64,000 nucleotides of DNA, from positions 2,728,001 to 2,792,000 of the forward strand of contig NZ_CP024047.1 in NCBI RefSeq assembly GCF_003430825.1, in the 5' to 3' direction. A program made the translations under genes and the position numbers. This document shows positions 1-64,000 of the stretch, piece after piece (the first letter of the stretch is position 1; each line of letters starts with the position of its first letter). This stretch comes from Natrarchaeobaculum sulfurireducens (GTDB lineage: Archaea > Halobacteriota > Halobacteria > Halobacteriales > Natrialbaceae). A model generated the notes under the pieces. It searched no databases, was not told the DNA's origin, and saw only the letters and a list, made by a program, of their open reading frames with translations.

Positions 1-82
1 GCGTCTCGAGTACGTCCTGTTCTTCCCGTAGCGTTCCCTCGAGCACGTCGGCGACGTCATCGAGTCCAAGCTGGTCGGCCAT
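1..82 (-). CDS. N-terminus of an unidentified protein, cut by window edge
   Basis: Only the first 27 codons lie in the window. The minus strand reads from an ATG at 82 with no stop to base 1, starting MADQLGLDDVADVLEGTL. It is acidic and predicted helical, with haloarchaeal codon use. Too short to assign a family. Confidence 0.5.
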   Translation of the reverse strand, partial: MADQLGLDDVADVLEGTLREEQDVLET

Positions 83-746
83 CGAAATAAGCCCGCTATC
101 GAATGTGGTGTGCGTCCGGGTTGTCGGCTTCCTCCCGCGTTGACGAGACGCAAAGCGTCTCGTTCGCACATCGGAACGCAGAGCGTTCCGGGGACGCCTG
201 AACTCGCGAGTTTCCGCCTTGCGGTCATTATACTCGGAGCAGGCGCAATACCACGTCGTTCACGGCGTGGATACGCGCCGTCACAGCGGGAATTCCCGTA
301 CGTTTTTGTTTCACACTGACGTATGTATGCGCGTCGGCACATTGGCTATGACCCCAATGTAGCCGAGCGCCCGAAACTGGCGGTTCGAGTGTCCGCCCAC
401 GCTGGAAACAGGGTGTGCCCCACGCGGGAATCAAATAACAAGCACCGGGCGACCCGACCGAAGAAGTAACTCCGAGTCCGTTACCGTTGATTCGACCCCC
501 GCCGGGCACAAACAACCACGAGGGTCGAACCCAACCGAGGAAAGGAGTACCGGGGGCTTGGCACTCCCAGGAGACTGCCCACAGACCGGCCACTCACCGA
601 TTCTGACGGTGCGCTGGCTTGGTGATCTGCGAACCTGAAATTCCCAACTCAACGGTTCGGTGCCGTGGGATTCCTCCCGCGTTCACGCGGAGGAGGATGT
701 CACGAGCGGACGGGATACGGGGCGGGTGTGACTACAGTGGATGGAC
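83..746. other. Gene-free interval with hairpins and IS remnant
   Basis: No credible gene. Two perfect short hairpins lie at about 146-162 (GAGACGC-AAA-GCGTCTC) and 171-189 (CGGAACGC-AGA-GCGTTCCG). A 20-base motif at 126-145 recurs at 668-687 with two differences. The rest is the decayed IS200/IS605-type remnant described separately. Short open frames on both strands here lack haloarchaeal coding character. Confidence 0.5.
246..702 (+). mobile_element. Decayed IS200/IS605-type (TnpB-only) element remnant
   Basis: The segment ends at 668-702 with a right-end-like sequence: GGATTCC, a stem-loop at 673-694 (CTCCCGCG/CGCGGAG type), then GGAGGATGTCA. This closely resembles the right end of the intact element at 45.86 kb in this window. 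At about 248-285 there is ATACCAC followed by GGATACGCG, resembling the left end of the same element at 44.3 kb. Between them no reading frame survives; the translations carry stops and shifts, with only loosely TnpB-tail-like stretches. A degenerate copy of the right-end core also sits at 126-145. I read this as an internally deleted, immobile derivative. The left boundary is uncertain. Confidence 0.45.
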
Positions 747-1430
747 TCAGATCGTAAACGTCAGGACGTGTCCGTCGGGATCGCGTACGACGACTTCCTC
801 GTCGTCGACGCGGTCGACCTGTCGAACCCGATCGGCGACCGCCTCGAGTGCCGCGGTCGGTTCGGTAGTCTCGAAGCCGAGGTCGACGTGGACGCCGCCG
901 CGAGCGTCGGCGATCCCGAGGTGTGGCTCCCAGAGTTCGAGTGCCATCGGACCGTGCATTCGCACGCGCGTTCGATCGTCCCCCGCGTCGACCGTCTCGA
1001 AGCCCAGGTCACAGTAAAACGACTCTGCGCGCTCGAGATCCTCGACCTCGAGGACGACCTCGAAGAGACCATCGATGCCCGGTCCGTCGACGTCTTGCTG
1101 GCCGAGTTCGACGCAGTTGCCGTCGGGGTCGTAGAGATACAGCGACTTCGACGGGCCGAACTGGACCTCCTCGAGATCGTACTCGGCGTCCAGTCGGTCC
1201 CACCAGTCGTCGTACTCTGCCGCCGGGATAGAAAACGCATAGTGGGTGTGCAGCCCGCCCCGTGGAACCCCGGCGGGTCGACGGAGGATGAGGTCCGTTT
1301 CCCCGGCCGCGAGCCGAAGCTCCGTTTCGCGTTCGTCACGGACGGACAGTTCCAGCGTCCCCTCATAAAACGTGCGAGCGCGCTCGAGATACGTGACCTC
1401 GAGGGCGAGCCAGGCGAGTCCAGTGAGCAT
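747..1430 (-). CDS. VOC-family (glyoxalase/extradiol dioxygenase-like) protein
   Basis: A 227-residue protein made of two vicinal-oxygen-chelate modules, roughly residues 1-110 and 118-227. Each has the beta-alpha-beta-beta-beta pattern and a metal-ligand candidate: GGLHTHYAFSI in module 1, the Glu in PDGNCVELG at its end, and GGVHVDLGF in module 2. This resembles catechol-2,3-dioxygenase/CatE-type or glyoxalase-type enzymes. The substrate cannot be read from sequence. The start MLTGLAWLALEV is the first ATG that begins the fold; the frame stays open upstream only as the antisense of the next gene. It is divergent from the neighbour at 1560. Confidence 0.85.
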   Translation of the reverse strand: MLTGLAWLALEVTYLERARTFYEGTLELSVRDERETELRLAAGETDLILRRPAGVPRGGLHTHYAFSIPAAEYDDWWDRLDAEYDLEEVQFGPSKSLYLYDPDGNCVELGQQDVDGPGIDGLFEVVLEVEDLERAESFYCDLGFETVDAGDDRTRVRMHGPMALELWEPHLGIADARGGVHVDLGFETTEPTAALEAVADRVRQVDRVDDEEVVVRDPDGHVLTFTI

Positions 1431-1559
1431 ACCACACACTTCATCGGGTGTGGGCAAAGAACCCCCCGCCAACCAGTGGCAAGTCGCCCGCCGGATCGTC
1501 GGTCGGTGACACGCTGCCGCTTGGCGGGACTTTATGCAGCCGTCGGCCCTACAACGGGT

Positions 1560-2243
1560 ATGACATTTCGCGTCGACGAGCGGGCGACCGACTTTCTGGA
1601 GATCGATCGGTACGAAGGCGGTGTCGGCTGGATCGCGCACCCGAACGAGCGGATGGAACGGGCGAGTCACGCCCTGGCGGTCGACGACGAGGTGTGGGTC
1701 GTCGACCCCGTCGACGCCGAGGGCCTCGACGACCTCCTGGCTGAGTACGGTGCGGTGGCCGGTGTCGCCGTCCTCTTCGATCGACACAAACGCGACGCAG
1801 CAGCGATCGCGAACCGCCACGACGTTCCGGTCTACCTGCCCGAGCACTTGGAAGGGATGACCAAAGACCTCGGCGCACCGGTCGTCCGCTTCGAGAACGA
1901 ACTCGCGGACACCGGTATCGAGGCCCACACGGTGGTCGACAGCCGACTCTGGCAGGAAGTCGCCCTCTACAACCCCGCGGACGCGACGCTGTTCGTCCCC
2001 GAATCCGTCGGGACGGCCGCGTATTTCCTGGCCGGCGGTGAACGACTCGGCGTCCACCCGATGCGACGGTTCGTCCCGCCGCGTCGACAGCTCGGCCGGT
2101 TCGCCCCCGAACGGGTGCTGGTCGGCCACGGCCCAGGGATCTTCGATGGGGCGACCGCCGTCCTCGAGGACGCGCTCTCGAACGCACGGGCTCGGACACC
2201 CCGGCTGTACGCCGAGACGACGCGGGCGCTGCTTCCGTTCTAG
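1560..2243 (+). CDS. MBL-fold-like hypothetical protein lacking the metal motif
   Basis: 227 residues, starting MTFRVDERATDFLE. The layout mirrors a metallo-beta-lactamase fold: VWVVDPVDAEGLDDL, then VLFDRHKRDAAAIANRH, then DVPVYLPE, a late ATLFVPESVGTA strand, and VLVGHGPGI near the C-terminus. The canonical HxHxDH is replaced by a degenerate DRHKRDA, so a hydrolytic dinuclear zinc site is unlikely. Known haloarchaeal proteins of this kind are uncharacterised. The long upstream extension of the same frame is antisense to the VOC gene and is not part of this gene. Confidence 0.75.
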   Translation: MTFRVDERATDFLEIDRYEGGVGWIAHPNERMERASHALAVDDEVWVVDPVDAEGLDDLLAEYGAVAGVAVLFDRHKRDAAAIANRHDVPVYLPEHLEGMTKDLGAPVVRFENELADTGIEAHTVVDSRLWQEVALYNPADATLFVPESVGTAAYFLAGGERLGVHPMRRFVPPRRQLGRFAPERVLVGHGPGIFDGATAVLEDALSNARARTPRLYAETTRALLPF

Positions 2244-2311
2244 AACTCGAGCGACGACGCGTGCCGGTTGGGAACACAGCTAACTGGGTTGGCTACATAG
2301 GGCTGTCTACG

Positions 2312-2734
2312 ATGGTCTACATCACGCGTGCTCTCGTCGAGGTGTTGTGCGATCTCGCCAGCGATGCCGATCCGGATCGCGTGACGACCGGCGTCTCCAT
2401 CACTCCTGCCGGTGAACTCGAGGGTGCGGAAGCCCTCCCCCCGGAGACGCCCGTATTCACCGACTTTTATCTCCCGAACGCGGGCCACTCGGTCAACGCC
2501 GTCTTTGGCGTCGACCTCTCGACGCCTGCTCGCTCCGCCGAGGGGCTGTTCGTCTCCCACCCTGTCCGAGAGCTCGAGGTGACCAAACGCGACGACCTCG
2601 CACAGGTAATCTTCGTCGCCGTCCCGCCCTGGGAGGGAGACGAAGACTCCTTCGCCGCTTTCGACCGAACCGGCGACCGACGGCAACTCGAGATCGTCGA
2701 TGCAGCGCCGCCGGAACAGTCGCTGTCGGGCTGA
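2312..2734 (+). CDS. Conserved haloarchaeal hypothetical protein (140 aa)
   Basis: Starts MVYITRALVEVLCDLASD and is acidic throughout. It contains VTTGVSITPAGELEGAE, VFTDFYLPNAGHSVNAVFGVDLSTP and AQVIFVAVPPWE, suggesting a compact alpha/beta domain. There is no signal peptide or membrane segment. The internal ATG at 2312 is preferred to one at 2261 because the upstream 17 codons are atypical. I do not recognise a family. An MPN/JAB-like fold is conceivable from the layout, but no JAMM motif is visible. Confidence 0.65.
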   Translation: MVYITRALVEVLCDLASDADPDRVTTGVSITPAGELEGAEALPPETPVFTDFYLPNAGHSVNAVFGVDLSTPARSAEGLFVSHPVRELEVTKRDDLAQVIFVAVPPWEGDEDSFAAFDRTGDRRQLEIVDAAPPEQSLSG

Positions 2735-3134
2735 TCGACGCCAAAGTGACGTCGGGCTCCGAAGGGAGCGACGTTCGGAACGTCGAGTTTCAGGTGTGAC
2801 CGCCTCCTCGCCGGAAACGGTGGCGCTTCCCACGACACTGCACCGCTGAGTTGGGATACTGACTGGGTTACGCTTACGACCCGTCAACATGATAGGTCGA
2901 TGCCGTTCACGAGAACGGAGCTCTCGTACAGCTCATCAGAACGCTTTGATTTCTGGGGATGGAGTCACGCCCCTCGTAACGACCGGATTCTCTCTCTGTA
3001 GAATACTAAGAGAGTGCAGCCGTGACAGCCCCACATCTGCGCGGATAGCCGATATTGGGTGACCGGATAGAATTGGGCTGAACGTTTGCCTCGTCCGTCC
3101 GGAAAGCTCCGCGGTGTTTTGCTTTCCATACCAG
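2735..3134. other. 400-base intergenic interval
   Basis: It lies between a plus-strand hypothetical gene and the convergent flippase gene. It is more AT-rich than its neighbours. A short hairpin (ACGAGA...TCTCGT) occurs at about 2909-2928, followed by TCTGGGGATGGAGTCA at about 2951-2966. That only weakly recalls the IS200/IS605-type right ends seen elsewhere here. I see no gene. Confidence 0.4.
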
Positions 3135-4655
3135 CTACCTGCCAAACAGGCCGATAGAGAACCACTTCTCGAGCGTCGGGCTGAACTCGGCGGCCATCTG
3201 TGCGTCGGCGTCGGTGAACGCATCGGTCGCGACCAGAGTGAGTGCGTACGTCCCGATCACGACGACCGGAAGGGAGACGACGATGACGAGATCGGAGGGG
3301 ACGAAGAGAACGACCGGCACGCCCGCGATGGTCGCCGGAACGCCGGCGGCGACGACTTTCGTGAAGTCCCGGCTGAAGGGATGGAGTCGGTCGAGATAGT
3401 AGAGTTCGGCGAGGGTGAGCCCGCCGACGAGAAAGAGCGCGATGGCCGAGCCGATCGCGGCCCCTTCGATACCGAGTATCGGGACGAGCGCCATCGATCC
3501 GAAGAAGTTCACCCCGAAGAGCACGAGCGTGTTCGCAAAGACGATCCGCGAGTAGCCAAGTCCCTGGAGTAACGAGCCGTCCGGTCCGCCGAACGTAACG
3601 TTGAACAGGAACGCGCTGGCGAGTAAGACGACGACGAGATTCGCCTCGGCGTACTGGGGCGTGTACAACACCGCGAGGTAAGAACTCGCACCCAGCGAGA
3701 GGATGATCGTGATCGGGAGCGTGATCCCAGCGATCCAGCGGGCCATCACCCGGAACCGCCGTTCGACGAGCTCGAGGTCGTCTCTGGACTCCGCGATCAG
3801 CGGTTTGAACACCGGCGATAGCGAGTTGAACACGATCATCAGCCCCGATCCGAGCATGTAGCCGACCCGATAGATCCCCACGTCGTCGGACTCGAGGAAG
3901 AAGCCGAGGACGAAATAGTCGACGTGGCCCATCAGGACGAAGACGACGCTAGTCATCGCGAGCGGCAGGGAGTAGGTGAGAAGCGGCGTCGGCGCAACCA
4001 ACTCGAGGTCAGCCGAGAAGACGTGCCAGGCCTTGTAGGTGAAGATCGCTGCGCCGACGGTGATCGCGACGAACAGACCAACGACGTACCCCCCGATGAG
4101 TCCGAGGAGTCCAAAGCCGAGGAGCAACAGGGCTGCCGTGGCGACGAATCGGACGACTGGACGCACGAGGTCGCGCATGACGACCCGGTACTGGAGCTTC
4201 TTGATGCTGTAAAAGGAGGTGAGCAGAACGTTGTAGATGGCGAGCATCGGAATCGTAATCGATAGTAAAAGGAGGCCGACGCCGAGTGCGGGTTCGGCGA
4301 AGAGGTCGGCGATGTGAGTGGCGCTGAGTGCAAGCGCGAGTGCGACGAGCGAGGACGTGACGAGGACGGTCGCGGTTACCTGAACGACGACTCCTTTCGC
4401 CTTGCCCAGTTCGCCCTCCTCCAGATACTGCGGGACGAAGTAGTCGATCGCTAGCGGCAATCCGAGGTTTGCGAACACCTGCATAAAGAGGATAACTGAC
4501 GTCGCCAGTACGAACAGACCGTAGACAGAAGGACTGACGAACCGCGTCATCAGCATGACGATGGCGAAGCCGAGGATGCCGTTGACGACGTTCCCGAGGA
4601 AGGTGATACTGCCCTGTCTCGCGAGCGTCGAAACGCCTTCGTCGTGCTCAGTCAT
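3135..4655 (-). CDS. Oligosaccharide flippase (Wzx/PST family)
   Basis: 506 residues with about 14 membrane segments. It begins MTEHDEGVSTLARQGSITF, the amphipathic lead into helix 1 typical of polysaccharide flippases. It carries GNVVNGILGFAIVMLMTRF and SPSVYGLFVLATSVILF, the conserved first two helices. Known family members flip lipid-linked glycans across the membrane, for S-layer glycosylation or exopolysaccharide. No glycosyltransferases flank it here, so the glycan is unknown. It is convergent with the gene ending at 2734. The small lipoprotein gene upstream reads in the same direction, 39 bases away. Confidence 0.85.
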   Translation of the reverse strand: MTEHDEGVSTLARQGSITFLGNVVNGILGFAIVMLMTRFVSPSVYGLFVLATSVILFMQVFANLGLPLAIDYFVPQYLEEGELGKAKGVVVQVTATVLVTSSLVALALALSATHIADLFAEPALGVGLLLLSITIPMLAIYNVLLTSFYSIKKLQYRVVMRDLVRPVVRFVATAALLLLGFGLLGLIGGYVVGLFVAITVGAAIFTYKAWHVFSADLELVAPTPLLTYSLPLAMTSVVFVLMGHVDYFVLGFFLESDDVGIYRVGYMLGSGLMIVFNSLSPVFKPLIAESRDDLELVERRFRVMARWIAGITLPITIILSLGASSYLAVLYTPQYAEANLVVVLLASAFLFNVTFGGPDGSLLQGLGYSRIVFANTLVLFGVNFFGSMALVPILGIEGAAIGSAIALFLVGGLTLAELYYLDRLHPFSRDFTKVVAAGVPATIAGVPVVLFVPSDLVIVVSLPVVVIGTYALTLVATDAFTDADAQMAAEFSPTLEKWFSIGLFGR

Positions 4656-4694
4656 GGTCCCTCGCGCTTTTCGGTCGCGCCGGGTGGTGGGCCA

Positions 4695-5087
4695 CTACAG
4701 CCCCGTCGCCGGCTCGAGTTCGTACGTTTCGACCGCTGCAGCCCGCTCGCCGTAGTGGGGAAACTCGACCTCGAAGGCCCACTCGGCGCCTGAACTCACG
4801 TCCTCGTCGACGTTCTCGATGACGCTCTCGAGTTCCTCACCCTCGGCGTCAAAGAACGTCGCCCGTATCTCGATATAGCTCAACGTCCGCTCGCCGACGT
4901 TCCGTACGGCTCCCCAGAGGGCGACTCGTTCGTCTTCGGTCCCCGGATCGTCTCGGATCAGGTCGTGCCAGACGATCTCGACGTCGCCGGGTCCGGTGAT
5001 CTCCTCGCCGTTTTCCTCTGTGAAGTACTCGAGACAGCCCGCAAACGGGACCGAAAGCGAGAGCGCGAGGAACGCGCGGCGATGCAT
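4695..5087 (-). CDS. Small secreted lipoprotein with FxLYD-type domain
   Basis: 130 residues from MHRRAFLALSLSVPFAGCLEYF: a Tat-like twin arginine, a short hydrophobic stretch and a lipobox (FAGC, Cys at about 18), so a predicted membrane-anchored extracellular protein. The mature part contains WGAVRNVGERTLSYIEIRATFFDAEGEE, the pattern of FxLYD/DUF3426 beta-sandwich domains. The start at 5087 was chosen because it directly precedes the signal sequence; a 31-codon upstream extension is proline-rich and implausible. It is divergent from surE. Confidence 0.75.
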   Translation of the reverse strand: MHRRAFLALSLSVPFAGCLEYFTEENGEEITGPGDVEIVWHDLIRDDPGTEDERVALWGAVRNVGERTLSYIEIRATFFDAEGEELESVIENVDEDVSSGAEWAFEVEFPHYGERAAAVETYELEPATGL

Positions 5088-5221
5088 CGCCACCTTGTTT
5101 GGGGGGATAGCTCTTGAGGGTTCTGGACGAGGGGGCGCGACGACCCCTCTGTAGAACCCGTTCGACTGGCCACCTGCCACAACAGGTACGCGTATTCATC
5201 CCGAACACGAACGAAACGAGT

Positions 5222-6070
5222 ATGAACGCAGACGCGGAGCCCCACGTGCTCCTGACGAACGACGATGGGATCGACGCACCCGGCATTCGGGCGCTATACG
5301 ACGCACTCACCGAGGTCGCCACCGTCACCGTCGTCGCACCCGACCGCAACCAGAGTGCAGTGGGCCGATCGCTCTCGTACGGTCGGACGAGTTCGGCGAG
5401 CGACGGCGAACAGCTGGCGACGGACATGGCCGACGCGACGTTCACCGTCCCGGTTCCACACACCGACCACGAACTCGGCTACGCCATCGATGGAACTCCC
5501 TGTGACTGTGCCATCGTCGGCGTCAACGCCCTCGAGCCCGAACCCGACCTCGTCGTCTCGGGCTGTAACGAGGGAGCGAACCTCGGCGCATACGTCTTCT
5601 CCCGGTCGGGCACCGTCAGCGCCGCCATGGAAGCCGCGTTTCTCGGGACGCCCGCGATCGCCGTCTCGATGGATACGCTCGGCTACGACAACCCCGAACC
5701 CGCCGACTTCGCTCGAGCCGGTGAACTCACCGCCTCGCTCGTCGCCGACGCGCCGGAGAGTGGTCTCTTCGATCGGATCGACTACCTGAACGTGAACGTC
5801 CCGCGGCCGGATACAGACGGCGATGCGATCGAACTCACTCGACCGACCGAGGTCTACGAGATGGACGCCGCCTGTGTCGACGGCCGCTTCGAACTGACCA
5901 ACCGCCTCTGGCAACAGATGGCAAACCGCGACATTCCCGACCCGCCGGGAACCGACCGCCACGCCGTTCTCGAGGGGGCGGTCTCCGTCTCGCCGCTCTC
6001 GGCACCCTACGAGGTCGTCGAGTCCGAGACCGTCGAACGGCTGCTCGGACGAGTGCTCGGGATCGACTGA
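5222..6070 (+). CDS. surE: 5'/3'-nucleotidase SurE
   Basis: 282 residues. Signature SurE elements are visible: LLTNDDGIDAPGIRAL near residue 10 (metal-binding DD), APDRNQSAVGRSLSYGR, YAIDGTPCDCAIVG, VVSGCNEGANLG and SGTVSAAMEA. The family hydrolyses nucleoside 5'/3'-monophosphates in the cytoplasm. Length is close to haloarchaeal homologues. The ATG at 5222 gives the canonical short acidic lead MNADAEPHV. It is convergent with the formyltransferase-like gene, with about 20 bases between stops. Confidence 0.93.
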   Translation: MNADAEPHVLLTNDDGIDAPGIRALYDALTEVATVTVVAPDRNQSAVGRSLSYGRTSSASDGEQLATDMADATFTVPVPHTDHELGYAIDGTPCDCAIVGVNALEPEPDLVVSGCNEGANLGAYVFSRSGTVSAAMEAAFLGTPAIAVSMDTLGYDNPEPADFARAGELTASLVADAPESGLFDRIDYLNVNVPRPDTDGDAIELTRPTEVYEMDAACVDGRFELTNRLWQQMANRDIPDPPGTDRHAVLEGAVSVSPLSAPYEVVESETVERLLGRVLGID

Positions 6071-6075
6071 CGTCA

Positions 6076-6126
6076 GCGTCGAATCATGAGTCACGGGGGA
6101 CGCGGCGTCGAATCATGAGTCACGGG
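6076..6126. repeat. Two 22-bp direct repeats, 29-bp period
   Basis: The 22-base word beginning GCGTCGAATCATGAG and ending CACGGG occurs at 6076-6097 and 6105-6126. It covers the stop of the minus-strand formyltransferase-like gene and likely arose by local duplication. The duplicated copy lies inside that gene's 3' end and helps write its last residues. Confidence 0.8.
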
Positions 6127-7002
6127 AGATCGGATACGCCTGAGGCGACGGCGAAGCCGCCCGGAGACGTTTTTGGCAAGCACGCGGCCCGAGAAGGCGA
6201 GTGTCCGTCTACGAGCACGAGGATAGAACTCCCCGAGTTGGTTCTCGGGGACGGTCCGCGGTTCGAACGTCGGATCCCGAAGGTTCTCGAGTCCCTCGAC
6301 CAGCAGTCGGATCTGAAGCGTCGCCAGCCGGTCGAAGACGTCCCAGAGGGTAGCACAGCCCTCGAGAGAGACCTCGTCGTAGGCGACGATTTCACCGCCG
6401 TCGATCGACTCGTTCAGCCGCTGAAGGGTTGCGCCAGCGCGTTCGCGGCCGTCGTGGAAGATTACCGGCGGACCCATCCCGCGATACTCGCGAATGTCCG
6501 CCGGGTGAAAACTGAGGACGCCGTGTTCCGGTGCCGTCAGGACCGACCCGCGAACGAGTCCGAAGCCGAAGCGGACGACGACGTCACAGCGAGCGGCAAG
6601 CGTGACGACGGCGTCGTCGGGGAGTTCGTTCCAGTTCCCGTCGGTCTGGGGTGTACACCGGACGTGTTCGGCGTCGGCCAGCGCGTCGACGTTTTCGACG
6701 GAGTGGCGGTGCCAGAGCGTTTGTTCGTCGCCGAGCAGTCGCGCGATGGTCCGCGCTGCGAGAACGAACGTCCAGGCACGTTCCGTCCGAAAGACCTCGA
6801 GAAACTGCGTCAGGTCCTCGAGCCCGAGTCGTTTCTTTTCGTTCCACGATTCGGCGTCGTACTCGCCGTTGCTGGCGTTGTGAACGACGAGCGGGATCTC
6901 GACGCCGGGCGTCGCCCGTACTCGTTCGATCGCACGCACCTGCCACTCGTAGAGAAACGGTTCAGTAAGGATTCCCACCGTCAGCGGTCCGTCCCCGTCC
7001 AT
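6091..7002 (-). CDS. Formyltransferase-fold protein (Fmt/ArnA-like)
   Basis: About 303 residues from MDGDGPLTVGILTEPF; an ATG 15 bases further upstream is an alternative. The centre carries the GART/formyltransferase motif: GVLSFHPADIREYRGMGPP, then a loop ending ESIDGGEIV, giving a candidate His and Asp of the catalytic triad. The usual Asn is less clear. The C-terminus is Arg-rich (ARRRTLAFSGRVL, then RLRRRLRRIRS). It may act on a nucleotide sugar or amino group rather than tRNA. The true substrate is unknown. Confidence 0.75.
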   Translation of the reverse strand: MDGDGPLTVGILTEPFLYEWQVRAIERVRATPGVEIPLVVHNASNGEYDAESWNEKKRLGLEDLTQFLEVFRTERAWTFVLAARTIARLLGDEQTLWHRHSVENVDALADAEHVRCTPQTDGNWNELPDDAVVTLAARCDVVVRFGFGLVRGSVLTAPEHGVLSFHPADIREYRGMGPPVIFHDGRERAGATLQRLNESIDGGEIVAYDEVSLEGCATLWDVFDRLATLQIRLLVEGLENLRDPTFEPRTVPENQLGEFYPRARRRTLAFSGRVLAKNVSGRLRRRLRRIRSPVTHDSTPRPP

Positions 7003-7335
7003 GCAGTGTCTGTGCAACGCCGACCTTGGGTGTTAGTTACCGACTTCGTTCACGGCCTCATCGGACCGGTACGAGACGACTACAGCGATCGGTGATCGGC
7101 GTAGGTCACCATCAGGACGGCCGTACCATCGGCGTACTCTGGGTGTCTACCGCGATCCGTGGCGGACTCGAGGCGAGGAGCGATCGAACGACAGTGTCGA
7201 AGAACGGATCGTAGTGATGCTGTTAGAGCGTCGTTTCTCGAGCGAACGATCTGGACACGACACCGGCTCTCGAGCGACCCGCTCGCGAACCGGATCGAAA
7301 ACACGTTTATCCACGCTCGCACGTAGAAACGATCG
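7003..7335. promoter_or_regulatory. Divergent intergenic region with DUF2103 promoter
   Basis: It separates the minus-strand formyltransferase-like gene from the plus-strand DUF2103 gene. A TATA-like CGTTTATC sits at about 7304-7311, 25-32 bases before the ATG at 7336. This fits a leaderless haloarchaeal transcript. Nothing else recognisable is present in the remaining 300 bases; open frames in it lack coding character. Confidence 0.45.
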
Positions 7336-8076
7336 ATGGAGTGTCGCCACTGCGCGTCGCCGCTCGAGAAGCCGGGAGACTTCTGTCTGGTCTGTCGTGA
7401 GCGAAACGTTGCAGCGGTCGTTCTCGAAGCGGCGCGTGATCGGGCGACACTAACGATGCTCGCGGACGACGACGAGCGCGACGATATCGAGCCGATCGTC
7501 GGACAGACGACGATCACGACGACGCCCGAAGACGGTGGCGAAAAGGGAGTCATCGAACTGCGCAACTTCGCGGGGCTAATCGGCGACGAGATCCGTCGTA
7601 AACGCCCCGAAGAGGTGTACGCTGGCGGCTCGCGCGAGGTGATCCGGGCCGTTCGTGAGGACATCCACCACCAGTTCTACCGCGTGGCCGACGACGATCC
7701 CGTCGAGGCAGTCATACAGCGCCGGCACAGACCCGCACTCGACGTAGTCCAAACGCCCCCGGCCGAAAAGATCGGCGGGAGTCACACGACGCTCATCGGC
7801 GGCCGGACCGGAATGCGAGCCATCCGGACGGTCGCCGACCATCCTCACGTCAAGAAGGTCATCCCCGGCCCCATCGACGCCGGCGGCAAGGGCTCACAGT
7901 CGGGGCTGCGCGCGAAGGTGACTCGCGCCGACGACGGTGGCAACGTCCGGATGCTCCTGCGGGATGGCTCGAGCGTCCAGGAGAATCGCGTCGTCACCAC
8001 CGCCCCCGACCGGGAGATGGGCGAGCACATCCGTGAGGATCTGAACGACGTGCTCGCCGAGGCCGAATTCAACTGA
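7336..8076 (+). CDS. DUF2103 archaeal protein with N-terminal zinc ribbon
   Basis: 246 residues. The start MECRHCASPLEKPGDFCLVC gives a CxxC...CxxC zinc ribbon. The central and C-terminal part matches the layout of archaeal DUF2103: GGSHTTLIGGRTGMRAIRTV, VKKVIPGPIDAGGKGSQSG, and EMGEHIREDLNDVL. Function is unestablished. Basic patches in VIPGPIDAGGKGSQSGLRAKV suggest nucleic-acid contact, but that is inference. A TATA-like box 25-32 bases upstream supports this start and a leaderless message. Confidence 0.85.
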   Translation: MECRHCASPLEKPGDFCLVCRERNVAAVVLEAARDRATLTMLADDDERDDIEPIVGQTTITTTPEDGGEKGVIELRNFAGLIGDEIRRKRPEEVYAGGSREVIRAVREDIHHQFYRVADDDPVEAVIQRRHRPALDVVQTPPAEKIGGSHTTLIGGRTGMRAIRTVADHPHVKKVIPGPIDAGGKGSQSGLRAKVTRADDGGNVRMLLRDGSSVQENRVVTTAPDREMGEHIREDLNDVLAEAEFN

Positions 8077-8179
8077 GGCGACCGGTTCGGATCTGATGTA
8101 GTCACGCCGCGATGGTGGTGACACTGCCTGCTGGTTGTCTGGTTCTTAACCGGCGCAGAGTAATGAGATATAATTAGCT

Positions 8180-8389
8180 ATGCTCGAGCGCCCCGACGCC
8201 GTCCTGGCTGCGATTCCGGTACTCGCGGTGAGTGGAATCGCTCTGCGGACAGTGATCGCGGCGACCGGAGTCGCTACTGGTCTGCTCGCCGCCCCACTCG
8301 CGACGCTCGGGTGGGTCGCCGCGCTCGCGGTGATCGGCTGGGAACTGCTCGTCAACCCAGCCTCAACGCGTGCGGGCGAGCGAGCGTGA
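8180..8389 (+). CDS. Small two-helix membrane protein (69 aa)
   Basis: MLERPDAVLAAIPVLAVSG followed by two hydrophobic segments at about residues 8-30 and 36-58 and a polar tail. A likely integral membrane protein of unknown role. Alanine/valine-rich composition and GC-rich third positions support real coding. It sits just upstream of the rpl37ae cluster but is separated from it by that cluster's own promoter. Confidence 0.6.
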   Translation: MLERPDAVLAAIPVLAVSGIALRTVIAATGVATGLLAAPLATLGWVAALAVIGWELLVNPASTRAGERA

Positions 8390-8405
8390 CGACTCTGACT
8401 CAACA

Positions 8406-8415
8406 GGTTTAAGAA
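8406..8415 (+). promoter_or_regulatory. TATA-type promoter of the rpl37ae cluster
   Basis: GGTTTAAGAA at 8406-8415 lies about 26-35 bases before the ATG of rpl37ae at 8441. That is the spacing expected for a leaderless haloarchaeal transcript. Confidence 0.5.
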
Positions 8416-8440
8416 TCAGCTACGGATAGAACGCAGTACT

Positions 8441-8704
8441 ATGGCCAAGAAAGGAACAGTCGGTAGCGCGGGCCGCTTCGGCGCACGCTACGGTCGGGTC
8501 GCACGACGACGTATCTCGGAGATCGAAGACGCGATGAACAACGCACAGGTAGACGGCGAAGACGTCACCCGCGTCGGCACCGGCATCTGGAAGAACGAAG
8601 AGACTGGTGAGGTGTTCGCCGGCGGCTCCTACCGACCGGAGACGCCAGCCGGTGTCGCCGTCGAACGCTCGATCCGCGCAGCACTCGATGAGGACGACGA
8701 GTAA
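8441..8704 (+). CDS. rpl37ae: Large ribosomal subunit protein eL43 (L37Ae), zinc-finger-less
   Basis: 87 residues. The N-terminus [19 protein letters not shown] and the C-terminal [11 protein letters not shown]...ERSIRAAL are diagnostic of archaeal L37Ae. The middle normally contains a CxxC...CxxC zinc ribbon on both sides of GTGIW. Here it reads [18 protein letters not shown] then [10 protein letters not shown], with no cysteine anywhere in the protein. GTGIW is intact, so the fold is probably kept without zinc. It is first in a tight cluster with rpoP, pcc1, pfdB and DUF3194. Confidence 0.93.
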
Positions 8705-8725
8705 CCCCACCTCACACTGTCACGA

Positions 8726-8860
8726 ATGAGCTACAAGTGCTCCCGCTGTAAACGCGACGTCCAGATCGACGAGTACGGTGGCGTCCGCTGTCCGTACTGC
8801 GGTCATCGCGTGCTGCTGAAAGAACGCAGTCGCGACGTCAAGGAAGTCGACGTCAACTGA
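8726..8860 (+). CDS. rpoP: DNA-directed RNA polymerase subunit P
   Basis: 44 residues, [19 protein letters not shown] followed by [16 protein letters not shown]. The zinc ribbon CxxC-x(13)-CxxC and the basic C-terminus are those of archaeal Rpo12 (eukaryotic Rpb12). It lies 21 bases after rpl37ae and 5 bases before pcc1, the conserved archaeal gene order, so co-transcription is likely. Confidence 0.95.
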
Positions 8861-8865
8861 CGAGC

Positions 8866-9132
8866 GTGTCTTTTCACGACGCGACCCTCGAGTTCGAGTA
8901 CGAACGCGAGTCGCGTGCCCACCTCGTCGCCGAGAGCGTCGGCCTCGAGGTGGGTGAGATCGACGACGATCGCTCGAAAACGACCGTCGAGCGTGACGGC
9001 TCCTGCGTCCGGGTCGACGTCCGGGCCGGGGACGTCGTCGCGTTGCGGGCTGCGCTCAACACCTGGATTACGCTGGTCGACGTCGCCGAACGAACCGCAA
9101 GCGCCGGCGACGGGGTCGTAGAGACCCGCTAA
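8866..9132 (+). CDS. pcc1: KEOPS complex subunit Pcc1
   Basis: 88 residues from a GTG at 8866, five bases after rpoP. Reads [13 protein letters not shown], then [30 protein letters not shown], the beta-beta-alpha pattern of Pcc1. Pcc1 is the dimerisation subunit of KEOPS, which makes the t6A modification on ANN-decoding tRNAs. The rpl37ae-rpoP-pcc1 order is widely conserved in archaea and supports the assignment. Confidence 0.88.
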
Positions 9133-9196
9133 CCCGCGTCGGCTCCGATCCATACGAAAGCGTGTCTTTTTCCGTCCGGAGGGCGACCGTCGAGAC

Positions 9197-9589
9197 ATGC
9201 AAGGAAACCTGCCGCCGGAAGCACAGGAGAAAATCGAGCAGCTTCAGGACCTTCAGGAGACCGCCCAGACGGTCGCCATCCAGAAGCAGGAAGCCGAATC
9301 GAGCCTCACCGAGTCCCAGAACGCACTCGACGAACTCGAGAACATCGATGAAGAAACCACGATGTACCGTAACGTCGGCGACCTCCTCGTCGAAACCGAC
9401 TACGAGTCGGCCCAGGAAGACCTAGAGGACAAAGTCAACTCCCTCGAGATCCGCCTCGAAACCCTCGAGAAACAGGAAGACCGCGTCCAGCAGCAGTTCG
9501 AGAGCCTCCAGGAGGACCTCGAGGGCCTGCTCGGCGGTGCAGGCGGCATGGGCGGCCCAGCCGGCCCCGGTGGTCCGGGCGGCGCGTAG
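9197..9589 (+). CDS. pfdB: Prefoldin subunit beta
   Basis: 130 residues. [19 protein letters not shown] starts the first long helix, [15 protein letters not shown] is the beta hairpin, and a second helix follows with heptad spacing. The last 20 residues form a Gly/Pro-rich tail ([14 protein letters not shown]) typical of haloarchaeal prefoldin beta. Partner of prefoldin alpha in the jellyfish-shaped chaperone that holds unfolded proteins. The next gene starts at the base after the stop. Confidence 0.95.
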
Positions 9590-9844
9590 ATGAGTCAGGC
9601 AGATCCGTCCGACGAGGAGGTCGTCCGGGTGGCCGCCGAGGCCGCCGAGGGACTGGTCTTCTCGCGGTACAAACAATCAGCCGTCCGTGACCTCGACGTG
9701 ACGGTCACGTTCGAGGAGGGCGTCCTCGAGGTCGACGTCTATCTCAACGTCCCCGGCGCTGAAGACGACTCAGAGCCGGAGCAGGTCGCCGACGACGCCG
9801 CACTCGCCGCACGAGAAGCGGTCGACGACCTGTTCGAGGCGTAA
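9590..9844 (+). CDS. DUF3194 protein
   Basis: 84 residues starting MSQADPSDEEVVRVAAEAA, with VTFEEGVLEVDVYLNVPG and DDAALAAREAVDDLFEA. This small alpha/beta protein accompanies prefoldin beta in many euryarchaea and is annotated as DUF3194; its function is unknown. It directly abuts pfdB (zero spacing), so it is almost certainly in the same transcript. Confidence 0.85.
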   Translation: MSQADPSDEEVVRVAAEAAEGLVFSRYKQSAVRDLDVTVTFEEGVLEVDVYLNVPGAEDDSEPEQVADDAALAAREAVDDLFEA

Positions 9845-9937
9845 CTCGGCTCGAGCCGGGTTCGATTTTCGAGACGGTAGTGCAACAGGAGCCCAGCGAC
9901 CGCCGAGCGACAGTGTTCCTGACGCTCAGTGGCGACG

Positions 9938-12298
9938 CTAGTCGTCGGGGGCAAGAAGTTCGATGGGATGTGGAACCGGTCGCTCGAGCAGCGTCTCGAG
10001 CTGGTCGCCACAGGAGGTGCCGCTGGCGACGACCGTCTCCGCGGACCCGACTTCGTCGGCCACCCGTTCGCCCACGTCGACGCTCACCTCGTAGAACTCG
10101 CGTTTGTAGCCGAAGCTCCCGGCCATCCCGCAGCACTCGGCGCTCGTCGTCTGCGGGTCGTAGCCACAGCGCTCGAGTAGCGCGGTCGTCGGGGCCTCGA
10201 GGCCGAGGGTGCGCTGCTGGCAATGGGAGTGGTACGCGATGGGTTCGTTGCCCGCACCCGTTTGTAACACCGCGGCGTCGGCTCCGGTTTCGACCAGTCC
10301 GTAGACGTACTCGCAGATTTCGTAGCTGTTCTCGGCGAGTGTTTCGTACGACGCCTCCGGAAGCAACCGTTCGTACTCACGATGGAAGGCGGCGAGGTCG
10401 GAGGGCTCGATTACGACGAGGTCACGGCCAGCGTCGAGGTCCTCGACGACTGCGGCATATAGCCGACTCGCCTGCCGATCCGCCGTCGACACCATCCCCT
10501 GAGAGAGCGGGGCGCGGCCGCTCTCTGGGAGGTCGGGAACCCGAACCGGGACGCCGAGGGCCTCGAGCGTCCGGACGGCGGCTTTTCCGCGGTCGACGTC
10601 GACGAAGTTGGTGTAGACGTCGGGATAGAGGATGGCCTCCCGGTCGGGACCGCCAGCGGCTGCCCGTTGCTTCGATTCCTTGGGGTCGCCGTGTCGTGCC
10701 CCCGGCTCCGACGCTCGCGTTTTCGAGGCGGCAAAGCCCCCTCGCGTCTCGAACCAGTCGACGAGCGTCTCACGCTGAAACGTCGGGAGGTCGCGTCGTC
10801 GGTCGATTCCAAGCGCCTGCTCGAGCATGGCGCGGACAGGGGTGGACCCGACGAGCCAGTTCGAGACCGGCGCGGTGGCGCTGGCGAGTCTCGCCACCGT
10901 CCCGACGTTACCGAAAAAGCGCTTTCCGAGGTCGAGTCCGCCGGTCTCGGCGTCGGGCGTCAGGCCGTCGACGAGGAAGTCGGCGGCCGCGGGGTCGGCC
11001 CCGCGGTTGTGTCGGTCGCGGACGACGGTGTTGATCCAGGGGATATCGATTTCGACGGGACAGGCCTCGACGCAGCGACTACAGCCCGTACAGAGGTCGT
11101 TGAACTCCGCGGCCGATTCCTGACCGTGAACGCCAGCCTCCCAGCCAGTGGCGATGCCGCCGGAGTAGGTCTCGCCGCCGAACCCGTGGCCACCGACCGA
11201 CTGGAAGTTCACACACGAGTTCGAACACGCCCCACAGCGGATGCAGTAGAGCGTCTCGCGAAGCTGGTCGTCCTCACGCATCGCCATCCGCCCGTTGTCG
11301 AGCAACACGAGGTGAAAGTCGCGGTCGGTCGTCCCGGTTGCCCGAGCCGAGCCGGTCTCTTTGCCGTCGCTCGAGTCCGGGACGATCGGCTCGTCGGCGT
11401 CGAAGTCGATCGTCGGCGAGTCGGTCGGCGGCGTGAGCATCGTCACGTACTGGGCGATCGACTGGCCAGTCGCACTCTTGGCGATGAGGTCGACGAACGG
11501 CTCGAGATCGCTAATAGAGGGGACGAGCTTTTCGACGCCGGCGATGGCGACGTGCGTATCGGGCGTGACCGCACACTTGCGGGCGTTCCCCTCGTTCGTC
11601 ACGAGTGCGATCGTCCCCGTTTCGGCGACGACGAAGTTCGCGCCGGTGATCCCGACATCGGCCTCGCGGATGCGCTCGCCGAGGTGGTCGCGGGCGAACC
11701 GGGTCAGCGCTTCCGGCGTCTCGAAGCGTTCGTCGGGATCGAACGCCTCGGTCAAGAGGTCGGCGATCTCTTTGCGCGAAAGGTGCATCGCCGGGCCGAC
11801 GATGTGTGATGGCGACTCGTCTGCGATCTGGAGCACCCACTCGCCAAGGTCGGTCTCGGTGACCGTGATCCCCTCGCGCTCGAGGGCGTCGTTGAGGTCG
11901 ATCTCCTCGGTCGTCATCGACTTCGATTTGACGACCGACGGGGCGTCCACAGCGGTATCGTCGTCGGCAGGCTCGCGAGCGGCGCTGTCGACGACGACGT
12001 CGGCCACGTATCTGTTCGCGTCCGCCGCATCGTCGGCGAGGTAGACGGTGCCGCCGTTCGATTCGACGGCCTCACGAACCGTCTCGAGGAGTTCGGGGAG
12101 GCGCTCGATCGCGTCTTCTTTGATTGCCCTGGCCGTCGCTCTGCGGTCCTCGAGGGTGTCCGTGGCCGCATACGTCGCCGCTCGGCGGTTGTTGAGGGTA
12201 CTGGCGTTCGCGTATATCGCCTCACCCTCGGTCGACAACAGATGACGGAGCCTGGCGGCCGTCTGGCTCCGGTCGTCCGTTCGGTCGGCCATCGTCAC
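9938..12298 (-). CDS. LUD-domain/4Fe-4S/CCG fusion, LutB+LutA-like (paralogue 1)
   Basis: 786 residues. Residues 1-330 form a LUD (DUF162) domain with VKSKSMTTEEIDLNDAL, DIGITGANFVVAETGT-type motifs and VTNEGNARKCAV. Then two 4Fe-4S motifs, CIRCGACSNSC from about residue 352 and CTGCSRCVEACPVEIDIPW. The C-terminal third is the LutA/GlpC-type cysteine-rich region with HCQQRTLG and CCGMAGSFGY. Bacterial LutABC oxidises L-lactate to pyruvate. Here LutA and LutB functions are on one chain. It shares the transcript with the LutC-like gene upstream (4-base overlap). Close paralogue of the gene at 39664, but far from permease and dehydrogenase. Confidence 0.9.
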   Translation of the reverse strand: MTMADRTDDRSQTAARLRHLLSTEGEAIYANASTLNNRRAATYAATDTLEDRRATARAIKEDAIERLPELLETVREAVESNGGTVYLADDAADANRYVADVVVDSAAREPADDDTAVDAPSVVKSKSMTTEEIDLNDALEREGITVTETDLGEWVLQIADESPSHIVGPAMHLSRKEIADLLTEAFDPDERFETPEALTRFARDHLGERIREADVGITGANFVVAETGTIALVTNEGNARKCAVTPDTHVAIAGVEKLVPSISDLEPFVDLIAKSATGQSIAQYVTMLTPPTDSPTIDFDADEPIVPDSSDGKETGSARATGTTDRDFHLVLLDNGRMAMREDDQLRETLYCIRCGACSNSCVNFQSVGGHGFGGETYSGGIATGWEAGVHGQESAAEFNDLCTGCSRCVEACPVEIDIPWINTVVRDRHNRGADPAAADFLVDGLTPDAETGGLDLGKRFFGNVGTVARLASATAPVSNWLVGSTPVRAMLEQALGIDRRRDLPTFQRETLVDWFETRGGFAASKTRASEPGARHGDPKESKQRAAAGGPDREAILYPDVYTNFVDVDRGKAAVRTLEALGVPVRVPDLPESGRAPLSQGMVSTADRQASRLYAAVVEDLDAGRDLVVIEPSDLAAFHREYERLLPEASYETLAENSYEICEYVYGLVETGADAAVLQTGAGNEPIAYHSHCQQRTLGLEAPTTALLERCGYDPQTTSAECCGMAGSFGYKREFYEVSVDVGERVADEVGSAETVVASGTSCGDQLETLLERPVPHPIELLAPDD

Positions 12299-12801
12299 CG
12301 ATCCTCCAGGAGAACGACGTGCACCTCACCCGGTCCGTGGACGCCGTGGACGAGTCCGCCCATGTCGGCGGTCGCGCTCCGGCCGGTGGCGAAGACGACA
12401 CTGTCGTCGCCGGCTGCAAACGCCCGCTCGAGTCGATCGAAGCCAGCTCCGAGATCCGGAACGACGTCGCTCTCGGCGACGACGGCGACGTGGCGCTCCG
12501 GGTAAAGACTGAACGGTTCCTCGCCCGCCGTGGTCGACTCGATGGCGACGGTGCCGGACGCTGCGATGGCGAATCGGACAGGCGTAATTCCCGTTTGCGC
12601 ACCGACGAGGTCGGCCGACGTCGGCGCCGTTTCGACCGTCGCTGGAAGCGAAACATCGTCGAACGGGAGCGGGACGCCGACAACGGGTGGTTCGAGTGCC
12701 GCCTCGATCGCCTCCGAAGCGTCGGACGCCAGGGTAAGAGTGAACGATACCTCGAGCGCCTCGAGTGCCCGTTCGAACCGGCTGACGGTGTCGAGAGTCA
12801 T
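12295..12801 (-). CDS. lutC: LUD-domain protein, LutC-like (paralogue 1)
   Basis: 168 residues. VGVPLPFDDVSLP, TGITPVRFAIAASGTVAI, HVAVVAESDVVPDL and the C-terminal TGRSATADMGGLVHGVHGP are shared with the second LutC-like protein at 39138 and with bacterial LutC. Known role: part of the lactate-utilisation complex. Its stop overlaps the start of the LutAB-like fusion by 4 bases, which indicates translational coupling. Confidence 0.88.
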   Translation of the reverse strand: MTLDTVSRFERALEALEVSFTLTLASDASEAIEAALEPPVVGVPLPFDDVSLPATVETAPTSADLVGAQTGITPVRFAIAASGTVAIESTTAGEEPFSLYPERHVAVVAESDVVPDLGAGFDRLERAFAAGDDSVVFATGRSATADMGGLVHGVHGPGEVHVVLLEDR

Positions 12802-12896
12802 TTCCTGACGAATTCGGTCGGACGATCAATAGCATGTCGGACGCTGACCGAGACGCCCTCGAACGCTCCAGCGTCTCTCCGATCTCACCGGAGCCG

Positions 12897-13433
12897 TTAC
12901 AATGCAGTGTCGTGTTCGCCCTGGAAATCCCGCTGGGCGCGGTACTCCTCGACGAACGCAGAGACGTCGAACTCGAGCATCTGGCTCTCGAAGTCCCGTC
13001 TCGCGTCGTCGTCTTCGGCGTGGCTGATCGCGTGTTCCATGAGTTCGACGACGAGTTCGACGATGATCTCGTGGAGACGGCGGGCGTCGAAGTCCGTGAC
13101 CCAGACCAGCGTATACCCGACCGCACCGTCGTCGCTGGCGTCGTGGACGACGACCTTCTCGGGGAACTCCTCCATGACGATCCCCAGCAGATGCGGCGTC
13201 CCGAACGTCTCGAACTCGTCGTCGGACTCGATCGTCTCCGCTAAGACCGCCACGAGCGACTCCGGAAAGAACCGAGAGGGCGGGTGGACGTCGGTCACGA
13301 CGGCGTGCGTCGAGCCACAAGAACAGGTGAGCTCACGCATCCCGAGATCGAGGTCGTGCGGATCGATCGCTTCGTCACACGGAAGCTCGAGACGACGGTC
13401 GTCGGCCGGACCCGGAACACGGGGGGCTGCCAT
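12897..13433 (-). CDS. Haloarchaeal hypothetical protein, DUF5815-like
   Basis: 178 residues from MAAPRVPGPADDRRLELPC. A CxC near LTCSCGSTHAVVTDVHPPSRF suggests a metal-binding knuckle. It then runs TFGTPHLLGIVMEEFPEKVV, VWVTDFDARRLHEIIVELVVELMEHAISHAED and a helical acidic end. I believe this corresponds to the uncharacterised haloarchaeal DUF5815 family; the name is from memory of the pattern. A 9-codon longer start at 13460 is possible. Confidence 0.7.
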   Translation of the reverse strand: MAAPRVPGPADDRRLELPCDEAIDPHDLDLGMRELTCSCGSTHAVVTDVHPPSRFFPESLVAVLAETIESDDEFETFGTPHLLGIVMEEFPEKVVVHDASDDGAVGYTLVWVTDFDARRLHEIIVELVVELMEHAISHAEDDDARRDFESQMLEFDVSAFVEEYRAQRDFQGEHDTAL

Positions 13434-13519
13434 GGGTCGTCGTTCGACTCGGTCGGACAAAAGGGCGACGACTCGAGGAAAAGGCTTTCACAACAGCTCG
13501 GCGGGAGCGTACCGAACAG

Positions 13520-13930
13520 TCAGGGCCAGTCGTCGCGGACGGGTTCGGCGTCGTCGTCGGCGTCGTCGACGCTCGCAGCGACGATCCAGTCGGCAGCCTC
13601 GGCGGCGTCCTCGACGGCCAGATACTCCCAGCCGACCTCGTCGGCCAGCTGCTCGTCTTCGTCGCTCGCACCGATGTAGACGTAGCGGTCGGTCTGGAAC
13701 TGGTCTTTGACACCCTCGAGGCTCTCGGCTTTCCCGCGGGGACCCGAGAAGAAGTCCTGGCGGATGCGGTTCTTGCGGGTGAAGTTGGTCACGACGTAGG
13801 TCGGTTCCTCCGAGACGACGCCGATGTACTCGGTCCAGCCTCTGGCGTCCTCGAAGACGCGTTCGGGCGAGGCGAGCTCTTTCAGGGCCTCGAGCTCGAA
13901 CGCGAGGGTCATATCGCTGTCGCCGTTCAT
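13520..13930 (-). CDS. Haloarchaeal hypothetical protein (DUF7124-like)
   Basis: 136 residues from the ATG at 13930 (MNGDSDMTLAFELEAL). Conserved-looking block: WTEYIGVVSEEPTYVVTNFTRKNRIRQDFFSG, then DQFQTDRYVYIGASDED, then EVGWEYLAVEDAAEAADW. Alpha/beta, soluble, acidic tail. Resembles an uncharacterised haloarchaeal family (possibly DUF7124); function unknown. The TTG six bases upstream is a less likely start. Confidence 0.7.
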   Translation of the reverse strand: MNGDSDMTLAFELEALKELASPERVFEDARGWTEYIGVVSEEPTYVVTNFTRKNRIRQDFFSGPRGKAESLEGVKDQFQTDRYVYIGASDEDEQLADEVGWEYLAVEDAAEAADWIVAASVDDADDDAEPVRDDWP

Positions 13931-13984
13931 ACGCAATCGAACGGCCGCGTCGGGGAAAACCGCTTCGATACGTCGAGGGAGGCC

Positions 13985-14221
13985 CTACGAACACGAGATC
14001 CGATAGTAGTCGGTGAAAGCGATCACGTCCCCGACCGAGAGCGATGTCTCGGCGGCTGTCAGGGGGCGATCACTACCCAGCAGGACGAGAAACTCCTCGA
14101 GAGCGGCCGCCTCGAGCTGGTCGATGTGTCGGACGGTCGCAGGTGGCGCCACCGACTCGACGCGGCGAACCGTTATCTGCCGGCTGCCGAGATCGGTATG
14201 AGACTGTTCACTGGTGGCCAT
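13985..14221 (-). CDS. Small haloarchaeal hypothetical protein (78 aa)
   Basis: Starts MATSEQSHTDLGSRQITVRR and contains HIDQLEAAALEEFLVLLGSDRPLTAAETSLSVGDVIAF. No signal, membrane segment or metal motif. Soluble, probably alpha/beta. I do not recognise it. It is divergent from archaeosortase A at 14357. Confidence 0.55.
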   Translation of the reverse strand: MATSEQSHTDLGSRQITVRRVESVAPPATVRHIDQLEAAALEEFLVLLGSDRPLTAAETSLSVGDVIAFTDYYRISCS

Positions 14222-14356
14222 GTTGTATGCTAACTATAATCACAACACGACTTAACCGTTACGCTCGAGTTCGTTCTGGCCGGTTCCAGCAGCCACGTAT
14301 GAACGGCGGCGAGACGTCACATTGATACACCGAGCGTTCGTTCATACGACGTGACA

Positions 14357-15370
14357 ATGCCGCCTCTCCCTGTCGCGTCCGGGAGTACGTCGCCTGTCGG
14401 CCTCGAGTCCGCTATTGCACCGGTACTCGCCCCGGCGATGGTGAACTCCCCGCTGCTGGACGCACTCGCCTGGGTCGCGATCGCGGGTTTTTTCGGTGCC
14501 GTCGTCTTCCAGTGGCGAGGTGGGACCGACCTCGCCCGGCAACTCGCCGCCGGATCGTGGCTCGTCTTCGGCCTCTTCTGGCTCACGATGGTGCCGTACT
14601 ACTACCTCGACGCCCAGAGCCCGATCCAGACCGTGCTCGCGCTGGCTGCTCTCCCGCTGTGTGTCTACACCGGCTACCTCCTGTATTCAGGCCGTGAGTC
14701 GTTGTTGTTGCTCTCGAAGGCCGTCGCCATCATGGGACTGATCTACCTCCCCGCAGAGACGATCCCGTTCGTCCGCCAGTGGCTGATCGAGACGACTGCG
14801 ATGCAGGCACACTTCGTGATGGACCTGCTAGGACACGCCCCCGGACTGAGCGAGGGCGCAAACGGCTACCAGAGCCGGTTCGACTTCGATCCCGACGAGA
14901 CGGTCACCGGTCGAACGACCTACATCGTCCTCGCCTGTACTGGACTCGGGAGCATGGCGATCTTCGGCGGGCTCATCGCCTCCGTCTCCGCACCGCTGAA
15001 ACGCAAACTCTCCGCGTTCGCGCTCGCGATCGGTGTCATCTGGTTTCTCAACCTCCTGCGCAACGTCTTCATCGCGCTCGCCTCGCCGTACGGCTGGTTC
15101 CAATTCGACTGGCTCGTCTCGTTTATGACCACCTACATGGGCGCACAGCCGGATCGTGTCTCCTTCCTCGTTGCACACAACTACGTCGCCCAGTCGCTGT
15201 CGGTCGTCGCGCTCGTCGGGATTACCTTCCTCGTGGTCAGAATCCTCCCCGAAGTGCTCGCACCGCTCGAGGAGGTGCTGTTCGTTCTGAGCGGCACCGA
15301 GTACGACCTCTTCGAGGCGTTGGGCCACGAGGAGGCTCGCCCCGACGCCACCGGCGACCGCGAGCAGTGA
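14357..15370 (+). CDS. artA: Archaeosortase A
   Basis: 337 residues from the ATG at 14357 (a GTG two codons upstream is possible), with about eight membrane helices. The exosortase/archaeosortase catalytic layout is visible: Cys in YIVLACTGLGSMAIFGG, Arg in FLNLLRNVFIALASPYGW, and the third site around DRVSFLVAHNYVAQS. ArtA cleaves the PGF-CTERM tail of S-layer and other surface proteins and attaches an archaeal lipid at the membrane. Its stop overlaps the GTG start of the metallophosphoesterase (GTGA), so they are co-translated. Confidence 0.93.
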   Translation: MPPLPVASGSTSPVGLESAIAPVLAPAMVNSPLLDALAWVAIAGFFGAVVFQWRGGTDLARQLAAGSWLVFGLFWLTMVPYYYLDAQSPIQTVLALAALPLCVYTGYLLYSGRESLLLLSKAVAIMGLIYLPAETIPFVRQWLIETTAMQAHFVMDLLGHAPGLSEGANGYQSRFDFDPDETVTGRTTYIVLACTGLGSMAIFGGLIASVSAPLKRKLSAFALAIGVIWFLNLLRNVFIALASPYGWFQFDWLVSFMTTYMGAQPDRVSFLVAHNYVAQSLSVVALVGITFLVVRILPEVLAPLEEVLFVLSGTEYDLFEALGHEEARPDATGDREQ

Positions 15371-16077
15371 CCGAGTCGGTCGACGTTCCGTTCTCGCTCT
15401 CTCGCCGGGCCGTCTATCTCCCGGCAGCCGACGCGCTCGTTCTCGCCGACGTCCACCTCGGCCGAGCCGCCGCCTCGAGCGTCGATGCCCCGATCGACGA
15501 CGGTGCCGACGTCTGTGATCGACTGGCTGACGTACTCGAACGAACCGACCCCGCGACGGTCGTCGTCGCCGGCGACCTCCTCCACTCGTTCGACCACCTT
15601 CCGCGTGGCACAGAGCGCGACCTCGCGGCCCTCGAGTCGGTCGTCGAAGACGCCGACGCCTCGCTCGTCGTCACGGCAGGCAACCACGACCCGATGCTCG
15701 AATCCGTCTTCGACGGGGCACTGACGACAGAGTACCGACTCGCAGACGGCGGGACGGTCGTCTGTCACGGCCACGAACGTCCCTCGAGCGAGGCCGAACG
15801 GTACGTGATCGGCCACGACCACCCGGCGCTGTCGGTCGACGGTCGGAAACTGCCGTGTTTTCTCTACGGCCCGGCCGCCTACGACGGCGCAGACGTTCTC
15901 GTCCTCCCGGCGTTCACCCGGCTCGCCGCCGGGGCGACCGTCAACAGGATGTCGGCCAGCGACTTCCAGTCGCCGCTGATTCGAGACGCGGATGGCTTTC
16001 ACCCGGCGATCAGGGACGACTCGAGGGCGGAGACGCTGTGGTTTCCGACGCTAGGTGCGTGCCGGCGGCTGCTATAA
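15367..16077 (+). CDS. Metallophosphoesterase (PdeM/SbcD-like)
   Basis: 236 residues from a GTG overlapping the artA stop. Calcineurin-type motifs: VLADVHLGRA (DxH), VVAGDLLHSFDH (GDxxH), VTAGNHDPML (GNHD), CHGHERP and IGHDHPALS. Soluble, cytoplasmic. Resembles YbbF/PdeM-type phosphoesterases often seen alone or beside DNA-processing genes. Coupling to archaeosortase is by overlap; whether the function is linked is unknown. Confidence 0.85.
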   Translation: MTESVDVPFSLSRRAVYLPAADALVLADVHLGRAAASSVDAPIDDGADVCDRLADVLERTDPATVVVAGDLLHSFDHLPRGTERDLAALESVVEDADASLVVTAGNHDPMLESVFDGALTTEYRLADGGTVVCHGHERPSSEAERYVIGHDHPALSVDGRKLPCFLYGPAAYDGADVLVLPAFTRLAAGATVNRMSASDFQSPLIRDADGFHPAIRDDSRAETLWFPTLGACRRLL

Positions 16078-16158
16078 TTTCGTTCGAATCGGCGAGGAGA
16101 GTGATCTCGCTCACGTCGACGGACGACACGCCTCTGGACGGACCCGAAAACCTGGCTA

Positions 16159-17454
16159 CTACCGTGCCGACGCGTCCTCGAGAACCGCTCCGGCCGCCTG
16201 CCTGCCGCTCTCCATCGCCCCCTGAATCGACGACCAGCGTGTGTAATCGCCCGCGAGGTAGATCCGCCCCTCGGGATCACGGACGTCCGGCAGCCCGTCG
16301 TGGGCGCCAGGTGGCTGATCGAACTGGGCGAACGGGATGCGTTCGGTGTGGAGAGACTCGAAGCCGCCGAAGAGCCGTTCGGGAAACCACGACTCGAGCG
16401 TCTCGCGGGTTCGCTCGGCCAGTTGCTCGTCGCTCTCCTCGCGCTCGCCGAGGTACGTCGCGCTGAGCAACGTCGCGTCGTCGGGCGCGTACTCGGGGGC
16501 AACGGCGCTGTGTGGGACGACCTGGTTCGGTCCACCGCCGGGACCTGCGTCACTAGCGTTCAATACGAGTCGCTTGCCCGTCTCGAGGTCGGCGTCGCCG
16601 GGCAGTCGATAGTACTGGGTGACACAGCTCCGCCCAGTCGTCGGAATCGACTCAACGCCAGTCAGTTCGCGAGCCGTTGGCGGATCGGTCGCGACGATGA
16701 CGGCGTCGGCCGCCAGCGTCTCGTTGGTCGTCCACACCGTCACGCCCCCGTCGCCGTCGGACTCGACCGCTTCGACCGCTCGATCGGTCTCGAGCGTCGC
16801 GCCCGAGTCACGGGCATACCTGGCGAGTTGGATCGGAATCGCTTCCATACCCGCCGCGGGAACCACGGTGTCGCCGGCGGCAAGTGTTTGGAACGTGTAC
16901 TCGAAGACCCGTTTCGAGGTCGAAAGCGTACGATCGAGACAGATTCCGCCGTAAAACGGTGCGGCGAAGTTATCGATGAACCGCTCGGAGAACCCCCGGT
17001 CGCGCAGGAACGCCTCGATCGTCCCGTCCGGCCCGTCGAATATCTCGTCGGGATCGACTCGAGCGAGATCAACACGCAAGCGCGCGACGCGGAGTTTGTC
17101 GCCGAAGGAGACGTCGCGATTGAACAGCGTCGCCGGCAACGCTCGCGGATCGCGAACGGGATCGGCGAGCGTCGACCGGTGACCCGGCCGGGCAAGGATC
17201 GCCCCCGGCGCGAACCGACGGAGGTCGAGCGCCTCGAGGTCGAGCTCTCGCTTTACGGCCGGATACGCGGTGAACAGTACCTGAAAGCCGCGGTCGAATC
17301 GGTAGCCGTCGCGCTCGAGCGTCCGGACGCGGCCACCGACCGTCTCCTCGCGTTCGAGCAGCGTGACGTCGACGCCGCCGGCAGCGAGATGACGAGCCGC
17401 GACGAGGCCCGCCAGTCCACCACCGACCACGACGACGTGGGGTGTCGAAGTCAT
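16159..17454 (-). CDS. FAD-dependent amine oxidase/phytoene-desaturase-like protein
   Basis: 431 residues. VVVVGGGLAGLVAARHLA at residues 7-24 is the dinucleotide-binding GxGxxG, followed by LLEREETVGGRVRT, the GGR motif of the amine-oxidase/protoporphyrinogen-oxidase superfamily. C-terminal IYLAGDYTRWSSIQGAMESGRQAA is the second FAD-binding block. Substrate not determinable. Haloarchaea use such enzymes in carotenoid metabolism, but no crt genes flank it. It is divergent from the first poly-gamma-glutamate hydrolase gene. Confidence 0.85.
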   Translation of the reverse strand: MTSTPHVVVVGGGLAGLVAARHLAAGGVDVTLLEREETVGGRVRTLERDGYRFDRGFQVLFTAYPAVKRELDLEALDLRRFAPGAILARPGHRSTLADPVRDPRALPATLFNRDVSFGDKLRVARLRVDLARVDPDEIFDGPDGTIEAFLRDRGFSERFIDNFAAPFYGGICLDRTLSTSKRVFEYTFQTLAAGDTVVPAAGMEAIPIQLARYARDSGATLETDRAVEAVESDGDGGVTVWTTNETLAADAVIVATDPPTARELTGVESIPTTGRSCVTQYYRLPGDADLETGKRLVLNASDAGPGGGPNQVVPHSAVAPEYAPDDATLLSATYLGEREESDEQLAERTRETLESWFPERLFGGFESLHTERIPFAQFDQPPGAHDGLPDVRDPEGRIYLAGDYTRWSSIQGAMESGRQAAGAVLEDASAR

Positions 17455-17576
17455 GCGATTTAGTTAGCAATCCGGACGTAAAGCTCTGGACCCAACGGCG
17501 GGATCCGGTTCGACCGTCTGCAGGCGAATATATACTAAACGTATTTCAACGGATAGTCTGTACCAATTGCCGTTGG

Positions 17577-18653
17577 ATGAACGAAAACCGCCCCTCCCCG
17601 AAGCGATCGCCGAACTCGACGTCCTCCACCAAGCGACGGCAGTTTCTCCGCTCCGGCCTGACGATAACCGGCGTCGGAGCTACAGCACTCGGCACCCGTG
17701 CGGTAGTCGCCAGCAACGACTCCGACGACGACCTTCCCGACCAGATTCAGGCGGTCGAACGAAGTGACTGTGACGACGTGACGTTCTGGGAGCTACCGGC
17801 AAGCGAAGCACGCGACGGCTGGAGCACTCCCTCGGCGTCCGAGCGCTACTGTTCGGTCCCGTGTGAACTGCTCGAGTCGACCGACCTCGAGGTCGGCCAC
17901 CAGCTCCGGATCGACGCCGAAAACGGCAGCAATGGGTTCGACAGCGCAGTCTACACCGTCGCCTCGGAACACGACGACGGCGAGCTTCGGCTGACCGACG
18001 ACGGCCTCGAGCGGATCGGTGTGAGCGCCGACGGATCGGTGACAGTTACGCAACTGGCCGTCCACTCAACCTACGAGACGCGACAGCAGGGGCGGCTCAA
18101 CGACGAGTACGTCGAGTACCTCGTGGGTGAGCCGAGCGACGCCACCGTTCTCGCACTCGCCCCACACGGCGGATACATCGAGTACGGAACGGACTTCCAG
18201 GCCGAACGCGTCGCCGAAACGGTTGACGGCGTTGGGTGGATCTGCTCGGGGTTCAACAACAGTGGCGGTGCGCTCAGTCGGTGGCACGTCCACTCGACGG
18301 ACATCCATCCGGCCTCGTTTCCAAAGCTCGAGAAGACTCGAGCCCACGAGTTCGACTGGTCCGTCGCGTTCCACGGGTATACGAGCGAGACGATTCTCGT
18401 CGGCGGCACTGCGAGCGAGACAGACCGCGAACGCGTCGTCGACGAACTCGAGACGGCACTTCCCGACACACCGGTCGAACTCGCGAGCAGCGACGCCTCC
18501 GACTACGCGGGTGCGTCCCCCGAGAACGTACTCAACCAGGCCGGCTCGATCGGGCAGACGATCCAGCTCGAACAACCCACTGACATCCGCCAAAAGGAAT
18601 GGGCGGTGGTCGCCGACGCCGTGGCCAGCGCACTCGAGGACCTGACGGAATAG
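17577..18653 (+). CDS. Secreted poly-gamma-glutamate hydrolase-family protein (intact motifs)
   Basis: 358 residues. A Tat signal KRRQFLRSGLTITG spans about residues 19-32. The core has the zinc-peptidase motifs of the phage PghP/YmaC family: APHGGYIEYGT (HGG 197-199, Glu 202), WHVHSTDIHP (236-245), VAFHGY (FHG 265-267) and IQLEQ. The family cleaves poly-gamma-glutamate. It is convergent with the pgsC-pgsB-hydrolase operon and presumably trims or recycles the extracellular polymer. An AT-rich TATA-like stretch lies around 17528-17537. The frame is open upstream to 17442, but the ATG at 17577 starts the signal peptide. Confidence 0.85.
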   Translation: MNENRPSPKRSPNSTSSTKRRQFLRSGLTITGVGATALGTRAVVASNDSDDDLPDQIQAVERSDCDDVTFWELPASEARDGWSTPSASERYCSVPCELLESTDLEVGHQLRIDAENGSNGFDSAVYTVASEHDDGELRLTDDGLERIGVSADGSVTVTQLAVHSTYETRQQGRLNDEYVEYLVGEPSDATVLALAPHGGYIEYGTDFQAERVAETVDGVGWICSGFNNSGGALSRWHVHSTDIHPASFPKLEKTRAHEFDWSVAFHGYTSETILVGGTASETDRERVVDELETALPDTPVELASSDASDYAGASPENVLNQAGSIGQTIQLEQPTDIRQKEWAVVADAVASALEDLTE

Positions 18654-18755
18654 CGCCGGTAGATCGCCGTTACCGGCAAACCGGTTCGACGTCGCGACGA
18701 GCGGCTCGTGCTCGATACTGTGACACAGCCAGTATCGGTGCTGCCGAGTGGCACC

Positions 18756-18762
18756 AAAAAAA
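18756..18762 (-). terminator. T7 run downstream of the PGA operon
   Basis: Seven A on the plus strand, hence seven T on the minus transcript, about 76 bases after the stop of the second hydrolase gene. Poly-T runs terminate archaeal transcription. No strong stem is needed or visible. Confidence 0.35.
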
Positions 18763-18837
18763 CGGACCGCGGTCGATCATCGTCGCGATACGCCGCGAGT
18801 TACGTCACCTCGAGTCGTCGTGAGGCGCTCGAAGTAG

Positions 18838-20049
18838 TTACTCGCTGTTTCCGCGTCCGTTCGGTGGCGTCTCCGATGGAGCGTTCCCGCGGTCTTCCGG
18901 TGGCGTCTCAGACGGAGCGTTCCCGCGGTCTTCCGGTGGTGTCTCCGACGGGGCGTTCCCACGGTCACACGGCGGATCCTGTTCCGGCGGTTCGACGTCG
19001 TCCGAGAGCGCGGCAGCGAGGCCGTGTGCGACCTCCTCCCAGTAAGCCCGACGGGAGTCGTAACTCTGTGAGAGATAGATGCTCTCCTCGCCGAGGCGGT
19101 TGACGAGCATGCGGTCGCTCGTGCCGTCGTCCTCGAGTTCGGCCTCGATTGCACAGCGCGGCAACGCGTCGTTGATGGAATCCCGGACGGTCTCGCGCAG
19201 GTCGCGGTCGGCCGTGCCACCGACGAGAACCCCGGCGTCACAGACGCCACTGCAGTCGACCGCGAGATCGTACTCGGTGTCTGCGATCGTCTCGAGTTCG
19301 GGATATGATTCGGGCGAGAGCTCCATCGTCGGGACGTGCCAGCGTCGGAAAGCGTTTCCACCGTCCGGCCCCCAGCCTTTCGTGCGCCAGCACGTCGAAG
19401 CGGTCAGTTCCGCGGCGTATTCGGCCTGATCATCCGTCCAGGGCTGGACGGCCCCGCCGTGGGGGGCAAGGAAGATTCGGTCAGTGCCTCGCTCGTCGAG
19501 TCGCTCGATGAGTTCACCCTGTTCGCGAGCCTGAGACTCGGAGAGATCCGGGTTCGGGATCGTCGTCGAAAGGGTCACCTCGAACTCGTCGTCGGCGAGT
19601 GAACAGTTCTGGTCCGGGCTCGGACACTCCACATCGCCGGGTGCCGGCGGCGTCGCCTCCTCGAGGTCGAGTCGGCAACGCGTGACGTCGGCAGCCCTGA
19701 TGATGTCCGTCGGATCTTCGGGTCGTTCCTCGACGATCGTGTAGGCGGCAAACTCGTCGTCACGTCGCTCGACGCGAACTTGCTGGCCCTCAGAGAGGTC
19801 GTAGGCCGAGAGGAGTCGCGGGTCGGCCGACAGTGCGGTTCTGTCACCCTCGAGCGACGACTGGCCGTCGGCGAGCGGACAGAGCAGTGGCGTCTCGAAA
19901 TCTTCGTCGTCGGTCGTCCGTGCTGCGACCTCGTACGATCCGGCGGCGAGGCCGAGCAGGGCTGGCGTACCGACCGCTGCAGCCAGTGTCGCTCGTCGGG
20001 TCAATGCGGGGGAATCGGCGTGTCCGGTAGTGTCGTTATCGTCTGTCAT
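18838..20049 (-). CDS. Poly-gamma-glutamate hydrolase homologue with degenerate active site
   Basis: 403 residues. Tat-like start LTRRATLAAAVGTPALLG. Same fold as the convergent hydrolase, but catalytic motifs have changed: HGGYIEYGT is here HGGAVQPWT (Glu to Gln 202), WHVHSTDIHP is WHVPTMELSP, AFHG is DCSG (265-268) and IQLEQ is IYLSQ. Several zinc or catalytic positions are thus lost, while VLVGGTADRDLRETV and the overall length are kept. After residue 360 comes a low-complexity tail with three 12-residue repeats DRGNAPSETPPE. It is last in the pgsC-pgsB operon, 88 bases from pgsB. Likely binds polymer rather than cutting it (inference). Confidence 0.85.
   Translation of the reverse strand: MTDDNDTTGHADSPALTRRATLAAAVGTPALLGLAAGSYEVAARTTDDEDFETPLLCPLADGQSSLEGDRTALSADPRLLSAYDLSEGQQVRVERRDDEFAAYTIVEERPEDPTDIIRAADVTRCRLDLEEATPPAPGDVECPSPDQNCSLADDEFEVTLSTTIPNPDLSESQAREQGELIERLDERGTDRIFLAPHGGAVQPWTDDQAEYAAELTASTCWRTKGWGPDGGNAFRRWHVPTMELSPESYPELETIADTEYDLAVDCSGVCDAGVLVGGTADRDLRETVRDSINDALPRCAIEAELEDDGTSDRMLVNRLGEESIYLSQSYDSRRAYWEEVAHGLAAALSDDVEPPEQDPPCDRGNAPSETPPEDRGNAPSETPPEDRGNAPSETPPNGRGNSE
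18863..18970 (-). repeat. Three 36-bp coding tandem repeats
   Basis: Units at 18863-18898, 18899-18934 and 18935-18970, each encoding a 12-residue DRGNAPSETPPE-type block at the C-terminus of the degenerate hydrolase homologue. The copies differ at only a few bases. The amino-acid repeat is hydrophilic and likely a flexible cell-wall or polymer-facing spacer. Confidence 0.9.
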
Positions 20050-20137
20050 TTGGAGGTCTGTGTACGGGAGCGGTCCGTCTCCCAGCGGTTGGTCGTTCGA
20101 GCGGTTCGTCGGTCGCGCGATGTGGCCACTGGTGTAC

Positions 20138-21370
20138 TCACTGCTGTATCACCTGTGGCGGCTGTTGCGGCCGATCGTCGGCCGCCGCCGAATTTGCGTT
20201 TGCCTCGAGTTCGCCCGCTGGCTCGGTGGCGTGGCGTTCGATCTCGTCGTCGAGGTCGCGCATGAACTCGGCGACGGTGTTCCCCATCACGAGTACCGGC
20301 CACCCGTCGTCGATCGACGCCTCGAGGACGTCGACCGCCGGTTCGGTCGCCGCGTCGTGGCAGATCACGGGAAAAGAGGATTTCTCCGCAAACAGCTCGG
20401 TATGGCTGCCGGCGACGCGGGCCTGCTCGATGGCGCCGCGATCGTAGAGGTCCTCGAGATACTCCTGAAACGACGCCGTTCGGGCCCGCCGGTCGCGTCG
20501 GAGGTAGACGAACGGTTGGATTTGCTCGCCGTCGTCGACGAGCGATCGTCGGACCATCTCGGTGCTCTCGACGTCGTTGACGTCGGCGGCGTTGTAGACA
20601 CGGCCGTCGAGGGCGTGAACCCACTCGACGCGCAACGAATCGAGCATCGACTCACGGAGGTGATCGGAAAGCGGAGCTTCGCCGATCTCTTCGAGCACGC
20701 AGTCGATGGCGTAGACGCACTCGGCGCCCGGCACGTCGCTGTGTCGGTCGGGGACGTCGACGTGCGTGATCGTCGCGCCGATCTCCTCGAGTTCGCGCTC
20801 GAGGTACGAGCATAGCTGTGGATCCTGCTCACCGCTTACGACGTGAGTATCGGGCGGGGTGGCTCGTGCGAATGCGCGTGCGATCTTCGCGCGACTCCCG
20901 CCGAGGGTGTCACGGTGATCCTGTCTGACGTTCGTGACGACGAGAACGTCGGGCTGGCCGAACGCCTCGTTCATCATCCGCGTCGTATAGTCAGTGATAC
21001 CCTGGTTTTCGAGGATCAGCGCTTCTGCGTCGGCGTACTTGCGTAGCTCACGGACGTTCTCGTAGAGCGTCACGCGGTCGCCGCGGTCGATGGGGTTTTC
21101 TTCCCCATCGTACAGCGACAGGGGATGATTGCCCGTGACCTTCGCGTAGGCGTCGTACTCGCGAGCACAGAGGATCTCGTACAGCCGTTCGGTCGTCCCG
21201 GACTTGCCTCGAGTTCCGGAGACGACGATCTTGACGTCGATATCCTCGAGTCTCTGACGGTGATTGATGCCGCGGGTGAACGACGAGACGAGGTGTCGTC
21301 CGACCTGCGTGAGCGATCGGGGGAGGTTCGTGACCGGTTTGCGGAGGGTCGTGGGGGATAGGTCTGGCAT
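20138..21370 (-). CDS. pgsB: Poly-gamma-glutamate synthase subunit PgsB/CapB
   Basis: 410 residues. Mur-ligase-type ATP-binding loop VVSGTRGKSGTTERLYE at residues 49-65, then AKVTGNHPLSLYDGEE, ALILENQGITDYT, VLVVTNVRQDHRDTLG and VHALDGRVYNAADVNDVEST. This order is that of CapB/PgsB, the ATP-dependent amide ligase that polymerises glutamate through the gamma-carboxyl, not of folylpolyglutamate synthase. The flanking CapC gene confirms it. The C-terminal 30 residues are a haloarchaeal acidic/Gln-rich addition. 111 bases separate it from pgsC upstream. Confidence 0.9.
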   Translation of the reverse strand: MPDLSPTTLRKPVTNLPRSLTQVGRHLVSSFTRGINHRQRLEDIDVKIVVSGTRGKSGTTERLYEILCAREYDAYAKVTGNHPLSLYDGEENPIDRGDRVTLYENVRELRKYADAEALILENQGITDYTTRMMNEAFGQPDVLVVTNVRQDHRDTLGGSRAKIARAFARATPPDTHVVSGEQDPQLCSYLERELEEIGATITHVDVPDRHSDVPGAECVYAIDCVLEEIGEAPLSDHLRESMLDSLRVEWVHALDGRVYNAADVNDVESTEMVRRSLVDDGEQIQPFVYLRRDRRARTASFQEYLEDLYDRGAIEQARVAGSHTELFAEKSSFPVICHDAATEPAVDVLEASIDDGWPVLVMGNTVAEFMRDLDDEIERHATEPAGELEANANSAAADDRPQQPPQVIQQ

Positions 21371-21481
21371 ACTGTCTCAGCTCTGGGGGGAGCTGTCGGC
21401 GTCTGCCGCGGTCGACGGCGCTACACAGTGCAGCGGCTCGTCGACGTGGGGCGTCCTGTGGGGAGGGCTCGTGGGCGGGCG

Positions 21482-22654
21482 TTAGGTGTGACCGCTACTG
21501 GCCTGGGGTCGTCGGTCTCGGTCGGCGGGACGGAGTCGCTCGAGTCGAAGGGCCGTGTGTCCACCGGCGACGATGGCGGCTCCCAGCAATGTGAGTTGGA
21601 GGGGAAGCCGCGTCACGAGCAGTCCGTCGGGTCCGGGCGAAAGCGCAAGCCGGAGTCCGATGGCGAAGATCGCGAACGCACCGGCGGAGAGGCTGATCGA
21701 CGTCAGGCGATGTCCTGGCGGCATCCGGTGGAGGTTGTACGCACCGACGCCGATGAGGATGGCCGTAAAGAACACGTGAAGCGCGGAGGTGACCGGCACG
21801 AACATCGCGATGGGGACGGCCCCCACGACTGCGATGACGAGTCCGGTCGAGAGCAACACGCGGCCATACAGCAGCGTCGTGCGGTGGAGTAGCGTCAGCA
21901 GGGAGTAGACGACGGCGATTCCGGCAACGTACAGCGGAACGATCGCCGCCGACTGGAGTGCGAACAGGGCGAGTAACGGGAGCGCGATGATCCCGTTGAG
22001 CCTGATTCCCCACCGACCGTAGACTCCCTCCGAGACGATCATGCCGAGGACGATCACCGCGAGGATCAACCCGAGCGACGCGTCGACGAAGAGGGCGTCC
22101 TCTCCACCGATCGTTGCGTCTCGAGCGATCGCGATGTCCGCCCGTTCGCCGTACAGCAACGGCGGCGTGAATCGTCCGAGGGAGGGTGCCAGCGTGAGGT
22201 TCACGAGACTGGCACCGAGCGCGACGAGCCCCACGAGGGCTCCACTGCTCACCAGCACGTCCTCACGACGACGGTCGGAATCGAGCTGGTGGTAGTTGTA
22301 CGCGGCGACACCCGGTAAGATGGTCCCGACGAAGGTAAACGACGAGAGCGTTATACCGGGAACGCCGACAGCAGCGAGCCCTCCGAACACAGCAAGCGGG
22401 GCGGCCATGCTGATCGCCATACTCGCAAGGAGCAACTGGCGGCCGAACAGCAAGGTCCGCTGCTGGAGCATCGAAAGGCCGACGTACGCGGCGACAGTGC
22501 CGAGCACGAACACCGGCAGCGCGAGGAAGTCGTACAACACGTACACCGCGAACAGCGGCACGACGAGGACTCCGGACAGCCGGAGAGCGTACGATTGTAC
22601 GAGCGCAATCCCCAGTAGCAAGCCTATCACGGTGAGCGTCGCGGCGACGATCAT
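21482..22654 (-). CDS. pgsC: Tandem-fused PgsC/CapC membrane protein
   Basis: 390 residues; bacterial CapC is about 150. Two homologous halves are visible, near residues 15-155 and 205-345. Each has a Tyr-rich start (SYALRLSGVLVVPLFAVYVL versus GRWGIRLNGIIALPLLALF), then LLFGRQLLLAS versus LLYGRVLLST, then a GVxAYNxHx block (GVAAYNYHQLDSDRR versus GVGAYNLHRMPPGHR). About 10-12 membrane helices. CapC is the membrane partner of CapB in poly-gamma-glutamate synthesis and export. It is first gene of the minus-strand operon pgsC-pgsB-hydrolase homologue. No capA is present in the window. Confidence 0.85.
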   Translation of the reverse strand: MIVAATLTVIGLLLGIALVQSYALRLSGVLVVPLFAVYVLYDFLALPVFVLGTVAAYVGLSMLQQRTLLFGRQLLLASMAISMAAPLAVFGGLAAVGVPGITLSSFTFVGTILPGVAAYNYHQLDSDRRREDVLVSSGALVGLVALGASLVNLTLAPSLGRFTPPLLYGERADIAIARDATIGGEDALFVDASLGLILAVIVLGMIVSEGVYGRWGIRLNGIIALPLLALFALQSAAIVPLYVAGIAVVYSLLTLLHRTTLLYGRVLLSTGLVIAVVGAVPIAMFVPVTSALHVFFTAILIGVGAYNLHRMPPGHRLTSISLSAGAFAIFAIGLRLALSPGPDGLLVTRLPLQLTLLGAAIVAGGHTALRLERLRPADRDRRPQASSGHT

Positions 22655-23286
22655 CGTGGTACGTATGTCCCATCACCGATTCGGCGGAGACGGTAACCTG
22701 ACTCGAGTGACACGCTTGGCGTGGACGAAGACGGGGATGGAAGGCGGAGATCCCGGTGACTCGATTGACTTGCCGCTGGCGGGCGGCTGCTCGATGCTGG
22801 AGGGCTCATAGTTACAGCCAAAACAGCAATGCTTGATAAAGCTTTCTTCATTGTATTTTAACCTTTTGGCCGCTGTCTGAAACATTTTCACCGATAACGA
22901 CTACTGGAAAGAAGAGTGAGTGGCGCACAGCGATTACCAATGCGAACCGTATTTCTTTCTGTTGTTCGGGTGGACAAACGATCATTTCTTATCCGATGTG
23001 TGATAAACAATCCCGTAGAACGTCTCGAAATGATTTTCCTTTTGAATGTTCACCAGAGCATCAGTAACCGCTGAGTACACTGGCCGCGACACAGAACCAC
23101 GATCAAAGCATGCGTGATGATGCCAGCACACTCCCGAAGCAGCAGCTTCCCTCCGAAGAGCAGGACGTAACTGGAGGTGGTAGACGTAAGACCGAAGTCG
23201 TCCGCCGGATTATGCGTGCCACTCCACGTCGACACCACCGGAGATGAGGCCGGGACACACAGCCCTGGACGGCTGGCTCGAGCGCC
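22655..23286. other. AT-rich 630-base interval upstream of the PGA operon
   Basis: Noticeably lower GC than neighbours, especially 22810-23060. It must hold the promoter of the pgsC operon, but I cannot fix a TATA box. A 45-codon plus-strand frame at 23110-23247 (MRDDASTLPKQQ..., basic C-terminus) is open but has mixed codon use, so I do not call it. No tRNA or IS end recognised. Confidence 0.4.
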
Positions 23287-23421
23287 CTAGAGATCCGTAA
23301 CGAACCGGAGCACCAGCCCGAGTGCGATCACGAGTATACCTGAGACGGTAGCGATCGGTGGAATCGGGACGAACAGGAGGACGATACCGGCGAGGATCAC
23401 GATCGTCGAGAGTCGGACCAT
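23287..23421 (-). CDS. 44-residue two-helix membrane protein
   Basis: MVRLSTIVILAGIVLLFVP, then IPPIATVSGILVIALGLVLRFVTDL: two hydrophobic segments around a Pro-rich turn. Small proteins of this design are common in haloarchaea and usually annotated as hypothetical transporter-like. It is GC-rich at third positions, unlike the AT-rich gap beside it, which supports real coding. Confidence 0.6.
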   Translation of the reverse strand: MVRLSTIVILAGIVLLFVPIPPIATVSGILVIALGLVLRFVTDL

Positions 23422-23546
23422 GGTCGGGCTTCAACCGGGAAGGACGTAGGGATGTGGCCGGCATTACTCGCCCAGCGGGAGCGACGACGGCCGTGTCCGA
23501 TCGCCGCCTCGAGAACCTATAACTGAGTGTTACCCGTATTTACGGT

Positions 23547-24338
23547 ATGGTCGATGCGACAGTCACCCCAATCGAGCGCGGGACGATCACGACCGACGTC
23601 AACAACATCCTCGAGGGAGCCGTCCAGGCCTCGGCGGGCAAACCGAACCCCGAGTTCGAACTGGCCGAGGGGCCGGTCTACAATCTCGTGATCGACCACC
23701 CCGAGGCGACGATTCTCTGGGATACCGGCTCTCACCCGGAGGCCGACGCGGGACACTGGCCCGCACCGCTGTACGACGCCTTCGAGCACACCGGCCTGCG
23801 GCCGCTCGAGGACGATCTCGCCGACGCGGGCTACGACGTCGCCGACATCGACCGCGTGATCCAGACTCACCTCCACCTCGACCACGCGGGCGGGCTGTAC
23901 GCCTTCGACGGGACCGACGTTCCGATCACCGTCCACGAGCGCGAGCTCAAATACGCCTACTACAGCGCCAAGACCGACGCCGGCAGCGACGCCTACATCG
24001 CCGACGACTTCGATCTCGATCTGCAGTGGGAGATCGTCCACAGCGACCGCGAGCCCCTTCTCGAGGGCGTCGACCTCCTGCACCTGCCCGGACACACCCC
24101 AGGGCTGCTCGGCGTGCAGCTCGAACTCGACGAACACGGGACCATCGTTCTCGCGGGCGACCTCGCCTATTCGCGGCCGAACTACGACGACGAACATCCC
24201 ATGGGCGGCGGCCTGCTGTGGAGCAAGCGCCACTGGATCGACAGCGTCCGCCGGGTGAAAGCGGTCGAGCGACGCCGCGACGCCGACGTCTTCTGCGGAC
24301 ACGACGCCAGCGACCTCGAGCGGCTCCAGGAGCTGTAG
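23547..24338 (+). CDS. MBL-fold hydrolase, N-acyl homoserine lactonase-like
   Basis: 263 residues. The metal motif THLHLDHAGG (HxHxDH) lies at about residues 111-120; further ligands are in LHLPGHTPGL, LAGDLAY and FCGHD near the end. N-terminal YNLVIDHPEATILWDTGSHP is the layout of AttM/AiiA-type lactonases. The family opens lactone rings or related esters. True substrate here unknown. The start MVDATVTPIERG at 23547 follows an AT-rich stretch. Confidence 0.85.
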   Translation: MVDATVTPIERGTITTDVNNILEGAVQASAGKPNPEFELAEGPVYNLVIDHPEATILWDTGSHPEADAGHWPAPLYDAFEHTGLRPLEDDLADAGYDVADIDRVIQTHLHLDHAGGLYAFDGTDVPITVHERELKYAYYSAKTDAGSDAYIADDFDLDLQWEIVHSDREPLLEGVDLLHLPGHTPGLLGVQLELDEHGTIVLAGDLAYSRPNYDDEHPMGGGLLWSKRHWIDSVRRVKAVERRRDADVFCGHDASDLERLQEL

Positions 24339-24410
24339 CCGTCGCCCGCGACGTTCCGTGTGGACTGCCGCGGCCGGTACGACTTTTACTGTCCCGAAAG
24401 CCCAGAAGAC

Positions 24411-24866
24411 ATGGCCGACACAGATCCAGATGCGGACCTCGATCCGGCGTTCCAGACGGTTTTCGAGAACCGCGTGCGATTCGCCGAAACGGACCTGCAG
24501 GGGGTCGTCTTCTACGGCGAATACTTCACCTACCAGGACGAGGCCGTCACGGCGTTCTTCCGCGAAATCGGGTACAGCTACGACCGGATGGTCGAGGCGG
24601 GCTGGCAGGTCCACGTCGTCAGCGCCTCGCTCGACTACCGCGACGGTGCCGAATTCGACGACCGACTCCGCAATCGCATCCGCGTGAGCGACGTCGGAAC
24701 CTCGAGTCTCACCTTCGAACACCGGATCGAACGCGAGGACGGGAGCCTCGTCGCCGAGGGCACCGTCACCCACGTCGCCGTCGACCTCGAGACCGAAGCG
24801 CCGACGCCGCTTCCAGACGACTTCCTCGAGGCCATCGCCACGTACCAGGGCGGCCTGCCCGAGTGA
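24411..24866 (+). CDS. Acyl-CoA thioesterase (hotdog, 4-HBT/YbgC type)
   Basis: 151 residues. VRFAETDLQGVVFYGEYFTYQDEA carries the 4-hydroxybenzoyl-CoA thioesterase motif with the catalytic acid region; VVSASLDYRDGAEFDDRLRNRIRV and LVAEGTVTHVAVD are typical later strands. It hydrolyses acyl-CoA thioesters; substrate not evident. It follows the lactonase-like gene by 72 bases on the same strand and precedes an SDR gene. Confidence 0.85.
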   Translation: MADTDPDADLDPAFQTVFENRVRFAETDLQGVVFYGEYFTYQDEAVTAFFREIGYSYDRMVEAGWQVHVVSASLDYRDGAEFDDRLRNRIRVSDVGTSSLTFEHRIEREDGSLVAEGTVTHVAVDLETEAPTPLPDDFLEAIATYQGGLPE

Positions 24867-24948
24867 GCCCGTCGCTGCGGCTCGAGCGTCGTCGGCGAGT
24901 CGACGACGCCGTCTGCACAGGACGGGGGTGGACCGCCGAAGACGGAAG

Positions 24949-24957
24949 CTTTAGCTA
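24949..24957 (+). promoter_or_regulatory. TATA-like box before the SDR gene
   Basis: CTTTAGCTA at 24949-24957, about 29-37 bases before the ATG at 24986. Consistent with a leaderless promoter. Confidence 0.4.
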
Positions 24958-24985
24958 CTATCCGCTTGTATAACCCAATTATATC

Positions 24986-25717
24986 ATGAGAGTACTCGTC
25001 ACGGGCGCGAGCCGGGGAATCGGCCGGGCGATCGCACTGACCCTCGCCGGCGACCACGACGTCGCAGTCGGCTATCGAACGGCAGCCGACGCGGCTGCCG
25101 ACGTGGTCGACGAAGTCAGAGAACAGGGCAGCAACACGGTCGCCGTGGGCGCCGACGTCCGCGATTCCGCGGCCGTCGAATCGATGATCAGTGAGGTCGT
25201 CGACGAATTCGGCGGGCTCGACGCCGTCGTCAACAACGCGGGCATCGTCGAGCCGGATCTCGCGACCGACATCGACGACGACCAATGGAGCCGGGTCCTC
25301 GAGACGAACCTCACTGGGGCGTTTTACGTGACACGGGCCGCGATTCCACATCTCGAGCCCGACGGCGACGTGGTGTTCGTCTCCAGTATCGGAGGGACCG
25401 GCGGGACGGTCGACGCCAGCTACGCGGCGAGCAAAGCGGCGCTCCACGGGTTGACGCGGTCGCTGGCGCGGGAGTACGGTGACAGCGGGCTCCAGGTCAA
25501 CGCCGTCGCTCCCGGTCCCGTCGACACCGAGATGAACGACACGATCCTCGAGTTCCTCGAGCGAGTCGAGTTCCGGGGCCACGGCAACCTCGATACACAC
25601 CTTCCCGAGTACGCCTGTCAGCCCGACGCCGTCGCTCACACGGTCGCGTATTTGCTGGAAAACGAGTACGTACAGGGCGAAATCGTCAACGTCAACGGCG
25701 GGATGCAGTTTCAGTAG
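24986..25717 (+). CDS. SDR-family oxidoreductase (FabG-like)
   Basis: 243 residues. MRVLVTGASRGIGRAIALT has the TGxxxGxG cofactor loop at residues 6-13; NNAGIVEPD, FVSSIGGTGGTVDASYAASKAALHG (catalytic S-Y-K), and PGPVDTEMND follow. Standard 3-oxoacyl-ACP/CoA reductase-type SDR. Cofactor preference not determined. Proximity to an acyl-CoA thioesterase is compatible with acyl metabolism. Confidence 0.9.
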   Translation: MRVLVTGASRGIGRAIALTLAGDHDVAVGYRTAADAAADVVDEVREQGSNTVAVGADVRDSAAVESMISEVVDEFGGLDAVVNNAGIVEPDLATDIDDDQWSRVLETNLTGAFYVTRAAIPHLEPDGDVVFVSSIGGTGGTVDASYAASKAALHGLTRSLAREYGDSGLQVNAVAPGPVDTEMNDTILEFLERVEFRGHGNLDTHLPEYACQPDAVAHTVAYLLENEYVQGEIVNVNGGMQFQ

Positions 25718-26225
25718 CCGGTCACTGTGCTAGCCCGTTGACTCCACTCCGTATCGTGTCTACCCGAACGACACCCACCGTATCGTGCCTGGCTGTGCGA
25801 CTCCCATCGTATCGTGGCTCCCCGAACGAACGGTCTGGACCAGTTGGTCTCCGGCGAGACGACCGATTCAGAGAGGCCGCCCGGAGACAGCACTCGTGCC
25901 GGCACCGGTGAGTACCCACGGCCTCCCCAGCCGATTCGTTCACTCGCGTCGCTCGTTCACTCATCCCTCGCGCGGCGTCGACGGCGCGCTCTCGAGCCCT
26001 CGAGCGCGCCGTCAGCGCGCGCCAGCGGTGGAGCGTCGGCAGCACGCGATAGTGGTCGGGTGTCGGCAGCACGCGACAGCGGTTGTGGAGACCGTGGCCG
26101 GCCGATTGACATGGCGGGTGCGTCGACTCGAGCGGTCCCACACTCGACACAGCGAGTCACGGTGAACCGGCACGTCGGGCAGAACCCGGGTGAGAAAACA
26201 GAGCGAGGGACACCAAAACCGACGC
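25718..26225. other. 508-base non-coding interval with short repeats
   Basis: Between the SDR gene and the stop of livF. It holds the 29-bp triplicate and a second pair of 15-base words GTCGGCAGCACGCGA at 26035-26049 and 26062-26076 (27-base spacing). A CTCGAGCCCTCGAGCGCGCC-type palindromic patch lies near 25991-26010. Open frames here are Arg/Ser-rich shadows. No gene recognised. Confidence 0.5.
25745..25831. repeat. Three imperfect 29-bp tandem repeats
   Basis: The word GTATCGTG recurs at 25751, 25780 and 25809, exactly 29 bases apart. Units 1 and 3 also share a downstream CCCGAACGA. No spacers, so not a CRISPR. It lies directly after the SDR gene. Confidence 0.7.
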
Positions 26226-26951
26226 TCAGTGGATTCCGATGTACGCTTCCTGGATGTAGTCGTTATCCTGGAACTCGTCGGCCGGCCCCGCGAGTTCGAT
26301 CTCGCCGGTCTCGAGCAGGGCCAGGCGTTCGGCGTGGCGAAGCGCGAACGTCGAGTTCTGTTCGGCGAGCAAGATCGTGAGCCCTTCGTCCTCGTTCAGC
26401 GTCTCGATGGCGTCGTTGATGTCCTCGATGATGATCGGCGCGAGTCCGAGCGTCGGTTCGTCTAACATGAGGAGGTCGGGGTCGCTCATGAGCGCCCGAC
26501 CGATCGCGAGCATCTGCTGTTCGCCGCCGCTCATCGTCTCGGCTTCCTGCTCGCGGCGTTCGTCCAGTCGCGGGAACAGGTCGTAGACCATCTCGAGGTC
26601 CCGCTTGACGGCCTCGCGGTCGTCGCGGAACTGTGCGCCCATCTGGAGGTTCTCGTGAACCGAGAAGAACGGGAAGAGGTCCCGGTCCTCGGTGCAGTAG
26701 ACGAGGCCGTCGGTGACGATGTCTCGAGGGGAGACGGTCGCGAGGTCGATCCCGTCGTAATGGATGGCCCCTTCGTAGTCGACGAAACCCGCGATGGCGT
26801 TCAGCATGGTCGTTTTGCCGGCCCCGTTCGGGCCGATGACGCCGTAGATTTCGCCGGGCTCGATCGACAGCGAGACGCCTTTCAGGGCGTGGGACTTGCC
26901 GTAGTAGACGTGCAGGTCCTCGATCTCGAGGTGTGGGTCGGAGTCCGCCAT
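26226..26951 (-). CDS. livF: Branched-chain amino acid-type ABC transporter ATPase LivF
   Basis: 241 residues. Walker A GPNGAGKTT (about residues 40-48), signature MSGGEQQMLAIGRAL, Walker B LLMLDEPTLGL, switch His region LLAEQNSTFAL. LivF-type family ATPase pairs with LivG to energise uptake. It begins one base after the livG stop, last in the livKHMGF operon. Confidence 0.92.
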   Translation of the reverse strand: MADSDPHLEIEDLHVYYGKSHALKGVSLSIEPGEIYGVIGPNGAGKTTMLNAIAGFVDYEGAIHYDGIDLATVSPRDIVTDGLVYCTEDRDLFPFFSVHENLQMGAQFRDDREAVKRDLEMVYDLFPRLDERREQEAETMSGGEQQMLAIGRALMSDPDLLMLDEPTLGLAPIIIEDINDAIETLNEDEGLTILLAEQNSTFALRHAERLALLETGEIELAGPADEFQDNDYIQEAYIGIH

Positions 26952-27683
26952 CTACATCGCCTCCGAGCTGCCGAGGTAGGCGCGTCTGACCTGATCGTTC
27001 TCGGCGATCGCCTCGGGATCTCCGGCGGCGATTTTGGTTCCGTTGTGAATCACGACGACGCGGTCGACGAGCCGCATGAGTCCACCCATGTTGTGATCGA
27101 CGACGATCATCGTCATTCCGGCGTCACGAAGCTCCTCGAACTTCTCGACGAGACCGTCGATCTCCTGTTGGTTCATCCCCGCAAACGGCTCGTCGAGCAA
27201 CATCATTTCGGGGTCAGTCGCGAGTGCCTTTGCGACCTCGAGTCGGCGGACATCCGCGTGAGGGAGTTCGTCGGGCTGTTCGTGGAGTTTGTCCTCGAGG
27301 TCGAGTCGGGCGGCGTAGTTGAAAATTTCGTCGTCGCTGGCACCGCCGCGAATCGACGTGACACTGTTGGGGAGGGTGAACAGTTTGATGTTCGCTCCGA
27401 CGGTCATGGCGTCGATCGGGTTCGATTCCTGTGAGACCCGTGCAAGACCGTTTTCGACGACCTCGTGGGTTTTCAGGTCGGTGATCTCGTCGCCGTCGAA
27501 GTGAATCGAGCCGTCGGAGACGGTGTAGCGGCTCATCGTGCAGTTGAACACCGTCGACTTTCCCGAGCCGTTCGGGCCGATCAGGCCGACGATCTCGCCG
27601 CGATCGACCGAAAGCGAGAGGTCGTCGACGGCGACCAGTCCACCGAAGCGTTTCGTCAGTCCATCGAGTTCGAAGAAGCTCAT
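26952..27683 (-). CDS. livG: Branched-chain amino acid-type ABC transporter ATPase LivG
   Basis: 243 residues. Walker A GPNGSGKST, the LivG-type signature LPHADVRRLEVAKAL, Walker B MMLLDEPFAGMNQQEIDGL and VVDHNMGGLMRLVDRVVV. The start overlaps the livM stop by 4 bases, indicating coupled translation. Works with LivF on the cytoplasmic face. Confidence 0.92.
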   Translation of the reverse strand: MSFFELDGLTKRFGGLVAVDDLSLSVDRGEIVGLIGPNGSGKSTVFNCTMSRYTVSDGSIHFDGDEITDLKTHEVVENGLARVSQESNPIDAMTVGANIKLFTLPNSVTSIRGGASDDEIFNYAARLDLEDKLHEQPDELPHADVRRLEVAKALATDPEMMLLDEPFAGMNQQEIDGLVEKFEELRDAGMTMIVVDHNMGGLMRLVDRVVVIHNGTKIAAGDPEAIAENDQVRRAYLGSSEAM

Positions 27684-28756
27684 TCGTCGTCACCTCCGTC
27701 GGCACGGCCTCGGTCGCCGAGGATGTGCCAGAGTTTGCGGAACAGTCCGTCCCGGGCGAACACCAGGACGAGCAATACGACGGTCCAGAGTGCGACCCAG
27801 CGGCCGGTCACGCCGAAGACACCGAGTACCTCCTCGCGGAGGACGATCACGAGGAAGGCCCCGCCGATCGGCCCGAGGATCGAACTCATACCGCCGACGA
27901 CGGCCATCGCGATGATCTCGATGCTTCGATCGACGAGCAGGAAGTTCAGCGGATTGACACTGCCGTAGAAGTGTGCGAGTAAGACGCCGCCAACACCCAT
28001 CGGGATCGAACTCAGCACGAACGACCAGATTTTGAACTTGGTCGTGTCGATGCCGGCGGCCGCGACCGCCTCTTCGTTCTCCCGGATGGCGATCAGAATC
28101 ATTCCCACGTTCGATCGCGCGACGTACAGCAACGCCACCGCGATCACCAGCATCGGGACGAGCATCACGTAGTACCGTGTGACTGGATCGAACGTGGTCA
28201 CCTGTGCGCCCGCGAGCTCGAACTCGATCCGACCGACGCGCTGGCCGAGTTCGCCGCCGGTGTAGCCGCTGAACGCATAGGTCAGCTGATAAAATATCAG
28301 TCCGGCAACGAAGGTGACTAACGAGAAGTACGGTCCCCGGAGTCGAAGCGAGGGAATGGCGATCACTAGACCGATGACGAGCGCCGCGAACACCGAGATC
28401 GGGGCCGTAACGAGGAACGGGAGATCCGGATTGACGTGTGCCACCAGCATCGCGGTGGTGTAGGCGGCTCCGCCCGAGAGGACAGCGTGACCGAAGCTGA
28501 TGTACCCCGTGTAGCCGCTCTGGATGTCCCACGCCATCGCCAGGATCGCCCAGATCGACGCGAGCGCGAGCGTCCGGAGGAGCCCCCCGGCACCGAGCAG
28601 CGACGTCCAGACCGGTGCGGCCAACAGGACGACGAGCGAGCCGATCAACAGCGCGAACTGCGGACCGTTGAGTTCGCCGAAGAGGTGCCCGAACCGGTCG
28701 TTGTAGCCGTCGGCGACCGACTCGAGCGAGCCACCGGTTTGCGTATCGCTACTCAT
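27680..28756 (-). CDS. livM: Branched-chain amino acid-type ABC permease LivM
   Basis: 358 residues with about 9 membrane helices. ILAMAWDIQSGYTGYISFGHAVLSGGAAY is the LivM permease signature, and GMILIAIRENEEAVAAAGID is the EAA-like cytoplasmic loop that contacts the ATPases. The acidic tail GDRGRADGGDDE is haloarchaeal. It overlaps livH by 8 bases and livG by 4. Confidence 0.9.
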   Translation of the reverse strand: MSSDTQTGGSLESVADGYNDRFGHLFGELNGPQFALLIGSLVVLLAAPVWTSLLGAGGLLRTLALASIWAILAMAWDIQSGYTGYISFGHAVLSGGAAYTTAMLVAHVNPDLPFLVTAPISVFAALVIGLVIAIPSLRLRGPYFSLVTFVAGLIFYQLTYAFSGYTGGELGQRVGRIEFELAGAQVTTFDPVTRYYVMLVPMLVIAVALLYVARSNVGMILIAIRENEEAVAAAGIDTTKFKIWSFVLSSIPMGVGGVLLAHFYGSVNPLNFLLVDRSIEIIAMAVVGGMSSILGPIGGAFLVIVLREEVLGVFGVTGRWVALWTVVLLVLVFARDGLFRKLWHILGDRGRADGGDDE

Positions 28757-29636
28757 GGACCCACTCCCTCCCGAACAGTCCCTGTGGCATCACGAGCAGG
28801 ACGATCACGAGGACGACCAGCGAGAACGTGCCACGAAAGCCCGAGCCGAGCAGCGTGACGGTCAGCGTCTCGAGGTAGCCGATCAGGTAGGCGGCGACGA
28901 TCGACCCCTTGATCGAGCCGATGCCGCCGATGACGACGATGATGAACGCGAGTGCCAGCGGATCGAGCCACATCGTCGGACTCGTCTGCTGGAGCGTCCC
29001 GATGAAGACGCCAGCGAGCCCGGCAAGTGCGCCCGCGATCAGCCACGTCTTGGCTTTCACCGACGGGAGATCGACCCCGGTCAGTTGGGCACCGCGCTGA
29101 CTCATCGACGTCGCGAGAATCGACCGTCCGTCGTCCGTCCGCGTGACGTAGTACCATAACAGGCCGATCGCCACCCAGGAAGTCACGAACGCGACGATCT
29201 CGAGGTTCGTCACCCTGAGTCCCACGCTCTGTCCGGAACTTCCGGGAGCGAGGTTCACGAGTCCCCGAGGGCTCGAGGAGAAGGCGACGATGGCCAGTTC
29301 GGCGAGGATCAACGCGACGACCAGCGTCGCCAGAAATGTGATCACCGGGTTGTCCTCGATGTACTCCACGAGGCCGACGTACAGGCCGTACGATGCGACC
29401 GCACCGACCGCGATGGCGACGGCGAGGCCAGCGATCGGCGGGATCGCGAGGAACTCGACCGTCGAAGACGACGTGACCACGAGAAAGCCGTAGGCGCCGA
29501 GCATGATGAGCCCGCCGTGAGCGAGGTTCAATACCCCGCCGACTCCGAAGATCATGGTGAACCCGATCGCGATCAACGCGTAGATGGCACTGATCATCGC
29601 CCCCGTTACCAGGAACGAACCGATAGCCCCGAGCAT
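28749..29636 (-). CDS. livH: Branched-chain amino acid-type ABC permease LivH
   Basis: 295 residues. IYALIAIGFTMIFGVGGVLNLAHGG is the LivH signature; SILATSMSQRGAQLTGVDLP is the ATPase-coupling loop. About 8 membrane helices. Follows the binding-protein gene after 3 bases. Confidence 0.9.
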   Translation of the reverse strand: MLGAIGSFLVTGAMISAIYALIAIGFTMIFGVGGVLNLAHGGLIMLGAYGFLVVTSSSTVEFLAIPPIAGLAVAIAVGAVASYGLYVGLVEYIEDNPVITFLATLVVALILAELAIVAFSSSPRGLVNLAPGSSGQSVGLRVTNLEIVAFVTSWVAIGLLWYYVTRTDDGRSILATSMSQRGAQLTGVDLPSVKAKTWLIAGALAGLAGVFIGTLQQTSPTMWLDPLALAFIIVVIGGIGSIKGSIVAAYLIGYLETLTVTLLGSGFRGTFSLVVLVIVLLVMPQGLFGREWVHE

Positions 29637-29639
29637 AGC

Positions 29640-30962
29640 TCACAACCACTCTGGGGTGATGTGGTCGGCGCTCGCGAGGTGCTCGGGGTAAACGCACTCG
29701 AACTCACCCTCGTCTTGCCACTGGGTCACCGGGAAGTTGGTGATTACCCCGTCGTCGTCCGTCGTCTCCCGGACGTCGTGAGGGTAGTCTTCGTCGGGCC
29801 CGTAGAATTCGATCTCGCTGGCTGCACCCTCGTGGTCGGTCTCGAGCAACTCGTCGACGATCGTATCGATGTCGGCCTGGTAGTCTACCGTCCCCGCGCG
29901 TTCGACGGCGTCCTTGTAGATGAAGACCGCGTCGTACGTGTTGAACCCCATGTACATCGGCAAGCTAGGCCGGTCGTCGCCGTACTCCTCGACGTAGGCG
30001 TCGACGAACGGCCCCGTCTCCGACGTGATGTCGGCCGCACCGGCGGCACCCGACTGGGAGATCGTCTCGTACAGTGCTGCCCCTTCGGAGTCGTCCCAGA
30101 ACTCGGGGGACATTCCGGGGACGTGAATCCCCTCGATTGCGAACTCGTACTCGTTTTCACGCCAGTTGACGAGCATGCCGGTGCCGACGTTGTGTGCGAA
30201 AAACCGGAAGACAGCATCTGCGTCTGCGTCGTCGATGTCGCTGTTGACTGGCGCCCAGTCGTCGGTGCCCGGCGCCAGCCGGTCTTCGTGGACGACGTCG
30301 AGGCCAGCGTCCTCGAGCGCGTCCGGGAGGTTGTCCGAGAACGGTTCCGTCCAGGCGGCGTCGTCGGCGATGTGTGCGAACTGCGTCCAGCCGTACTCGT
30401 CGGCGAGGAACTCGGCGTAATCGACCATCCCCTCAGCTTGCAGATCGGAGTTGATCGGCCCCGATCTGAAGATGTTTTTAAACCGGTCGTAATCTTCGGC
30501 GACCGTATCGGTGACCGTCACCGGATCGGCCGATCCAGTGATCAAAAACGGCACGTCTACGTCCGCGACGTAATCGGTGATTCCCTGCATCACCTCGGTG
30601 ACGAACGTTCCGATGATGACGTCGACGCCGTCTTGTTCGACCATTTCTTCGGTCGCAGTCAGTGCCTCGCCCGGATCACCGAGCGAGTCGACCGAGACGA
30701 GTTCGACTTCCCGATCCATGATGCCGTCTTCGTCGTTGAGCTGGTCGACCGCTAGCTGGGCGCTGTTTTCAGACCCGGCACCCATATCTTGCTGAAGCGG
30801 CCCGATGTGGCCGACCCTGATCAGGTCGTCTTCGTCTCCGAGACAGCCCGCGAGCGTCGTTGCGACTGCACCGGCCCCGGCTGCACCGAGGAAGGTCCGT
30901 CGATCGAGTGAGAATTTCCGTTCGTTTCTATGGCCGGAATTTTCGGTATTGTTGTTAGTCAT
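29640..30962 (-). CDS. livK: Extracellular solute-binding lipoprotein LivK-type
   Basis: About 440 residues from MTNNNTENSGHRNERKF (an ATG 48 bases upstream is possible). Tat motif DRRTFLGAAGAGAVATTLAGC with lipobox Cys about 40. The mature protein has the type-I periplasmic-binding layout: IRVGHIGPLQQDMGAGSENSAQL, VDVIIGTFVTEVMQGI, WTQFAHIADDAAW. Ligand is likely an amino acid or short amide; family LivK/UrtA. First gene of the five-gene operon; the AT-rich region 31011-31050 upstream should hold the promoter. Confidence 0.9.
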   Translation of the reverse strand: MTNNNTENSGHRNERKFSLDRRTFLGAAGAGAVATTLAGCLGDEDDLIRVGHIGPLQQDMGAGSENSAQLAVDQLNDEDGIMDREVELVSVDSLGDPGEALTATEEMVEQDGVDVIIGTFVTEVMQGITDYVADVDVPFLITGSADPVTVTDTVAEDYDRFKNIFRSGPINSDLQAEGMVDYAEFLADEYGWTQFAHIADDAAWTEPFSDNLPDALEDAGLDVVHEDRLAPGTDDWAPVNSDIDDADADAVFRFFAHNVGTGMLVNWRENEYEFAIEGIHVPGMSPEFWDDSEGAALYETISQSGAAGAADITSETGPFVDAYVEEYGDDRPSLPMYMGFNTYDAVFIYKDAVERAGTVDYQADIDTIVDELLETDHEGAASEIEFYGPDEDYPHDVRETTDDDGVITNFPVTQWQDEGEFECVYPEHLASADHITPEWL

Positions 30963-31215
30963 AGTCCACCACTCAGTTAGCGATTTACGCCTCTCTGTTT
31001 CGGTTCCCACATATTAAACATGGTGGTAGTTAATATCATGCAATCAGAACACAGTGTCTCGACGACCGATTTCACGGATCAATAACAGTCAGTCACGGCT
31101 AACCCGACAGTGTACGGCCGCTATCGGACCGACTCGAACAACAGACGAATCCTCGCGACAAAACCCCACCAGAAGACGGAGTGCCGTCTTCGGCTCCACT
31201 ACTCGAGAACAGACC

Positions 31216-32274
31216 TCATCGGCTCGGCCGACCCTCGGTATCGACGGCACGGTCGAGAAGTCGGTACTCGCCGCCCTCGAGGGCGAGCACGCCCTCGTGA
31301 CGGAGGTGGTCGAGGTGGGCGTAAGCCTCGCCGGGCCCGTGGAGGATGTGGATGCCCGAAAGCTCACCGAAGAGGTGGTCGCTGACGGTCCAGGCGTCAC
31401 AGGGGCCGTGCGTTCGGAGTACCCCGAGCACCCGATCGGTTCGCTCGCGGTGGTGGTCGAGTATCGTCTGCGCCCGATCGGCGGGCGCGTCGATCGGATC
31501 GCGGTGGCCGGGCCATACCCGATCGTAGCCGCGGTCGACGAGTCGCTCGAGGGTCGTTCGATACGTCTCGAGCGGTCGGTCGACCCGGACGTCCGCCCCA
31601 CCGATGTTCGGGGTGTAGACCGGGAGAACGGCGTCGCCGACGAACGCCTCGCGACTGTCAACGGCGACGTCGGCCCCGTCAGGACCCGATTCCGGCGCGT
31701 CGTGAAGCTCGAAACAACAGTGCCCTGCTGTGTGTCCCGGCGCGTGGACCGCCTCGAGTCGCCAGGTGCCGAGTTCGAGCACGGTCCCGTCTTCGATCGG
31801 CGTCACGTCAGCTGGCTCGCCCTCGATCTCGCTCGCCGCATCCAGAAACGACTGCAACTCCGCCTGCAAAGCGTCGGGAACGCCCCACGTATCCAGTAGC
31901 TCCCGGCGACGGGCGTGTAGCTCCTCGAGGGCGTCCTCGTCCCCGGCGACGATCGGTGCATCGGCCTCGTGGACGTAGACCGCCGCGTCGCTTTCGGCCT
32001 GAATCTCGCCGGCCAGGCCCGCGTGGTCGACGTGGTAGTGGGTGAGGACGATTGCGTCAACGTCGGCGAACGCGTAGCCGCAATCGGCGAGTCCGTCCCG
32101 GAGTTGCGACCGCACCCCGGGCGTCGCGATACCCGTATCGACCAGCGCGAGATCGTCGCCGTCGGCCAGCACGTAGGCGTTGTTACGCCCCTCGAACTCC
32201 TCGTTTCCCAGCGTGATTCGGTCCATGTGAAAAGGCCACTCGGTGTCGACGGATAACTCGCCTGGTACCGGCAC
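31216..32274 (-). CDS. MBL-fold hydrolase with C-terminal winged helix
   Basis: 352 residues. LTHYHVDHAG (HxHxDH) near residue 78, VHAPGHTAGHCCFEL, AFVGDAVLP and VWPGHRDPIDAP supply the metal site. After about residue 265, RERTDRVLGVLRTHGPCDAW and LRHEGVLALEGGEYRL form a winged-helix tail, as in the BLACT_WH arrangement (LACTB2-like). Such proteins hydrolyse thioesters or RNA; specificity unknown here. Confidence 0.85.
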   Translation of the reverse strand: MPVPGELSVDTEWPFHMDRITLGNEEFEGRNNAYVLADGDDLALVDTGIATPGVRSQLRDGLADCGYAFADVDAIVLTHYHVDHAGLAGEIQAESDAAVYVHEADAPIVAGDEDALEELHARRRELLDTWGVPDALQAELQSFLDAASEIEGEPADVTPIEDGTVLELGTWRLEAVHAPGHTAGHCCFELHDAPESGPDGADVAVDSREAFVGDAVLPVYTPNIGGADVRVDRPLETYRTTLERLVDRGYDRVWPGHRDPIDAPADRAQTILDHHRERTDRVLGVLRTHGPCDAWTVSDHLFGELSGIHILHGPGEAYAHLDHLRHEGVLALEGGEYRLLDRAVDTEGRPSR

Positions 32275-32376
32275 ATCCCCGATCGAGAACGAACGGGATC
32301 GAACCGCCGACTGGTCGTGGAGTCAGAAAACGAGCCGAATCGAGAGCCACTCAATCGTGTGGCTCGCGGTCGTCGC

Positions 32377-33867
32377 TTAGCCGTCGAGTTCCGCCCGTAA
32401 CAACTGGTTTACGTCGCCCGGATCGGCGCTGCCGCCGGTCTTTTGCATGACCTGGCCCACGAGGAAGTTGATCGCGCCGTCGTCGCCCGACTCGTAGTCG
32501 GCGACGGCCTCGGGGTTCTCGTCGATGGCCTCGAGGACGGCCGCCTCGACCGCACCGTCGTCGGTCTTGCCGAGTCCCTCGGCCTCGACGATCGCGTCGG
32601 GCGCCTGTCCGTCGTCGAGCATCGTCCGGAGGACGACCTCCTTTGCGTTTTTCGCCGTGATCTCGTCGGTGGCGACGAGTTCGACCAGCCGGTGAAGCTC
32701 CTCGAGTCGGTCGTCGACGTCCGTAATCTGCATGTCGCGGTAGTTGAGCTCACCGAGCAGTTCGTCGGCGACCCAGGTCGCGGCCAGATCGGGGTCGAAC
32801 TCGCCCGCGACGTCCTCATAGAAGTCGGCGACCTGTTTCGTGGAGGTGAGTTTCGAGGCAGCCTCCTCGCTCAGACCGTACTCGTCCTGGAAGCGCTCGC
32901 GTCGAGCGGTGGGAAGTTCCGGAATCGCGATCTCGTCTTTCCAACCCGAGACGCGAAGGGGCGGCAGGTCTGCCTCCTCGAAGTAGCGGTAGTCTTTCTC
33001 TTCTTCTTTCGAGCGCATCGAGACCGTGATTCCGCGTGCTTCGTCCCAGTGGCGGGTCTCCTGTTCGACCACGCGGCCACGCTGGATGGCGTTTTTCTGG
33101 CGGGTCTCCTCGTAGGCCAGGGCCTTCTCTGCGCCCTTGTGACTCGAGATGTTCTTGACCTCCGTGCGATTGGCCGCAGCGAGTGCGTCCTCACCGATCT
33201 CGTCGACGTCGTCGCCGTCTATCTCAGCCTCGGGGATGATCGAGAGGTTGGCGTCGATCCGCAAGCTGCCGTCGCGCTCGGCGTCGAAGACGCCCAGGTA
33301 CTCGAGGACTTCCTCGAGTTCGGCGAGAAACGCCCGTACTTCGCTGGGGCTGCGAAAGTCAGGTGCGGTGACGATCTCCATCAGGGGCGTGCCTGCGCGA
33401 TTGTAGTTGACCAGCGTGTAGTCGGCGGTGTCGATGCCGCCGCCGACGTGCTGGAGGCTCCCTGGGTCCTCTTCTAGGTGTGCGCGCTCGATCGTGATCG
33501 TCCGGCGGGTGCCCTCGACCGAGACCTCGAGTTCGCCGTCGGCACAGATCGGCTCGTCGTACTGGGTGATCTGGAAGTTCTTCGGCAGGTCGGGATAGTA
33601 GTAGTTCTTGCGGTGAAAGCGGGTCTCCTCGGGAATCTCGGCGTCGATCGCTTTCCCGATCTTCACGGCGGCTTCGACGGCGGCCTCGTTCAGCACGGGA
33701 AGCGCACCGGGCAGGCCGAGACAGACGGGACAGACGTTCTCGTTTGGCTCGTCGGTCTGGGCGGTCGAACAGCCACAGAAGATCTTCGTCTCGGTCTCCA
33801 GTTGGACGTGGACCTCGAGGCCGATGACGGTCACGAGGTCGCCCTGCTGGACGGTTTGGGCAGTCAT
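32377..33867 (-). CDS. gatB: Asp-tRNA(Asn)/Glu-tRNA(Gln) amidotransferase subunit B
   Basis: 496 residues. VTVIGLEVHVQLETETKIFC, CSTAQTDEPNENVCPVCLGLPG (zinc cysteines CxC...CxxC), YYYPDLPKNFQITQYDEPI, and RAGTPLMEIVTAPDFRS are hallmark GatB motifs. The C-terminal YqeY-like helical domain ends in a short acidic tail. It transamidates misacylated tRNA with GatA/C; those subunits are elsewhere. Confidence 0.95.
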   Translation of the reverse strand: MTAQTVQQGDLVTVIGLEVHVQLETETKIFCGCSTAQTDEPNENVCPVCLGLPGALPVLNEAAVEAAVKIGKAIDAEIPEETRFHRKNYYYPDLPKNFQITQYDEPICADGELEVSVEGTRRTITIERAHLEEDPGSLQHVGGGIDTADYTLVNYNRAGTPLMEIVTAPDFRSPSEVRAFLAELEEVLEYLGVFDAERDGSLRIDANLSIIPEAEIDGDDVDEIGEDALAAANRTEVKNISSHKGAEKALAYEETRQKNAIQRGRVVEQETRHWDEARGITVSMRSKEEEKDYRYFEEADLPPLRVSGWKDEIAIPELPTARRERFQDEYGLSEEAASKLTSTKQVADFYEDVAGEFDPDLAATWVADELLGELNYRDMQITDVDDRLEELHRLVELVATDEITAKNAKEVVLRTMLDDGQAPDAIVEAEGLGKTDDGAVEAAVLEAIDENPEAVADYESGDDGAINFLVGQVMQKTGGSADPGDVNQLLRAELDG

Positions 33868-33971
33868 TGACGGTCGGTTCGACCCGCCGGGGGTAAAACG
33901 TAACGGGACGGGCTCACGGGCGACTCGAACGCGAGTCGTCGGTGACAGCCGTACCCAGGGAGGGTGAGCGG

Positions 33972-36900
33972 CTACTCGAGCGCCGCGGCGACGGCTTCGA
34001 TCGGCGTCGGCGGCTCTTCGGTCGCACCGGGCTTGTCGCCGAGTTGGGTCCGACAGGAGGCACCGGGGGCGACAACGCGCTCGCCGGGGCTCTCATCGAC
34101 CTGCTCGTAGAGGACCGACCCGATGGCCTTGCTCATCGAGTAGTGTTCGGCCTCGTAGCCGAAACTCCCGGCCATCCCACAGCACGTCGAGTCGAGCGGA
34201 TCGACCGCATACCCGGCCCGGCGGAGGACGCCAACGGCGTGGTGGTCTTTCGCGTGGGCCTTCTGGTGGCAGTGGCCGTGATAGGCGATGTGCTCGTCGG
34301 GGGCGTCGAACTCGAGGTCGCGATCGAGGTCGAACCGATCGAGGTACTCACAGACGCCGTAGGTGTTCGCCGCGACGGTCTCGACTTCGGAGTGATCGAA
34401 CAGGTCGAGGTAATCCGACTGGACCATAACGGCGTCGGAAGGCTCGATCAGGACGATGTCGTAGCCATCTTCGACGTAGGGGTGGAAGTCGTGGACCGCA
34501 TCGTTCGCCTGCTCGGCTGCCGCTCCGAGCATCCCCTTGGAGTAGGCCGGTCGGCCGACGTCACACGGATCGGCCACCTCGACGTGGACGCCCGCCGCCT
34601 CGAGCACCTCGAGAGCGGCCTCGCCGGCCTCGGGATACTCGTGGTTGGTGTAAATGTCGGGGACGAGCAACGCCTTCCGGGTGGCCGTCGTGGCTGGCAC
34701 GGCCGGATAGTGTCCCGCGACGCGTTTGGCGAACGTGTCCCGGCGGAACGTCGGCAGATCGCGCTCGCTCGAGATGCCGAGCACTTTTTCGGCAATGAGG
34801 CCGCTGCCGGGGAGGGTCGAGGCCCAGTTCGAGACGGGTGCGGTGGCGGAGCCGAGTTTCGCGAGCGTCTCGAAGTTCGCGAACAGGTGATCACGAAGCG
34901 AGGTGCCGTGGCGCTTGTGGTGTTCGTAGGAGACTTCGGCTTTGAGCTTCGCGAGGTCGACTCCGCTCGGACAGTCGTGTTTACAGCCTTTACAGCCGAT
35001 ACAGAGGTCGAGTACCTCGTGGACGAACTCCTGGTCGGTCGGGTCGTCTGGGAGGTTGCCGTTCATCGCCTGGCGAAGCATGTTCGCCCGCCCGCGCGTC
35101 GAGAGGATCTCTTCGTCTTCGGCGCGGAAGGTCGGACACATCACGCCGCCGGTGGTCGACTGCTCGCCGCGACAGCCCGCACAGCCGTGACAGAGTTCGG
35201 CCATCCCCTGAAAGCCGTTGTCGTTGTCCCACTCGAGGACGGGCTCGAAACCCGGATTGAAACTGTAATCGGGCCCGAAGCGGTGGTTCTCTTTCATGTC
35301 CGTCGGGTTCTCGTCCCGGAAGACGACCTGGCCGGGATTGAGCAGCCAGTCGGGGTCGAACGCGGACTTGAGTTCCTGGAACGTCTCCCACATCTCGTCG
35401 CCGTAGAGCTTGCGATTCCACTGCGTCCGGGCACGGCCGTCGCCGTGTTCGCCCGAGACCGAGCCGTCGTACTTGACGACGAGGTCGGTCACGTCGTCGG
35501 TGATCGCCTCCATCTCCTCGAGGCCATCTTCGGTCTTCGTGTTCACGAGCGGGCGGATGTGGAGCACGCCCGGACCAGCGTGGGCGTAGAAGCTCGCGTA
35601 CGTCTCGTGGTCCTCGAGGACGTCCTGGAAGTCCGCGACGAAATCCCGGAGGTTCTCCGGCGGGATGCCGGTGTCCTCGATAAACGCGACGTGTTTCTCG
35701 TCGGTCGTCCGCGAGAGCAAGATCGGGAGGCCGGACTTGCGGAGCTTCCAGATCTTCGACCGGCTGTCGGCGTCGTAGGCCTCGATCGCGTCGAACGCGA
35801 GGGCATCGGCCTCGAGCGTCAGTCGCTCGTCCTCGTCGTCGGCTTCGCCGTCGGGCTCGACCGATGGACACCGATCTGCGAGCAGGTTCGCGACCTTTCG
35901 CTTGCCGTCGTCGACGTCGTCGGCGTAGAACTCGACCACTAACACGGCGGTCGTCCCGTCGGGGAGCAGGTTGGTGACGGGCTCGAACTCGGGTGTCTGG
36001 CGGGCGAGGTCGATCATCACGTCGTCGATTACTTCGACCGACGCCGGATCGTGTTCGACGATCGGTGCAACGTCGTCCATCGCGTCGAGCACCGTCTCGT
36101 AGGCGAGCAGCGTCATGCTCTTCTCGTTCGGGATCGACTCGAGGTCGACCGTCGCCTCGGTGACGATGGCGAGCGTTCCTTCGCTGCCACAGAGGAGTTT
36201 CGCGAGGTTGACCGTCCCGCCGTCAGCGTCGGGTTCGCCGACGCCGCGTTCGGCACCGCGGGCGTCCTCGACCAGCCAGTCCAGGTTGTACCCCGAAACG
36301 TTGCGCTTCAAGTCGGGGTAGACCTCCTCGATCAGGTCGCCTTGCTCGTCGAGGACGCGGGCGACTTCGGCGTAGATCGCCGACTCGAGATCGTCGCCGT
36401 CGGCCAGTTCGGGCAGGTCCTCGAGGTCGACTTCGCCGAAGGTCGTGACGGTGCCGTCGGCGAGGACGACCTCGACTTCCTCGACGTAGGCGTCGGTCTT
36501 GCCGTACTGCAGGGAGTGCGCCCCCGTGGAGTTGTTGCCGATCGCCCCGCCGAGTGCGCTTTTGTCGCCCCAGGCCGGGTCGGGAGCGAACTTCAGGTCG
36601 TGGGGAGAGAGCGCCTCGTTCAGTGTCTCGAGGTAGATACCGGTCTGGGCGGTCGCTCGACGGGCGTCGGGATCGATGTCGACGACGCCGTCCATGTGTT
36701 TCGTGAAGTCGAGGACGACGGCCTCGTTGACCGTCTGGCCGGCGAGACTCGTCCCACCGCCTCGAGGAAGGACGGGAATCTCGTTGTCGGCACAGTAGGT
36801 GACCACGGCAGCGACGTCTTCGGTCGATCGCGGGAAGACGACGCCGATCGGCGTCACCTCGTAGATGCTCGCGTCGGTCGCATACAGCTGTCTCGAGTAG

Positions 36901-37040
36901 CTGTCGAATCGGACCTCGCCGTCGACGCGGTGCTCGAGGTCGGCGACGAGGTCGGGTCGTTCGACGTCGTCGCTCCGATAGTCGTAGTTCGCGTTTGGAT
37001 CGTTCGCTGGGTCGCCGCCGGTTGGTGGTGTGATCGTCAT
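33972..37040 (-). CDS. dld: FAD/4Fe-4S D-lactate dehydrogenase-type fusion (GlcD-GlpC)
   Basis: 1022 residues. An FAD-binding PCMH domain at about 60-300 (PRGGGTSLAGQTVN, ALGGAIGNNSTGAHSL), FAD-linked oxidase C-terminal domain about 300-590 (SGEHGDGRARTQWN), 4Fe-4S-type cysteines CHGCAGC at 617-623 and CIGCKGCKHDC at 680-690, then GlpC/CCG domains with CHQKAHAKDHHA and CCGMAGSFGY (CC at 953-954). This single chain combines the glycolate/D-lactate oxidase and Fe-S subunits. It passes electrons to quinone, membrane-associated. Next to lactate permease upstream in the same direction, so D-lactate is the likeliest substrate; glycolate is possible. Confidence 0.9.
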   Translation of the reverse strand: MTITPPTGGDPANDPNANYDYRSDDVERPDLVADLEHRVDGEVRFDSYSRQLYATDASIYEVTPIGVVFPRSTEDVAAVVTYCADNEIPVLPRGGGTSLAGQTVNEAVVLDFTKHMDGVVDIDPDARRATAQTGIYLETLNEALSPHDLKFAPDPAWGDKSALGGAIGNNSTGAHSLQYGKTDAYVEEVEVVLADGTVTTFGEVDLEDLPELADGDDLESAIYAEVARVLDEQGDLIEEVYPDLKRNVSGYNLDWLVEDARGAERGVGEPDADGGTVNLAKLLCGSEGTLAIVTEATVDLESIPNEKSMTLLAYETVLDAMDDVAPIVEHDPASVEVIDDVMIDLARQTPEFEPVTNLLPDGTTAVLVVEFYADDVDDGKRKVANLLADRCPSVEPDGEADDEDERLTLEADALAFDAIEAYDADSRSKIWKLRKSGLPILLSRTTDEKHVAFIEDTGIPPENLRDFVADFQDVLEDHETYASFYAHAGPGVLHIRPLVNTKTEDGLEEMEAITDDVTDLVVKYDGSVSGEHGDGRARTQWNRKLYGDEMWETFQELKSAFDPDWLLNPGQVVFRDENPTDMKENHRFGPDYSFNPGFEPVLEWDNDNGFQGMAELCHGCAGCRGEQSTTGGVMCPTFRAEDEEILSTRGRANMLRQAMNGNLPDDPTDQEFVHEVLDLCIGCKGCKHDCPSGVDLAKLKAEVSYEHHKRHGTSLRDHLFANFETLAKLGSATAPVSNWASTLPGSGLIAEKVLGISSERDLPTFRRDTFAKRVAGHYPAVPATTATRKALLVPDIYTNHEYPEAGEAALEVLEAAGVHVEVADPCDVGRPAYSKGMLGAAAEQANDAVHDFHPYVEDGYDIVLIEPSDAVMVQSDYLDLFDHSEVETVAANTYGVCEYLDRFDLDRDLEFDAPDEHIAYHGHCHQKAHAKDHHAVGVLRRAGYAVDPLDSTCCGMAGSFGYEAEHYSMSKAIGSVLYEQVDESPGERVVAPGASCRTQLGDKPGATEEPPTPIEAVAAALE

Positions 37041-37134
37041 TTGACGTCTGGAGAGTCGGTATGTTTCGTCCGTTTGTTCTGCATCCGTTAGTTGTGCGTC
37101 GATACGTTCGTGAGAGAGAGTTACGAGCGGAGCC

Positions 37135-38913
37135 TTAGAAGAGCGTCGGGAAGAGCACGTAGACGAAAATTGTCGTAAGGATCCCCCCGACGAGCAGATA
37201 GTACGCGACAGGGATGAGATTAAGTCGCACGACGCGGCCGGTTTTACCGACCAGTCCGACCGTCGCCAGCGCCGCGATCACGTTGTGGATCGCGATGACG
37301 TTCCCGATGGCACCGCCGATGGCCTGTGCGCCGACCAGGATCTGCGTCGGCATGCCGAGACTCTGTGCGACCTCGAACTGGAAGGCGCTGAAGGTGATGT
37401 TGCTGACGGTGATCGAGCCAGCGATGAACGCACCGAGTGCGCCAACGGCAGGCGCGATCATCGGATACGCAGGGCCGATCCCCGCCGCCGTCGCATCGGC
37501 GAGGACGACGATCATGCTGCCGTCAGGGACGGACGCCACGGCCGCGCCGTTGTCGACGTGAGCGTCGGTCTCGAGCATGATCTCGACCATCGCGATAACG
37601 AAGACGAGCGCGATCGCCGGCGAAACGATCTTGCTCCCGGCTTCACGCCAGGCACCGGCGACTTCGTCGCGGCTCATCCCGAACAGTGGGATGGCGATGA
37701 CCGCGCTGAGTGCGAGCCACGTTCCGGGGACGTACGCCCATCCGATCTCGCCGCCGAGGCCGGTGCCGAGGATTTCGTTCCACTCGATGGCCACACCGAG
37801 GACGAACTGGCCGACGCCGGTCTCGAGCGGCAACAGGAGGCCAGCTTGCAGGTAGTCGGCGATGGGTTCGATCACGCGCGTCCCGATCAGCAGTCCGACG
37901 AGGATGAGGTAGGGAGACCACGCACGCAGCATCGACATCGGCTGGCTGTCGGTCGTTTCGGTGGCCGTCTCGCTGCTCCCCGGTTCGATGGTGCCGACCC
38001 AGTGGTCGGGCCACTCCTCGCGGGGTGGGAACTCCCACGTATCGGACGGCTCGAAGTACCCAGCACGAAGGGCCGTCACGACGATTGCACCGCCGACCAT
38101 CGCGGCGATCAGCGATGGGAGTTCGGGGCCGATAAGCCAGGCCGTCGCCGCGTACGGGATAGCAAAGACGACGCCGGAGAACAGACAGAGCGGCAAGACG
38201 CCTTTGACCGGCGCGAGCGATCGGTCGTCGGGGTCGCCGAAGAAGTAGACGACCATCCCGACAGCAAAGAGGGGCATCAACACGCCGAGAATGCCGTTGA
38301 AGAGTGCGGCCCAACCCGCCGCCTCGGCAGCGTACGCGCCGACGGACTCGTATCCGCCCTCGACGATCGTTCCCTCGACACTACCGAGTGGCTGCTGGAA
38401 GCCAACGATGATCGGGGTCCCGACGGCACCGAACACCGTCGCGACTGCGTGGCCGATCAGTGCCGCAACGACCGCTGCGAGCGCCGGGAAACCCAGCGCG
38501 AGCATCAACGGCGCGACGACGGCTGCGGGCGTTCCGAAGCCGGCGACGCCCTCGATGAACGTCGCGAGGAAAAAGGCGAGCAGAACGACCTGGACGCGCC
38601 GGTCCTCGCTGATCGAGGCGAAACCGTTGTTGATCGTATCGACCGCGCCCGAGCGCATCAATGTATACAGTAACACGAGCGCGCCGAAAACGATCCACAG
38701 AATCTCGATCGCCGCCATGCCGCCGCGGATACTCGCCGCAGCGATCCACTCGAGCGGCATGTCCCAGACCGCAAAGCCGACCACGGCGGCGACGAGCCAC
38801 GCCACCGGCATCGCCCTCGAGGCCGGCCACAGCAGGCCAACGAGCAAGACCGCGACGACGACCAGCGGTGACAGCGCCGTCGCGATTTCGACGAGACTTG
38901 TCATTCCATCCAC
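37135..38913 (-). CDS. lctP: L-lactate permease (LctP/LldP family)
   Basis: 592 residues with about 13-14 membrane helices. [29 protein letters not shown] is the family signature (GFGTPA), followed by [24 protein letters not shown]. The C-terminal part has [26 protein letters not shown]. Imports lactate or glycolate with protons. It is upstream of the D-lactate dehydrogenase (94 bases) and divergent from the second LUD pair. Confidence 0.93.
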
Positions 38914-39137
38914 CTCCGCCGCCGACAGGTGTCGAACCGTACGCCATCTCTCGGCCGATCGCCCGGTCGTTGAACGAAGAACATCGTTCTCGCTTCGTGA
39001 GGGAGATCCCGTATAATTATCGAATACTATTCCAATCGTTCATTAAATTTCAATATATTGCGTTCGATGGTGAGAGAAGACTGGGCAAACGTTCGGCGAA
39101 CAGAACAGTGAAGCGTTCGGGGTCGAACCACTGACGT
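38914..39137. promoter_or_regulatory. Divergent lctP/lutC control region
   Basis: 224 bases between divergent lactate genes. An AT-rich core at 39007-39062 holds TATA-like words for both directions (TATAATTAT, TTTCAATATATTG). An imperfect palindrome at 38972-38996 with a perfect core AGAAC-ATC-GTTCT at 38978-38990 is an operator candidate near the lctP side. The regulator is not encoded nearby. Confidence 0.45.
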
Positions 39138-39671
39138 ATGAGCGCCGACTCACCGTCCCCGGTCGAGCGATTCGAAACGTCACTCGACGCCCTCGAGGTC
39201 TCGGTCACTCGAGTCGAGCCACGCACGTTCGACGAGGCCCTCCGAGACGTCGTTCTCGATCCCGAGACCGTCGTCGGAACGCCGTTACCGTTCGATTCGG
39301 TCTCGTTGCCCGACTGGGTCGACGACGAGCCGACCCCGGCGACTCTCGAGGCCGCGACGACCGGCGTCACCGCTGCGTCACTCGGCGTCGCCGACTACGG
39401 GAGCGTCGTCCTCCCGGGGACGCCCGACGGCAGCGAACCGGTCAGTCTCTTTCAGGACCTCCACGTCGCCGTGCTCCGGCGGTCGGATCTGGTCGGAGAC
39501 ATGCGGACGGCAATCGAACGCCTCGGGCCGCAACTGCGCGAGGGCCACAGCGCCATCGTCGCGACCGGGCCCAGCGCGACGGCCGACATGGGGGCACTCG
39601 TCAAAGGCGCACACGGACCGAAGGACGTCCACGTCCTCCTGCTCGAGGACGGAGGTGCGGCCGATGAGTAG
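39138..39671 (+). CDS. lutC: LUD-domain protein, LutC-like (paralogue 2)
   Basis: 177 residues. VGTPLPFDSVSLPDW, TGVTAASLGVADYGSVVLP, HVAVLRRSDLVGDM and TGPSATADMGALVKGAHGP match the LUD fold and the paralogue at 12295. Its stop overlaps the start of the following LutAB-like gene by 8 bases. Confidence 0.9.
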   Translation: MSADSPSPVERFETSLDALEVSVTRVEPRTFDEALRDVVLDPETVVGTPLPFDSVSLPDWVDDEPTPATLEAATTGVTAASLGVADYGSVVLPGTPDGSEPVSLFQDLHVAVLRRSDLVGDMRTAIERLGPQLREGHSAIVATGPSATADMGALVKGAHGPKDVHVLLLEDGGAADE

Positions 39672-41886
39672 CGACACCGGTCGCGGGGCGAAAGCCGACC
39701 GCATCCGCCACCTACTCGAGACCGAAGGCCCTGCCGTCGAGGCGAACACGCTCGGATTCAATCAGGGGCGATACGACTCGGTCGCCGACCTCGAGGACTA
39801 CGAGGCGCTGAAAGCCGAAGCGCGAGCGATCAAAGAAGACGCCATCGAACGACTGCCAGAGCTGCTCGAAGAGCTTCGAGAGACGGTCGAAGAAAACGGC
39901 GGGACGGTCTATCTCGCCGACGACGCCGCAGACGCCAACCGGTACATCCGCGAGCTCGCGAGCGAGAACGAAGCCGAGCGCGTGGTCAAGTCCAAATCGA
40001 TGACCAGCGAGGAACTCGAGGTCAACGAGGCACTCGAGGCGGACGGCGTCGACGTCGTCGAGACGGACCTCGGCGAGTGGGTCCTCCAGGTCGCCGACGA
40101 GGCCCCCTCCCATATCGTCGCGCCGGCGATCCACAAATCCCGCGAGGAGATCGCCCGCCTCTTCAACGCGGAGTTCGATCCTGAGGAGCCACTCGAGACC
40201 GCCGAAGAGCTGACGATGTTCGCCCGCGAGCAACTGGGCGAGTTGATCCGCGAAGCCGACATCGGCATGACGGGGGCGAACTTCATCACCGCCGACTCCG
40301 GCACGATCATGCTGGTGACCAGTGAGGGCAACGCCCGGAAGTCGGCCGTCGTTCCGGACACCCACGTCGCCGTCGCCGGCCTCGAGAAGGTCGTCCCGTC
40401 GGTCGAAGATCTCGCGCCGTTCATCGAGCTGATCGGCCGCTCGGGGACGGGCCAGGACATCACCTCTTACATCTCGCTGCTGACGCCGCCAGTCGACTCT
40501 CCAGTCGTCGATTTCGACGACCCCGACGTCGCCTTCGCCGACCGCGAGGACGACCGCGACTTTCACCTCGTGTTGATCGACAACGGGCGACTCGAGCTGC
40601 GTGAGGACGACCAGCTTCGCGAGACGCTCTACTGCATCCGCTGTTCGGCGTGTGCGAACACGTGTGGGAACTTCCAGTCGGTCGGCGGCCACGCCTTCGG
40701 CGGCGAGACCTACTCCGGCGGCATCGCCACCGGCTGGGAGGCTGGCGTCCACGGCTACGAAAGTGCCGCCGAGTTCAACGATCTCTGTACGGGCTGTAGC
40801 CGGTGTGTCGAGGCCTGTCCCGTCGAAATCGACATCCCCTGGATCAACACCGTCGTCCGCGACCGGCTCAACCGTGGCGGCGAGGACGGCCAGTTCGACT
40901 TCCTCTACGACGAACTCGTGCCCGACGAGGAGTCCGGTGGCCCCGCCCTACAAAAACGGCTGTTCGGGAACTACGAAACGCTCGCGAAACTCGGCTCCGC
41001 CACCGCGCCCGTCTCGAACTGGATGGCGGGGCTCGGACCCGTCCGGACGCTCATGGAACGAACCGTCGGCGTCGACAGCCGACGCCCACTGCCGGCGTTC
41101 CAGCGCGAGACGCTTCGGAACTGGCACGAAAAGCGCGGCTCGCGCGTCTCCGCGGCCGACGCCAACCGGGAAGTCGTCCTCTATCCCGACGTCTACACTA
41201 ACTACATCGACGTCGACCGCGGGAAAGCCGCCGTCCGCGTACTCGAGGCACTGAACGTTCACGTCCGGGTCCCCGACGTTCCCGGGAGCGGCCGTGCACC
41301 GCTTTCCCAGGGGATGATCGCCACCGCCGACGAGAAAGCGAGTCGCGTCTACGCGGCCCTCGCCGAACACGTCGACGCCGGTCGCGACGTCGTCGTGATC
41401 GAGCCAAGCGACCTCGCAATGTTCAGAAACGAGTACGAGAAGCTGCTCCCCGAGCAGTCGTTCGAGCGCCTCAGCGACGTGAGTTACGAGGTCCTCGAGT
41501 ACGTCTACGGGCTGCTCGAGAACGGGGCCGACCCGACGGCGCTGCGAACCGACGGCCCGGAACTGGCCTATCACTCCCACTGCCAGCAACGCACCCTCGG
41601 CCTCGACGCCTACACGCGAGCCGTCTTCGACGAACTCGAGTACGACGTCCTCGAGAGCGAGGTGGAGTGCTGTGGGATGGCCGGCTCGTTCGGCTACAAA
41701 GAACAGTACTACGAGCTCAGCATGGACGTCGGCGAGCGACTCGCCGAGCAGTTCACGACGCCCGAGGCGAGCGACCGCCTCGTCGTCGCCAGCGGCACCT
41801 CGTGTGAGGACCAACTCGACGACCTGCTCGCTCGTGACGCCGTCCACCCTGTCGAAGTCCTCGACCCACGCTCTCGGCACCACTGA
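39664..41886 (+). CDS. LUD-domain/4Fe-4S/CCG fusion, LutB+LutA-like (paralogue 2)
   Basis: 740 residues from ATG 39664; an alternative start lies at 39655. LUD domain first (VKSKSMTSEELEVNEAL, DIGMTGANFITADSGTI, TSEGNARKSAV), then ferredoxin-type CIRCSACANTC and CTGCSRCVEACPVEIDIPW, then LutA-type HCQQRTLG and CCGMAGSFGYKEQYYE. Same domain order as the gene at 9938 but lacks two short acidic insertions present there. Placement beside lctP and dld argues this copy is the lactate-oxidation one. The product would be pyruvate plus reduced electron carrier. Confidence 0.92.
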   Translation: MSSDTGRGAKADRIRHLLETEGPAVEANTLGFNQGRYDSVADLEDYEALKAEARAIKEDAIERLPELLEELRETVEENGGTVYLADDAADANRYIRELASENEAERVVKSKSMTSEELEVNEALEADGVDVVETDLGEWVLQVADEAPSHIVAPAIHKSREEIARLFNAEFDPEEPLETAEELTMFAREQLGELIREADIGMTGANFITADSGTIMLVTSEGNARKSAVVPDTHVAVAGLEKVVPSVEDLAPFIELIGRSGTGQDITSYISLLTPPVDSPVVDFDDPDVAFADREDDRDFHLVLIDNGRLELREDDQLRETLYCIRCSACANTCGNFQSVGGHAFGGETYSGGIATGWEAGVHGYESAAEFNDLCTGCSRCVEACPVEIDIPWINTVVRDRLNRGGEDGQFDFLYDELVPDEESGGPALQKRLFGNYETLAKLGSATAPVSNWMAGLGPVRTLMERTVGVDSRRPLPAFQRETLRNWHEKRGSRVSAADANREVVLYPDVYTNYIDVDRGKAAVRVLEALNVHVRVPDVPGSGRAPLSQGMIATADEKASRVYAALAEHVDAGRDVVVIEPSDLAMFRNEYEKLLPEQSFERLSDVSYEVLEYVYGLLENGADPTALRTDGPELAYHSHCQQRTLGLDAYTRAVFDELEYDVLESEVECCGMAGSFGYKEQYYELSMDVGERLAEQFTTPEASDRLVVASGTSCEDQLDDLLARDAVHPVEVLDPRSRHH

Positions 41887-41918
41887 TCGCCGTGCGCGAG
41901 ATCGTCGCCGTCTCGGGA

Positions 41919-41961
41919 CGGTGGCTGGCACAGTAGATCGCAGACCGGTGGCTGGCACAGT
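41919..41961. repeat. 16-bp direct repeat pair
   Basis: CGGTGGCTGGCACAGT occurs at 41919-41934 and 41946-41961, 27 bases apart, in the 216-base gap between the LutAB-like gene and the convergent acyl-CoA synthetase. No gene seen in the gap. Confidence 0.75.
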
Positions 41962-42102
41962 GAAGCCTTCGACACCCCTGACGAAACGTTCGACGCGACG
42001 ATGCTCTCGAGCCACGCCAGTAGCGCCGGCAGCGGTCCAGAACCCCGGTTCGTTGAGGATCGAAGCGGTAACCAAATCTGTCCGGCCGGTCCGAGAGTCG
42101 AG

Positions 42103-44175
42103 CTACCGTGCGTCCTCGAGTTCCTCGAGCGCCGCGGGGTTCTCGATGCTACTCAGATCGCCTAACTCCTCACCGGCATAGACGCTCTCGATGGCTCGTC
42201 GAATAATTTTACCCGACTGGGTCTTCGGGAACGCGTCGACGAACAACACTTCGCGCGGGCGGAACGGCTTGCCGAGTTCGTCGCCGACCTGCGCACGCAG
42301 TTCCTCCCGGAGGTCGTCCGTTTCCTCGCGTCCGTCCTCGAGGATGACGTAGGCGACGACCGCCGTTCCCGTCGTATCGTCTGGCGCGCCGACGGCCGCA
42401 GCCTGGGTAACCGCCTCGTGGTCGATGAGCGCGCTTTCGACCTCCGCGGGGCCGACTTTACGACCGGCGACGTTCAGCGCGTCGTCGGCCCGCCCGTGGA
42501 GGAACCAGAAGCCGTCGGCGTCCTTCTGGGCCCAGTCGCCGTGGTTCCACATGTCCTCGAATCGCGACCAGTACTCCTCGAGGTAGCGCTCGTCGCCCGC
42601 CCACAGGGATTTGGTCATCGAGGGACAGGAGTCACGGGCGACGAGATAACCGCGTTCGGTGTCTTCCATGATCGACTCGCCCGTGGCGTCGACGACGTCG
42701 ATGTCCATCCCGAGGCCAGGGCCGCCGAGCGTACACGGTTTGAGGGGTTCAGTCGGCATCGGCATCAGGAAACAGCCACAGATCTCCGTTCCACCGGAGA
42801 TGTTGATGATGGGACACTCGCCGCCGCCGACGTGCTCGTAGAACCACTGCCAGGATTCGGGGTCCCAGGGCTCACCCGTCGAGCCGAGGATGCGAAGCGA
42901 GGAGAGGTCGTGGCCCGAGAACCAGTCGTCATCGTGTTTGCGGAGCGCACGGATGGCCGTCGGCGAGATGCCGAACTGCGTGAGTTGGTGCCGGTCGATC
43001 AGCTCCCAGAACCGATCGGGCTGGGGGTAATCGGGTGCACCCTCATACATGAAGACCGTGCCACCGAAGGTGTGGGTGCCGATGAGCGTCCACGGGCCCA
43101 TCATCCAGCCGATGTCCGAAACCCAGAAGAACCGGTCGGCGGGTTTGAGGTCGAATCCGAAGTGCAACTCCTTGGCACACTGCAGTTGCACGCCAGCGTG
43201 GGTGTGGACGATCCCTTTCGGTTTCCCCGTCGTTCCCGACGAGTACAGTAGCATCGACTCCTGGCTCGAGTCCAGCGATTTGGTGTCGTATCCATCGGCT
43301 GCCGACTCGACGGCGTCGACCCACCACTCGTCGCGCTCGTCGGACCAGGGTATCTCGTGTTCGGTGTTCGAGTCGCTCTGCTCGTGGGTCGCTTCGCTCT
43401 CCGCTCGTTTTCTCGAGGCGGGTTGGGCCTCGCTCCCCAACCTGTCGAAGACGATCGTGTGCTCGACGTGACCCGCCTGCTCGATCGCTTCGTCGGCCGA
43501 CCGCTTCAGATAGACCGGGTCGCCCCGTCGGAGGAACCCATCGCCGGTGAAGAGTACCGAACACTCGGCGTCCTCGATGCGGGTCGCCGCCGCGTCGACG
43601 CCAAACCCGGAGAAGATGGGGACGGCGATCGCGCCGACTTTGAAACAGCCATAGAGGATCGAGACGACCTCCGGCACCATCGGCATGTAGAGGCCCACGG
43701 TATCACCCGTCTCGATCCCGCGTTCCTCGAGCGCGTTCGCCACCTGATTCGCCCCGCGGTGGAGTTCGTGGTAGGTGACCTCGCGAACGGTCCCGTCCTC
43801 ACCTTCCCAGATGGTCGCGACCTTGTTCCGGCGTTCTTCGTCGACGGCCGCGTGGCGGTCAACGACGTTGTGTGCGAGGTTGAGTTCACCGCCGGGGTAC
43901 CAGTCGGTGAACTGCGGGCCATCGCTGTTGTCTCTCACGGCATCGTACTCCTCGTAAAACTCGATGTCGAGGTAGTCGACGAGTTCGCCCCAGAACCAGT
44001 CGACGCCCGATTCATCGACGCCCTCGAGCTCGGTCGTCGTGCGTTCGATCAGCGCCTCGTAGTCGTCGATGCCGTACGCCTCCATGAACGCGGCGACGTT
44101 CGTCGACTCGACGAACTCGTCGCTCGGCTCGTGGACCACGTCGTCGACGTCCTCGAGTGAGGTATCTCCTGACAT
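42103..44175 (-). CDS. Acyl-CoA synthetase (AMP-forming), acetyl-CoA synthetase-like
   Basis: 690 residues. AMP-binding motif LLYSSGTTGKPKGIVHTHAG at about 310-330, FWVSDIGWMMGPWTLIG, ISGGTEICGCFLMPMP, YLVARDSCPSM and the C-terminal catalytic Lys in FPKTQSGKIIRRAIES. Length and N-terminal extension resemble acetyl/propionyl-CoA synthetases; substrate could be longer. A roughly 24-residue insertion rich in Glu/Ser (QPASRKRAESEATHEQSD) is haloarchaea-specific. Downstream partner of a now broken SDR gene whose stop is 4 bases before this start. Confidence 0.9.
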   Translation of the reverse strand: MSGDTSLEDVDDVVHEPSDEFVESTNVAAFMEAYGIDDYEALIERTTTELEGVDESGVDWFWGELVDYLDIEFYEEYDAVRDNSDGPQFTDWYPGGELNLAHNVVDRHAAVDEERRNKVATIWEGEDGTVREVTYHELHRGANQVANALEERGIETGDTVGLYMPMVPEVVSILYGCFKVGAIAVPIFSGFGVDAAATRIEDAECSVLFTGDGFLRRGDPVYLKRSADEAIEQAGHVEHTIVFDRLGSEAQPASRKRAESEATHEQSDSNTEHEIPWSDERDEWWVDAVESAADGYDTKSLDSSQESMLLYSSGTTGKPKGIVHTHAGVQLQCAKELHFGFDLKPADRFFWVSDIGWMMGPWTLIGTHTFGGTVFMYEGAPDYPQPDRFWELIDRHQLTQFGISPTAIRALRKHDDDWFSGHDLSSLRILGSTGEPWDPESWQWFYEHVGGGECPIINISGGTEICGCFLMPMPTEPLKPCTLGGPGLGMDIDVVDATGESIMEDTERGYLVARDSCPSMTKSLWAGDERYLEEYWSRFEDMWNHGDWAQKDADGFWFLHGRADDALNVAGRKVGPAEVESALIDHEAVTQAAAVGAPDDTTGTAVVAYVILEDGREETDDLREELRAQVGDELGKPFRPREVLFVDAFPKTQSGKIIRRAIESVYAGEELGDLSSIENPAALEELEDAR

Positions 44176-44357
44176 AGGTTCACTCGTAGGTAAGCGTCAT
44201 GCCCCCATCAAACAACAGGTCGTCGCCGTCGAGGTGGGACCCGAGATCCGAAACGCCGATCAAAAAGAGGTTGACGACGTCGATCGGCTCCATCATAGAT
44301 ACCACAGCGCGGATACCCGCGACTTTAGGCGCGGGAGGAAGCGCGTCACTCCGTCAG

Positions 44358-44519
44358 TCAGTCCTCGCGCAACGGCCCGTCGGAATCCAACCCCTTCGCA
44401 CCACGAAGCAAGATTCCTTTCCACGTCATTCCGTGCGAGTCCTTTATCTCGCTCAGTCGTTCGTACTGTTCCTCGTTGTCGATCTCTATCTTTATGTAGC
44501 GCACACATATCTGTAACAC
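44358..44519 (-). CDS. Divergent 53-aa mini-ORF of the TnpB element
   Basis: From a GTG at 44519 (or GTG 44504): MLQICVRYIKIEIDNEEQYE, then RLSEIKDSHGMTWKGILLRG, AKGLDSDGPLRED. Acidic, with a short beta strand then two helices, reminiscent of ribbon-helix-helix or antitoxin-like small proteins, but no family assigned. It starts 14 bases from the tnpB ATG, so the two share a divergent control region. It lies wholly within the element. Confidence 0.55.
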   Translation of the reverse strand: MLQICVRYIKIEIDNEEQYERLSEIKDSHGMTWKGILLRGAKGLDSDGPLRED

Positions 44520-44532
44520 TTCCGTTGCATTT

Positions 44533-45792
44533 ATGACTCACGGTTCTGTACCCGTAGTTGTGACGACGACCGCCACGAAAACGCTTGAGGCCACGCTCGC
44601 CCCGCCCACAACAGGCAAAGAGCAACGCCTCGAGCGAACCGTGGCGACCTACTGCCGTGCGCTCTCGGACGCTTTTGAGAGTGGCGCAGATACGCAGAAC
44701 GCGGTCAACGATGTCGTCACGCCGTACACGCTCACGTCCTACGCTAAAGACGCGCTCAAGAACTACGTCCCGCAACTCCGAGACACCTACAACGCCTCGG
44801 AACTCGACGACGACCACCCCGTTCGCTTCACGAATCGGGGCTTCCGGATCGATCACTCCGACGAACGTGAACACGAGTTCTGCTGGCGCGTTCCACAGGC
44901 TGGGCGTGGCAACGCCTTCTGGATTCCACTCAGGATCAACCCGGAACAGGAATCGCTGTGGCTCGACCTGCTCGACGAGAGCATGACAGTCGGCGAGTTC
45001 CGACTGCAACAGCACCGAACGAGCTGGGTGTTGCACGTCACCGTCGAGTACGAAGTGACCGAACCAGAGACACCGGACAACCCGACTCGAATCGGCTTCG
45101 ATATCGGCGAGTCCAAACTTCTGACGGGCTGTGCCTATCAGAACAACACTCCCACCCAACCCTACATCTACGACGGAGGACGTGCTCGAGCACTCCGTAA
45201 GGAGATGCACACAACGCTCAAGCGTCTGCAAGAGCGCAACGCTGAGCAGTGGCGCGTAGACGAACGCTTCGACCACTACCAGAACGCCCTGACGGACATC
45301 GTCGAGAAGGCGTCTCGAGAAGCCGTCGAGTACGCCGAGTCCTTCGAGGACCCAGTGATCGTACTCGAGGACTTGTCGTACATCCGGGAGAATCTGGACT
45401 ACGGCAAGTACATGAACCGACGCTTGCACTCGTGGGCGTTCGCTCGGCTCACCGACCGCATCGAGGACAAGGCCCTCGAAGCCGGTATCCCAGTTGAGTT
45501 CGTGAACCCTCGCTATACGAGTCAGACGTGCCACGCTTGCGGACACATCGGTTCTCGTGGATCTCAATCGGAGTTCAAGTGTACGAACGTAGAATGTTGG
45601 GTGTCGGAGTACCAAGCGGATATCAACGCAGCAGCAAACATCGCTAATCGCTTTGACCCGTGGGGAGAGAGCGTTCCTTGGAAACTGGAACGCGATGACT
45701 CGCCACGGGATGGGAGCACCCTTGACAGTGCCACGGCCCACCGCGAGTCGAGTGCGAGACCCGCACAAACGACGCTCACGGAGTGGGGCTGA
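44533..45792 (+). CDS. tnpB: TnpB RNA-guided nuclease (IS1341-type)
   Basis: 419 residues. RuvC-like catalytic residues are visible: Asp190 in RIGFDIGESK, Glu279 in VIVLEDLSY and Asp363 in QADINAAANI. Zinc ribbon C333/C336 and C350/C355 lies between the second and third. The N-terminal helical part holds FCWRVPQAG and the RNA-binding-like segments. All catalytic positions and length are intact, so likely active. TnpB proteins are guided by a 3'-end omega-RNA to cut the excised donor site, helping the element persist. C-terminal tail is Ser/Asp/Arg-rich. Confidence 0.9.
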   Translation: MTHGSVPVVVTTTATKTLEATLAPPTTGKEQRLERTVATYCRALSDAFESGADTQNAVNDVVTPYTLTSYAKDALKNYVPQLRDTYNASELDDDHPVRFTNRGFRIDHSDEREHEFCWRVPQAGRGNAFWIPLRINPEQESLWLDLLDESMTVGEFRLQQHRTSWVLHVTVEYEVTEPETPDNPTRIGFDIGESKLLTGCAYQNNTPTQPYIYDGGRARALRKEMHTTLKRLQERNAEQWRVDERFDHYQNALTDIVEKASREAVEYAESFEDPVIVLEDLSYIRENLDYGKYMNRRLHSWAFARLTDRIEDKALEAGIPVEFVNPRYTSQTCHACGHIGSRGSQSEFKCTNVECWVSEYQADINAAANIANRFDPWGESVPWKLERDDSPRDGSTLDSATAHRESSARPAQTTLTEWG

Positions 45793-45863
45793 AACCTCTC
45801 CAGTAGCAGGCTGGATTCCCCATGCTGGGGATTCCCCTGCCTTTAGGCAGGTGGAGGATGTCA
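45793..45863 (+). ncRNA. Candidate omega-RNA/right end of TnpB element
   Basis: Two stem-loops (CCCCA-TGC-TGGGG at 45818-45830; CCTGCC-TTTA-GGCAGG at 45836-45851) precede the right boundary at 45863. In known TnpB systems the guide RNA derives from this end and its guide continues into flanking DNA. Here that would read AATTCCGTACC onward, which is SDR sequence. The 5' limit (within tnpB) is not determinable by eye. Confidence 0.4.
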
Positions 45864-46066
45864 ATTCCGTACCGCGGGATTGGCCGGGCATCACGTCCTC
45901 GATCACCTCGTCGACGCTGATGCCGCGTTGTTGGGCCGTATCCTCGAACTGGTCGATCACGAGCTGGATCTTGAGGTACCCGGTGCTGACCGAAAACGCC
46001 TGAATAAGCCCCTCGCCTTCGGTTGCAATCGGCTGGGTCAACCCCGTAGACCGAGCTACGTTGCTA

Positions 46067-46283
46067 TCCCGAAAACCGCGTTCCGATGAACCTACGACGC
46101 AGTGAACGCAAGATCCTCCAGGGCGCGCTATCGGCGCTCGAGCAGATGGACGGCGACGAGTTCTAACGGCCGCCAGACGCTCGAGACGATCGACGCCGAT
46201 ATCTGGCTGATAGCCGCCGGGATAGATCCTGTGAGCCGCTTTCGGGTGCTCGCTCGAACGAGATCAGCGGTGAGACCGATCGG
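46067..46283. other. Gap between SDR pseudogene and DedA gene
   Basis: Includes a 26-codon plus-strand frame at 46087-46167 (MNLRRSERKILQGALSAL, ends MDGDEF). This may be the end of a lost gene or chance. I cannot assign it. Confidence 0.3.
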
Positions 46284-46838
46284 CTACGGCCACGGGAGCG
46301 ATACCGCGAGGTCGACGAGCCCCCAGGCAACCGCGGTCAGTGCCACCAGATAAAGCGCGTTGCCAATCGTCGAAAAGAGGAGGAACCGCCGGGTGTGATA
46401 GTTGCTCAACCCCGCAGGGATGCTCATCAGGGATCGGATGCCCGGAATCGCGTTCGTGAGAGTGAGTGCCCAGCCGCCGAAGCGGTCGAACAACTGACTG
46501 ACGAGTCGCATGCGTCGTTCCCCGACCCGTTCGCGGACGAGAAACGGGATTCGATCGACGTACGGGAGTCGCGCTCTGATTCCTATGAGTGCCGAACTCT
46601 CTTCGTTGAATCCGCGATAGAGGGTGAACTGGCCGAGTGTCGCCGCGACCGTCGAAAGCGCTGCGATTACGAGCACCTCTCCTTGCGTCGGGCCTACGAG
46701 CGCAACGTACGCGACATAAAGCGCTGCCGGCGGCGTAATCTTGCCGATCACCATCCCGTCGAGATAAAAGAGCACCAGCACGAGCGGCACGGCGAGCGCC
46801 TGCAAGAGGAGGACAATCGACTCGACGCTCGGAAACAC
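46284..46838 (-). CDS. DedA/VTT-family membrane protein
   Basis: About 184 residues from a GTG at 46838 (MFPSVESIVLLLQALAVP). The frame stays open to an ATG at 46970, but that extension is a run of Arg codons antisense to the ABC fragment and is unlikely to be real. Features: FYLDGMVIGKITPPAALYVAYVALVGPTQGEVLV, FDRFGGWALTLTNAIPGIRSLMSIPAGLSNY, the loop Gly-x-Pro typical of DedA, and about 4-5 helices. DedA proteins flip or translocate lipids (undecaprenyl/polyprenyl phosphate in bacteria). Start uncertain. Confidence 0.7.
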   Translation of the reverse strand: MFPSVESIVLLLQALAVPLVLVLFYLDGMVIGKITPPAALYVAYVALVGPTQGEVLVIAALSTVAATLGQFTLYRGFNEESSALIGIRARLPYVDRIPFLVRERVGERRMRLVSQLFDRFGGWALTLTNAIPGIRSLMSIPAGLSNYHTRRFLLFSTIGNALYLVALTAVAWGLVDLAVSLPWP

Positions 46839-46938
46839 ACTGTGTTCGTCCAACGGCGCGCCAAAAACGTTACCGGTCAGCAAATCCGCCCGTCGGCGGC
46901 GAGTGGTGCCTCGAGTGGCTACTCGCCGCCGCCTTGCA

Positions 46939-47258
46939 TCAGCAACTGATACTCTCGTCTTCGATCCCACGGGAGGCTCCGGCCGTCCAGATCGGAAGCC
47001 GAAAGTTTTCCTCGACGGTCATTCCGGTAAAGAGGTCGCGGTTCTCGGACTGGGAGCTGATTCCCCGCCGAGGGATCAATTCAGGCTGCATATCGAGTAG
47101 CTCACCACGGTTGGACCGGATCGGACCGTTCACGACAGGTGTCAGGCCCATTATCGACCGGAACGTCGAGGTCTTACTAGCTCCGTTTCTGCCAACGAGC
47201 GCGACGGCTTCGCCCTCGCCGGCCTCGAGGTTCTGACGTTCAGTGACGACGATAATGC
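46939..47258 (-). pseudogene. Decayed LivF-like ABC ATPase fragment
   Basis: A minus-strand frame without a start codon reads VTERQNLEAGEGEAVALVGRN, then GASKTSTFRSIMGLTPVVNG, then DMQPELIPRRGISSQSENRD, LFTGMTVEENFRLPIW. It matches the N-terminal half of LivF-type ATPases, but Walker A has GAS instead of GAG, and it stops before the signature motif. First about 25 residues and all of the second half are missing. A truncated relic adjoining the broken SDR region. Confidence 0.7.
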
Positions 47259-47318
47259 ATCAGCTCAGTTAATTATGTCTGACGTACGTTTATGTGGACG
47301 GGAACAGGCCTAGGAGGT

Positions 47319-47609
47319 ATGTCTAACAACCGCGTCGAGCAACTCGAGTCGACGGTTACCGAACTCGAATCGACCGTAGAGGGTCTGACGGACGAGCTCA
47401 TCGAGGCCAAAGAACGCATTCGCGTGCTCGAGGCCGAACTCGACACGGAGACACCGACGCGCGTTCCAGAACGCCGCAACGAGTCGGCCGAGGAGGCAAC
47501 GGAAGCAGCACCAGACGACGTCGCGGAAGCCGCCGCAGAAGCTGACGCAAGTGACGAAAGCGGCGACGAAGCGGAAGACTCACTAAGCGACGATATCATC
47601 GTTGCATAA
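47319..47609 (+). CDS. Small acidic coiled-coil protein upstream of smc
   Basis: 96 residues from ATG 47319, preceded by TAGGAGGT, a good ribosome-binding site. MSNNRVEQLESTVTELESTVEG begins a coiled coil through residue about 45, then an acidic Ala/Glu/Asp tail ending SLSDDIIVA. Haloarchaeal relatives are common next to smc and uncharacterised (I think DUF7518-like). Possible accessory of the SMC-ScpA complex, by neighbourhood only. Confidence 0.7.
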   Translation: MSNNRVEQLESTVTELESTVEGLTDELIEAKERIRVLEAELDTETPTRVPERRNESAEEATEAAPDDVAEAAAEADASDESGDEAEDSLSDDIIVA

Positions 47610-47700
47610 CCACACGAAGAGACGACCCCGAGCCGGTGGATACCGGCGTCAGGATACCTGGGTCGTCGGTTGCTGACACTACGGAGGGCTCGAGGCGAGA

Positions 47701-50700
47701 ATGTACATCAAGGCAGTCGTTTTAGACAGGTTCAAGAGCTTTGGCCGGAAGACGAAGATACCGTTTTACCAGGATTTCACGGTCGTTACTGGCCCGAACG
47801 GCTCCGGCAAGTCGAACATCATCGACGCTGTGCTCTTCGCACTCGGGCTCGCTCGCACCCGCGGGATTCGGGCCGAGAAGCTGACCGATCTCATCTATAA
47901 CCCCGGTCACGAAGACGGGTCGAACACCGGTGGCCCGCGCGAGGCCATCGTCGAAGTCATCCTCGATAACAGCGACGAGACGCTCTCTCGAACGCAGGTA
48001 GTCAACGCCGCCGGCAGCGACGACGTCGGCGACGTCGAGGAGATCCGCATTCGCCGCCGGGTCAAAGAGACCGAGGACAACTACTACTCCTATTACTATC
48101 TGAACGACCGGGCGGTCAACCTCTCGGACATCCAGGACTTACTCGCCCAGGCCGGCGTCACTCCCGAAGGGTACAACGTCGTCATGCAGGGCGACGTCAC
48201 CGAGATCATCAACATGACGCCGTACGCACGCCGGCAGATCATCGACGAGATCGCCGGCGTCGCCGAGTTCGATGCGAAAAAAGAAGACGCCTTTTCGGAA
48301 CTCGAGATCGTCGAAGAACGGATCGACGAAGCGACACTCCGCATCGAAGAGAAACGCGACCGACTCGCCCAGCTCGAGGACGAACGGCGAGAAGCGCTTC
48401 GCTATCGACGCCTTCGCCACGAGAAAGAAACGTACGAAGGATACAAGAAAGCCAGCGAACTCGAGGAAAAACGCGAGGCCCTCGGAGCCGCCGAGGCGAA
48501 CGCCGACGACCTGGCCGACGACTTAGAGGACCTCCAGCGTGACCTCGACGAACGCCAGGGCAAGGTCGTCCGCCTGCAAGAGGATCTCGAGGACCTAAAC
48601 GCCGAGATCGAGCGCAAAGGCGAGGACGAACAACTACGGATCAAAAGCGAGATCGAAGCGCTCAAAGGCGACGTCTCGCGGCTCGAGGACAGAATCGAGG
48701 CAAGCGAGAGCCAGATCGAGGCCGCCGAGGCCGACCGCCGCGAGGCGTTCGTCCAGATCGACCGCAAACAGGAACAGATCGCCGACCTCGACGCCGAGAT
48801 ACGCGAGCACAAACTCGAGAAGGCCTCGCTCAAGACCGAGATCGTCGAACGCGAGGCCGAACGCGAACAGCTCGAAGCCGAAATCGAGGCCGTTGACACC
48901 GAGTACGACGAACTCAAAGCCGATCTCGCCGACCGAAAAGCCGATCTCGAGGCGGAAAAAACGGAGCGAAACGATCTCCAGCGCGAGCAGGATCGACTGC
49001 TCGATGAAGCCCGGCGACGCTCGAACGCGATCACCGAGACCGAAGCGACGATCGAGGAGAACCGCGAGGAACTGCCGGAACTCGAGCGCAAGCGGTCTGA
49101 CCTCGAGCGCGAACTCGAAAAAGCCGAGAAGAACCGTGAGAACATCGCAAGCGTCGTCGACGATCTGAAAGCCGAGAAGCGGTCGGTTCAGTCGAAACTC
49201 GACGACCTCGACGATACGCTCCAGGCGAAACAACAGGAGTACGCCGAACTCGAGGCGAACGCGGGCGAGAGCGGCGACTCCTCGTTCGGCCGGGCGGTGA
49301 CGACGATCCTCAACTCGGGACTCGAGGGCGTCCACGGCGCGGTCGCCCAGCTCGGGAGCGTCCCGGGTGAGTACGCCGTCGCCTGTGAGACTGCCGCTGG
49401 CGGTCGGCTCGCGAACGTGGTCGTCGACGACGACGTCGTCGGCCAGCAATGTATCGAACACCTCAAGTCGCGAAACGCCGGTCGAGCCACGTTTCTCCCG
49501 ATGACGGAGATGCACCAGCGTCGACTACCCAACGCACCGACCGATCCCGGCGTCGTTGGCTTCGCCTACGATCTCGTCGACTTCGACACACAGTACGCTA
49601 GCGTCTTCTCGTACGTCCTCGGTGACACGCTCGTCGTCGAAGACATCGAAACCGCGCGCTCGTACATGGGCGACTACCGGATGGTCACCCTCGACGGCGA
49701 TCTGGTCGAAAAAAGCGGCGCGATGACTGGCGGTTCCCGGAAGGGGTCGCGCTACTCCTTTACCGGCGGTGGCGAGGGCCAACTCGAGCGCGTTGCGAAA
49801 CAGATCACCGAACTCCAGGACGAGCGCAACGCCCTGCGAGAGGACCTGCGCGGTGTCGAAGAGCGACTCGACGACGCTCGCGACCGCAAGACCGACGCCG
49901 GGGACGAAGTGCGATCGATCGAGACTGAGATCGAGAAGCTCGAGGGCCGGCGTGAGTCCATCGGCGACGAGATCGAGAACCTCGAGAGCGACCTCGAAGA
50001 GCTCAGAACGGAACGGGAGTCCGTCGACGAACGGATGAACGAGATTTCGACCGAGATCGAGGCGAAAACCGCCAAGGTCGAGGCGATCGAAGCCGACATC
50101 GCCGATCTCGAGTCCGACCTCGCAGACTCGAAGATTCCAGAGCTCACGGCCGAGATCGACGACCTCGACGCCGAGATCGACGACCGCGAGGACAAGATCG
50201 ACGATCTCGACGCGAAACTGAACGAACTCAGTCTCGAAAAGGAGTACGCAGAAGACGCGATCGAAGCCCTCCACGACGACATCGAGGAAGCACAGAACCG
50301 CAAAGCCGAACACGAAGAACGGATCGACGACTGCGAGGCAGCGATCGCCGAGACAGAAGCCGAACTCGAGGCGAAACGCGAGGCTGTCGCGGACCTCGAA
50401 GACGAACTCGCCGAACTCAAAGGCGACCGTAGCGACCTCAAGGAGGACCTCGCCGAGGCACGGACGAAACGCGACCAGCAACAGGACCGCGTCAACGCCG
50501 TCGAGAGCAAACTCGAGAACGAACGCGAACGCGTCAGCTCCCTCGAGTGGGAGATCGAGAGCCTCGAGGCGGAAGTCGGCGACTACGACCCCGAGGACGT
50601 CCCCGACCACGAGACGGTCCTCGAGATGATTGAGTTGCTGACCGCGGACATGGAGGCGATGGAGCCCGTGAACATGCTCGCCATCGACGAGTACGACGAC

Positions 50701-51273
50701 GTGCGCGCGGATCTCGAAGAACTCGAAGCGGGCAAGGCAACGTTAGTCGAAGAAGCAGAGGGCATCCGCGACCGGATCGAACAGTACGAAACGCAGAAGA
50801 AAGAGACGTTCATGGAGTCCTACGAGGCCATCTCCGCACACTTCACGGAGATCTTCGAGAAGCTCTCGGAAGGAACCGGCACGCTCCACCTGGAAGACGA
50901 AGATGGCCCCTTCGAAGGGGGGTTAACGATGAAAGCGCAGCCGGGGGATAAACCCATCCAGCGGCTGGACGCGATGTCCGGCGGCGAGAAGTCACTGACC
51001 GCACTCGCCTTTATTTTCGCCATCCAGCGACACAATCCGGCGCCGTTTTACGCGCTCGATGAGGTCGACGCCTTCCTCGACGCGGTCAACGCCGAACGGA
51101 TCGGTGAGATGGTCGAGGAACTGGCCGACCGTGCCCAGTTCGTCGTCGTCTCCCATCGCTCGGCGATGCTCGATCGCTCTCAGCGGGCGATCGGCGTCAC
51201 GATGCAACAGGACAACGTCAGCGCCGTCACCGGAATCGACCTGAGTAGCGAGGAGGTGCCCGCCGATGACTGA
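47701..51273 (+). CDS. smc: Chromosome segregation/condensin ATPase SMC
   Basis: 1190 residues. Walker A GPNGSGKS at 31-38, then coiled coil about 170-510, hinge about 518-683 (SGLEGVHGAVAQLGSVP, LVEKSGAMTGGSRKG), second coiled coil to about 1000, ABC signature LDAMSGGEKSLTALAF with S1093, and Walker B ALDEVDAFLDAVN. Condensin core that extrudes and organises DNA loops. Followed by scpA after 24 bases, preceded by the coiled-coil gene, so a likely operon. Confidence 0.97.
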   Translation: MYIKAVVLDRFKSFGRKTKIPFYQDFTVVTGPNGSGKSNIIDAVLFALGLARTRGIRAEKLTDLIYNPGHEDGSNTGGPREAIVEVILDNSDETLSRTQVVNAAGSDDVGDVEEIRIRRRVKETEDNYYSYYYLNDRAVNLSDIQDLLAQAGVTPEGYNVVMQGDVTEIINMTPYARRQIIDEIAGVAEFDAKKEDAFSELEIVEERIDEATLRIEEKRDRLAQLEDERREALRYRRLRHEKETYEGYKKASELEEKREALGAAEANADDLADDLEDLQRDLDERQGKVVRLQEDLEDLNAEIERKGEDEQLRIKSEIEALKGDVSRLEDRIEASESQIEAAEADRREAFVQIDRKQEQIADLDAEIREHKLEKASLKTEIVEREAEREQLEAEIEAVDTEYDELKADLADRKADLEAEKTERNDLQREQDRLLDEARRRSNAITETEATIEENREELPELERKRSDLERELEKAEKNRENIASVVDDLKAEKRSVQSKLDDLDDTLQAKQQEYAELEANAGESGDSSFGRAVTTILNSGLEGVHGAVAQLGSVPGEYAVACETAAGGRLANVVVDDDVVGQQCIEHLKSRNAGRATFLPMTEMHQRRLPNAPTDPGVVGFAYDLVDFDTQYASVFSYVLGDTLVVEDIETARSYMGDYRMVTLDGDLVEKSGAMTGGSRKGSRYSFTGGGEGQLERVAKQITELQDERNALREDLRGVEERLDDARDRKTDAGDEVRSIETEIEKLEGRRESIGDEIENLESDLEELRTERESVDERMNEISTEIEAKTAKVEAIEADIADLESDLADSKIPELTAEIDDLDAEIDDREDKIDDLDAKLNELSLEKEYAEDAIEALHDDIEEAQNRKAEHEERIDDCEAAIAETEAELEAKREAVADLEDELAELKGDRSDLKEDLAEARTKRDQQQDRVNAVESKLENERERVSSLEWEIESLEAEVGDYDPEDVPDHETVLEMIELLTADMEAMEPVNMLAIDEYDDVRADLEELEAGKATLVEEAEGIRDRIEQYETQKKETFMESYEAISAHFTEIFEKLSEGTGTLHLEDEDGPFEGGLTMKAQPGDKPIQRLDAMSGGEKSLTALAFIFAIQRHNPAPFYALDEVDAFLDAVNAERIGEMVEELADRAQFVVVSHRSAMLDRSQRAIGVTMQQDNVSAVTGIDLSSEEVPADD

Positions 51274-51297
51274 CCGCAATAAAGGGAGGACGATCGG

Positions 51298-52296
51298 ATG
51301 AGTGACGACGACATTCCCCTGAACATCGCCGGTCACGAGGAGAGGGAGCCGCCTGACGGCGGGTCCAACAACTCGAGCGACGAGTCGAACGACGGGACCG
51401 TCCTCGAGTTCTCCGAATCCAGCGGCACCGACGACGCGACGGAGGTGACTGCCGACGCAGCGAAAGAGGAGGCCGACGGAACGGACGACGAGGACGTCGA
51501 ACCCGTCGAACTCCTCGTTCAGCTGGCGAAAGACGGCGAGATCGATCCGTGGGATATCGACGTCGTCCGGGTGACCGATAAGTTCCTCGAGGCGCTCGAT
51601 GACCGCGACCTGCGGACGTCCGGGCGGGCACTCTTCTATGCGAGCGTCCTCTTGCGGATGAAAAGCGACGAGCTGTTCGCCCCCGACGAACCCGAAACGG
51701 AGGAACTCCCGCCGTGGGAAGCGCCGTTCGCCGATGAGGGGCCGATCGACGGTGGCGACGACGCCGGTCACCCACCGGGATTCGACCCCATCGAGAGTCT
51801 CGAGGCGGAGATGGATCGTCGACTCGAGCGCAAACAGGCTCGCGGGAAGCCGGAGACGCTCGACGAACTGGTGCGGGAACTCCGGAGTGCCGAGCGTGGG
51901 AGCTGGTGGAAGAAATCCCGAAGCTACGATACGAGTGACTCCCCGCGTGGGTACGACCGTGGCGTTCAGGAACTCAGTTACCACGCCGAAGACGAGTTTC
52001 GCGTCGACGACGAGCCAACGAGCGACGACGTCACCCACACCACTCACGAAGAGAACATCGAGACCGTCATCGACGATGTCGAGGTCGTCCTCTCCGAACA
52101 CTACGCTAACGGCCGTGAAGAAGTGCTGTACGCCGAGATCCACGACGTCGGTGGCACGCGTGTGATGACCTACCTCGCGTTGCTCTTTCTGGCACATCGA
52201 GGCCAGGTTACACTCGAGCAGGACGAACTGTTCGGCGACCTCTGGGTTCAGCAGGTGACGGTGGACACAGAGCCAGAAGAAGCGATCGCGGACTGA
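51298..52296 (+). CDS. scpA: Segregation and condensation protein ScpA (kleisin)
   Basis: 332 residues. Long acidic leader (residues 1-75) then VEPVELLVQLAKDGEIDPWDIDVVRVTDKFLE, the kleisin N-terminal helix that binds SMC. C-terminal winged-helix part: TVIDDVEVVLSEHYANG, RVMTYLALLFLAHRGQVTLEQ and LFGDLWVQQV. The acidic leader is longer than in bacterial ScpA. It bridges SMC heads. Confidence 0.93.
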   Translation: MSDDDIPLNIAGHEEREPPDGGSNNSSDESNDGTVLEFSESSGTDDATEVTADAAKEEADGTDDEDVEPVELLVQLAKDGEIDPWDIDVVRVTDKFLEALDDRDLRTSGRALFYASVLLRMKSDELFAPDEPETEELPPWEAPFADEGPIDGGDDAGHPPGFDPIESLEAEMDRRLERKQARGKPETLDELVRELRSAERGSWWKKSRSYDTSDSPRGYDRGVQELSYHAEDEFRVDDEPTSDDVTHTTHEENIETVIDDVEVVLSEHYANGREEVLYAEIHDVGGTRVMTYLALLFLAHRGQVTLEQDELFGDLWVQQVTVDTEPEEAIAD

Positions 52297-52327
52297 TCGG
52301 TCGCGGTTTTCACTGACCGATCCCTGC

Positions 52328-53341
52328 TCAGGGTTGGTAGTGCTCGCGATGGACGACGGTCTCGTCGTCGCCGTCGATGGCGGTGACGACGAGCTGGTCG
52401 CCGTCGGGATGGAACGTGATCGTCACCCAGGAGTTCGCCCAGCCGCCGGCGTCCTCGCCGTACACCTCGGAGCTTCCGCCCTCGATCGTCGATTCGACGC
52501 GGACAGTATCGGCTTCGATGCCGGGTTCGTCAGTGAACGTGACCTGTGCCCACTCGATGTCGCCGAGGAGGTCGGCCCCATCGTCGGCACCGTCCTGTTC
52601 GTACGTCCAGTCGATCTCTTCGACGACGTCCTCGTCCTCGTCGATGATCTCCTCCTCGAAGGCCTCTTCGGGGTCGTCTGGCGTGTCGTCGACCTCGCCC
52701 TGCATGAGCACACGCCACTCGCCGTCCTCGGTGGCGAGTGCCCAGAGGCTGATTCCGTCTGCCGGTTCGTCGCCATCGATCTCGACCACCGCGATCTCCT
52801 CGTCGCCGACCTCATCCTCGAGGTCGACCTCGGCGAACCAGAACTCGGCGCCCTCGATCTCGAGGACATCGTTGACCGTCCCGTCTTCGACGACGACCTC
52901 GAGGTCGTACTCGCCGACGTCCTCGTCGTCGCCACCCTGGAACTCCCAGCCGTCTTCGACCCAGGCGGCTGGATTGAGAGGGTTTAGGCTATGACTGACC
53001 TCGTCGATCGTGTCCAGATCGTCCGCCGCGGCGGCCTCGAGGTAGGTATCGACGACCTCGCGTACCTCGGCTGCCGTGGCGCTCTCGTCGCCATCATCGT
53101 CGTCGGCAGCGTCGTCGTCGGTAGCCTCGTCGTCGGTAACCTCGTCGGCAGTCGTGTCGGTCTCCGCGTTGTCGTCCGTTTCGGACTCGTCGGTGTCGGC
53201 CGTGCCGTCCAGACAGCCGGCAACGGCGACGGAGACCGCTGTCGCGCCGCCGACGAGGAGCCGACGCCGGGCGAGGGCAGGGTTGGAGGTCGATCGTTCG
53301 TCGTCACGTGGAGGTGGGGACCGCGTCTCGCGATTCGACAT
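52328..53341 (-). CDS. Secreted Tat lipoprotein, acidic, unknown function
   Basis: 337 residues. Twin-arginine ARRRLLVGGATAVSVAVAGC with lipobox Cys, then a 55-residue Asp/Glu/Thr linker. The mature domain has VREVVDTYLEAAAADDLDTIDEVSHS and repeated beta strands with VVVEDGTVNDVLEIEGAEFW, VAVVEIDGDEPADG-type blocks, DTVRVESTIEGGSSEVYG. NTF2-like or similar beta-rich domain is possible. No family recognised. Convergent with scpA. Confidence 0.7.
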   Translation of the reverse strand: MSNRETRSPPPRDDERSTSNPALARRRLLVGGATAVSVAVAGCLDGTADTDESETDDNAETDTTADEVTDDEATDDDAADDDDGDESATAAEVREVVDTYLEAAAADDLDTIDEVSHSLNPLNPAAWVEDGWEFQGGDDEDVGEYDLEVVVEDGTVNDVLEIEGAEFWFAEVDLEDEVGDEEIAVVEIDGDEPADGISLWALATEDGEWRVLMQGEVDDTPDDPEEAFEEEIIDEDEDVVEEIDWTYEQDGADDGADLLGDIEWAQVTFTDEPGIEADTVRVESTIEGGSSEVYGEDAGGWANSWVTITFHPDGDQLVVTAIDGDDETVVHREHYQP

Positions 53342-53477
53342 ACTCGACAGTTCAACAGGCCGACTAATCAGTGTTAGGAAACAAACCCGATGACACGCCG
53401 GTCGAACAGCGGTCGTGAGATCGGTGACAGTGACAGCAGTGGCAAGCTATTCCTCGCTCGAGCGTGGTGAGTCGACA

Positions 53478-53969
53478 ATGACACGACCGGGCCGTCGTCC
53501 GAGCCTCGAGCACGGGATCCGTCGGGTGGCGAACGACCTGGGGTTCGCGTTGCTGTGGTGCTGGATTCTGCTGTCGCTGTTTGCCCTGCCGACGCTGTTC
53601 GGGTTGCCGTGGCTTGGAGCGGTGCTGTTCGTGATCGGTCTGGTGGTTTGCTGGCAGGCGGTTTCCGCGACCACCGATCCCGTCTACACTGTTGGGACGA
53701 AACGGGAGGTGCGGACGGGTCGGGTCGACTCCCCAGGCGTCGAGTGCGATGAGTGTGGCCGGTCGGCGGCGGGCGGCGAGTACCGTCGTTACGAGGAACG
53801 TCGCGTGCTGTTCGGCACCACGGTTGCGGTGTCGGAGTCTGGTGAAAACGTCTACTGCGAGCGGTGTGCGATCGATCCCAGTGACGAGTTTTACCACGGG
53901 GACGGGATCGAACGCCGTCGACAGTCGGACGCCGACGAGAGACGAGCCCTCGAGTCCGAACGGTCCTGA
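53478..53969 (+). CDS. Membrane protein with C-terminal zinc ribbon
   Basis: 163 residues from ATG 53478 (MTRPGRRPSLEHGIRRV). Two membrane helices, LGFALLWCWILLSLFALPTLF and GAVLFVIGLVVCWQAVS. Then a zinc-ribbon-like CDECGRSAAGG and VYCERCAID, separated by a beta hairpin. Function unknown; haloarchaeal hypothetical family. The upstream GTG/ATG at 53415 gives an implausible leader. Confidence 0.65.
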   Translation: MTRPGRRPSLEHGIRRVANDLGFALLWCWILLSLFALPTLFGLPWLGAVLFVIGLVVCWQAVSATTDPVYTVGTKREVRTGRVDSPGVECDECGRSAAGGEYRRYEERRVLFGTTVAVSESGENVYCERCAIDPSDEFYHGDGIERRRQSDADERRALESERS

Positions 53970-53973
53970 GCCA

Positions 53974-54834
53974 TCACTCGAGGTACTCGCCGGCGAGCAG
54001 GTCGATGCGCTCGCGGGTTTCCTCGGGGATCGCTTCCGCGGGGGTGTTGATCGTGCCCTCGAGCGCCGACCAGGCCTCGCTCTCGAAGTCGTCGGGCATG
54101 GTACGGATGGCGTGTTCGACGACAGCGTTGATCGCGTCCTGATTGGCCGCGGCGTTCGCTAAGACTTCCTGGAGGCTGACCTCGCTGTCGTCCTTCCAGA
54201 CGTCGTAATCGGTGACGCCGGCGATGGTTGCGTAGCTGAGTTCGGCCTCGCGAGCGAGCTTGGCCTCGGGGATGGTGGTCATGCCGACGACGTCCCAGCC
54301 CTGTCCGCGGTAGAACTCGCTTTCGGCTTTCGTCGAGAACTGCGGGCCCTCGATGCAGACGTATGTGCCACCCTCCTGGGTCGCCGTGTCGGCGTCGGTC
54401 GCGTCCTCGGCCGCGCTCGCGAGGTGAGAGACTAACGCGGGACAGTAGGGTTCGGCGAAGCTCATGTGAACGACCATGCCGTCGCCGAAGAAGGTTGGCT
54501 GACGGTGTTTCGTTCGGTCGAAGATCTGGTCTGGAACGACGAGGGTTCGTGGCGGCAGGTCCTCGCGGAGGCTGCCAACGGCGTTCGTCGAGATGACGCG
54601 ATCGACGCCGACCGATTTCAGCGCGTAGATGTTCGCCCGATAGGAGGCGTCGGTGGGGGTGTGCTGGTGGTCCTCGCCGTGACGGGGAAGGAACGCGACC
54701 TCCCGGCCCGCGAGTTCGCCCAGCGTGACGGCCGAACTCGGCTCGCCGTACGGCGTTGAAACGTCTTCCGTGCGAGTGCTCTCGAGTGGCAGTGCCTCGT
54801 AGATACCGCTGCCGCCGATGACACCGATGGTCAT
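53974..54834 (-). CDS. mtnP: S-methyl-5'-thioadenosine phosphorylase
   Basis: 286 residues. MTIGVIGGSGIYEALPLES, FLPRHGEDHQHTPTDASYRANIYALKSVG, VPDQIFDRTKHRQPTFFGDG, CIEGPQFSTKAESEFYRGQGWDVVGMTTIPE are canonical MTA phosphorylase motifs. It cleaves methylthioadenosine to adenine and methylthioribose-1-phosphate in methionine salvage. Start at 54834, not the ATG 12 bases earlier, based on the family N-terminus. Confidence 0.92.
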   Translation of the reverse strand: MTIGVIGGSGIYEALPLESTRTEDVSTPYGEPSSAVTLGELAGREVAFLPRHGEDHQHTPTDASYRANIYALKSVGVDRVISTNAVGSLREDLPPRTLVVPDQIFDRTKHRQPTFFGDGMVVHMSFAEPYCPALVSHLASAAEDATDADTATQEGGTYVCIEGPQFSTKAESEFYRGQGWDVVGMTTIPEAKLAREAELSYATIAGVTDYDVWKDDSEVSLQEVLANAAANQDAINAVVEHAIRTMPDDFESEAWSALEGTINTPAEAIPEETRERIDLLAGEYLE

Positions 54835-54988
54835 ACGACCATCCACGGGAGGCGACGACGTAAACGGTCTGATCGGTGACGACGAACCTGACGAGCCCCT
54901 GCCAGCGGCAGGTCGCCGACCACGAACCGCTGAGCAACGATATCACACATCACGAGTCGTAAAGTGTGCCAGGGAACACAGTACGCCT

Positions 54989-56431
54989 ATGGCTTCGGGC
55001 GAGGAGTCCGTCGACGGGGACCTCACGGAGGGGTCGCTCGTTCGGCCGATGTTCATGCTGGCCTGGCCGCTCGTGGTGATCCAGCTGTTGCAAGTCGCCT
55101 ACAACGTCGGCGACACGTTCTGGCTGGGGGCGCTCTCGCCGGAGGCGGTCGGGGCCGTGAGCCTCGCCTTTCCGCTGTTGTTCTTGTTGATCGCGGTCGG
55201 CAGCGGCTTCACCACCGCCGGCGCGATTCTGGTCGCCCAGCACACGGGCGCCGAAAGCGGCAAGAGTGGGCTGATCGCCGGCCAGACGCTCTCGTTCATC
55301 TCGATCGTCGCCGTCATACTCGGGATCGTCGGCTACGTCGCGACCGACCCGATGCTCGCAGCGTTACCGGCCGACCCCGATACGCAGGCGACGATTATCC
55401 CGCTGGCAGGCGATTACCTGCGCGTGTTCTTCCTCGGGCTCCCGTTCGTCTTCGGGTTCTACGTCTTCGTCGCGCTCATGCGTGGCTACGGGAGCACCCG
55501 TATGCCAATGCGAGTGATGGTCGTAAGCGTCGTCATCAACCTCGCGATCGACCCGCTGCTCATCTTCGGCGTCGGCCCGCTCCCACGGCTCGAGGTCGCT
55601 GGCGCGGCCGTCGCGACCGTCATCTCCCGTGGCGTCGCGACGGGCATCGGCTTTTACCTGCTGTACTACACCGACGTCGGGCCGACGATCGAACCGGACC
55701 ATCTCCGGCCGCGACTCGAGTTCGTCTCCGAGATCACCCGACTGGGGGTGCCGACGGCGATCGAACAGTCGATGACGGCGCTCGCACTGGTTGCGATGAC
55801 GGCGATAGTCGTCACCTTCCCGCCGGCGGTCGTCGCCGCCTACGGGCTGGGCAACCGGCTCATCTCGCTTGTGTTCTTACCGGCGTTAGGGATGGGACAG
55901 TCGATGGACGCCATCGTCGGTCAGAACCTCGGGGCCGGAAAGTCGGAGCGGGCAGCGACAGCTACCTGGATCGGCGCGGGCGTCATCGGGGCGATCATGG
56001 CCGTTGCTGGAGCCGTTGCCTTCTTGTTTCCGGAGCCGTTCGTCGCGGTGTTTCTCACGGCGGAGGCAGCCGGACGAGCGGAGACGATCAACTACGGCAC
56101 GACGTACCTCCAGTTCGCCGCGGTCGCGTTCGTCTTCATGGGCGTCATGCAGGTCGTCCTGGGCGCGTTCCGGGGGGCCGGAAACACGAAGACCGCCCTC
56201 GCGTTCTCGGTGCTCGGCCTGTGGATCGTCCGCGTCCCCGTCACCTACTATCTGATCTTCGTCGCCGACTGGGGCACCACCGGCATCTGGACCGGCGTCG
56301 TCGTCGGCGACATCATCGGCGCGGTCGCCGCCGTCGCGTGGTTCACTCGCGGCACCTGGACGGAAGCGATCGTCGACGACGAATCGGACGAGCACGCCGA
56401 CTCGAGCGAGAGCGAAGTCGTTGCCGAGTGA
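54989..56431 (+). CDS. MATE-family multidrug/Na+ efflux transporter
   Basis: 480 residues, 12 helices in two six-helix halves. Start MASGEESVDGDLTEGSLVRPMFMLAWPLV; MATE motifs NVGDTFWLGALSPEAVGAV and GAILVAQHTGAESG in half 1, and GLGNRLISLVFLPALGMGQSMDAIVGQNLGAGKSERA in half 2. Exports cationic compounds against H+ or Na+. Divergent from mtnP. Confidence 0.9.
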   Translation: MASGEESVDGDLTEGSLVRPMFMLAWPLVVIQLLQVAYNVGDTFWLGALSPEAVGAVSLAFPLLFLLIAVGSGFTTAGAILVAQHTGAESGKSGLIAGQTLSFISIVAVILGIVGYVATDPMLAALPADPDTQATIIPLAGDYLRVFFLGLPFVFGFYVFVALMRGYGSTRMPMRVMVVSVVINLAIDPLLIFGVGPLPRLEVAGAAVATVISRGVATGIGFYLLYYTDVGPTIEPDHLRPRLEFVSEITRLGVPTAIEQSMTALALVAMTAIVVTFPPAVVAAYGLGNRLISLVFLPALGMGQSMDAIVGQNLGAGKSERAATATWIGAGVIGAIMAVAGAVAFLFPEPFVAVFLTAEAAGRAETINYGTTYLQFAAVAFVFMGVMQVVLGAFRGAGNTKTALAFSVLGLWIVRVPVTYYLIFVADWGTTGIWTGVVVGDIIGAVAAVAWFTRGTWTEAIVDDESDEHADSSESEVVAE

Positions 56432-56543
56432 GAGTGACACCGTCGCCGGATGAGTCGAGTCGGCGAGCGGATCGGTCGGTAGCGACCTCGATTGGGGCGC
56501 GGGCCAGCTACTGTTATTGGGCTCGGCCGCACACGAACTCCCT

Positions 56544-59018
56544 GTGAGCGAACCAGGGGCGGACACGTCGCAGTGTGCCGTCTGCGGAGCGATAGTCACC
56601 GACGCGGCGGCCGACCAGCCGACGGAAACGGCGGCGTTGGACGCTGACGCGTTCTGCTCGAGCGGTTGTCGTGACGTGGCACGGACGCTCTCGGGGCCCA
56701 GCGGGCACGCGCTGGCAGACCACGACATCGCGAACGAGTCGCTAGCCGGGCCGATGGCGTCCGACGACGAGAGCCTGGTCCGGACTCACCTTCGCGTCGA
56801 CGGGACGTACTCGGCGACCTGCGAGGCCTATCTCGAGACCCTCGCCGAATCGCTCGAGGGCGTCGCCGACGCCTCGGCGAGCTACGTCACGGAATCGATC
56901 CGGGTCGATCACGACCCTGACCGTCTCTCACCGACCGAAGTGTGCGACGCGTTGAGCACGCTCGGCTACACCGCGTATCTCCGCGAGGACGCCGCTGCCG
57001 AAGACGGCGAGACTGGTGGCACCCGTCGCTCCCGCGAGATGACCGGCATGCGAAAGCGGCGGGCGGACGACGTCCTCGAGCTCCGGTACATCGTGGGGAT
57101 CGTCTTCGGGAGCTTCCTGCTCGTCCCCTACGTTGCAGTCTTTTACCCCGTCTACCTCTCGGCGTTTTCCGACTGGGGCGTGTTGGTCCACTACGGCGAC
57201 GCCTTCTCGGAGTTCGAGGGCGTGCTCTATCTTCCCGTCTTCCTGGTCCTGACGGGGGCCGTCCTCTACCTGGCCGGACTGCCGCTGTTACGCGGCGCGT
57301 ACGTCAGCCTGAAACTGCGCCGGCCGAACACCCACCTGCTCGCGGCGTTTACGATCGTCGCTGCCTACGCATACGGCACCCTCGCGGTCGCCAACGGACA
57401 GATCGACGTCTACTACGACGTGACCATCGTCGTCGCTGCGCTAGTCATGGCCGCCGTCTTCTACGAGTCGACGGTCAAACGCCGTGCAACCGACCGGCTC
57501 ACCGACCTGACGATCTCGCAGGTCGACGACGCGCGTGTTCTCGAGGGCGACGGCTCGACGACGACGATTCCCGTAGCCGACCTCGAGTCGGGCGATCGCG
57601 TCCTCGTCAGAGCGGGCGAGCGTGTGCCGGTCGATGGGACCCTCGAGGGCGGTCGATGTACGATGGACGAAGCCGTCGTCACGGGCGAGTCGCTTCCCGT
57701 CTCGAAAGCGCCGGGCGACGACGTGATCGGCGGCTCGGTCGTGACCGGCGACGCCGCGGTCGTCGCCGTCGGGGAGGAGACGACCAGCAGTATCGACCGG
57801 CTCACCGAGACGGTCTGGGACGTCCAGAGTGCCGACCACGGCGTCGGTCGACGGGCTGACGCGCTCGCGGCGAAACTCACGCCGTTCGTCCTCGCGAGCG
57901 GGACCGTCGTCGGCTTCGCACTGCTCGGCCTCGGCCACGGCGTGGCGACGGCCGCGATGGGCGTCTTGCTCACGGTCGTCGTCGTGAGTCCGTGGGCGCT
58001 CGCGTTCGCCCCGCCGCTGTCGGTCGCCGAATCCGTAACCGAGGCGCTCGAGGAAGGCATCGTCGTCTTCGACGAGAGCGTCTTCGAACGCCTGCGAGCG
58101 GTCGACGCCGTCGTCTTCGACAAAACGGGGACGCTCACGACTGGAGCGATGGCCGTCCGCGAAGCCGACGTCGACGACGACCTTCTCGCGGCCGCCGCCG
58201 CACTTGAGACCCGTGCGAGCCACCCCGCCGCGGCGGCGATCGCGGCGACAGTCGACGATCCCCCCGGCACGGTCGAGGAGTTTCACACCACTGCAACCGG
58301 CGTTTCAGGAGTCGTCGACGGCGAGGACGTGCTCGTCGGCCACCCCGTCCTGTTCGACGAGCGTGGCTGGGACCTCGAGTCCGGGCTCGAAGCCCGCGTC
58401 GCCGACGTCCGCGAGCGTGGTCTGTTGCCGGTTGTCGTCGGCCGAAACGGCCGTGCCGAAGGGATCGTCGTGGTCGGGGACGAACCGCGGGCGAACTGGG
58501 AAAAGACCGTCTCGAGGCTCGACGAAAGCGGTGTCGACGTCGTAGTCCTGACCGGCGACGACGCATCGGCCGCCACGAGATTCGGCGATCATCCCGGTGT
58601 CTCTCACGTGCTGGCGGGCGTCTCGCCGGGCGGCAAGACGGCAGCCGTACGGCGGTTACGGACGACCGGAACCGTCGCGATGGTCGGCGACGGGACGAAC
58701 GACGCGCCCGCGCTCGCCGCCGCCGATCTGGGGATCTCACTGGGCAGCGGCACGGCGCTCGCCTCGGACGCTGCCGACCTGGCGATCGCCGACGACGACC
58801 TCGCCGGCGTCGAGCGGGCGTTCCGGCTGGCCAACGCCGCGGGCAACAGAGTCAGACAGAACGTCGGGCTCGCACTCGGCTACAACGCCATCGCGATCCC
58901 CGTCGCGCTCGCTGGCGTGATGACGCCGCTGTTCGCAACCGGTGCGATTGCCCTGACCGCGGTCCTCGTCGGGGCGAACGCCTCCCGACCGTTGCTCGAG
59001 ACCGCGACCGACCGCTGA
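56544..59018 (+). CDS. P1B-type heavy-metal ATPase with noncanonical SPW motif
   Basis: 824 residues from a GTG at 56544. N-terminus has a TRASH-like pair, C11-x2-C14 and C38-x3-C42, then a degraded HMA domain (GTYSATCEAYLETLAES, one Cys). P-domain DKTGTLT (Asp526), VTGESLPVSK, MVGDGTNDAPALAAADLGIS are intact. The transport-site motif in the sixth helix, CPC or CPx in family members, is S482-P483-W484 here (VVVSPWALAFAPP). Likely a metal exporter or assembly ATPase; ion unknown. A TTG start 27 bases upstream is less likely. Confidence 0.88.
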   Translation: MSEPGADTSQCAVCGAIVTDAAADQPTETAALDADAFCSSGCRDVARTLSGPSGHALADHDIANESLAGPMASDDESLVRTHLRVDGTYSATCEAYLETLAESLEGVADASASYVTESIRVDHDPDRLSPTEVCDALSTLGYTAYLREDAAAEDGETGGTRRSREMTGMRKRRADDVLELRYIVGIVFGSFLLVPYVAVFYPVYLSAFSDWGVLVHYGDAFSEFEGVLYLPVFLVLTGAVLYLAGLPLLRGAYVSLKLRRPNTHLLAAFTIVAAYAYGTLAVANGQIDVYYDVTIVVAALVMAAVFYESTVKRRATDRLTDLTISQVDDARVLEGDGSTTTIPVADLESGDRVLVRAGERVPVDGTLEGGRCTMDEAVVTGESLPVSKAPGDDVIGGSVVTGDAAVVAVGEETTSSIDRLTETVWDVQSADHGVGRRADALAAKLTPFVLASGTVVGFALLGLGHGVATAAMGVLLTVVVVSPWALAFAPPLSVAESVTEALEEGIVVFDESVFERLRAVDAVVFDKTGTLTTGAMAVREADVDDDLLAAAAALETRASHPAAAAIAATVDDPPGTVEEFHTTATGVSGVVDGEDVLVGHPVLFDERGWDLESGLEARVADVRERGLLPVVVGRNGRAEGIVVVGDEPRANWEKTVSRLDESGVDVVVLTGDDASAATRFGDHPGVSHVLAGVSPGGKTAAVRRLRTTGTVAMVGDGTNDAPALAAADLGISLGSGTALASDAADLAIADDDLAGVERAFRLANAAGNRVRQNVGLALGYNAIAIPVALAGVMTPLFATGAIALTAVLVGANASRPLLETATDR

Positions 59019-59139
59019 CCCGGGTCCGTCCGTCGGTACCGCCCCGACCGCGATCGAGACGGCGAGCGTTCGGGGATCTATTCAACAGTCCACACGTGGT
59101 ATCGACGAAACACAGCGAGTGAGCCCCATCTCGAGGCGC

Positions 59140-59838
59140 TCAGTGCTCACACAGCCGCCACTCACCGGGGCCGCTGGACTCGATCACGTCCCGTCGTTCC
59201 ATCTCTGTCAGGACTTCTGATACGCGGTTCGGCTGGGCAATCTCCATTTCGATGCGTTTGATGTCGTGGTACTCGGCGAGGGACTGGCGGATCTCTTCTC
59301 GCGTGAAGGTCTCCTGGTCGGCACGGGCCATCACGCCCGAGATGAGGTCGACCATGTCCTCGATGAAGTTCCAGGGGTAGACGACCCAGGTCCAGTCCTC
59401 GAGGCCTTCGCCGACGTAGTCGGGTTCGAACTCGCTGGTCTGGAGGAGCTGCAACGTCGCGGTCCGGACCTCGCCGGCATCGCGGTCGTCGACGTACTCG
59501 TAGGCGCGCCTGATCGAGCCGCCCGTGTCGGCGATGTCGTCGATGATGAGGACGTCCTTGCCCTCGACGCTGCCTTCCGGCATCGGATACCGGACCGTTG
59601 GCTCGCCGGTCTTCTGTGCGGTGCCGACGTAGTGTTCCATCTTCAGGCTCGTCAGGTCGTCGAGTCCCAGAAAATCACAGAGACATCGGCCCGCAAACCA
59701 GCCACCGCGGGCCAGCGCGACGATGACGTCGGGTTCGAACTCGTCGCGACGCACGTCGTCGCTGACGTCCCGACAGAGGCTGTATATGTACTCCCAGTTC
59801 GTTATCGTACAGTCGAAATCGTCCGGTAGGTCGGACAT
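59140..59838 (-). CDS. Phosphoribosyltransferase with C-terminal winged helix
   Basis: 232 residues from MSDLPDDFDCTITNWEYIY. The PRT domain has VIVALARGGWFAGRCLCDFLG and the PRPP loop VLIIDDIADTGGSIRRAYEY. After residue 155 a helical/winged-helix segment: FTREEIRQSLAEYHDIKRIEME, RVSEVLTEMERRDVIESSGPGEWRL. Fused DNA-binding-like tails on PRTs suggest purine-responsive control; in haloarchaea such proteins are usually annotated as hypoxanthine/phosphoribosyltransferase-like. Divergent from the Bat-type gene. Confidence 0.8.
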   Translation of the reverse strand: MSDLPDDFDCTITNWEYIYSLCRDVSDDVRRDEFEPDVIVALARGGWFAGRCLCDFLGLDDLTSLKMEHYVGTAQKTGEPTVRYPMPEGSVEGKDVLIIDDIADTGGSIRRAYEYVDDRDAGEVRTATLQLLQTSEFEPDYVGEGLEDWTWVVYPWNFIEDMVDLISGVMARADQETFTREEIRQSLAEYHDIKRIEMEIAQPNRVSEVLTEMERRDVIESSGPGEWRLCEH

Positions 59839-60009
59839 CTGGTGGCCACCTGTCGGAACGTGGGTGGCGACCATCATAAGTGGGCTGAAACCGACTCGAG
59901 GGGTCGACCCACGACCGCAGGTCGAACGGCCGACCGTACTGGCAGCCGACGTTCTCCGCGGGAGCGAAAGCGAGTTAGCCCGGTCGGTCGAACACAGGAC
60001 ACAGAACAG

Positions 60010-60660
60010 ATGGCACTAACGGCGGAGTTCAGACTCTTTATCGAACAGCATCCGCTGATCACTATCGCGCAGGCGGTCCCGGAGTGTACGATAACCGTCG
60101 AACACGAAGATCAGGCTGATGCTGGCCCCATCGTGTTCGTCCTCCGCGTCGTGTGTGGATCGTTCGAGGCCTTCGAGACGGCGCTCGACGCCGAACCGGC
60201 GGTGACGGAGCATACGCTCATCAGTGACGACGGTTCGGTACGGGTCTATCATACGGTCATCGAGGATCTGTACCCCGAAGGGATCGACGAACTCGTGTTC
60301 AACAAGACGGTCGTCGAGCGGTGGTGGATCACGAGCGACGGCGAACACCTCAAACAGCAGTTCGCCACCCGTGAGGAACTCCTCGCCTACCGCGATAGCT
60401 GTCGAAAGCTGGGCATCGACTTTCAACTCCGGCGTCTGTACGAGTCGAATGGCGACGACTACCGGATCCCCGGCGTATCGGAGAAACAACACGAAGCACT
60501 TCGTGTCGCGTACGAGGAAGGATACTTCGACGTTCCGAGGCGGGCCTCGCTCAGAGAGGTCGCGGACGTACTCGAGATCTCGCGTTCGGCACTCGCCGAG
60601 CGGTTACATCGGGGTCAGTCTCACGTTTTCGAACACTATTTCTCCGACAGGCCTTATTAA
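60010..60660 (+). CDS. Bat-type HTH transcriptional regulator
   Basis: 216 residues from MALTAEFRLFIEQHPLI. A long sensory-like N-terminal portion, then the bacterioopsin-activator HTH: EALRVAYEEGYFDVPRRASLREVADVLEISRSALAERLHRGQSHV. Typical haloarchaeal HTH_10 regulator. Upstream of the second MATE gene (57-base gap), so it may regulate it; inferred from position. Targets unknown. Confidence 0.85.
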   Translation: MALTAEFRLFIEQHPLITIAQAVPECTITVEHEDQADAGPIVFVLRVVCGSFEAFETALDAEPAVTEHTLISDDGSVRVYHTVIEDLYPEGIDELVFNKTVVERWWITSDGEHLKQQFATREELLAYRDSCRKLGIDFQLRRLYESNGDDYRIPGVSEKQHEALRVAYEEGYFDVPRRASLREVADVLEISRSALAERLHRGQSHVFEHYFSDRPY

Positions 60661-60717
60661 ACCCAGGACAATGTGGGGCTGTAGTGATCCACGGCCGTCC
60701 CCAACTATCAGTATACG

Positions 60718-62268
60718 ATGGAAGACAGGGACACGAGTGATAGAGGTTCTACGGAGTCGACAGTGCAGCGTTCTGGGTCTGAAGACCGGTCGATCGATGT
60801 CGTCGACGGCCGATTATTCAAGCCTCTGGTATTTCTTTCGGTGCCGATCGTGCTCGCAGAAGGACTCGACATGGTCTACTTTCTGGTGGACCTCTACTGG
60901 ATCGGCCACCTCGGAACGGACGCAGTCGCAGCGATGGCCTACGCCTGGCCGGTTATCTACCTCGGCATGAGCGTTGGCTTCGGTATCGTGACCGCGGGAA
61001 CGGTACTCGTTGCACAATACAAGGGAACGGGACAGCTCAGGGCAATTTCCTCGGCCGCCGGAGGGACCATCTCGTTCGTGACGATTCTCTCCGGTGTGCT
61101 CGCGGTCACTGGGTACGCCCTCACACCGTGGTTGCTTACGCTCGTCGGTGCGGTTCCCGAAACTGCCCCCCACACGCTTGCCGTCCAGTACACGCGCATC
61201 ACGTTCCTCGGACTCGTGCCGATGTTCTGGTTTCTCGTGTTCAACGCCCTGGCTCGAGGATGGGGGGATACGAGGACACCGCTCGCGTTGATGGGTGTGA
61301 GCACGGCGATCAACGTGCTCGTCGATCCGTTTCTCATCCACGGGTTCGCCGCAAATCCGCTCTTCGAGTGGGTCGGACTGGGCTCGCTCGAGACGGCACT
61401 GTATGCCCAGACTGGGTTCGCTGGCTACGGTATCGAAGGCGCTGCAATTGCGACGGTCGTCGCTCGGTCAGTCGCCGCCGCGCTCGGCCTGTACATCCTC
61501 TTTTCCGGCCGGATTGGATTCAGGCTCACGCTCGGCTCCCTTCGATTGCGCCGTGAGACCGTCGTCCAGATCCTCAAAATCGGCTCCCCAACCGTGGTCG
61601 AGATGACCGTTCGAGCGGCCGGTGTCGCAGTATTGACGGCGATCCTGGCGATCGAAGGGGCCGCTGCCGTTGCAGCGTACGGGATCTCGGAGTACCTCGT
61701 CGGGATCCTCTTCGTCATCTCGCTTGGACTCGCTCGAGGAGTCGAGGCGATCGTGGGTCAGAACCTCGGTGCTGGTAAGGTCGCTCGTGCCAATCGGGCG
61801 GTGTACCTGTCGGCGGGAATCGCAGTCGTGCTGTTCACCGGGATCGTCGCCGTTTCGTATCCGTTCGCCGAGTCGATCGTGTCCGTGTTCCTGGCCGTCG
61901 AGTCGGGCGACGTCGCTGCCGACGCGATCGTACAGGGCGGCGTCAGTTTCATCTGGATCGTCGGACCGGCGCTGATATTCTTCGCCGTCTTCCAGGTCAT
62001 CCTCGGGGCGTTTCGGGGAAGCGGAAACACGACACTCGCAATGGTGATGGCCACCCTAGAGCTGCTCGTGTTCCGGGTTCCGTTGAGTTATGCGGCGCTC
62101 GTCTGGTTCGAGGCTGGCATCACTGGCGTCTGGTATGCGATCGCGTTCTCGTACGTGGTCGCATCGGTACTCGCCGTCGTGTGGTTCTTCCGTGGGACGT
62201 GGCTCCCCTCGTCGGTGCCCCTGAAACGGAGTTCCGGGGACGGATCGCCACATCGTGTTACCGAGTAG
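60718..62268 (+). CDS. MATE-family efflux transporter (second copy)
   Basis: 516 residues. A 35-residue acidic leader precedes LFKPLVFLSVPIVLAEGLDM; then FLVDLYWIGHLGTDAVAAMAYAWPV and FGIVTAGTVLVAQYKGTG; second half ISEYLVGILFVISLGLARGVEAIVGQNLGAGKVARA. Twelve helices. Diverged from the MATE at 54989 but same family. Adjacent regulator upstream. Confidence 0.9.
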   Translation: MEDRDTSDRGSTESTVQRSGSEDRSIDVVDGRLFKPLVFLSVPIVLAEGLDMVYFLVDLYWIGHLGTDAVAAMAYAWPVIYLGMSVGFGIVTAGTVLVAQYKGTGQLRAISSAAGGTISFVTILSGVLAVTGYALTPWLLTLVGAVPETAPHTLAVQYTRITFLGLVPMFWFLVFNALARGWGDTRTPLALMGVSTAINVLVDPFLIHGFAANPLFEWVGLGSLETALYAQTGFAGYGIEGAAIATVVARSVAAALGLYILFSGRIGFRLTLGSLRLRRETVVQILKIGSPTVVEMTVRAAGVAVLTAILAIEGAAAVAAYGISEYLVGILFVISLGLARGVEAIVGQNLGAGKVARANRAVYLSAGIAVVLFTGIVAVSYPFAESIVSVFLAVESGDVAADAIVQGGVSFIWIVGPALIFFAVFQVILGAFRGSGNTTLAMVMATLELLVFRVPLSYAALVWFEAGITGVWYAIAFSYVVASVLAVVWFFRGTWLPSSVPLKRSSGDGSPHRVTE

Positions 62269-62403
62269 TGGCCGACGGGACAGCGACCGCCGGTGTCGGA
62301 TCTGGAGCCCGAACCAGGGACACGACCCGACTCAACACCCATGGTCATCGCTCGCACACCAGTCAGAGAAAAGAACGAATAGCCCTCCGTCACACCATGG
62401 CGT

Positions 62404-63306
62404 ATGCAGACGCTCCGGCTCTATCAGATCGACGCGTTCACCGACGAGCCACTTTCGGGGAACCCTGCAGGTGTCGTTCCCGAGGCAGACGGCCTCACGG
62501 ACGACCAGATGCAAGCGATCGCCGCCGAGATGGCCGTCAGCGAGACCGCCTTCGTTCGCTCGAGCGAGGTGGCCGACTACCGGCTTCGCTACTTTACCCC
62601 CACACAGGAGGTCGATCTCTGTGGACACGCGACGATCGGTTCGTTCGCCTTCCTCCACGACCGCGACGACCTCGAGCCCGGCACGACGACGGTCGAGACG
62701 AACGGCGGCGTCCTCGAGGTCGACCTCGAAGCGGACGGGACCGTCTGGATGACCCAGGAGCCTCCGCGCGTTCGACGGGTCGACCTCGAGTACGAACGGG
62801 TCGCCGAGGCACTCGGTGTCGACCGCGAGGCACTCGAAGGCTCGAGCGCCGACCTGCCGCTTTCGGTCGCCTCGACCGGCCTCCCGTTCCTGGTCGTCCC
62901 GATTACCTACCTCTCCGACGTCGGCAGCGCTGACCCGGATTTCGCCGCCGTCGAGGCGCTGACCGACGAGGTCGACGCGACGGGCGTCTACCTCTTCACG
63001 TTCGACACGCTCGAGGGCGAGTCGACGCTGCACGGCCGGATGTTCGCCCCTGGCGCGGGCGTTCGCGAAGACCCCGTGACCGGAACCGCAAGCGGTGCGG
63101 TCGGTGCCTACCTCGATCACGTGGGCGCGTTCGACGACGAATTCCCCGAGGAGTTACGACTCGAGCAGGGCCACTACGTCGACCGGCCGGGGCTGGTCAG
63201 AGTTCAGGTCGGCTCGAGCGTTCGAGTGGGTGGCCGCGCCGTGACCGTTCTCGACGGCTCGCTCGTCGTCCCCGAGGACGAGTCGGACGAGATCCTCGAG
63301 GCCTGA
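62404..63306 (+). CDS. PhzF-family isomerase
   Basis: 300 residues. YQIDAFTDEPLSGNPAGVV, the catalytic acid in VSETAFVRS, DLCGHATIGSFAFLHD and EDPVTGTASGAVGAYLDHVG are PhzF motifs with the DapF-like twin-domain fold. Phenazine synthesis is not implied; most homologues are isomerases of unknown substrate. Confidence 0.9.
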   Translation: MQTLRLYQIDAFTDEPLSGNPAGVVPEADGLTDDQMQAIAAEMAVSETAFVRSSEVADYRLRYFTPTQEVDLCGHATIGSFAFLHDRDDLEPGTTTVETNGGVLEVDLEADGTVWMTQEPPRVRRVDLEYERVAEALGVDREALEGSSADLPLSVASTGLPFLVVPITYLSDVGSADPDFAAVEALTDEVDATGVYLFTFDTLEGESTLHGRMFAPGAGVREDPVTGTASGAVGAYLDHVGAFDDEFPEELRLEQGHYVDRPGLVRVQVGSSVRVGGRAVTVLDGSLVVPEDESDEILEA

Positions 63307-63385
63307 TACTGTCGGACAGAACTCGTGTGAGAATTCGCCGTTTCCGTCCGACGAATTCTCTTCAGTGACTTCTGTTCGACAGTAT
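63306..63385. repeat. 80-bp nested palindrome after phzF
   Basis: Outer arms ATACTGTCGGACAGAA (63306-63321) and TTCTGTTCGACAGTAT (63370-63385) are inverted with one mismatch. Inner arms GAGAATTCG (63330-63338) and CGAATTCTC (63352-63360) are perfect. The outer left arm starts on the last base of the phzF stop codon. A miniature inverted-repeat element or a structured terminator. Confidence 0.75.
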
Positions 63386-63597
63386 AAGTCCCGTCTCGAA
63401 GCCCACCTGTTCTCGAGAGCAGCGACGGTTCGGATGGTTCGTTTCGAAGTCGAAATCACGGCCACGGACCCTGCACTGGCCAGTCTTTGGGCGGCGAAAT
63501 TCGCCACCTCGGTCAGAAACTCATTCGACACCGAGTAGCGAATCGTGGCGACTGTTCGCAACCTTCTTTATCTGCTCGCCTGTGGCTGCAAATAGCA
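63386..63597. other. Leader region before ppsA
   Basis: 212 bases between the nested palindrome and ppsA. Contains TTCTTTATCTGC at about 63564-63575, 23-34 bases before the ppsA ATG, a promoter candidate. Minus-strand open frame across this region is probably a shadow. No other feature recognised. Confidence 0.4.
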
Positions 63598-64000
63598 ATG
63601 GCTGTACTCTGGCTGGACGAGATCAGCGCCGACGACCTCGAGACGGTCGGCGGCAAAGGTGCCTCCCTGGGCGAGCTTACTGGAGCCGGGCTGCCAGTTC
63701 CGCCGGGATTCGTGGTGACTGCTGGAACGTACCGGTCGTTCATCGAAGACGCCGAAATCGACGACGAACTGTTCGCAGCGGTCGACGTCGACGCCGACGA
63801 CTCCGCCGCCTTAGCCGAGGCCGCAGAACGTGCACAGGACCTCATCCTCGAGACGCCGTTCCCCGACGACCTCCGCGAGGAGATCGTCGCTTCCTACCGA
63901 GAGATCGGCGACGGTGAAGCGTTCGTCGCGGTGCGTTCGTCGGCGACGGCCGAAGACTTGCCCGACGCGTCGTTCGCTGGCCAACAGGAGACGTTCCTTA
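63598..64000 (+). CDS. ppsA: Phosphoenolpyruvate synthase, N-terminal part
   Basis: First 134 codons; cut by the window end. MAVLWLDEISADDLETVGGKG, then ASLGELTGAGLPVPPGFVVTA and VRSSATAEDLPDASFAGQQE are the PPDK/PEP-synthase ATP-binding N-domain. Converts pyruvate to PEP for gluconeogenesis. With lactate-oxidising genes elsewhere in the window this supports growth on lactate through pyruvate. Confidence 0.93.
   Translation, partial: MAVLWLDEISADDLETVGGKGASLGELTGAGLPVPPGFVVTAGTYRSFIEDAEIDDELFAAVDVDADDSAALAEAAERAQDLILETPFPDDLREEIVASYREIGDGEAFVAVRSSATAEDLPDASFAGQQETFL

Follow-up and report, generated by a model that had tools for sequence, protein, structure and literature searches.

A putative CapA-less poly-γ-glutamate synthase locus in a haloarchaeon, with a conserved and catalytically dead hydrolase copy

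Archaeal producers of poly-γ-glutamate (γ-PGA) are already known. A 2015 survey did not find PgsC in archaea (PMC4497714). The window, by which we mean the whole 64,000-nt stretch of Natrarchaeobaculum sulfurireducens DNA analysed here (contig NZ_CP024047.1, positions 2,728,001 to 2,792,000), contains genes for CapB- and CapC-like proteins and for two γ-PGA hydrolase homologues. It raises the question of which proteins could make, export, and handle the polymer when capA is not among the genes. The host genome comprises 3.79 Mb in 3 contigs and is 99.98% complete. Read most cautiously, the genes form an archaeal γ-PGA synthase locus without CapA, with polymer production predicted from the sequence, and the distinctive feature of the locus is a conserved catalytically dead hydrolase. 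A literature search of limited coverage did not find this arrangement described.

Gene order, the doubled CapC, and the diverged CapB

The open reading frames place capC (positions 21482–22654), capB (20138–21370), and a third gene (18838–20049) on the minus strand, and a convergent hydrolase gene (17577–18653) on the plus strand. An earlier inspection of the letters (the sequence-only reading) described CapB and CapC as neighbours arranged as in bacterial cap/pgs operons. The adjacency is borne out by the coordinates and domain matches, but the gene order is capC–capB, unlike the B–C–A order of Bacillus. Co-directional capC–capB pairs were found in 97 loci; capC preceded capB in 96 of them, and the two genes overlapped by 1–4 nt in 60. 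In the window, the gaps between capC and capB (111 nt) and between capB and the third gene (88 nt) leave no room for a 47-codon CapE/PgsE gene between the three genes. Scans for terminators and promoters found no signal that stood clearly above chance.

The locus resembles the PgsBCA (capBCA) system of B. subtilis in that a PgsB-type ligase and a PgsC membrane subunit are encoded together, and in that a γ-PGA hydrolase gene adjoins the synthase genes, the one in B. subtilis being pgdS (PMC4497714). It differs in its C–B order, its doubled CapC, and its lack of CapA and of an Asp/Glu racemase. Moreover, the adjacent hydrolase homologues of the window belong to the PghP family, one of them being dead, and the matches to the synthase models TIGR04012 and TIGR04011 fall below their cut-offs.

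CapC of the window is a membrane protein of 390 aa that matched PF14102 in two stretches (112.7 bits; gathering cut-off, 27 bits), corresponding to two complete PgsC units at approximately 22271–22627 and 21713–22048 on the minus strand. The doubling noticed in the sequence-only reading was thus confirmed, and it distinguishes this protein from the single-unit PgsC of ~150 aa. PF14102 matches were present in 79 of 391 sampled Halobacteria genomes (about a fifth), mostly with two units per frame, and one further family of the phylum also has a doubled CapC. Single-unit CapC was found in two genomes of a third family, and the units are separate genes in a few loci (L119, L128–L130, and L145). 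Since the fusion occurs in most archaeal CapC found, it is not unique to this locus. Accordingly, the proposal of a distinct archaeal architecture stands for a CapA-less locus with a doubled CapC, but not for a fusion peculiar to it, which is ancient and widespread. The doubled, diverged CapC is likely the missing archaeal PgsC part.

In 93 aligned fused CapC proteins, matching motifs (R..G, L[FY]GR, and G.AYN.H) occur in both halves, with paired positions R25..G28/R218..G221, G71-R72/G264-R265, and A118-Y119-N120/A305-Y306..H309. The C-terminal halves formed one clade (SH-aLRT 100), and a tree with the N-terminal halves as one clade was allowed (p-AU 0.60). A single old duplication and fusion would therefore explain the data. 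An arrangement of the halves as inverted repeats is disfavoured, because conserved Lys/Arg residues occupy equivalent loops of both halves, which suggests parallel repeats of the same orientation. AlphaFold models of the third-gene protein and CapC, based on shallow alignments of 5 sequences, had mean pLDDT values of 30 and 38, respectively, and were discarded.

CapB is a PgsB-like amide ligase of the Mur-ligase type, with a P-loop (GTRGKS), a Pfam match to Mur_ligase_M (PF08245), and the short form found in archaea. Its best NCBIfam model was PgsB (TIGR04012; 96 bits over residues 31–200), and FolC scored 29.7 bits; with FolC and Mur ligases as the alternatives it comes closest to PgsB, and it is encoded beside PgsC. 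The possibility raised earlier, that this protein groups with folylpolyglutamate synthases, is not supported by these scores. The score is under the TIGR04012 equivalog cut-off (222.7 bits); other archaeal CapB proteins scored 83–98 bits, and these low values point to a diverged archaeal branch. In the CapB tree, whose long branches leave the details unsure, loci with an N-terminal extension of ~130 aa are separated from a 47-member clade of mostly short CapB sequences; the window falls in this clade, as do all loci with the pseudo-hydrolase and some of those with CapA.

The sub-threshold score, together with a match limited to the N-terminal half, would also fit a product of CapB and CapC other than exported γ-PGA, for instance a short run of glutamates added to some other molecule. 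We regard this as very improbable: PgsB was the top NCBIfam model in every CapB tested, CapB is conserved with a membrane subunit and exported γ-PGA hydrolase homologues, and Natrialba aegyptiaca, whose genus is named in the close locus L027, is reported to secrete PGA.

CapA in the host genome and at related loci

The sequence-only reading noted that no CapA is encoded in the window, and a profile search with PF09587 extended this to the whole 3.79-Mb genome, with zero matches. The same model matched in 91 of 125 genomes of the host's family, indicating that it works in this lineage. In that family, capB gave 26 matches in 23 of the 125 genomes, and no capA lay beside capB at any of these loci. 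However, 13 of 98 loci, all from other haloarchaeal families, do have capA close to the fused capC and capB, and PF09587 confirmed CapA at all three capA-bearing loci scanned. Such capC–capB–capA loci (e.g., L156 and L208) share the fused CapC and adjacent CapB with the window and differ in having a CapA of ~570–700 aa (PF09587 plus CarboxypepD_reg) beside them. An adjacent capA elsewhere, which had been named as a finding that would count against a distinct architecture, is therefore real in other families and absent from the host's own. A general absence of capA linkage in haloarchaea is thereby ruled out; what holds for this lineage, and for the majority of archaeal loci but not every one, is that no CapA gene adjoins the synthase genes.

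The linkage of capA in other haloarchaea leaves room for a conventional CapBCA system whose capA has moved away, an unlinked and diverged protein missed by PF09587 supplying the CapA function. A calcineurin-type phosphoesterase domain near 15.4–16.0 kb of the window could be a candidate, but it matched PF00149 and not PF09587. CapA was present in 15 of 23 family genomes with capB and in 76 of 102 without it (Fisher p 0.44), indicating that its presence does not track capB, and it was absent from 8 of the 23 capB-containing genomes. Together with the success of the profile in related genomes, these results make a displaced CapA rather unlikely.

The earlier assertion that CapA is required by the known bacterial synthases is contested. 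In B. subtilis, pgsBC without pgsA gave abundant, L-rich PGA (~95% L), and the bacterial data conflict, another study having seen no PGA without pgsA (PMC6029982). At 62 of the 98 capB loci, neither a pseudo-hydrolase, nor CapA, nor an intact hydrolase was found near capB, suggesting that none of these third components is universally needed and that the pseudo-hydrolase may be accessory. The loci without pseudo-hydrolase or CapA showed no common family of another conserved exported gene at the third position; one group of four third-position genes considered as such a family proved to be transposase-like.

A catalytically dead hydrolase copy downstream of capB

As the sequence-only reading stated, the run of genes closes with a γ-PGA hydrolase homologue, and an intact hydrolase gene is convergent to it. 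The third gene encodes a protein with a Tat-type signal, predicted to be exported, and a hydrolase-like domain (approximately 19030–19503, minus strand) that matched PF05908 with 29.4 bits. The convergent product matched the same family with 60.6 bits and resembles YndL/PghL (PDB 5onj, E 2e-10). Both carry twin-arginine signals, identified by eye, and share a two-domain layout. Both thus belong to the family of the zinc hydrolases PghP and PghL, with the motifs HGG..E/Q and HG, and differ from them in the extra N-terminal domain and the Tat-type signal.

The zinc ligands of PghL are H41, E46, and H102, and alanine at the PghP equivalents of H41, E46, H77, H102, and E165 harms activity (PMC6506827). 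The convergent protein keeps all five residues. In the third-gene protein of the window, H41 and H77 are kept, but Gln-202 (19444–19446), Ser-267 (19249–19251), and Ser-327 (19069–19071; all minus strand) stand at the positions of the zinc ligands Glu46 and His102 and the catalytic Glu165, respectively. We aligned 25 third-gene proteins with 11 other PF05908 proteins encoded near the loci. All five residues were present in 11/11 of the latter. Among the third-gene proteins, E165 was replaced by Ser, Ala, or Gly in 25/25, E46 was Gln in 19 and Glu in 6, H102 was lost in 15 and kept in 10, and H77 and H41 were kept in 8 and 24, respectively. All third-gene orthologues thus differ from PghP and PghL in having lost E165, and most have lost zinc ligands as well. 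Among the less derived members, E165 is the sole loss at the five positions, so the catalytic Glu was probably lost first and the zinc ligands later.

The 25 third-gene proteins formed one clade with full support (100/100), and the dead copy has a single origin. For close pairs, leaving out the pair L111–L112, dN/dS was 0.09–0.27 for the third gene, 0.10–0.16 for CapB, and 0.26–0.38 for the intact copy. These values indicate that the third gene is under purifying selection and is not decaying. At L108, L109, and L110, it shares 4 nt with capB, which fits an operon.

Some residues outside the catalytic set are consistent with a retained interaction with the polymer. Arg-171 of PghL, which contacts the substrate, is kept in 36/36 aligned proteins, including 25/25 third-gene proteins (Arg-333 in the window, 19051–19053, minus strand), and both glycines of HGG are kept in 25/25. 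Binding of the exported polymer is thus the likely role of the conserved pseudo-hydrolase. It is not guaranteed, since the substrate contacts T79, N151, and T168 vary and several are changed in the third-gene protein.

The remodelled site could instead belong to an enzyme with different chemistry, for example polymer transfer or anchoring. Consistent with this, H41 is almost always kept, the less derived members retain both histidines and E46, and invariant cysteines occur in the close-family alignment. However, the clade of the window has lost or altered the catalytic Glu together with two zinc ligands, positions at which alanine is harmful to PghP (PMC6506827), and we consider a new enzymatic activity quite improbable.

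Another explanation is that the dead copy is not part of the synthase and regulates the intact hydrolase, by competing for polymer ends or by pairing with the enzyme, and so shields the nascent polymer. Of 16 family genomes with the pseudo-copy, 14 also have an intact PF05908 gene, as against 28 of the 109 that lack the pseudo-copy; these counts are unadjusted for relatedness. The intact and dead genes are neighbours in the window, L103, L104, L140, L141, L170, and L174, and their common signals and layout would suit such partners. A tree of the hydrolases placed the window's convergent copy with copies that were all from genomes having the pseudo-copy, and a separate group contained short copies, mostly from other genomes. 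On the other hand, the dead copy is linked to capB and not to the hydrolase, the intact gene lying elsewhere in most loci of the family, and in the genomes G083 and G102 it is the sole PF05908 match. A purely regulatory role therefore appears unlikely, though less so than a new enzymatic activity.

Proposed working of the locus

We favour, by a little over an even chance, a γ-PGA synthase locus of doubled capC, capB, and pseudo-hydrolase in which the dead copy binds the exported polymer and an intact hydrolase is encoded beside it. CapB, as an ATP-dependent Mur-ligase-type ligase, would join L-glutamate through its γ-carboxyl group at the cytoplasmic face of CapC, and the two PgsC units of CapC, in the same orientation, would carry the growing chain across the membrane. 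The third-gene product, exported in folded form via Tat, would hold the emerging polymer without cutting it and may guide, retain, or shield it, at the place that CapA takes in other loci. Trimming or release of the polymer would then fall to the convergent intact hydrolase.

A stronger version, which we offer tentatively and hold to be somewhat less probable than its negation, makes the dead hydrolase a structural subunit that is exported, binds the polymer, and partners the fused CapC and CapB in an archaeal PGA synthase independent of CapA. It would have arisen from a degrading enzyme by stepwise loss of catalysis (E165, then the zinc ligands), and the synthase would form a separate class. 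The pseudo-hydrolase occurs alongside CapA in three loci (L143, L144, and L174), indicating that it is not a strict replacement for CapA. As a gene linked to the synthase, it is a concrete candidate for extracellular polymer handling without CapA, and a natural CapA-less system lets the disputed need for CapA be tested directly.

The product should be L-PGA, given that the genome has no CapA and that PF01177, the Asp/Glu racemase family, had no match in the whole genome. The ~95% L polymer of B. subtilis without pgsA agrees with this prediction, and so does Natrialba aegyptiaca, which makes all-L PGA. The locus could thus help to explain an all-L polymer in haloarchaea, a property of practical use. 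The genome encodes one γ-glutamyltranspeptidase, located more than 1 Mb from the locus.

A possible shared insertion place and CapB types

The capC–capB pairs of L122 and L123, two loci in other genomes, are of the CapB type other than the short one of the window, and are flanked by the same neighbors as those found at 16159–27683 of the window (an FAD amine oxidase, a thioesterase, and two branched-chain-type ABC ATPases). The orientation in L122 and L123 is opposite to that in the window. Since the same neighbors surround capC–capB of both CapB types, these results suggest one insertion place common to the three loci. The long CapB of L146, L156, L178, and other long-CapB loci carries an N-terminal extension of ca. 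130 amino acids, which showed a weak match to DUF1508/HVO_2922 in the haloarchaeal examples.

C-terminal repeats and a frameshift in the third gene

The third-gene protein of the window, a pseudo-hydrolase, ends in near-identical 12-amino-acid repeats (APSETPPEDRGN; 18841–18966), which its orthologues lack. In one Halostagnicola genome (L106/L028), the third gene appears to be frameshifted near its 5′ end.

Neighboring genes and CapC-like genes without CapB

Archaeosortase A (TIGR04125, 323.6 bits) is encoded at 14351–15370, ca. 2 kb from the hydrolase gene. The top NCBIfam match of a metallo-beta-lactamase-fold protein (23547–24338) was AhlS-type lactonase, at 145 bits, below the cut-off of 475. 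L128, L129, and L130 (ca. 6.0–7.7 kb) have two separate CapC-like genes without CapB, adjoining an asparagine-synthase-like amidotransferase and Taf fimbria-like proteins; their CapC possibly plays a role other than in PGA.
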